From the IMG/VR virus record IMGVR_UViG_3300042936_000137, positions 1-21,540 of that record: DNA of 21,540 nt. One strand, given 5' to 3'. Position 1 is the stretch's first letter; every line of letters begins with the position of its first letter. Made by a program: the position numbers and the translations under genes. Under the pieces are notes generated by a model, which saw only the letters and a program-made list of their open reading frames with translations, was not told the DNA's origin and searched no databases. Below are positions 1-21,540 of this stretch, one piece after another. Source of the DNA: a virus.

Positions 1-743
1 TAGCCCTAAGAACTACGGATAAAATCGTACTTGATTATAATCCTTCCGATTATTACTCTTGGATTTACGATAAGGTCATTCCTAGAGAAGATACCGACTT
101 TACCATCACGACTTATAAGGATAATCCGTTTTTAGATAAAACCATTATTGCCGAGATTGAAAGATTGAAGGATGCCGACCACGAATACTGGAGAGTTTAC
201 GGATTAGGCGAAAGAGCAATTAGTGAAGCTACGATTTATAGCCATTGGAGAAGAAGAAGGAACTTCCCTGAAGGTGGAGATGTGTTTTACGGACTTGACT
301 TTGGTTATAACAACCAGACTGCCCTTGTAAGGTGCAAGAACTTCGATGGTGACATTTATGTCGAGCAACTGATATATGATACTAAGATGTCAACCTCACT
401 CCTAATAGACCGATTAAAGTCTATGGGGCTATCTCGTAGGGATGAGATATTCGCAGATGCTGCCGAACCAAAAACAATAGCCGAGGTAAACAAAGCAGGA
501 TTTAATTTAAAGTCTGCTACTAAAGATGTGTTCGCAGGAATTAATAAGGTTAAATCATTTCCGCTATTTGTAAAATCAGAATCCTTAGATTTGTTAGATG
601 AGATTAAAAACTACAAGTGGAAAACGGATCATGATGGCAACACAATGGATGAGCCTGTTAAGTTTCGTGACCACTTGATGGATGCCATGCGTTATGCGAT
701 ATACTCAAAATATGCGAAAGCAAAGAGAGGATGGGTGGTTTAG
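1..743 (+). CDS. terL: Terminase large subunit, C-terminal part (5' truncated by window edge)
   Basis: This is the nuclease half of the DNA-packaging motor, which cuts concatemeric phage DNA and, with its missing N-terminal ATPase, pumps it into the prohead. The frame is open from base 3 with no stop, so the gene enters from upstream; the TTG at 165 is an internal Leu codon, not a start. Visible features are a DYNPS segment near the 5' edge, TTYKDNPFL, then GLDFGYN (Asp codon at 297-299), FADAAEPK, and RDHLMDAMRYA (Asp codon at 681-683). These fit the RNase H-like nuclease of the PBSX/Terminase_3 type with its metal-binding acidic residues. The portal gene follows, as usual. The ATPase domain and the small terminase are outside the window. 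The family call is firm; the exact subfamily is inferred. Confidence 0.93.
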   Translation, partial: ALRTTDKIVLDYNPSDYYSWIYDKVIPREDTDFTITTYKDNPFLDKTIIAEIERLKDADHEYWRVYGLGERAISEATIYSHWRRRRNFPEGGDVFYGLDFGYNNQTALVRCKNFDGDIYVEQLIYDTKMSTSLLIDRLKSMGLSRRDEIFADAAEPKTIAEVNKAGFNLKSATKDVFAGINKVKSFPLFVKSESLDLLDEIKNYKWKTDHDGNTMDEPVKFRDHLMDAMRYAIYSKYAKAKRGWVV

Positions 744-766
744 ATTGCGAAGCAATGTGGTTTAGA
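735..766 (+). repeat. 10-bp direct repeat flanking a small inverted repeat, upstream of the portal promoter
   Basis: GTGGTTTAGA occurs at 735-744 (across the terL stop codon) and again at 757-766. Between them, ATTGC (744-748) and GCAAT (752-756) form a 5-bp stem with a 3-base loop. The second copy lies just upstream of the TACTTTTG box at 779, where a regulator could act. It could be an operator or simply a chance duplication; no protein in the window is an obvious partner. Confidence 0.4.
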
Positions 767-778
767 CTAAAAATTTGT

Positions 779-786
779 TACTTTTG
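779..786 (+). promoter_or_regulatory. Bacteroidota-type promoter -7 box before the portal gene
   Basis: TACTTTTG matches the TAnnTTTG consensus and is followed by TAAAAAT. The portal GTG start lies 15 bases after the box, giving a very short leader. No convincing TTTG -33 element is seen at the usual spacing. Confidence 0.6.
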
Positions 787-801
787 TAAAAATATCATAT
801 A

Positions 802-2211
802 GTGAAGTTAACGGACATACTAAGTGCGGTTAATCCTTTTAAACAAAAGGCAGCCCCTAGAAAAAATACGAACCTTAATAACCCATTTGGTGATTTTGGT
901 GGTTTAATAGGCGGTAGAACGCTTTACCCAAATTTAGACTATGCCAAGTTCGTACAGGATTACGATAACAATAGCGAAGTCTATTCTATCATCAAGCGTA
1001 TCTCAAAAACAATCTCTACAGTTCCATTCTATGTTTATAAGGTTAAGAGTAAAAAAGACTTGAACACTTATAAATCTATGATGGCTAACGCATCAAGTGG
1101 GGCAGATATTGCTCGTGCGGAGTTAGTAAGGATTAAAGCAGTTGATGAGATTGCCGATAGTCCGCTAAACAAATTATTAGAAAGACCAAATCCATACCAA
1201 TCATTCTCTGAGTTTATTGAGAATATTATTGGCTATAAACTTATTACAGGTAACTCTTACATATGGGCTAATAGATTAGCTAGTGGTAAGGTTGCTGAAC
1301 TTGTTACTCTCCCATCCCAATATGTCGCTATCATTAGCGATGGTACTATCAATGGGGTTGAAGGCTACTCTTTCACATTAGTTGGGTGGGATCAGTTGGA
1401 TGCTAAAGATGTAATCCACTTAAAATACTTCAACCCCTACTTCAACACTAATGGACAACAATTATATGGACTATCGCCTTTACAAGCTGCTTACAGAACT
1501 GTTCAACGCAGTAACGATGCTAAGGATACCTCTGTAGGTATGTTGCAGAATCAAGGGCCTAAGGGTATCTTGTATGCAGATGAATCAAATGATTTCGGCC
1601 CTGAACAAGCTGGTAAGTTAAAAGAAGATTTCTACAATCAGTACGGAACTAAAACGCAAGGAGGCATTATTCAAAATGCTGGTAAGATTTTAATTGCAGG
1701 TGCTAAATTGGGTTGGGTTAATATGGGATTATCTCCTGTTGACCTTCAGTTGTTAGAATCAGAGAAGATTACACTTCGTGAGTTGTGTAATGTGTACGGA
1801 GTCAACTCTGCACTATTTAACGATCCTGATAATAAGACTTACAATAACATGAAAGAGGCTAAAAAGGAAATGCTTACTCAAGTAGTACTTCCTGAATTAG
1901 TTTTAATTCGTGATGCGTTCAATAGATTCTTTGAGAATGAAATTGGACAAGGTTACTATATCGATTTTGATATTACTGTGTTCCCAGAGTTGCAAGAGGA
2001 TATGAAAGAGTTATCTGCTATCCTTTCTCAATCATGGTGGATTACACCTAACGAAAAAAGACAAGCAATGAGATACGATACTGTTCAAGATGATGTCATG
2101 AACTCTATCTTTATTCCTGCTGGGTATCTTCCTATCGATGAGTTAACAATGTTGCAGAATCCAAGAGATGCTCAACAACAAGGAGATTATAATTTGCCTC
2201 CTGTAAAATAA
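802..2211 (+). CDS. Portal protein (HK97/SPP1-like)
   Basis: The portal is the dodecameric ring at one capsid vertex through which DNA enters and leaves and to which the neck attaches. The 469-residue length is normal for the Phage_portal family. The sequence shows family patterns: NNSEVYSIIKRISKTISTVPF near residues 55-75, LLERPNPYQSFSEFIENIIGY, then a GNSYIWANR strand and an LPSQYVAII segment, and near the middle the LSPLQAAYRTVQ helix. The GTG start at 802 is preferred because it follows the promoter box closely and I see no better start before it. It sits 58 bases after terL and 5 bases before the MuF-like gene, as in HK97-type phages. The tail (residues ~445-469) is Gln-rich and probably disordered. 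Confidence 0.93.
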   Translation: MKLTDILSAVNPFKQKAAPRKNTNLNNPFGDFGGLIGGRTLYPNLDYAKFVQDYDNNSEVYSIIKRISKTISTVPFYVYKVKSKKDLNTYKSMMANASSGADIARAELVRIKAVDEIADSPLNKLLERPNPYQSFSEFIENIIGYKLITGNSYIWANRLASGKVAELVTLPSQYVAIISDGTINGVEGYSFTLVGWDQLDAKDVIHLKYFNPYFNTNGQQLYGLSPLQAAYRTVQRSNDAKDTSVGMLQNQGPKGILYADESNDFGPEQAGKLKEDFYNQYGTKTQGGIIQNAGKILIAGAKLGWVNMGLSPVDLQLLESEKITLRELCNVYGVNSALFNDPDNKTYNNMKEAKKEMLTQVVLPELVLIRDAFNRFFENEIGQGYYIDFDITVFPELQEDMKELSAILSQSWWITPNEKRQAMRYDTVQDDVMNSIFIPAGYLPIDELTMLQNPRDAQQQGDYNLPPVK

Positions 2212-2216
2212 TATGG

Positions 2217-3047
2217 ATGTCCAAGATATTACAACCTTCTCAGCAATTCAATTTGCAACAAACCATAGCGAGGAAGTCCATCACGGAGTTTAGGCCACAA
2301 ATAGAAAAGGCCTTACAAAGTGATTTTAACAAAGCTGCGGAGTTGGTAAAAGAGATGGGTGTATTCCAACTAGCTAACTATAACAAGACATTTTTCAACC
2401 AAGATAAGATTAGCAATATTTTACGAACTTTGTACGAAGGTACTGGTGGCTATACTGCTATGAGGTATCAAAAGATATTTGACAAGTATAAGAAAGCTGA
2501 AGATTTTGACCTTGATCCGTTAAACATTATGGATGAGTGGTTAGCGTTTATGTTGTCGTATTGGGTTTCGATTAGTGGCCCAAAAATGTACGGCATACAA
2601 AACACAACTGATAACGAGATAGCCAAGATACTAAATAATGTTATTGCTTATGGAAGGGCTAATAACCTTTCTACAAACGAAACAAACGCAATGGCTATTC
2701 AGCTTCTTAGAGAAGGAAAGATAAATGTTTCAAGGAGTTTATTAATAGCAAGAACGGAATCTCATCAAGCTTTAAGCACAGGTGCGATTGGGGCAACACA
2801 AGGAATTAATATACCTTTGCTAAAACAATGGGTTCACGCTGAATATGTTGGTAGTCCAAGAACTTGGCATCTAGCATTAGACAGGCAAACGAACCCTGAT
2901 GATGGTGGAGTAAGGATACCTGTGAATCAACCATTCATGGTAAACACTCCTAACTACGGTGTAATTGAAATGCAATATGCACATGATGCAAGTGGTGGAG
3001 CAGCGAATAACTGCAACTGCCGATGCTGCACGGTGTATGTCGCTTAA
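2217..3047 (+). CDS. Minor head protein, phage Mu gpF / SPP1 gp7 family
   Basis: This is a head-morphogenesis protein of the Mu F-like family. Such proteins bind the portal or are packaged in the capsid; in some phages they are ejected with the DNA. The diagnostic part is C-terminal: RTESHQALSTGAIGATQG, WVHAEYVGSPRTWHLALDRQ, and the closing NNCNCRCC cluster, matching the usual R-T-E/H...D-R...N-C-R-C pattern. The N-terminal half is helical and variable. The ATG at 2217 is used; an ATG at 2213 is in another frame that ends early. The gene starts 5 bases after the portal stop, so it is probably co-translated. Its 276-residue length suggests the basic version without a fused toxin or enzyme domain. 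Confidence 0.88.
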   Translation: MSKILQPSQQFNLQQTIARKSITEFRPQIEKALQSDFNKAAELVKEMGVFQLANYNKTFFNQDKISNILRTLYEGTGGYTAMRYQKIFDKYKKAEDFDLDPLNIMDEWLAFMLSYWVSISGPKMYGIQNTTDNEIAKILNNVIAYGRANNLSTNETNAMAIQLLREGKINVSRSLLIARTESHQALSTGAIGATQGINIPLLKQWVHAEYVGSPRTWHLALDRQTNPDDGGVRIPVNQPFMVNTPNYGVIEMQYAHDASGGAANNCNCRCCTVYVA

Positions 3048-3057
3048 ACAAATAAAT

Positions 3058-3789
3058 ATGAGTAATTTTTATAACAAGAAGTCGATTGAAGGTTCTCCAA
3101 TAGACATGGAGGATGGAAGTAGAGTTATTACTATGTACTACTCTGCTTTTGGTAATGTAGATTCCGATGGTGATATAATCACACCAGGAGCATTTACTAA
3201 AACACTAAAAGAAAATGGCCCACAAGCCAAAAATAGAATTTGGCATCTAATGAACCACTCTACAGACAAGCCTATTGCTAAGCCATATGAAATGATGGAA
3301 GATGCTTATGGTTTAAAGGCAAGTGTTAAGATACCTAATACGACTTTAGGTAATGACTTGTATGAGTTATATAAAGATGGTCATATCACAGAACATAGTA
3401 TCGGATTTCAGACTATTAAGTCACAACAGAAATCAGGGTACAATGAAATCAATGAAATAAAATTGTTTGAGGGAAGTTCAGTATTGTGGGGTGCAAACGC
3501 AAATACACCAACAGTAGGAGTTAAAAGTCAGATTAAGTCAACTCTAGTTGATGAGATGGGTAAAACCATTAAGTCATTGAGAAATGGACACTTTACTGAT
3601 GAAACTTTTGAGTTGTTAGAACTTAAACTCAAGCAATTACAACAATATCTATCTGAGATGGAAGATGAACCTTCAATCACTCCTGAGCCAACCGCTGAAG
3701 AAGCATTGCCAACTGAGGAAGCTGATCCGATGATTTCCGTTGAACTAGAGGTAAACAAATATTTACAATCATTTAAAATTTTCAACTAA
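3058..3789 (+). CDS. Prohead serine protease, HK97 family
   Basis: This protease cleaves the scaffold-like N-terminal region of the capsid protein during prohead maturation. The 243-residue product shows YYSAFGNVDSDGDIITPGAF near residues 27-46, WHLMNHS with His63/His67, EHSIGF with the likely nucleophile Ser114, and a Glu at about 133-138 before GSSVLWGANANTPTVG. This is the U35 (Caudovirus prohead protease) arrangement. The frame is open upstream to an ATG at 2965 inside the MuF gene, but the ATG at 3058 is chosen because it lies 10 bases after that gene's stop behind an A-rich leader and begins at a family-like N terminus. The C-terminal tail is acidic and Pro-rich. The stop overlaps the capsid start in TAATG. 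Confidence 0.93.
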   Translation: MSNFYNKKSIEGSPIDMEDGSRVITMYYSAFGNVDSDGDIITPGAFTKTLKENGPQAKNRIWHLMNHSTDKPIAKPYEMMEDAYGLKASVKIPNTTLGNDLYELYKDGHITEHSIGFQTIKSQQKSGYNEINEIKLFEGSSVLWGANANTPTVGVKSQIKSTLVDEMGKTIKSLRNGHFTDETFELLELKLKQLQQYLSEMEDEPSITPEPTAEEALPTEEADPMISVELEVNKYLQSFKIFN

Positions 3790-4955
3790 TGGTAGAAGAA
3801 ATTAAAAGTGCTTTCGAAGGCATTAAATCCGAAGTAAACGGAGCAATCGAAAGTGCAAAGGCTGATAATGCTAGTGCATTAGAAAGCGTAAAGGCTGAAT
3901 TAGAAGCTACAAAAGCTTCAATTACAGTTGTTAAGGATGAAATAGAAAAATTGGAAGCAAAACAAAATCGTGTTAAAATGAATCAAACAGAAGTAAAAGG
4001 GTTTAATGCTACCCTTGCAGAAGCTATCGAACAAAATGGTGATAGCTTAGCGAAATTAGCTCGTGGTGAACAAAAGCGTTCAAGCTTTATCTTGGATACA
4101 AAGGCAGTTGGTAATATGACAGAAGCGGTTAACCTTACAGGTGACATCACTCGTCAATATGCTAATCAAGTATATGCTTTACCTAGTCGTAAAGTGCATA
4201 TGAGAAGCTTATTACCAATCGGTAGTTTATCTCAAGGTTTATTTACTTTCCCTTACGAAAGTGGTGGAGAAGGTGCACCTGCAACTCAAACTCAAGGTTC
4301 TGCTAAAGCTCAAGTTGATTTTGATATTACAATGAAAGATGCAGCAGCTCAGTACATCGCTGGTTATGTTCGTATCTCTCGCCAAATGTTAGATGATATA
4401 CCTGCTATGACTTCTTTCTTACAATCTCGTTTGTTAGAAAAGTATTTAGTTGCTGAAGATGCTCAAATCTTAAGTGGTGATGGTACTGCTCCTAACTTAC
4501 AAGGTATCCTTCCTGTAGCTACTGCTGCAACTGGTGCTGCTACTGTAGATGTTGAGCAATTAGTTCAAGCTATTGCTCAGTTAGAAACTTCTAACTATTC
4601 TGCAACAGGTATTTTAGTTAACCCAACTGATTGGGCTGCTATCATGAATACTAAGAATACTAACTCTGCTTACACTTTACCTGCTTCTACAGTTGTTACA
4701 ACTGATGGTAGTGTATCTATCGCTGGTATCCCTCTTTACAAATCAACTGCAATCGCAGTAGATAAGTTTGTAGTAGGTGACTGGTCTATGGGTGCTCAAA
4801 TCATGCAAAATCAAGGTATCTCAGTTCAATTCTCTGAATTTGATTCTGATAACTTTACAAAGAACATGATTACTGTAAGAGTTGAAGCTCGTATCGCTTT
4901 ACCTATCTATTACGCAGGTGCGTTTATATACGGCGATTTTGGAAATGTTGCTTAA
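3789..4955 (+). CDS. Major capsid protein, HK97 fold
   Basis: This 388-residue protein builds the icosahedral shell. Residues 1-65 are rich in Ala, Glu and Lys with heptad-like spacing, as expected for the delta (scaffolding) domain that the protease removes. The mature body probably begins near residues 100-110, after KRSSFILDTK; this site is inferred. The rest fits Phage_capsid (PF05065): LPSRKVHMRSLLPIGSL, an E-loop region with TFPYESGGEGAPATQTQG, a long helix RQMLDDIPAMTSFLQSRLLEKYL, ILSGDGTAPNLQGIL, and a C-terminal VRVEARIALPIYYAGAF. Codons look more uniform than in neighbours (many GCT, ACT, TTA), in keeping with high expression. The start overlaps the protease stop (TAATG). Confidence 0.96.
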   Translation: MVEEIKSAFEGIKSEVNGAIESAKADNASALESVKAELEATKASITVVKDEIEKLEAKQNRVKMNQTEVKGFNATLAEAIEQNGDSLAKLARGEQKRSSFILDTKAVGNMTEAVNLTGDITRQYANQVYALPSRKVHMRSLLPIGSLSQGLFTFPYESGGEGAPATQTQGSAKAQVDFDITMKDAAAQYIAGYVRISRQMLDDIPAMTSFLQSRLLEKYLVAEDAQILSGDGTAPNLQGILPVATAATGAATVDVEQLVQAIAQLETSNYSATGILVNPTDWAAIMNTKNTNSAYTLPASTVVTTDGSVSIAGIPLYKSTAIAVDKFVVGDWSMGAQIMQNQGISVQFSEFDSDNFTKNMITVRVEARIALPIYYAGAFIYGDFGNVA

Positions 4956-4958
4956 GAC

Positions 4959-4990
4959 TTTGGCAATGTGATATAGTTTTTATATCTTTG
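4959..4990 (+). promoter_or_regulatory. Bipartite Bacteroidota promoter (TTTG-N20-TATCTTTG) before the homing endonuclease
   Basis: TTTG at 4959-4962 and TATCTTTG at 4983-4990 are separated by 20 bases, the spacing expected for -33 and -7 boxes. This is the best two-box match in the window together with the one at 17919-17949. Transcription would begin inside the left arm of the hairpin at 4993-5016. Confidence 0.6.
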
Positions 4991-4992
4991 AA

Positions 4993-5023
4993 GGGAGTAG
5001 TTTAGAAACTGCTCCCTTTTTTT
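4993..5023 (+). terminator. Rho-independent terminator between capsid gene and homing endonuclease
   Basis: GGGAGTAGTTT (4993-5003) pairs with AAACTGCTCCC (5006-5016), an 11-bp stem with one G-U pair (with a realistic 4-base loop, 10 bp), followed by seven T residues ending directly at the next ATG. It should stop capsid transcripts. A transcript starting from the promoter at 4959-4990 would lack part of the left arm and could escape it; that is inference. Confidence 0.8.
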
Positions 5024-5734
5024 ATGATAGGAATTTATAAAATTACAAGCCCAAGTGGCAAAATTTACATTGGTCAAACCACCAATTTTATTAAGAGAAA
5101 GAATTATTACAAGAATGGTGCAAAGCCATATCAAGTAAGGATTTACAATTCATTAGAAAAGTATGGGTATGATGCACATACTATTGAATTTATTGAAGAG
5201 TGTTTAGTAGAAAACCTTAACGAAAGAGAAAGGCATTGGCAAGAATTTTATAATGTTATTGGAGAGAATGGCCTTAACTGTAGGCTAACCGCTACCAATG
5301 ATAAAAGCGGTTTTTTAAGTGAGTCATCTAAACACAAATTAAGTATAGCTAAAAAGAAAGTAGTTATAGATGGCGAATGGAGAGAAAAGTTTGCCTATGA
5401 TTGGAGTGGCAAAAATCATTCAGAACAAACCAAGCGTAAAATGTCTGAATCTGCTAAAGGCAAAAAGAAAACATCTGAACATATATCTAAATTACCTCAA
5501 AATCAAAAAGGCTATAAGCCTAAGCCAAGAAGCGAGGAATTTAGATTAAATCAAAAGCTATTTAATGGCAAATCAAGGGCCGTATCTCAATATGATAAAA
5601 ATGATATTTTAATAAATCAATTTATAAGTGTAGCAGAAGCAAAAAGACAAACAGGTATCAAAACTATAAATTCTGTCGTATTAGGTAAAACAAATACCGC
5701 AGGAGGCTTCAAATGGAAGTACACTAAATTTTAG
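5024..5734 (+). CDS. GIY-YIG homing endonuclease with NUMOD3 and IENR1-type DNA-binding modules
   Basis: This is a selfish nuclease that cuts relatives lacking it and spreads by repair. Residues 3-17 carry the GIY...YIG signature, followed by Arg25, the RIYNSLEKYG helix (39-48) and Glu69 in NERERHW, so the catalytic set looks intact. After it come NUMOD3-like helices (about 98-111 and 128-146, with GKNHSEQTKRKMSESAKGKK) and a C-terminal IENR1/NUMOD1 helix-turn-helix (186-233: SQYDKND, SVAEAKRQTGI, GGFKWKY). The capsid gene before it and the connector after it are both complete, so it is free-standing and not inside an intron. The ATG directly follows the T-run of the terminator. A second terminator-like hairpin lies inside the gene at 5287-5316. 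It plays no part in building the virion. Confidence 0.93.
   Translation: MIGIYKITSPSGKIYIGQTTNFIKRKNYYKNGAKPYQVRIYNSLEKYGYDAHTIEFIEECLVENLNERERHWQEFYNVIGENGLNCRLTATNDKSGFLSESSKHKLSIAKKKVVIDGEWREKFAYDWSGKNHSEQTKRKMSESAKGKKKTSEHISKLPQNQKGYKPKPRSEEFRLNQKLFNGKSRAVSQYDKNDILINQFISVAEAKRQTGIKTINSVVLGKTNTAGGFKWKYTKF
5287..5316 (+). terminator. Possible intragenic terminator/attenuator in the homing endonuclease gene
   Basis: AACCGCT (5287-5293) and AGCGGTT (5306-5312) form a perfect 7-bp stem with a 12-base loop, and the T-run extends to 5316. It lies between the nuclease domain and the DNA-binding modules. The stem is short and could be chance; if active it would reduce full-length message. Confidence 0.3.
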
Positions 5735-5735
5735 T

Positions 5736-5743
5736 TATTTTTG
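5736..5743 (+). promoter_or_regulatory. Promoter -7 box before the neck gene block
   Basis: TATTTTTG fits TAnnTTTG and is followed by TAAAAAT, as at 779 and 18373. The connector ATG lies 14 bases after the box. It would restart transcription downstream of the capsid terminator and the endonuclease. No clear -33 box is seen. Confidence 0.6.
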
Positions 5744-5757
5744 TAAAAATTAGCATA

Positions 5758-6303
5758 ATGCAGATACTAAGAGATGTAACGACTACAGTAGCCCCTTCGG
5801 CAACAATCGTTACCTTACAGACCGCAAAGGATTATTTAAGAGTAGATTATAGCGAAGATGATACTTTGATTACTAACCTTATAGAAACCGCTAGGATCAG
5901 ATTAGAGCAGTACGCTTCAGTTGCTATGACTGCTAGAACCCTAAAGGTGGTAGCTTATGTAGATGAGTTTATAGAGCTTCCTTATGCTCCTATAAACAGT
6001 ATTACATTGGTAGAGTATTGGGATGGTGCTGCATGGGTAGCAATGGTGCTTGGGGATTATAGAGTTATAGGTGATACCTACAAAAAGGTTTACTTTAATT
6101 CACCTCTTATGAGTGACTTTAGATTTACTTATACTTGTGGATATGCCACTACTCCAGAGTCTATGAAAACGGCTTTGTTGAAGATGGTAGGTGATTTATA
6201 TGAGTACAGAGAATCAAGTGTTGAAAGCACTAAGCCTTCAGCTAACTTAACAACGGCTTACGAACTAATGAAACCTTACAAAAGGGTAAGTATTATCTTC
6301 TAA
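5758..6303 (+). CDS. Head-tail connector, gp6/phiE125 gp8-like
   Basis: This adaptor ring sits beneath the portal. The 181-residue protein begins with the family pattern LQTAKDYLRVDYSEDDTLITNLIETARIRLEQY (about residues 21-54), then IELPYAPINSI, a W-containing strand, YRVIGDTYKKVYF, and FTYTCGYATTPESMKTALLKMVGDLYEYRES (about 123-153). This is the phage_gp6/phiE125 gp8 connector pattern, in which an N-terminal helical bundle is followed by beta strands and a C-terminal helix. It starts the neck block behind its own promoter; its stop overlaps the next start (TAATG). Confidence 0.87.
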   Translation: MQILRDVTTTVAPSATIVTLQTAKDYLRVDYSEDDTLITNLIETARIRLEQYASVAMTARTLKVVAYVDEFIELPYAPINSITLVEYWDGAAWVAMVLGDYRVIGDTYKKVYFNSPLMSDFRFTYTCGYATTPESMKTALLKMVGDLYEYRESSVESTKPSANLTTAYELMKPYKRVSIIF

Positions 6304-6623
6304 TGATAGGACAATTAAAAAATAGGATTACATTTAATACTAAAACAAGCGTTTCTGATAGTGCAGGAGGGTTTGTGAATACTTTAGTACCATACTACAC
6401 TTGCTGGGCTGAATTGGTCACTAATACCAATTCTAGGACTAATATAGCAGGCAAGGATAGTATTAATGATGGAGCTACATTTAGGATCAGATATACAACA
6501 GGCAAGACATTTACTAATGCTCTTGTAATAACTTGGAAGTCAAGGACTTATATGATTAACTCTATTATTAACGAAGCTGACTTGAATCAATATTATTTAA
6601 TAGGTTGTGCAACACTTAAGTAA
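6303..6623 (+). CDS. Head closure / head-tail adaptor protein (SPP1 gp16-like)
   Basis: The 106-residue protein matches the Phage_H_T_join family, which closes the connector after packaging and provides the tail docking surface. Typical features are the N-terminal LKNRITFNTKTSVSDSAGGFVNT, then YYTCWAELVTNTNSRT, FRIRYTTGKTFTNALVITWKSRTYMINSIIN, and a C-terminal strand. It is coupled at both ends by TAATG to the gp6-like and gp10-like genes, in the order expected for HK97-type phages. Confidence 0.87.
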   Translation: MIGQLKNRITFNTKTSVSDSAGGFVNTLVPYYTCWAELVTNTNSRTNIAGKDSINDGATFRIRYTTGKTFTNALVITWKSRTYMINSIINEADLNQYYLIGCATLK

Positions 6624-7063
6624 TGAATGCATTTAGCGTAAAGGTAAAAGGGCTTGACTTTTTAGAAAAAAGGATTAAAGATGCTCACATTAAAATAACA
6701 GAGCAATATACAAAAATCATTAATGATTCTGTTATAGAAATATCTAAATTAGCTGAAAGTAAAGTACCAATAGGGAAAACAAGTAGGCTACAAGGATCTA
6801 TTGGATATAGTTTATATAATGTTGCAACTGGTGCATCTGTATATGCTTCAATTCATTACGCTCCTTATGTTGAATTTGGTACAGGGCAAAAATTTGGTAT
6901 CCCATCATATCCAAATGTAAACAAAGGTAAATTAGATGCTTATGCTTTTACATTTAAAAGAAAAAAGCAGGTCATAGGAAGGCCTTATAAGCCGTTTATG
7001 TTTAATTCTTATAGTGAGGTTTATACAAAAATGCTTAGTAAATTAAGAAAAATAAAAATATAA
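6623..7063 (+). CDS. HK97 gp10-like neck/tail completion protein
   Basis: The 146-residue protein has the typical gp10 layout: an N-terminal helix with LDFLEKRIKDAHIKI, a long helix ending AESKVPIGKTSRLQGSIGYS, the conserved YAPYVEFGTGQKFG segment (about residues 88-101) and a C-terminal KPFMFNSYSEVYTKM helix. Members of this family bridge the head-closure ring and the tail terminator. TAATG couples it to the gene before. A promoter box lies between its stop and the next gene. Confidence 0.88.
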   Translation: MNAFSVKVKGLDFLEKRIKDAHIKITEQYTKIINDSVIEISKLAESKVPIGKTSRLQGSIGYSLYNVATGASVYASIHYAPYVEFGTGQKFGIPSYPNVNKGKLDAYAFTFKRKKQVIGRPYKPFMFNSYSEVYTKMLSKLRKIKI

Positions 7064-7074
7064 ATATATTTCAT

Positions 7075-7082
7075 TAAATTTG
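7075..7082 (+). promoter_or_regulatory. Promoter -7 box before the tail terminator gene
   Basis: TAAATTTG fits TAnnTTTG in a 26-base gap. The ATG at 7090 is only 7 bases after the box, so the message would be nearly leaderless. No -33 box is visible. The local A+T richness makes a chance match possible. Confidence 0.45.
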
Positions 7083-7089
7083 TACCAAA

Positions 7090-7518
7090 ATGAAGGACTG
7101 CGGATATACATTAAGGAAAGCTTATTTCGATAAGTTTATCTCGGCCTCCTACTCATTAGCTGCTTATGATACCATAGCACCTGACACAGTAGAACCGCCT
7201 TATTTGATTATCAGTAGTCAGACACAAGTGGACAATAGTAATAAACAAAGCTTTGCTTATAATGTTACTATCCAATTTGACATAGTTTATAGGACTTTTA
7301 AAGCAGGGGAAGTAGGGCAGAAAACTGTTGATACTTATGCAAATGAGTTATTAGAAATAGTAGGTGTTAGACCACCAAGCTACCCTAGTACTGCACCTGA
7401 CTTTAAAATAGTGACTTCTAAGATTAGTAGTAATATTGCTACCTTTGACTATGTGGATGAGGCTTATGTGTTTAGAAGGGTAATAACAATGGATCATTTC
7501 GTGAATCAATTAACATAA
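7090..7518 (+). CDS. Probable tail terminator / tail completion protein
   Basis: The position, after the gp10-like gene and directly before the tail tube gene, is that of the tail terminator, which caps the growing tail and joins it to the head. The 142-residue product has the mixed pattern of such proteins: an N-terminal helix (LRKAYFDKFI), PPYLIISSQTQ, a strand YNVTIQFDIVYRTF, a helix KTVDTYANELLEIV, then a C-terminal strand YVFRRVITMDHFV. This resembles gpU/gp17-type folds, but I see no single diagnostic motif, so the call rests mainly on order and predicted fold. Confidence 0.65.
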   Translation: MKDCGYTLRKAYFDKFISASYSLAAYDTIAPDTVEPPYLIISSQTQVDNSNKQSFAYNVTIQFDIVYRTFKAGEVGQKTVDTYANELLEIVGVRPPSYPSTAPDFKIVTSKISSNIATFDYVDEAYVFRRVITMDHFVNQLT

Positions 7519-7535
7519 AAGAAAAATAAAATAAA

Positions 7536-7991
7536 ATGGCAACAACAAGTGTATTTAACGGAACTTCATTAGTAGTTCTAATTGGAACTGAAGTAATAGG
7601 TTTCGCTACTTCATGTTCTTTAAGTTTGGCTATCGATGCTCCAGACGCATCTACAAAACAAAGCTTAGGATGGGCTGATGAAATTGGTGGGCAAAGGTCT
7701 TGGTCTTTAACAACTGATGGTTTAGCTACAGTAGTTCCAGGAACAGTTGCTACTTATGTAACTACTGCTGAATTGAATGCTTTAGCAATCGCTAGAACTG
7801 CGGTTACAGTTAAGTTTACTACTGTAGATAACTCAACAGTTGGTGGTGTAACTCCAGTTACAGGTGATGTGATTTATTCAGGTTCAGCATTTATTGAGAG
7901 TGTAGATATGACTGCTGATATGGAGAATCCAGTTACTTACTCAGTTTCTTTCAAGGGAACAGGGCCATTAACTATCGCTACCAACGCATAG
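7536..7991 (+). CDS. Major tail tube protein
   Basis: Hexameric rings of this protein stack to form the tail tube. The 151-residue sequence is nearly all beta, with the TP901-1/Phage_tail_2-like order: FNGTSLVVLIG (7-17), ATSCSLSLAIDAPDASTKQS (24-43), GGQRSWSLTTDGL (51-63), TVKFTTVDNS, YSGSAFIESVDMTADMENPVTYSVSFKGTGPL (114-145). The protein starts behind an AAATAAAATAAA leader and has codon use like the capsid gene, suggesting high output. The 392-residue product at 12918-14096 contains the same strand pattern, interrupted by an insertion. Confidence 0.9.
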   Translation: MATTSVFNGTSLVVLIGTEVIGFATSCSLSLAIDAPDASTKQSLGWADEIGGQRSWSLTTDGLATVVPGTVATYVTTAELNALAIARTAVTVKFTTVDNSTVGGVTPVTGDVIYSGSAFIESVDMTADMENPVTYSVSFKGTGPLTIATNA

Positions 7992-7994
7992 TAA

Positions 7995-8017
7995 AAACAA
8001 ACCAAACAAACCAAACA
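7995..8017 (+). repeat. Tandem AAACAAACC leader before the chaperone gene
   Basis: AAACAAACC is present twice in tandem (7995-8003 and 8004-8012), followed by a partial AAACA, ending next to the ATG at 8019. Related CAAACCAA leaders occur before the genes at 17964, 18150 and 20742. G-free unstructured leaders may help translation in Bacteroidota; this is inference. Confidence 0.5.
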
Positions 8018-8018
8018 T

Positions 8019-8390
8019 ATGAGAGGACAATTTGAACTAACTCTTTCCGATGGGAAGAAGATACCGATGCGTTTTTGTACTTGGAGTCTTAAAAGATTCT
8101 GTCAATTACAAGGCATAGGGCCTTCTGACATAGGAGAAACTTTAACTGGCAAAGATTCGCTTGATGCTATTGTTAACTTACTTAAATCAGGTGCCGAATA
8201 CCCATTGTATTCCCAAGGAATCACCCCAAGCTTTACAGAAATGGAAGTGTGTGATTGGATAGATGATATGGGTGGAATGGGTGGGCAAAAATTACAAGAT
8301 GTAATGGCAGCACTTGCAGAAAGTATGAATAGCGGTATAGATGATAAGCCAACAAAGTCAAGTAAAAAAGATGGAGTAAAAAAAAATTAG
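8019..8390 (+). CDS. Tail assembly chaperone, G-like (zero-frame product)
   Basis: The 123-residue protein lies between the tail tube and the tape measure, the standard place of lambda G-type chaperones that coat the tape measure before tube polymerisation. It has FELTLSDGKKIPMRFCTWSLKRFCQLQGIG (about residues 4-33) followed by a helical region with FTEMEVCDWIDDMGG, and ends in a Lys-rich tail. That tail is encoded by a run of nine A residues (8378-8386) directly before the stop. The next frame is -1 relative to this one and is open across the stop, so a fraction of ribosomes probably produce a longer GT-type fusion of 228 residues. Confidence 0.8.
   Translation: MRGQFELTLSDGKKIPMRFCTWSLKRFCQLQGIGPSDIGETLTGKDSLDAIVNLLKSGAEYPLYSQGITPSFTEMEVCDWIDDMGGMGGQKLQDVMAALAESMNSGIDDKPTKSSKKDGVKKN
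8378..8387 (+). promoter_or_regulatory. Probable -1 ribosomal frameshift site (A-run)
   Basis: The zero-frame codons GTA-AAA-AAA-AAT-TAG contain A_AAA_AAA (8378-8384), overlapping A_AAA_AAT. A slip of -1 leads to AAA (8384-8386), TTA and onward with no stop until 8704. This is the classic position and form of the G/GT frameshift in tail chaperone pairs. Confidence 0.78.
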
Positions 8391-8704
8391 AGTGGATTGA
8401 CATAGAAAGATATACAATGGGGGAGTGCAAAGTGCTTCCCCATTTGTTTTGGGAGATGACCATGGCTGAATTAGATTTTGTTTGGTATGGATATAGACAT
8501 GAGGAAGAACAAAAGTGGATTAGAACTAGATGGCAGACAACGCTACTAATTAATATCCAATTACCAAAAGGTAAGAAAGTTAAGCCACAAGAGCTTATTG
8601 AATTAGACTGCGATACTCGTAACTTTGTGAAACAAAGAGTGATGACAGAAGAAGAGCTACAACAAGTTCTAAATAAATATAAAATTGTTAAACCGATAAG
8701 ATAA
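8384..8704 (+). CDS. Tail assembly chaperone, T-like extension reached by -1 frameshift
   Basis: The frame is open from the A-run at 8384, giving K-L-E-W-I-D-I-E-R-Y-T before the first ATG (8417). It continues with GECKVLPHLFWEMTMAELDF, which resembles the T-side segment of gp15-like chaperones (F-W-x-M-T-x-x-E-L). A product started at 8417 would have 95 residues, but that ATG forms the first bases of a 12-bp hairpin stem, so independent initiation looks unfavourable. The frame ends in TAATG with the tape measure start. As in lambda, the fusion is expected to link the G part to the tube subunits. Confidence 0.72.
   Translation, partial: KLEWIDIERYTMGECKVLPHLFWEMTMAELDFVWYGYRHEEEQKWIRTRWQTTLLINIQLPKGKKVKPQELIELDCDTRNFVKQRVMTEEELQQVLNKYKIVKPIR
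8417..8443 (+). other. RNA hairpin over the start of the T-like frame
   Basis: ATGGGGGAGTGC (8417-8428) pairs with GTGCTTCCCCAT (8432-8443) across an AAA loop, giving 12 bp with three G-U pairs. No T-run follows, so it is not a terminator. It begins about 32 bases after the slippery run, farther than the usual 5-9 base spacer for a frameshift stimulator; its role may be to block the AUG at 8417. Confidence 0.5.
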
Positions 8705-10923
8705 TGGCTAACGAAGAAGGTGTTAAAATTGTTATAACCGCAGAAGATAGGTTTACTGAAACAATGAAGAAGATTGATGCTTCTTCTAAGATATTTGGTG
8801 AAACAACTAAAAATACACAAAGAAATTTAGAGGCTCTTGAGAAAGAAATGGTTAGGCTTGTTGCTAATGGGTTAGATCCTGCTGATAAAAAGATTAAAGA
8901 GATGAAGGCTAATTATGATAAATTAAGCCAATCTCTTAGTGGTGCAGATGGCCCATTAAAAGTAGCAAATCAAAAATGGATGTCACTTTCTTTAGTTGTA
9001 CAAGATTTACCTTATGGCTTTAGAGGTATCCAAAATAACTTACCTGCATTGGTTGGTAGTTTTGCTGCTGCTGGTGGTGCTATTTATTTTGTATTTTCTG
9101 CACTTATAGCAATAACAACTGCGTACGAGAAAGAAATAAAGGCATTATTTATAACGACAACAGAGGCAGAAAAGCAACAACAATTATATAATAATGTAGT
9201 TAAAGAATCAGGTACTGCGTATATAGATGCACAATCTCAAGTATTATCGCTTACTCAAAAGGTGAAGTTGGCTAAAGATGGTTATATAGATAAACAAAGT
9301 GTTGTAAATGAATATAATGAAACTATTGGCAAAACAATAGGTAAACAAAAAGATTTAGAAGGTGTAAATGAAGCCTTAATAAACCAAGGCCCTGCCTATG
9401 TTGAATATATAAATAAATTATCTTTTGCAATGGCATCTGCTAAATTGGTAGCTGAGCAAAGTGAAAAGATGATTAAAATATCAATGCAAAATGCTACTGA
9501 GTTTGTTGATGGGTGGGATGCATTTTTTAAAGCTAAATGGAATCCATCTGGTATTGTGCAATCTCTTGCAGGTGGCACAATAGAATTACAAAAGTCAGCT
9601 GAAAAGAATAGGCAAATACAATTAGGAGAAGCTGGTAAAACTGCAGTTGGGTATGAAAAAATAATGAATTCTGCTTTTAAATCAGTTGGAGAGGCCGCAA
9701 AAAAAGCAGGTGTTGTTCCAGATGTAGTAAAGCCAGCAACAACAAAATCAGTAAAAAATACTTATCTTTTAGAATCATTAAAAGCCCAACAACAAGCTCA
9801 AAAAGATGATATATATCAGTTTAGGGTTTACGGTGCTCTTATAATAAATGAAGAAGAAAGATTAGCTGTATCTAGAGCTAAGATAGATGGCACATATTTA
9901 CAAAATAAAAAAAACATACACGCTAGATACCAAGCTGATAGGGAAACTAACGATAACTTATTTGAAGCAAATTTAAATAAAATATTAGATGCTAATGAAA
10001 AAATAAGAACTGCACAAGAAAAAAAAGAATTAGAAATACAAGCAGCTAATAGAATAAATATAGCTAAGGGAATATTAGAGATTAATAAAAAATTTGCAGA
10101 AGATGATTTAAGGAATGCCGTTTTATTTGCAAAGAAACAAACATCAAATATTCAAACAGAATTAGGTGTTCAAGATAAGTTAAATAAAAATAACTTAAGT
10201 TTAAGAATAGAAGATACAAAGGCGGCATTAGCTAAATTAGCTGTATTGGCTGCTTTTACATTTGACCCAGCGGTACTTGCGGTTTATTTAGATGCTATTG
10301 ATAAAATAACTGCTAAGTTAGGCGGATTAGGGACTACATGGGAAGACACAACTAAGGCTATTGATTCAGTTATTAAAAGCTTTATAGCAGATTCTTTATT
10401 TTCTTTAGGAGAGTCAATAGGCAATGCATTAATGGGAGAAAATGTAGATGCTATGGAAGCATTTGGAACTATATTAGCAGATGCAATACAATCAATAGGA
10501 AAACAATTAATAGCATATGGACTTGTTAAATTAGCTGCATTAAAAGCATTAGAAACTATGACTCCAATGGGCGCGATGTTAGCAATAGCTGCTGGGGTAG
10601 CAGCGGTAGCAGCAGGTGCAGCATTAAAGGCAAGTTTAAAACAATCAACCGCAAAAAGCGGAGTTAATAGTGGTAGTAGCTCAAATGCACCAAGAAAGTT
10701 TGCTAATGGTGGCATTATTAGTGGGCCTACATATGGCTTAATGGGAGAATATCCTGGTGCTAAATCAAACCCTGAAGTAGTTGCTCCTTTAGACAAACTT
10801 AAAGACATGATTGGAGGAGGTGGAGGTGGAACATTTATGTTAAGAGGACAAGACTTACTTTTGTCTGTAAATAGGGCACAAAAGGCATCAAATCTTAAAG
10901 GACAAAATATTAGTTTAGCATAA
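8704..10923 (+). CDS. Tail tape measure protein
   Basis: This 739-residue protein sets tail length and is ejected into the host envelope at infection. Residues 1-110 are helical with VVQDLPYGFRGIQNNLPAL (98-116), a pattern that I recognise from Bacteroidota tape measures. A hydrophobic stretch at about 113-140 is probably membrane-active. A long coiled region rich in Lys, Gln and Ala follows (about 290-500), then an Ala-rich hydrophobic segment (about 615-645) and the C-terminal FANGGIISGPTYGLMGEYPGAK motif with PEVVAPLDKL, typical of tape measure ends. By the common rule of about 0.15 nm per residue the tail would be near 110 nm. It is coupled by TAATG to both neighbours. Confidence 0.92.
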   Translation: MANEEGVKIVITAEDRFTETMKKIDASSKIFGETTKNTQRNLEALEKEMVRLVANGLDPADKKIKEMKANYDKLSQSLSGADGPLKVANQKWMSLSLVVQDLPYGFRGIQNNLPALVGSFAAAGGAIYFVFSALIAITTAYEKEIKALFITTTEAEKQQQLYNNVVKESGTAYIDAQSQVLSLTQKVKLAKDGYIDKQSVVNEYNETIGKTIGKQKDLEGVNEALINQGPAYVEYINKLSFAMASAKLVAEQSEKMIKISMQNATEFVDGWDAFFKAKWNPSGIVQSLAGGTIELQKSAEKNRQIQLGEAGKTAVGYEKIMNSAFKSVGEAAKKAGVVPDVVKPATTKSVKNTYLLESLKAQQQAQKDDIYQFRVYGALIINEEERLAVSRAKIDGTYLQNKKNIHARYQADRETNDNLFEANLNKILDANEKIRTAQEKKELEIQAANRINIAKGILEINKKFAEDDLRNAVLFAKKQTSNIQTELGVQDKLNKNNLSLRIEDTKAALAKLAVLAAFTFDPAVLAVYLDAIDKITAKLGGLGTTWEDTTKAIDSVIKSFIADSLFSLGESIGNALMGENVDAMEAFGTILADAIQSIGKQLIAYGLVKLAALKALETMTPMGAMLAIAAGVAAVAAGAALKASLKQSTAKSGVNSGSSSNAPRKFANGGIISGPTYGLMGEYPGAKSNPEVVAPLDKLKDMIGGGGGGTFMLRGQDLLLSVNRAQKASNLKGQNISLA

Positions 10924-12905
10924 TGGCATACGGATTAAGATATACATTAACTCAGATACTTCGTAATGGTTCAACATTAGTTGTAAATATTTACGAAAAA
11001 GATCCCTCAGTTGCTACTGTTAAAACATATCAGCCTACAAGTATATTATTACAACCTAATTCAAATAATGAAGATCCATTAGGAGGTATTATATCATCTG
11101 AATTAAATGTTTCTTTTTTAATATCAACTCAAGACGATTATGATAATTTCCCTGATTTGCTAAATGCAGATGATAGGAAGTACTATGTAGAGTTGGTAAA
11201 TGTTGTAGGTGCAAGTACAAATATAAAATGGAAAGGATTTTTATTTAATGATTATATAAACTTACCATTTACAACAGGAAACCAAGAGGTTAATTTTGTA
11301 TGTGTAGATGCTTTATCATATTTAAAATATAATACATATAGTGCATTAGAAGGCAATACAAACGGAATAACAAATCTATTGAGTGTATTAAATACGGCAT
11401 TATATAGCATCGGGTACGATTCTTATACTTACCTATATTCTTGTTGCTCTTATTTTGCAGAAGGGATGATGGATAGGGCGACTTCTACGGATAACGAACC
11501 ATTCGTACAAACATATCAATTTAGAAGAGATTTTGTAGGGTTAGATTACTTTACAATAGTAGATAATATTGTTAAGTCTTTTGGTTGTAGATTATTCCAA
11601 TACCAAGGTAATTGGTGGATTATGTCTATAAATGAAATGGCTGGTACAACAAACTATTATACAAAATACTTGTTAGATACCGTTGTTTATTTAACAGAAT
11701 CAGGAACATTAACTGCAGGTATTTCTATTGATCCTTATAGTGAAGGCAATGTGCACTTTATTAATAATAGTCAAACCAAAATAACAAAAAAGGGGTATTC
11801 TAGGCTTAAGGTAACAACACCATATTCCTATGCTAAAAACTATATAAACGATGGTGATTTTAAGCAATATATAAACTCTACTACTGCTCCAGTTGGATTT
11901 ACTGCTGGATTAGCGGGGACAGGTTCTTTAACTGTTTATCAATACCCAGATGATGAATTTAATGATGTTAGAATACAACAATCAGGCACAGGTGTAGCCA
12001 CTTTTAAAACAACAGGCGAAATAGGCGCTCTTGGCTATTTGCCTAAAATGGGGAATAGTAATGCGACATTATCTTTTACATATACCCTATATTCTACATT
12101 GGGATTTGGTGTTACAGGACTTTGTTATTTACTTGTAAGATTATTTGTTGGCTCAAATGCATATATTTTAGATTCAAATGGCAATTGGTCAAATGATATA
12201 AATACATACATTTTATTGCCACCATCAAATCCGCCTATAGGAGGTGTGACAGATAGAAGGCCAACGCAATCGTATTCACTTGATATACCATTAGGAAAAA
12301 ACACTCTTAACAATGTTGATGTAGCTATAGGGTATATAAGTATAGGTTTTGTAGTAAGCTCTGCTTCTAGTTTATTTAGATTCAATAATTTATCTTTAAC
12401 ACAATCAAATGCTCAATATAATGTACTTGAAGTAGAAAGAAAATTAGGTACAAATGAAGCATTATTAAAAGAAATAGAAATACCTTATGGTGCTAATTAT
12501 CCTGATTTAACAGTACCTAATACCATTGGTTCACTTTTTAATAACTCATTAGTTAAGTTGCAGAATTGGTATAGATATGGCAAGGCTGGGACATATAGTA
12601 ATTTAACACAATTAATATGTAGACAATATTCAAATATATTCAATAAAAACCTTGCTACAGTAGAAGGTGATTTAGGTATATCTGAATCTTCTAATAGTAC
12701 TATATATTTGAATAAAAAGTATCATGTAGCTGATTCTACTAACCCCGTTTTAACTGCTAATAATTTAAGCTATAACGATAAGACATTTATGGCTAATAGA
12801 TTAACTGTAGATAGTTATGGGGATAGAACAACATCATTACAATTATTAGAGATTACAAATACCGATAACGCATCAGTAGAAACAATAAAATACTTAGGCT
12901 CTTAA
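10923..12905 (+). CDS. Tail tip / baseplate protein (Dit-Tal region)
   Basis: Position directly after the tape measure indicates a distal tail or hub protein. The 660-residue product begins with a Dit-like beta region: RYTLTQILRNGSTLVVNIYEKD, QPTSILLQPNSNNEDPLGGIISSELNVSFLI, FPDLLNADDRKYYVEL, IKWKGFLFNDYINLPFTTGNQEVNFVCVDALSYLKY (about residues 100-135). That combination of a strand-rich N terminus, a short W-K-G-F-L motif and a C-V-D-A-L-S-Y-L motif is seen in Bacteroidota phage tail proteins. Later parts (about 300-480) look like a beta-sandwich, and the C-terminal third carries a LYR-type repeat-free beta domain. I cannot assign an enzymatic domain. It is most likely a merged Dit/Tal-like hub protein; the exact role is inferred from order. 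Confidence 0.65.
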   Translation: MAYGLRYTLTQILRNGSTLVVNIYEKDPSVATVKTYQPTSILLQPNSNNEDPLGGIISSELNVSFLISTQDDYDNFPDLLNADDRKYYVELVNVVGASTNIKWKGFLFNDYINLPFTTGNQEVNFVCVDALSYLKYNTYSALEGNTNGITNLLSVLNTALYSIGYDSYTYLYSCCSYFAEGMMDRATSTDNEPFVQTYQFRRDFVGLDYFTIVDNIVKSFGCRLFQYQGNWWIMSINEMAGTTNYYTKYLLDTVVYLTESGTLTAGISIDPYSEGNVHFINNSQTKITKKGYSRLKVTTPYSYAKNYINDGDFKQYINSTTAPVGFTAGLAGTGSLTVYQYPDDEFNDVRIQQSGTGVATFKTTGEIGALGYLPKMGNSNATLSFTYTLYSTLGFGVTGLCYLLVRLFVGSNAYILDSNGNWSNDINTYILLPPSNPPIGGVTDRRPTQSYSLDIPLGKNTLNNVDVAIGYISIGFVVSSASSLFRFNNLSLTQSNAQYNVLEVERKLGTNEALLKEIEIPYGANYPDLTVPNTIGSLFNNSLVKLQNWYRYGKAGTYSNLTQLICRQYSNIFNKNLATVEGDLGISESSNSTIYLNKKYHVADSTNPVLTANNLSYNDKTFMANRLTVDSYGDRTTSLQLLEITNTDNASVETIKYLGS

Positions 12906-12917
12906 ATAACTTTAACT

Positions 12918-14096
12918 ATGGCATCAGTAATAAACGGAACGAATATAGTCTTATATGAATATGATAGCAACGCTATCTATTACTTTAATGGAGGTACTGC
13001 ACAAGGCACTTTTGATAGTATTGTGTGTAAGGAATTAAGCAGAACACAAGTAGCAGGTACTTCAGTTAACTTTAATAAAACAGGAGCAGGTACAATAGCT
13101 TCGTTTATTACGGATGCACTTGATCCTGGTGTTACAACCATACCAGCAGGTACTTGGACTTTTAGTGCTTATTATTCTATTGCCAATCTAGTTTCAGTAC
13201 CTCAAATTAAGTACGAACTATATAAATATAATGGTAGTATTGCTACCTTATTATTTTCATCCGTAGAAACCAATATAACATCCATGACAACGAGCTTATA
13301 TTCTACGGCAATGACAGTCACTCAAACGACTATAGGTGCCACAGATAGGCTTCTAATTAAGGTTATTTACGCAGGTGCAAGTAGTAATCCAGTTACTTTT
13401 TATACCCAATCAACTAATGTAGCTCAAGTAACTACAACTATACCACTAGGAACTCCAATGGGAGCTTCAACAAGTTGCTCGTTTGAGGCATCTACTGAAC
13501 AAGTAGAAGTAACCTCTCAAACCTCAGCTTGGTTTAGGCAGTTTAAGAGTGACATTACTTCTTGGACAGTTAATTGTGATGGGTTTATAGCCTTAAGTGG
13601 TTACTCCTATCTTGCTTTAATGCAGAAGCAATTAGACAGAGCTTCAATAGATGTTAGATTCTCAATAGACAATGACAATGCAGATGCTAGTGATACCTAT
13701 GGCTACTCAATAGTAAGCGGTACTGCTAACATTACATCTATTAGTTTAAGTGCTCCTGTAGAGGGTGCATCTACTTATTCATTGGCATTACAGGGAACAG
13801 GTGCTTATGCAATCACAGGAACTCAAGTTATAGACGGAGGTTCTACAATATCAACTTCAAGCGTGAATAGTTTTTCTTATACGGCAGCAGGTGGTGAAAC
13901 AACTGTTACATTCTCAGGTGCAATCGGATCTACTTGTATATCAGTTACAAGAGGTGGTGTAGAGGTTAGAGCGATAGCTACAAGCGGTGTACCAACGGAT
14001 GAGAATGTTACCTTTAATAGTGCCACAGGAGTTCTTACCTTTGCAACGGCAAGACCACTAGAAGTGGATGAGTTTGTAAGAATGATTGTAAAATAA
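12918..14096 (+). CDS. Tail-tube-like protein with inserted beta domain and C-terminal Ig-like domain
   Basis: Residues 5-15 (INGTNIVLYEY) and 184-300 follow the same strand order as the phage's own tail tube protein (7536-7991): STSCSFE/ATSCSLS, WTVNCDGF/WSLTTDGL, IDVRFS/VTVKFT, SIVSGTANITSISLSA/IYSGSAFIESVDMTA, and STYSLALQGTGAYAI/VTYSVSFKGTGPLTI. Between the first two strands lies an insertion of about 160 residues (17-178), rich in Thr/Ser and beta strands with PAGTWTFSAYYSI and TDRLLIKVIYAG. Residues ~312-392 form another beta module (FSYTAAGGETTVTFSGAIG, VTRGGVEV, FVRMIVK) found at the ends of phage tail proteins. It may form a terminal ring or a decorated tail-tip part. Paralogy is by eye, so it should be tested by profile alignment. 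Confidence 0.7.
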   Translation: MASVINGTNIVLYEYDSNAIYYFNGGTAQGTFDSIVCKELSRTQVAGTSVNFNKTGAGTIASFITDALDPGVTTIPAGTWTFSAYYSIANLVSVPQIKYELYKYNGSIATLLFSSVETNITSMTTSLYSTAMTVTQTTIGATDRLLIKVIYAGASSNPVTFYTQSTNVAQVTTTIPLGTPMGASTSCSFEASTEQVEVTSQTSAWFRQFKSDITSWTVNCDGFIALSGYSYLALMQKQLDRASIDVRFSIDNDNADASDTYGYSIVSGTANITSISLSAPVEGASTYSLALQGTGAYAITGTQVIDGGSTISTSSVNSFSYTAAGGETTVTFSGAIGSTCISVTRGGVEVRAIATSGVPTDENVTFNSATGVLTFATARPLEVDEFVRMIVK

Positions 14097-14111
14097 TTAA
14101 TTAGAAATAGA

Positions 14112-17100
14112 ATGAGTAATCAACTACAGTTGACAGGAGGTGCGAAAGTTAGGGATTTACAAGATGTCATTATTGGCACAAGTGGAGTGTTAAGTTCTTT
14201 GGCTTTTAATGTGGCTAATGGTGTACCAAAGCTTGATGTGAATGGAAAGATATTAGTATCTCAGTTGCCTAATTCGGTTATGGAATATAAAGGAGTTTGG
14301 AACGCTGCTGCTAATAGCCCAACCTTAACTAATGGTGGTGCTTTTAATGAGGGGGATGTTTATCTGTGTAATGTTGCAGGTACTGTTAACTTCGGTGCAG
14401 GGCCTATTTCTTTTATAGTTGGGGATCAAGCTATTTATAGCGGCTCAGTATGGCAGAAAGCAGGTGGTGCTACAGGAACGGTAACCTCGGTTGGCTTATC
14501 TACTAACGCAGGTGCAATAACAATCGGCAATTCTCCCATCAGTACAAGCGGTACGATAACTGCTAATTTCAACGGAACTAATCTTCAATATGTAAACGGA
14601 GCAGGAAACTTGACAACCTTTCCTGATTTAAGTGTTTATGTAACTTTAGCAGGCACTCAAACCATTACAGGTTCAAAAACATTTAGCAGTACTGCATTAT
14701 TTGATACGAGTACTTTATTTAAAAAAGTAGGCTCTCCTTATATTACAAGTGCAGGATATACTTCATTACAATTTACCGCTAGTGGAACTAATACAAGTTT
14801 ATACATAACGGATGGAGATTCGGTTACATCTAATAGACTAATATTTAAAAACAATGCAGGATATGATTATACATTCCCTGCTGCTTCAGGAACTATTGCA
14901 TTAACATCGGACATTCCTATTTTAACAGGATATGTTCCCTACACAGGTGCAACTGCAAATGTTGATTTAGGTACATTTAATTTGACTGCTGATGTTATTA
15001 CAGGAGCAACAGGTTCTTTTACATCAAATGGTGGTAGTGATACATTTGCTATTAATCATTCAAGCGGTGCAGGGATTGCTTTGAATATTACTAAAGGTGG
15101 TAATGGCGAAGGATTATACATAAACAAGACAAGTGGAAGCGGAAACGCAGCAACGATAATAGGTACATTAAACGCAACTACTTTAGTAAAGAGTGGTGGC
15201 ACATCAAGTCAGTTCTTAAAGGCTGATGGTACAGTTGATTCAAGCACATACGCTTTAGATTCAGCAGTAGTTCATTTAGCAGGAACGGAAACAATCACAG
15301 GTGCTAAAACATTTACCGCTGCATTAGTAGGAGCAACTTCTACATTTACAAATGCAGGAAGTGGCATAGGTGTAGGGATTACATTAAGCGGTGCTAGTGG
15401 AGATGGTTTAAAAGTTACTCATTCAGCAGGTAGGGCTTTAAATATAGCATCAAGTGGAGCAGGGTATGGCATTATTATAAACAATGATACTGCATCTACT
15501 TCAATACCTTTTACTATTCAAAAATCAGGTAGCAATGTTATTACAATGTCCGATACAGGTGCAGCTAACTTTACAGGTCAGCTTACTTTAGGCTCAACTA
15601 TTACAAACGGAGCAAGTACATATACGCTACCATCATCTTCAGGAACATTAGCTTTAACAAGTGCGTTAAGTGCTTACCTACCATTAGCGGGGGGAACTTT
15701 AACAGGTCCTTTGGGTGGAACAAGTGCAATTTTTAGTGGTGCTTCTTATCCAATAGTTCAAGTTGTTGCAAGTGCTACATTTCCTATTTTATCTTTAAAC
15801 AATTCAGGACAATCTTCACAATGGAATATAGAAGTTGGTAGAACTACAAGTGGTAATTTAGAGTTTTATAATAGTGGAACAAAACTATCACTTACATCTT
15901 TAGGTAACTTAGGATTAGGAGTTACACCAAGTGCGTGGAGTCAAATTACTGCAATAGAATTATCTAATGGAGTTTCTTTTGGTGCTTATAGTGGTGCTGC
16001 TGCACCAAATATGTATGCAACAAGTAATGCTTATTATAATGGTACTAATTGGATATATAAACTTTCATCTTATGCACCTACATTATATGTTCAAAATTCT
16101 TTAGGTAATTATGTTTGGAATACCGCACCTTCAGGAACAGGAACTATAACCTTTACCCAAGCAATGACCTTATTTAGTGATGGTAATTTACTTTTAACAA
16201 ATGGAACAGTATCTAACGCAGGCTACAAGCTAGATGTTAATGGTACAGGAAGGTTTAGTTCAACTGTTCAAGGTGCTAGTTTTTATGTTCCATCTACTGT
16301 TTTTACTCCAAGTGTACCCGCTTATCAAACACTTGTTAAATATGGTCAAACAAATACATTTGCAGAAATTCAAGGAGGTAATTTAAACCTTGATAATTTT
16401 TCTACATATTTAAGATTTATAGTAAATGGTACTGCTTCTAATACTCCTTTAGTTGCATTAACATTAGCTAATACAGGAGCAGCTACATTCTCTAGTAGTG
16501 TAGGAGTGGGTGGAACTGCAACAAATAGGTTAACAGTATTAGGTGCTGAAACAGGCACACAAATTACAACTATCCCAATAGGTAAATTTGTAAATACAGG
16601 AAATTCATTTTCTAAATTAGTTTTAGGTTCGGATAACGCTAACTTTGATGCAGTTGTTTCAATGGACAATAATGCAACATTAGCAAATTGTAAATTAAGA
16701 TTTTATATTGGTAATGGTACAGGTTCTACCGCAGGTCATTCAAACGACCAATTAGTTTTAACAGGTGGAGGCAATGTATTAATAGGAACTACTACTAACA
16801 ATACAGGATTGCTTCAAGTAAATGGTACTATTTATGCCACAGGTTTTTACGAAAGTTCGGACATAAGATTTAAAAATATAATAGAAACAAATCCAAATGT
16901 AAATGTATTAGGAATAGATGTAATTAAATTTACTCGTAAAGACAATGATACTAATCAAGTAAGATATGGTTATTCTGCACAACAAGTTCAGTCTATATTA
17001 CCTGATGCGGTTACAGGAACTGATTTCTTAAATGTAAACTATTTAGATGTGCATACTTTAAAGATTGCACAATTAGAACAAGAGATTAAAGAACTAAAAG

Positions 17101-17114
17101 CTAAAATGAATTAA
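14112..17114 (+). CDS. Tail fibre/spike with C-terminal S74 intramolecular chaperone
   Basis: This 1000-residue protein is the likely host-binding fibre. Residues 1-50 hold an attachment-type segment, 57-117 a beta domain (YKGVWNAAANSP ... YSGSVWQKA), and a long shaft of Gly/Ser/Thr-rich repeats follows. Two copies of an LAGTxTITGxKTF unit lie at 179-191 and 389-401, and ASGTIALTS/SSGTLALTS also recurs. Residues ~913-1000 form the chaperone of endosialidase (S74): SSDIRFKN at 915-922, VRYGYSAQQVQSILPDAV, and a final coiled coil LKIAQLEQEIKELKAKMN. In this family the trimer folds, then the chaperone cuts itself off next to the S-D-x-R-x-K motif. Two small genes, possibly accessory, follow. Confidence 0.92.
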   Translation: MSNQLQLTGGAKVRDLQDVIIGTSGVLSSLAFNVANGVPKLDVNGKILVSQLPNSVMEYKGVWNAAANSPTLTNGGAFNEGDVYLCNVAGTVNFGAGPISFIVGDQAIYSGSVWQKAGGATGTVTSVGLSTNAGAITIGNSPISTSGTITANFNGTNLQYVNGAGNLTTFPDLSVYVTLAGTQTITGSKTFSSTALFDTSTLFKKVGSPYITSAGYTSLQFTASGTNTSLYITDGDSVTSNRLIFKNNAGYDYTFPAASGTIALTSDIPILTGYVPYTGATANVDLGTFNLTADVITGATGSFTSNGGSDTFAINHSSGAGIALNITKGGNGEGLYINKTSGSGNAATIIGTLNATTLVKSGGTSSQFLKADGTVDSSTYALDSAVVHLAGTETITGAKTFTAALVGATSTFTNAGSGIGVGITLSGASGDGLKVTHSAGRALNIASSGAGYGIIINNDTASTSIPFTIQKSGSNVITMSDTGAANFTGQLTLGSTITNGASTYTLPSSSGTLALTSALSAYLPLAGGTLTGPLGGTSAIFSGASYPIVQVVASATFPILSLNNSGQSSQWNIEVGRTTSGNLEFYNSGTKLSLTSLGNLGLGVTPSAWSQITAIELSNGVSFGAYSGAAAPNMYATSNAYYNGTNWIYKLSSYAPTLYVQNSLGNYVWNTAPSGTGTITFTQAMTLFSDGNLLLTNGTVSNAGYKLDVNGTGRFSSTVQGASFYVPSTVFTPSVPAYQTLVKYGQTNTFAEIQGGNLNLDNFSTYLRFIVNGTASNTPLVALTLANTGAATFSSSVGVGGTATNRLTVLGAETGTQITTIPIGKFVNTGNSFSKLVLGSDNANFDAVVSMDNNATLANCKLRFYIGNGTGSTAGHSNDQLVLTGGGNVLIGTTTNNTGLLQVNGTIYATGFYESSDIRFKNIIETNPNVNVLGIDVIKFTRKDNDTNQVRYGYSAQQVQSILPDAVTGTDFLNVNYLDVHTLKIAQLEQEIKELKAKMN

Positions 17115-17115
17115 T

Positions 17116-17598
17116 ATGGCTACAACTTGGGCAGGTACGGCTTTAAATCAAGGCATAACTAGAACGGCAATGAATGACTTTTGGAACTTAAATACCAATG
17201 GTGGTTATCCTTGGTGTGATGGTTGTTCTCAACCTGCTGATTCGCTTCAATTAATAACAAAGGCTTATTTTTTAGCTAATTATTATTATGCAGGACCTGG
17301 AAATTATTTAATAAATACCGCTAAAGCAAGTTTGCAAGTTTTGGTAAAAAGTGATATAGGTGTAAGTATTAAATTATATACTACAACAGGGGTTTGCAAT
17401 GTAGGTACAGAAGTTGCAGATATATATTTAAACTCAACTTTAACATTGGCTTATACAAACGCTGCACAAACAACTTTATACAATGGCGGTGGAACTCAAA
17501 AGGCAACTTATGATTTGTTATCTCCTTTAGCATCTTTAACTAGATTAACAATTAGTTCAGCAGGTGTTGTTAGTGGAATTATTTATGATTATTGTTAA
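17116..17598 (+). CDS. Unknown small protein downstream of tail fibre
   Basis: I do not recognise this 160-residue protein. It starts 1 base after the fibre stop, so it is probably translated with the fibre and may be a virion or fibre-assembly part. It has no signal peptide or membrane span. An N-terminal WCDGC motif (two Cys, residues ~33-36) and Cys residues at GVCNVG and at the C-terminal YDYC could bind metal or be chance. The middle (NTAKASLQVLVKSDIGVSIKLYTTTG, about 68-95) is beta-rich. A small sugar-binding or adhesin role would fit the site but is not shown. Confidence 0.7.
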   Translation: MATTWAGTALNQGITRTAMNDFWNLNTNGGYPWCDGCSQPADSLQLITKAYFLANYYYAGPGNYLINTAKASLQVLVKSDIGVSIKLYTTTGVCNVGTEVADIYLNSTLTLAYTNAAQTTLYNGGGTQKATYDLLSPLASLTRLTISSAGVVSGIIYDYC

Positions 17599-17617
17599 AA
17601 ATATAAAATAAAATAAA

Positions 17618-17938
17618 ATGAAAACAATCTCTCCTATCCAAAGTTGGATAAGCGGAAAATCAGTAACGGCAACTATCTTTAATATGTATGTAATCGGTGG
17701 TGTGCTAGGTTCATCTGCATCGTTTTACTACTCATTATTAGATAGTGATTTAGCTAATGTAGCACAAGGCAACTTAACAATGAGCGGTATGGCTTATTTA
17801 GCTTGGGGTAATGATGATGAGTATGCTTGGAATTGGGCAGCATCTAGCGACCAACTTAACCTTACAATCATAGGGGATTATGTTCCACCTGTGCCTGAAC
17901 CAATAGTTCCTGAAGTAGTTGCTGAAGTAACCGAATAG
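17618..17938 (+). CDS. Unknown small protein, acidic Pro/Glu tail
   Basis: The 106-residue product is not assigned. Its body is Ser/Ala-rich with strands (SVTATIFNMYVIGGVLGSSASFYYSLL), and the C-terminal 20 residues are Pro-, Val- and Glu-rich (YVPPVPEPIVPEV), likely disordered. The leader AAAATAAAATAAA before the ATG is the same type as that before the tail tube gene at 7536, hinting at strong translation. Such genes are common next to fibre genes in Bacteroidota phages; a role in fibre attachment is possible but unproven. Confidence 0.7.
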   Translation: MKTISPIQSWISGKSVTATIFNMYVIGGVLGSSASFYYSLLDSDLANVAQGNLTMSGMAYLAWGNDDEYAWNWAASSDQLNLTIIGDYVPPVPEPIVPEVVAEVTE

Positions 17939-17949
17939 TACTAATTTTG
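17919..17949 (+). promoter_or_regulatory. Bipartite promoter (TTG-N20-TAATTTTG) before the small-gene block
   Basis: TTG at 17919-17921 and TAATTTTG at 17942-17949 are separated by 20 bases, as for Bacteroidota promoters. It overlaps the end of the preceding gene and lies 14 bases before the ATG at 17964. It may drive the 57-residue, 73-residue and later genes. Confidence 0.6.
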
Positions 17950-17963
17950 GCAAAACCAATATT

Positions 17964-18137
17964 ATGACACCAAAAGAAAAAGCAGAAGATTTATTAAGCA
18001 AATATTATTTCCAAGTGCAAACACTTGTTAAACAAAAACAATGTGCATTAATAGCAGTAGATGAGATATTAGAAACAAATCCATATAAGGCTCGTAATTA
18101 TTGGCAACAAGTAAAACAAGAAATAGAAAACCTATAA
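17964..18137 (+). CDS. Small helical protein, 57 residues (missed by length cut-off)
   Basis: ATG at 17964 opens a frame of 57 codons ending in TAA at 18135-18137. It begins MTPKEKAEDLLSKYY and contains KQCALIAVDEIL and ends YWQQVKQEIENL, an amphipathic helical protein. I recognise this pattern from Bacteroidota phage and prophage hypothetical proteins that begin MTPKEKA and carry A-L-I-A-V-D-E-I, but no function is known to me. A good promoter box precedes it and its leader AAACCAATATT is identical to that of the next gene. Its codon use and protein-like composition argue against chance. Confidence 0.8.
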   Translation: MTPKEKAEDLLSKYYFQVQTLVKQKQCALIAVDEILETNPYKARNYWQQVKQEIENL

Positions 18138-18149
18138 CAAACCAATATT

Positions 18150-18371
18150 ATGAAAACCGCAATGCAAGACTTAATTGAATGGTATCAAAAAGAGCATTTT
18201 GTTAAAACAACATTTCACATTCAATTATTAAACAAATTTGAATCATTAGTTGAAAAAGAAAAAGAGCAGATAATTTGTTCATATATAGCAAATAGATATG
18301 TTAATGCAGGCGGTTATCCAACTAGGAGAGATATAGCAGAAGATTACTACAACCAAACCTATAACAATTAA
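18150..18371 (+). CDS. Small helical protein, 73 residues
   Basis: The product starts MKTAMQDLIEWYQKEH and has an EKEKEQIICSYIANRY segment and a C-terminal AEDYYNQTYNN. It is helical and charged. It resembles short Bacteroidota phage hypothetical proteins with an EKEQI...AY...YYNxTY pattern and, like them, sits next to the MTPKEKA-type gene; function unknown. The leader before the ATG is AAACCAATATT, the same as for the preceding 57-residue gene, suggesting common translation control or duplication of the leader. Confidence 0.72.
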   Translation: MKTAMQDLIEWYQKEHFVKTTFHIQLLNKFESLVEKEKEQIICSYIANRYVNAGGYPTRRDIAEDYYNQTYNN

Positions 18372-18372
18372 C

Positions 18373-18380
18373 TATATTTG
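18373..18380 (+). promoter_or_regulatory. Promoter -7 box before the 18397 gene
   Basis: TATATTTG is followed by TAAAAAAT, the same extended form as at 779 and 5736. The ATG lies 16 bases after the box. It starts directly after the stop of the preceding gene. No -33 element is apparent. Confidence 0.6.
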
Positions 18381-18396
18381 TAAAAAATCAAACATT

Positions 18397-18780
18397 ATGA
18401 AGTATCAACAACTCAACCAATTAATCTACAACTTAAATCAAGTAGTTGGTCAAGAAACAAAAACGGCTAAAAAACTCTACAAAATTTATGAAAAGATTAA
18501 ACCCCATCACGAAGATTACCAAGCTAAAGTAGAGGCATTAAGATTAGACAATGCTCAAGTAGATGACAAAGATTGTTTAGTGCTTAATGAAAAAGGTGAA
18601 TATCGCTTTACTAAAGAAGCTATTAAGAAATTAACTGAACAAGTTAAAGAATTAAGCAACAAGGAGTTTGATTTTACACCGATTCCTGTGGTTAATCCAC
18701 AAGGGTTAGAGGACTTTAATTTCCTTGAAGATTGGACTACTGGGATTACATTCGTTAAAGAAGAAGAAGAGGAACTATAA
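18397..18780 (+). CDS. Unknown helical protein, 127 residues
   Basis: Not recognised by function. Residues 1-55 are helical (LNQLIYNLNQVVGQETKTAKKLYKIYEKI), then comes DKDCLVLNEKGEYRFTKEAIKKLTEQVKELSNKEFDF, a pattern seen in Bacteroidota phage hypothetical proteins. The end is very acidic. It has its own promoter and is coupled by TAATG to the membrane-anchored gene that starts the probable lysis block, which may mean only shared transcription. No membrane segment is present. Confidence 0.7.
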   Translation: MKYQQLNQLIYNLNQVVGQETKTAKKLYKIYEKIKPHHEDYQAKVEALRLDNAQVDDKDCLVLNEKGEYRFTKEAIKKLTEQVKELSNKEFDFTPIPVVNPQGLEDFNFLEDWTTGITFVKEEEEEL

Positions 18781-19382
18781 TGAAGTTCATTAAGGACAAT
18801 ATTTTATTCATAGCCATAGTACTACTCGTATTGTGGCTATATTTTTTAGTTAAACCTTCATACTTACCTAGGACTCCTAATGGATTCGACACCTCTAAGT
18901 TTAAGAAGGTGCAAGTAATCCACGATACCCAATACTCAAAAGTGTACATAAATCGGTACAGAAAAGGCGATTCTATACCTTATAAGGTCATAGATACCAT
19001 TTATACGCATATATCCGATACGATACGCATAATATCCGATTATAGCCAAGTCAAGGCTTATTCCGACACTATTAAGAAAGATTCTAATATCTTTGTAATA
19101 GATGATACTATCAGCCAAAATAGGATCATCAGTAGAGGCTTTAAGGCAGATATAACCCAAAAAACCATCGTTGTAAGAGAGTTCTACGCTAGTAAAGCTA
19201 CTAATACCCTTTATTGGGGCATTAGAGGCTCATACAGCCCACTTAATGGCTTGGAAGTACTAAGTCCTTCCTTGATGCTAAGTGTCAAAAATAAGGCTCT
19301 AATAGGCTTTAGCGTAGATATTAGTAAAAATTATAATATTGGGTACTCTGGTGGTATCTACTTTAAAATAGGAAAAAAGTAA
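18780..19382 (+). CDS. Membrane-anchored protein with periplasmic DTIY...DTI motif
   Basis: The 200-residue product has a hydrophobic N-terminal segment (about residues 7-24) and a long extracytoplasmic part. Residues 71-81 read DTIYTHISDTI, echoed in the product at 19695-20057 (DTIYIHDTI, 93-101). The C-terminal part, with GLEVLSPSLMLSVKNKALIGFSVDISKNYNIGYSGGIYFKIGKK, has alternating strands ending in Lys, like periplasmic or outer-membrane-facing regions in Bacteroidota. Its place just upstream of the holin and endolysin suggests envelope or lysis work, perhaps an unusual spanin-like part, but this is inference. Similar proteins occur as hypothetical in Bacteroidota phages. Confidence 0.62.
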   Translation: MKFIKDNILFIAIVLLVLWLYFLVKPSYLPRTPNGFDTSKFKKVQVIHDTQYSKVYINRYRKGDSIPYKVIDTIYTHISDTIRIISDYSQVKAYSDTIKKDSNIFVIDDTISQNRIISRGFKADITQKTIVVREFYASKATNTLYWGIRGSYSPLNGLEVLSPSLMLSVKNKALIGFSVDISKNYNIGYSGGIYFKIGKK

Positions 19383-19383
19383 A

Positions 19384-19689
19384 ATGGCAGTAAAAAAAGA
19401 AGGTATCTTGGGAGCAAACCCATTACCTATATCATTCAAAGATTTCGCTAAAAACCCTATTGTGGGTACATTATTCGTTGTGCTTATAGGTATATCCTAT
19501 TTGTATGTAGATATTAAAAGCACATTTAAAGGCCAAATACAAAGCCAGGAATACAGAATAACCAACCTTGAGCATAAGGATTCCTTAAAAACACAAGCTC
19601 TAATGGAGTGTAAGACTGCTTTAAGTGCTACTAGTACTAAACTGGAAACACTACAAGACTTAGGAGCCATTAAAAAATCTGTAAAATAA
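19384..19689 (+). CDS. Single-span membrane protein with coiled coil
   Basis: The 101-residue product has one membrane span at about residues 25-42 (PIVGTLFVVLIGISYLYV), then a charged coiled-coil region (about 45-90). The ATG follows the previous stop after one base, and the next gene starts 5 bases after its stop. The shape, a short N-terminal tail, a span and a coil, is like inner-membrane spanins or holin accessory proteins. No lipobox is seen. The function is inferred only from neighbours and topology. Confidence 0.6.
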   Translation: MAVKKEGILGANPLPISFKDFAKNPIVGTLFVVLIGISYLYVDIKSTFKGQIQSQEYRITNLEHKDSLKTQALMECKTALSATSTKLETLQDLGAIKKSVK

Positions 19690-19694
19690 TAGCC

Positions 19695-20057
19695 ATGAAA
19701 TTATTATTCTTTTCATTATTGTCAATCTTCACCTTAATAGGATATGTTAAAGTAGAAGGAGTTAAAGAACCTAAATTAACTAAAGATGACAGAGAGTTTA
19801 AACAGTTAATGAGTGATTTTAGTAAGACACTAGAACATAATAAAAAGGTTCAAATAAAAGCAGATAAGACTAAAGACAAGCTAATAGTAACTACTACTAA
19901 CAAGATAGCTCAGTTATCTAATGAGAACAAGCAACTTAAAAATGACATAAGTGCAATGAAGATAAAAATAGATACTATTTACATTCATGATACTATTCAG
20001 ATAAAAGAGAAGAAAAGCTTTTGGGGTAAAACTAAAGTAGATACAACAGGAAATTAA
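19695..20057 (+). CDS. Signal-anchored coiled-coil protein, spanin-like candidate
   Basis: The 120-residue product starts with a hydrophobic signal or anchor (about residues 2-18) without a lipobox Cys. It continues with a predicted coiled coil (about 60-95, IAQLSNENKQLKNDISAMKIK) and a C-terminal DTIYIHDTIQIKEK motif. A membrane anchor plus a periplasmic coil is the plan of an inner-membrane spanin (Rz type). A matching outer-membrane lipoprotein is not visible in this window, so the pair would be incomplete or of a different type. It directly precedes the holin candidate by 1 base, strongly suggesting co-expression. Confidence 0.6.
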   Translation: MKLLFFSLLSIFTLIGYVKVEGVKEPKLTKDDREFKQLMSDFSKTLEHNKKVQIKADKTKDKLIVTTTNKIAQLSNENKQLKNDISAMKIKIDTIYIHDTIQIKEKKSFWGKTKVDTTGN

Positions 20058-20058
20058 T

Positions 20059-20268
20059 ATGAAACAGTTTTTTACGGAAGATAACGGAAGATTAAGCATG
20101 AAAAGATTATGTGGTTTACTATGTGTAATATCATTATGCGTTACTATGTACCACAATAGTTTTAGTGATGAACATACTGCTCCTTCGACAATACTTGTAG
20201 AATCAGTAGCTTTGTTAGCGTTTGGTTGTTTAGGCTTAACAACAGTAGAGAAAGTATTTAAAAAATAG
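20059..20268 (+). CDS. Putative holin, two membrane spans
   Basis: The 69-residue product has two hydrophobic segments (about 14-30 and 44-64) with a short linker (HNSFSDEHTAPS) and a Lys-rich end, fitting small class II-like holins. The start MKQFFTEDNGRLSMKRLCG resembles holin candidates of Bacteroidota phages. It lies 1 base after the spanin-like gene and 2 bases before the endolysin gene, the usual place of holins. Holins form lesions in the inner membrane that let the endolysin reach the peptidoglycan. No experimental family signature is claimed. Confidence 0.75.
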   Translation: MKQFFTEDNGRLSMKRLCGLLCVISLCVTMYHNSFSDEHTAPSTILVESVALLAFGCLGLTTVEKVFKK

Positions 20269-20270
20269 TT

Positions 20271-20720
20271 ATGAAGTTATCAGCACATTTTGACTTATGC
20301 GAGTTCACCAGGAGTGAGTCAGCAAAGCGTGAAGGAGTTAGTAATAACCCAACACCTGAGCATTTAGAAAACATAAAGACTTTATGCGAGAAAGTATTAG
20401 AACCTATTAGAGCCAAGTTTGGCCCTATTAATATTTCTAGTGGATACAGAAGTGCTGACCTTAACCATTTCATTGGAGGTAGTTTAAATTCAGATCATTG
20501 CAAGGGCCGTGCGGCAGATATAGATATGGATGGTCATGGTGGAGAGGTGACTAATAAAATGATATTTGATTTTATTAAAGACAACTTAGAAATAGATCAG
20601 TTAATTAATGAGTTTAATTACTCTTGGGTTCATGTAGGTTATAGGAAAGGAGCAAATAGAAAGCAAGTATTAGATGCAGTAAAGGAAGGTGGTAAAACAG
20701 TTTACCGAATACACCAATAA
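20271..20720 (+). CDS. Endolysin, M15 peptidase (M15_3/D-Ala-D-Ala carboxypeptidase-like)
   Basis: This zinc peptidase should cut peptide bonds of peptidoglycan, releasing progeny. The 149-residue protein shows SSGYRS (56-61), the zinc site SDHCKGRAADID (74-85, with His76 and Asp83), and WVHVGY with His121, the M15 pattern in which two His and one Asp bind zinc. N-terminal LCEFTRSESAKREGVSN is typical for M15_3. The usual charged catalytic residue is probably near DQLINEF (109-115). No signal peptide is present, so release through the holin is expected. It is adjacent to the holin gene. Confidence 0.9.
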   Translation: MKLSAHFDLCEFTRSESAKREGVSNNPTPEHLENIKTLCEKVLEPIRAKFGPINISSGYRSADLNHFIGGSLNSDHCKGRAADIDMDGHGGEVTNKMIFDFIKDNLEIDQLINEFNYSWVHVGYRKGANRKQVLDAVKEGGKTVYRIHQ

Positions 20721-20741
20721 GACTAACCAAAACCAACCAAT

Positions 20742-21452
20742 ATGTCGAGAAGCAAAAATGTCCTTGTGATTGGGGATACACATTTCCCATTTTGTCACCC
20801 AAAGTATTTAGATTTTTGTTACGAAGTAGCAAATAAATTCCAATGTTCAGAGTTTGTCCACATAGGAGATGAAGTGGACAATCATGCGATTAGCTTTCAT
20901 GAGCATAACCCTAATGGGGAGTCTGCTTCTAAGGAGGCTATTATGGCTATGCAACAACTTAACATTTGGTACAAGCGTTTCCCTAATGTAAAAGTTTGTA
21001 TAGGTAACCATAGTGCCCTACACAAAAGAAAGGCATTAGCGAACGGATTACCAGAGAGATTCATCAAGTCCTATGAAGATGCTTGGGAAGCTCCTAGAGG
21101 CTGGAAATGGGCCTTAGAATGGGAAATAGATGGTGTTCTATATACCCATGGTACAGGATCATCAGGACAAGCAGGTGCAATTAACAGAGCAAGAGATGCA
21201 AGACAATCAACTGTAATAGGTCATATTCACTCCTTTGGGGGAGTTTTGTACTCCTCAAGTGATAAGGATATGATATTCGGTATGAATGTGGGTTGTGGCA
21301 TAGATATTAATGCCTACGCAATGGAGTATTCACGACCTTTCCCCAAACGACCAACATTAGGTTGTGGAGTTGTTTTAGATGGCGGTAGAATTGCTATATT
21401 TGTACCCATGCCATTAGGAAGCAAGATAGTAAGGCTTCCAAGCAAAAAGTAG
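20742..21452 (+). CDS. Calcineurin-like metallophosphoesterase
   Basis: The 236-residue product has the full metallophosphatase set: GDTH (Asp12, His14), GDEVD (Asp43), GNH (Asn89-His90), THG (His136) and GHIH (161-163), which bind two metal ions. Family members cut phosphodiesters or phosphomonoesters, and phage members may process nucleic acids or nucleotides; the substrate cannot be read from the sequence. The gene follows the endolysin after a G-free AACCAACCAAT leader and precedes the terminator, so it is the last of the late unit. It is not an obvious lysis gene; a repair, DNA-end or nucleotide role is possible. Confidence 0.88.
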   Translation: MSRSKNVLVIGDTHFPFCHPKYLDFCYEVANKFQCSEFVHIGDEVDNHAISFHEHNPNGESASKEAIMAMQQLNIWYKRFPNVKVCIGNHSALHKRKALANGLPERFIKSYEDAWEAPRGWKWALEWEIDGVLYTHGTGSSGQAGAINRARDARQSTVIGHIHSFGGVLYSSSDKDMIFGMNVGCGIDINAYAMEYSRPFPKRPTLGCGVVLDGGRIAIFVPMPLGSKIVRLPSKK

Positions 21453-21471
21453 GTTAAATCCGTTATAACAT

Positions 21472-21516
21472 AAGTGTATATTTCATTGATAATCAATGAT
21501 GTGTGCACTTTTTATT
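21472..21516 (+). terminator. Rho-independent terminator closing the late gene unit
   Basis: AAGTGTATATTTCATTGAT (21472-21490) pairs with AATCAATGATGTGTGCACTT (21491-21510), an imperfect stem of about 18 pairs with three G-U pairs and one T-T mismatch, followed by T-rich TTTATTT. It lies 20 bases after the last stop. The final bases to 21540 are A+T-rich with no gene visible. Confidence 0.75.
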
Positions 21517-21540
21517 TCTATAATAATTAAAGCGTAAATT

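Follow-up and report, generated by a model that had tools for sequence, protein, structure and literature searches.

A second tail-tube protein, encoded past the putative tail hub and carrying an inserted domain, was identified in an uncultured bacterial virus (IMG/VR record IMGVR_UViG_3300042936_000137), of which a stretch of 21,540 nt, called here the window, was analysed. On the basis of sequence profiles, this 392-amino-acid protein, P0001, contains a tail-tube domain (residues 5-16 and 179-300) that is homologous to the main tube of the phage. Such a paralogue is regularly present in the phage group; less ordinary is that its insert is optional, is swapped by recombination and also occurs in the fibres of relatives. 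The reading we favour, with a probability of roughly 60%, is that the paralogue builds a tail-tip ring, in which the C-terminal domain docks the fibre and the insert is an outward adhesion domain. The features discussed are listed in Table 1.

Table 1. Tail genes of the window and domains of the tube paralogue P0001 (positions are those of the window)
Feature	Position	Strand	Evidence or content
Major tail tube gene, paralogue of P0001, 151 aa	7536..7991	+	PF06199, PHROG_1407
Probable tape measure protein, 739 aa	8704..10923	+	Length and position; no strong family match
Putative tail hub, 660 aa, directly upstream of the paralogue	10923..12905	+	Follows the tape measure; homologue of phi10:1 gp088 and 11b gp43
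Tip tube paralogue P0001 (putative), 392 aa	12918..14096	+	Tube domain, inserted jelly roll and C-terminal docking-like domain
First tube strand, residues 5-16, ahead of the insertion	12930..12965	+	Alignment with insert-free homologues; model strand 9-16
Inserted domain, residues 17-178, predicted jelly roll	12966..13451	+	pLDDT ~90; PaL match; missing in some homologues; fibre homologues
Tube domain remainder, residues 179-302	13452..13823	+	PF06199, PHROG_1407, hhalign
C-terminal domain, residues 312-392, XD3-like fold of tailspike-assembly proteins (predicted)	13851..14093	+	pLDDT ~90; structural matches of L097
Tail fibre, 1000 aa, directly downstream, without the insert domain	14112..17114	+	PHROG tail matches, Peptidase_S74

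Homology to the main tail tube

The two tube proteins of the window were compared by BLASTP, in which residues 181-299 of P0001 aligned with residues 21-147 of the main tube at 27% identity (E=9e-9), while the remaining regions of P0001 gave chance scores only. The Pfam family PF06199 (Phage_tail_2) matched residues 185-297 of P0001 with 33.2 bits (E=6e-8) and the main tube with 29.9 bits, against a gathering cut-off of 23.8, and PHROG_1407 ('major tail protein') was common to both proteins. Profile-profile comparison of the paralogue family with the main tube family by hhalign gave a probability of 98.4 (E=5.5e-15) over 120 columns. The initial annotation, made by eye, had matched residues 5-15 and 184-300 to the tube and had named three anchors. 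All of these anchors were found in both proteins, namely S-C-S (as TSCS), W-x-x-x-x-D-G (W216-x4-D221-G222 in P0001, W56-x4-D61-G62 in the tube) and G-T-G-x-x-x-I (293-299 in P0001, 141-147 in the tube). The first strand (NGTNIVLY in P0001, NGTSLVVL in the main tube) is too short to be scored alone; in an insert-free homologue, from locus L097, it is unbroken with the rest of the domain, and residues 6-148 of that ORF aligned with residues 4-148 of the window tube (E=4e-11). The proposed match was borne out by BLASTP, PF06199, PHROG_1407, hhalign and the L097 alignment, and residues 184-300 proved to have profile matches to the tube (PF06199, hhalign) rather than an unrelated fold. A search of the window record placed relatives at two positions only, the paralogue gene and the main tube gene. 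At least 139 stretches of viral contigs encode relatives of the paralogue, and scans of cellular genome contigs found no relatives.

The main tube and the paralogue were compared with each other by profiles, and models of the paralogue were compared with solved tubes. The order of strands and helix in the P0001 model fits the tube fold (two sheets and one helix, with a long loop), and residues 7-300 aligned discontinuously to tail tubes, the insert being skipped. The tube part matched the monocin and GTA tubes with a VIA Z of about 10 and an rmsd of 5-6, this fit being poor because the tube part was modelled at low confidence (AlphaFold pLDDT ~60, both with the insert in P0001 and without it in L097). 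For the insert-free homologue, the leading Foldseek matches were tail tubes. Given the low pLDDT, sequence profiles carry more weight than the model in the tube assignment.

Natural variants and relatives of the insert and the C-terminal domain

The initial annotation had placed about 160 inserted residues after the first strand. This was confirmed with insert-free homologues in an alignment of 32 sequences, in which the strands flanking the insert gap are conserved. The fetched loci presented the window type (insert, tube and C-terminal domain), a form of about 235 aa with tube and C-terminal domain (e.g. L097, L240), a form with insert and tube (L145) and the tube alone (L151, 136 aa). The L145 and L151 proteins are ~92% identical in the tube part and both have MPSVVNGENVILY at the N-terminus, but at the insertion site one of the two has ~160 residues (L145) and the other ~8 (L151). 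Because such insert-free natural homologues exist, one of them in a pair this close, the insert can be described as a true domain insertion. In the tube-domain tree, well-supported branches force at least five gains or losses of the insert; the few rows labelled 'MTP' in this tree are insert-free paralogues, and the count is unaffected by them. Identities to the window protein in insert, tube and C-terminus, respectively, were 99%, 54% and 94% for L033 and 81%, 97% and 83% for L019. As the identities of the parts vary independently, the parts have been exchanged by recombination. Pooled dN/dS, from pairs that are not independent, was ~0.11 for the tube part, 0.28 for the insert and 0.43 for the C-terminal domain, which is consistent with a constrained ring bearing changing peripheral parts.

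The expectation that the insertion would be a separate domain agreed with the AlphaFold model, in which residues 20-175 were predicted with confidence (pLDDT ~90). The best structural matches by VIA-align were jelly-roll domains of CocE/PepX-type hydrolases, with the PaL domain at Z 15.7 (rmsd 2.5 over 150 residues) and cocaine esterase at Z 14.4. Lower scores were obtained for the BcsB crown (9.0), a GH51 arabinofuranosidase (8.9) and the central fibre of mycobacteriophage Douge (8.5). The hydrolase jelly rolls belong to the galactose-binding-like group; these are accessory domains and not proven sugar binders, and the insert itself may bind sugars. Searches of the insert against Pfam, PHROG and PDB sequences gave no significant match, with chance matches only in the PDB. 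Relatives of the insert are encoded in at least 575 stretches of viral contigs. In many relatives the fibre protein of the following gene contains a homologue (residues ~231-393 or 55-218). Others were found in a collagen-like fibre from the 642-kb record of an uncultured phage (LR756502, locus L152) and among the predicted fibre structures of uncultured phages. The insert is an exchangeable cassette, of which relatives carry a copy in the ring, the fibre or both. Within the window, no match to the insert family was found outside 12918-14096, the window's own fibre included. That fibre has an S74 intramolecular chaperone domain (PF13884) at its end, and a BppL_N-like match to it fell just under the Pfam cut-off.

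The possibility that the insert was recently copied between ring gene and fibre gene within a genome was considered and rejected, as ring and fibre copies were 34-45% identical within a genome and 30-47% identical across genomes. The copies also fall on two sides of the tree, in line with this rejection, although the split is weakly supported. In the sample of loci anchored on the hub (fibres of at least 400 aa), insert-free rings were followed by an insert-bearing fibre in 17 of 18 cases and insert-bearing rings in 6 of 12 (Fisher p=0.009, without correction for kinship). A first sample for this pairing was biased, because its loci had been found through fibre copies of the insert; the trend persists in the hub-anchored sample.

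The initial annotation was right about the tube domain and the insert, and had overlooked a third domain at residues 312-392. Its fold was assessed on the model of the L097 homologue, of which residues 160-236 (pLDDT ~90) matched residues 123-191 of phage B2 gp49 (VIA Z 9.2, rmsd 1.7, 27% identity) and residues 265-332 of CBA120 TSP4 (Z 8.9, rmsd 1.6, 28% identity). Neither a galectin nor an OB fold was among the structural matches listed for this model, and comparison of the C-terminal domain with PDB sequences gave chance matches only. The XD domains of TSP4 mediate the assembly of a branched tailspike complex, and their fold is common to the domains of T4 gp10 that bind gp11 and gp12 (PMC8825819); B2 gp49 forms a tailspike complex with gp48 (PMC11654681). 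In two loci, L213 and L217 (5069-5506 in both), a related C-terminal domain is carried by a 146-aa protein of its own, encoded immediately ahead of the fibre. By analogy, the XD-like fold and this separate copy suggest that the C-terminal domain holds the fibre.

Gene order and cultured relatives

The window order is tape measure, putative hub, tube paralogue and fibre, so that the paralogue does lie between a tail-tip gene and the fibre, far from the tube gene, as had been described. The hub gave chance matches only against PDB sequences and no match against the phage collection. Loci were sampled by homology to the hub and not to the paralogue, and 69 of them had enough sequence past the hub. 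A tube paralogue followed the hub in all 69 loci, at 4.2-5.0 kb from the tube gene, and was directly the next gene in 66. These 66 adjoining paralogues comprised 30 with tube and C-terminal domain, 28 with the insert and 8 with the tube alone; the insert was present in the ring paralogue in 28 of the 69 loci and absent from 41. In the other three loci an HNH gene came first after the hub, and then the tube paralogue; this 166-aa HNH endonuclease-like ORF lies at 6457-6954 in L305, 4131-4628 in L312 and 3825-4322 in L316. In at least seven loci of the sample the hub is followed by two tip paralogues in tandem (133-137 aa and about 220 aa), which overlap by about 30 nt and are present besides any main tube gene (e.g. 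L257 2520-3558, L259 7180-8206, L264 7971-9003). Directly after the tip paralogue, L145 (7210-9186) and L151 (7716-9410) encode proteins of 565-659 aa with a tube-like N-terminal domain and long Thr-rich linkers.

The capsid protein of the window was nearest to those of Cellulophaga phage phi10:1 and Flavobacterium phage 11b. Each of these phages has a tube protein (gp084 and gp36, respectively) and a second PHROG_1407 protein directly past the hub (gp089 and gp44), without an insert. These second proteins resemble P0001 in family and position, but they are ~170 aa long and have a C-terminal tail unlike that of P0001. A Bacteroidota host is likely for the present virus, because its capsid and tube-paralogue layout resemble those of phi10:1 and 11b. 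A tube paralogue at this position is standard in the group (69/69 loci) and is also present in both cultured phages. A GIY-YIG homing endonuclease gene (PHROG_314, E=8e-28) was observed in the window at 5024-5734, flanked by the genes for the major capsid protein and the head-tail adaptor.

Proposed role and comparison with known tail tips

Gene position, fold similarity and precedent are the grounds on which ring formation, a location at the tip and ligand binding are proposed. The tube domains would form a hexameric ring adjoining the last tube ring or the hub, by analogy with T5 p140, and the C-terminal domain would dock the fibre of the next gene. The inserted jelly roll would face outward and assist in adhesion, most likely to surface glycans, a role that would parallel that of the carbohydrate-binding modules of 'evolved' Dits (PMC7291167).

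The principle has precedents. T5 p140 arose by duplication of the tube protein, and its ring lies between the tube and the distal tail protein, inside the fibre-bearing collar (PMC10038345). P0001 is like p140 in being a tube-protein paralogue encoded in the tip module (BLASTP, hhalign and the hub-anchored sample) and in being thought to form a tip ring for fibre attachment. The two differ in that p140 has two fused tube domains (as a trimer) and no extra domain, whereas P0001 has one tube domain, the insert and the C-terminal domain; moreover, the location of p140 in the virion is known, whereas that of P0001 is predicted. An optional beta-rich module in a tube-fold tip protein is also present in the evolved Dits of Lactobacillus phage J-1 and of lactococcal and streptococcal phages (PMC7291167), just as the extra domain of the present paralogues is optional within their group. 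In those Dits the module is inserted in the peripheral galectin domain and has been found by experiment to bind host cells, whereas the insert of P0001 occupies the loop between strands 1 and 2 of the tube domain and its adhesion is predicted. In the YSD1 major tube protein, a beta-sandwich is likewise inserted into a tube-fold protein (PMC8718954); there, domain2 follows helix 1 and precedes strand 4 of the main tube protein and stabilises the ring, while P0001 is a putative tip paralogue. The C-terminal domain shares its fold with CBA120 TSP4 XD3 and T4 gp10 (PMC8825819) and with B2 gp49 (PMC11654681), at Z ~9 for TSP4 and B2 gp49; in CBA120, T4 and B2 the docking-type domain is within tailspike or baseplate proteins, and in P0001 it forms one chain with a tube domain. 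A receptor-binding ring built from a tube paralogue with an inserted domain had been put forward as an unusual construction, yet tube-fold tip rings and domain-decorated Dit or tube proteins are known (PMC10038345, PMC7291167, PMC8718954).

These comparisons also bear on other roles for the paralogue. It might be the group's equivalent of Dit, with the ring acting as an adaptor that joins the tube to the hub and the insert corresponding to the decoration of an 'evolved Dit'; this option differs from the favoured reading mainly in the exact position and name of the ring. A tube-fold ring domain joined to a C-terminal beta domain and an inserted module would fit such a protein, as would its place near the hub in every member of the group, and no other Dit candidate was recognised by Pfam or PHROG between the tape measure and the fibre. 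However, siphophage dit genes have so far been found directly after tmp and before tal (PMC7291167), and here the hub comes first. Together with the lack of a match to a Pfam Dit family, and with a C-terminal domain whose listed structural matches include tailspike-assembly domains and no galectin or OB fold, this makes a Dit equivalent rather unlikely. A minor subunit of the tail shaft, decorated by the jelly roll in the manner of the Ig-like extensions of SPP1, lambda and T5, is far less credible. Decorated shafts are common (PMC8718954), and the hhalign result shows close fold kinship with the major tube, but the gene is past the hub and kilobases from the tube gene in all sampled loci, has a docking-type C-terminal domain and keeps the same separate position in phi10:1 and 11b.

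The insert could alternatively be structural, stabilising the ring or contacting neighbouring subunits without binding the host, as YSD1 domain2 does in its ring (PMC8718954), and no evidence of a ligand site was found in the insert. Its dispensability in the hub-anchored sample, its recurrence in fibres and in the collagen-like fibre of the 642-kb phage record, and its faster change compared with the tube part argue against this, and we consider it unlikely. Returning to the tip ring with a docked fibre and an outward adhesion domain, the gene looks like a modular host-attachment part assembled from known kinds of pieces. No description of the combination of a tube paralogue with an optional, shuffled insert was found in the literature covered, which included few subscription papers.

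A broader picture, which we put forward tentatively and with the odds somewhat against it, is that in these probable Bacteroidota siphophages, as a widespread group, an obligate tip ring made of the tube paralogue serves as an exchangeable display platform. The cassette would be carried in the ring, the fibre or both in nearly every virion; ring, cassette and docking domain would recombine independently, and some members would have two tandem paralogues that differ in their decorations. Naming the insert family would aid the annotation of fibres in hundreds of uncultured phage contigs, because the insert is without a Pfam, PHROG or PDB sequence match, and L145 and L151 offer a natural pair, with and without the module, for probing its role. 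If the proposed role is true, the tip tube paralogue would be a recognisable standard component of little-studied phages, and an adhesion-type module would be insertable into a tube-fold subunit without breaking the fold.
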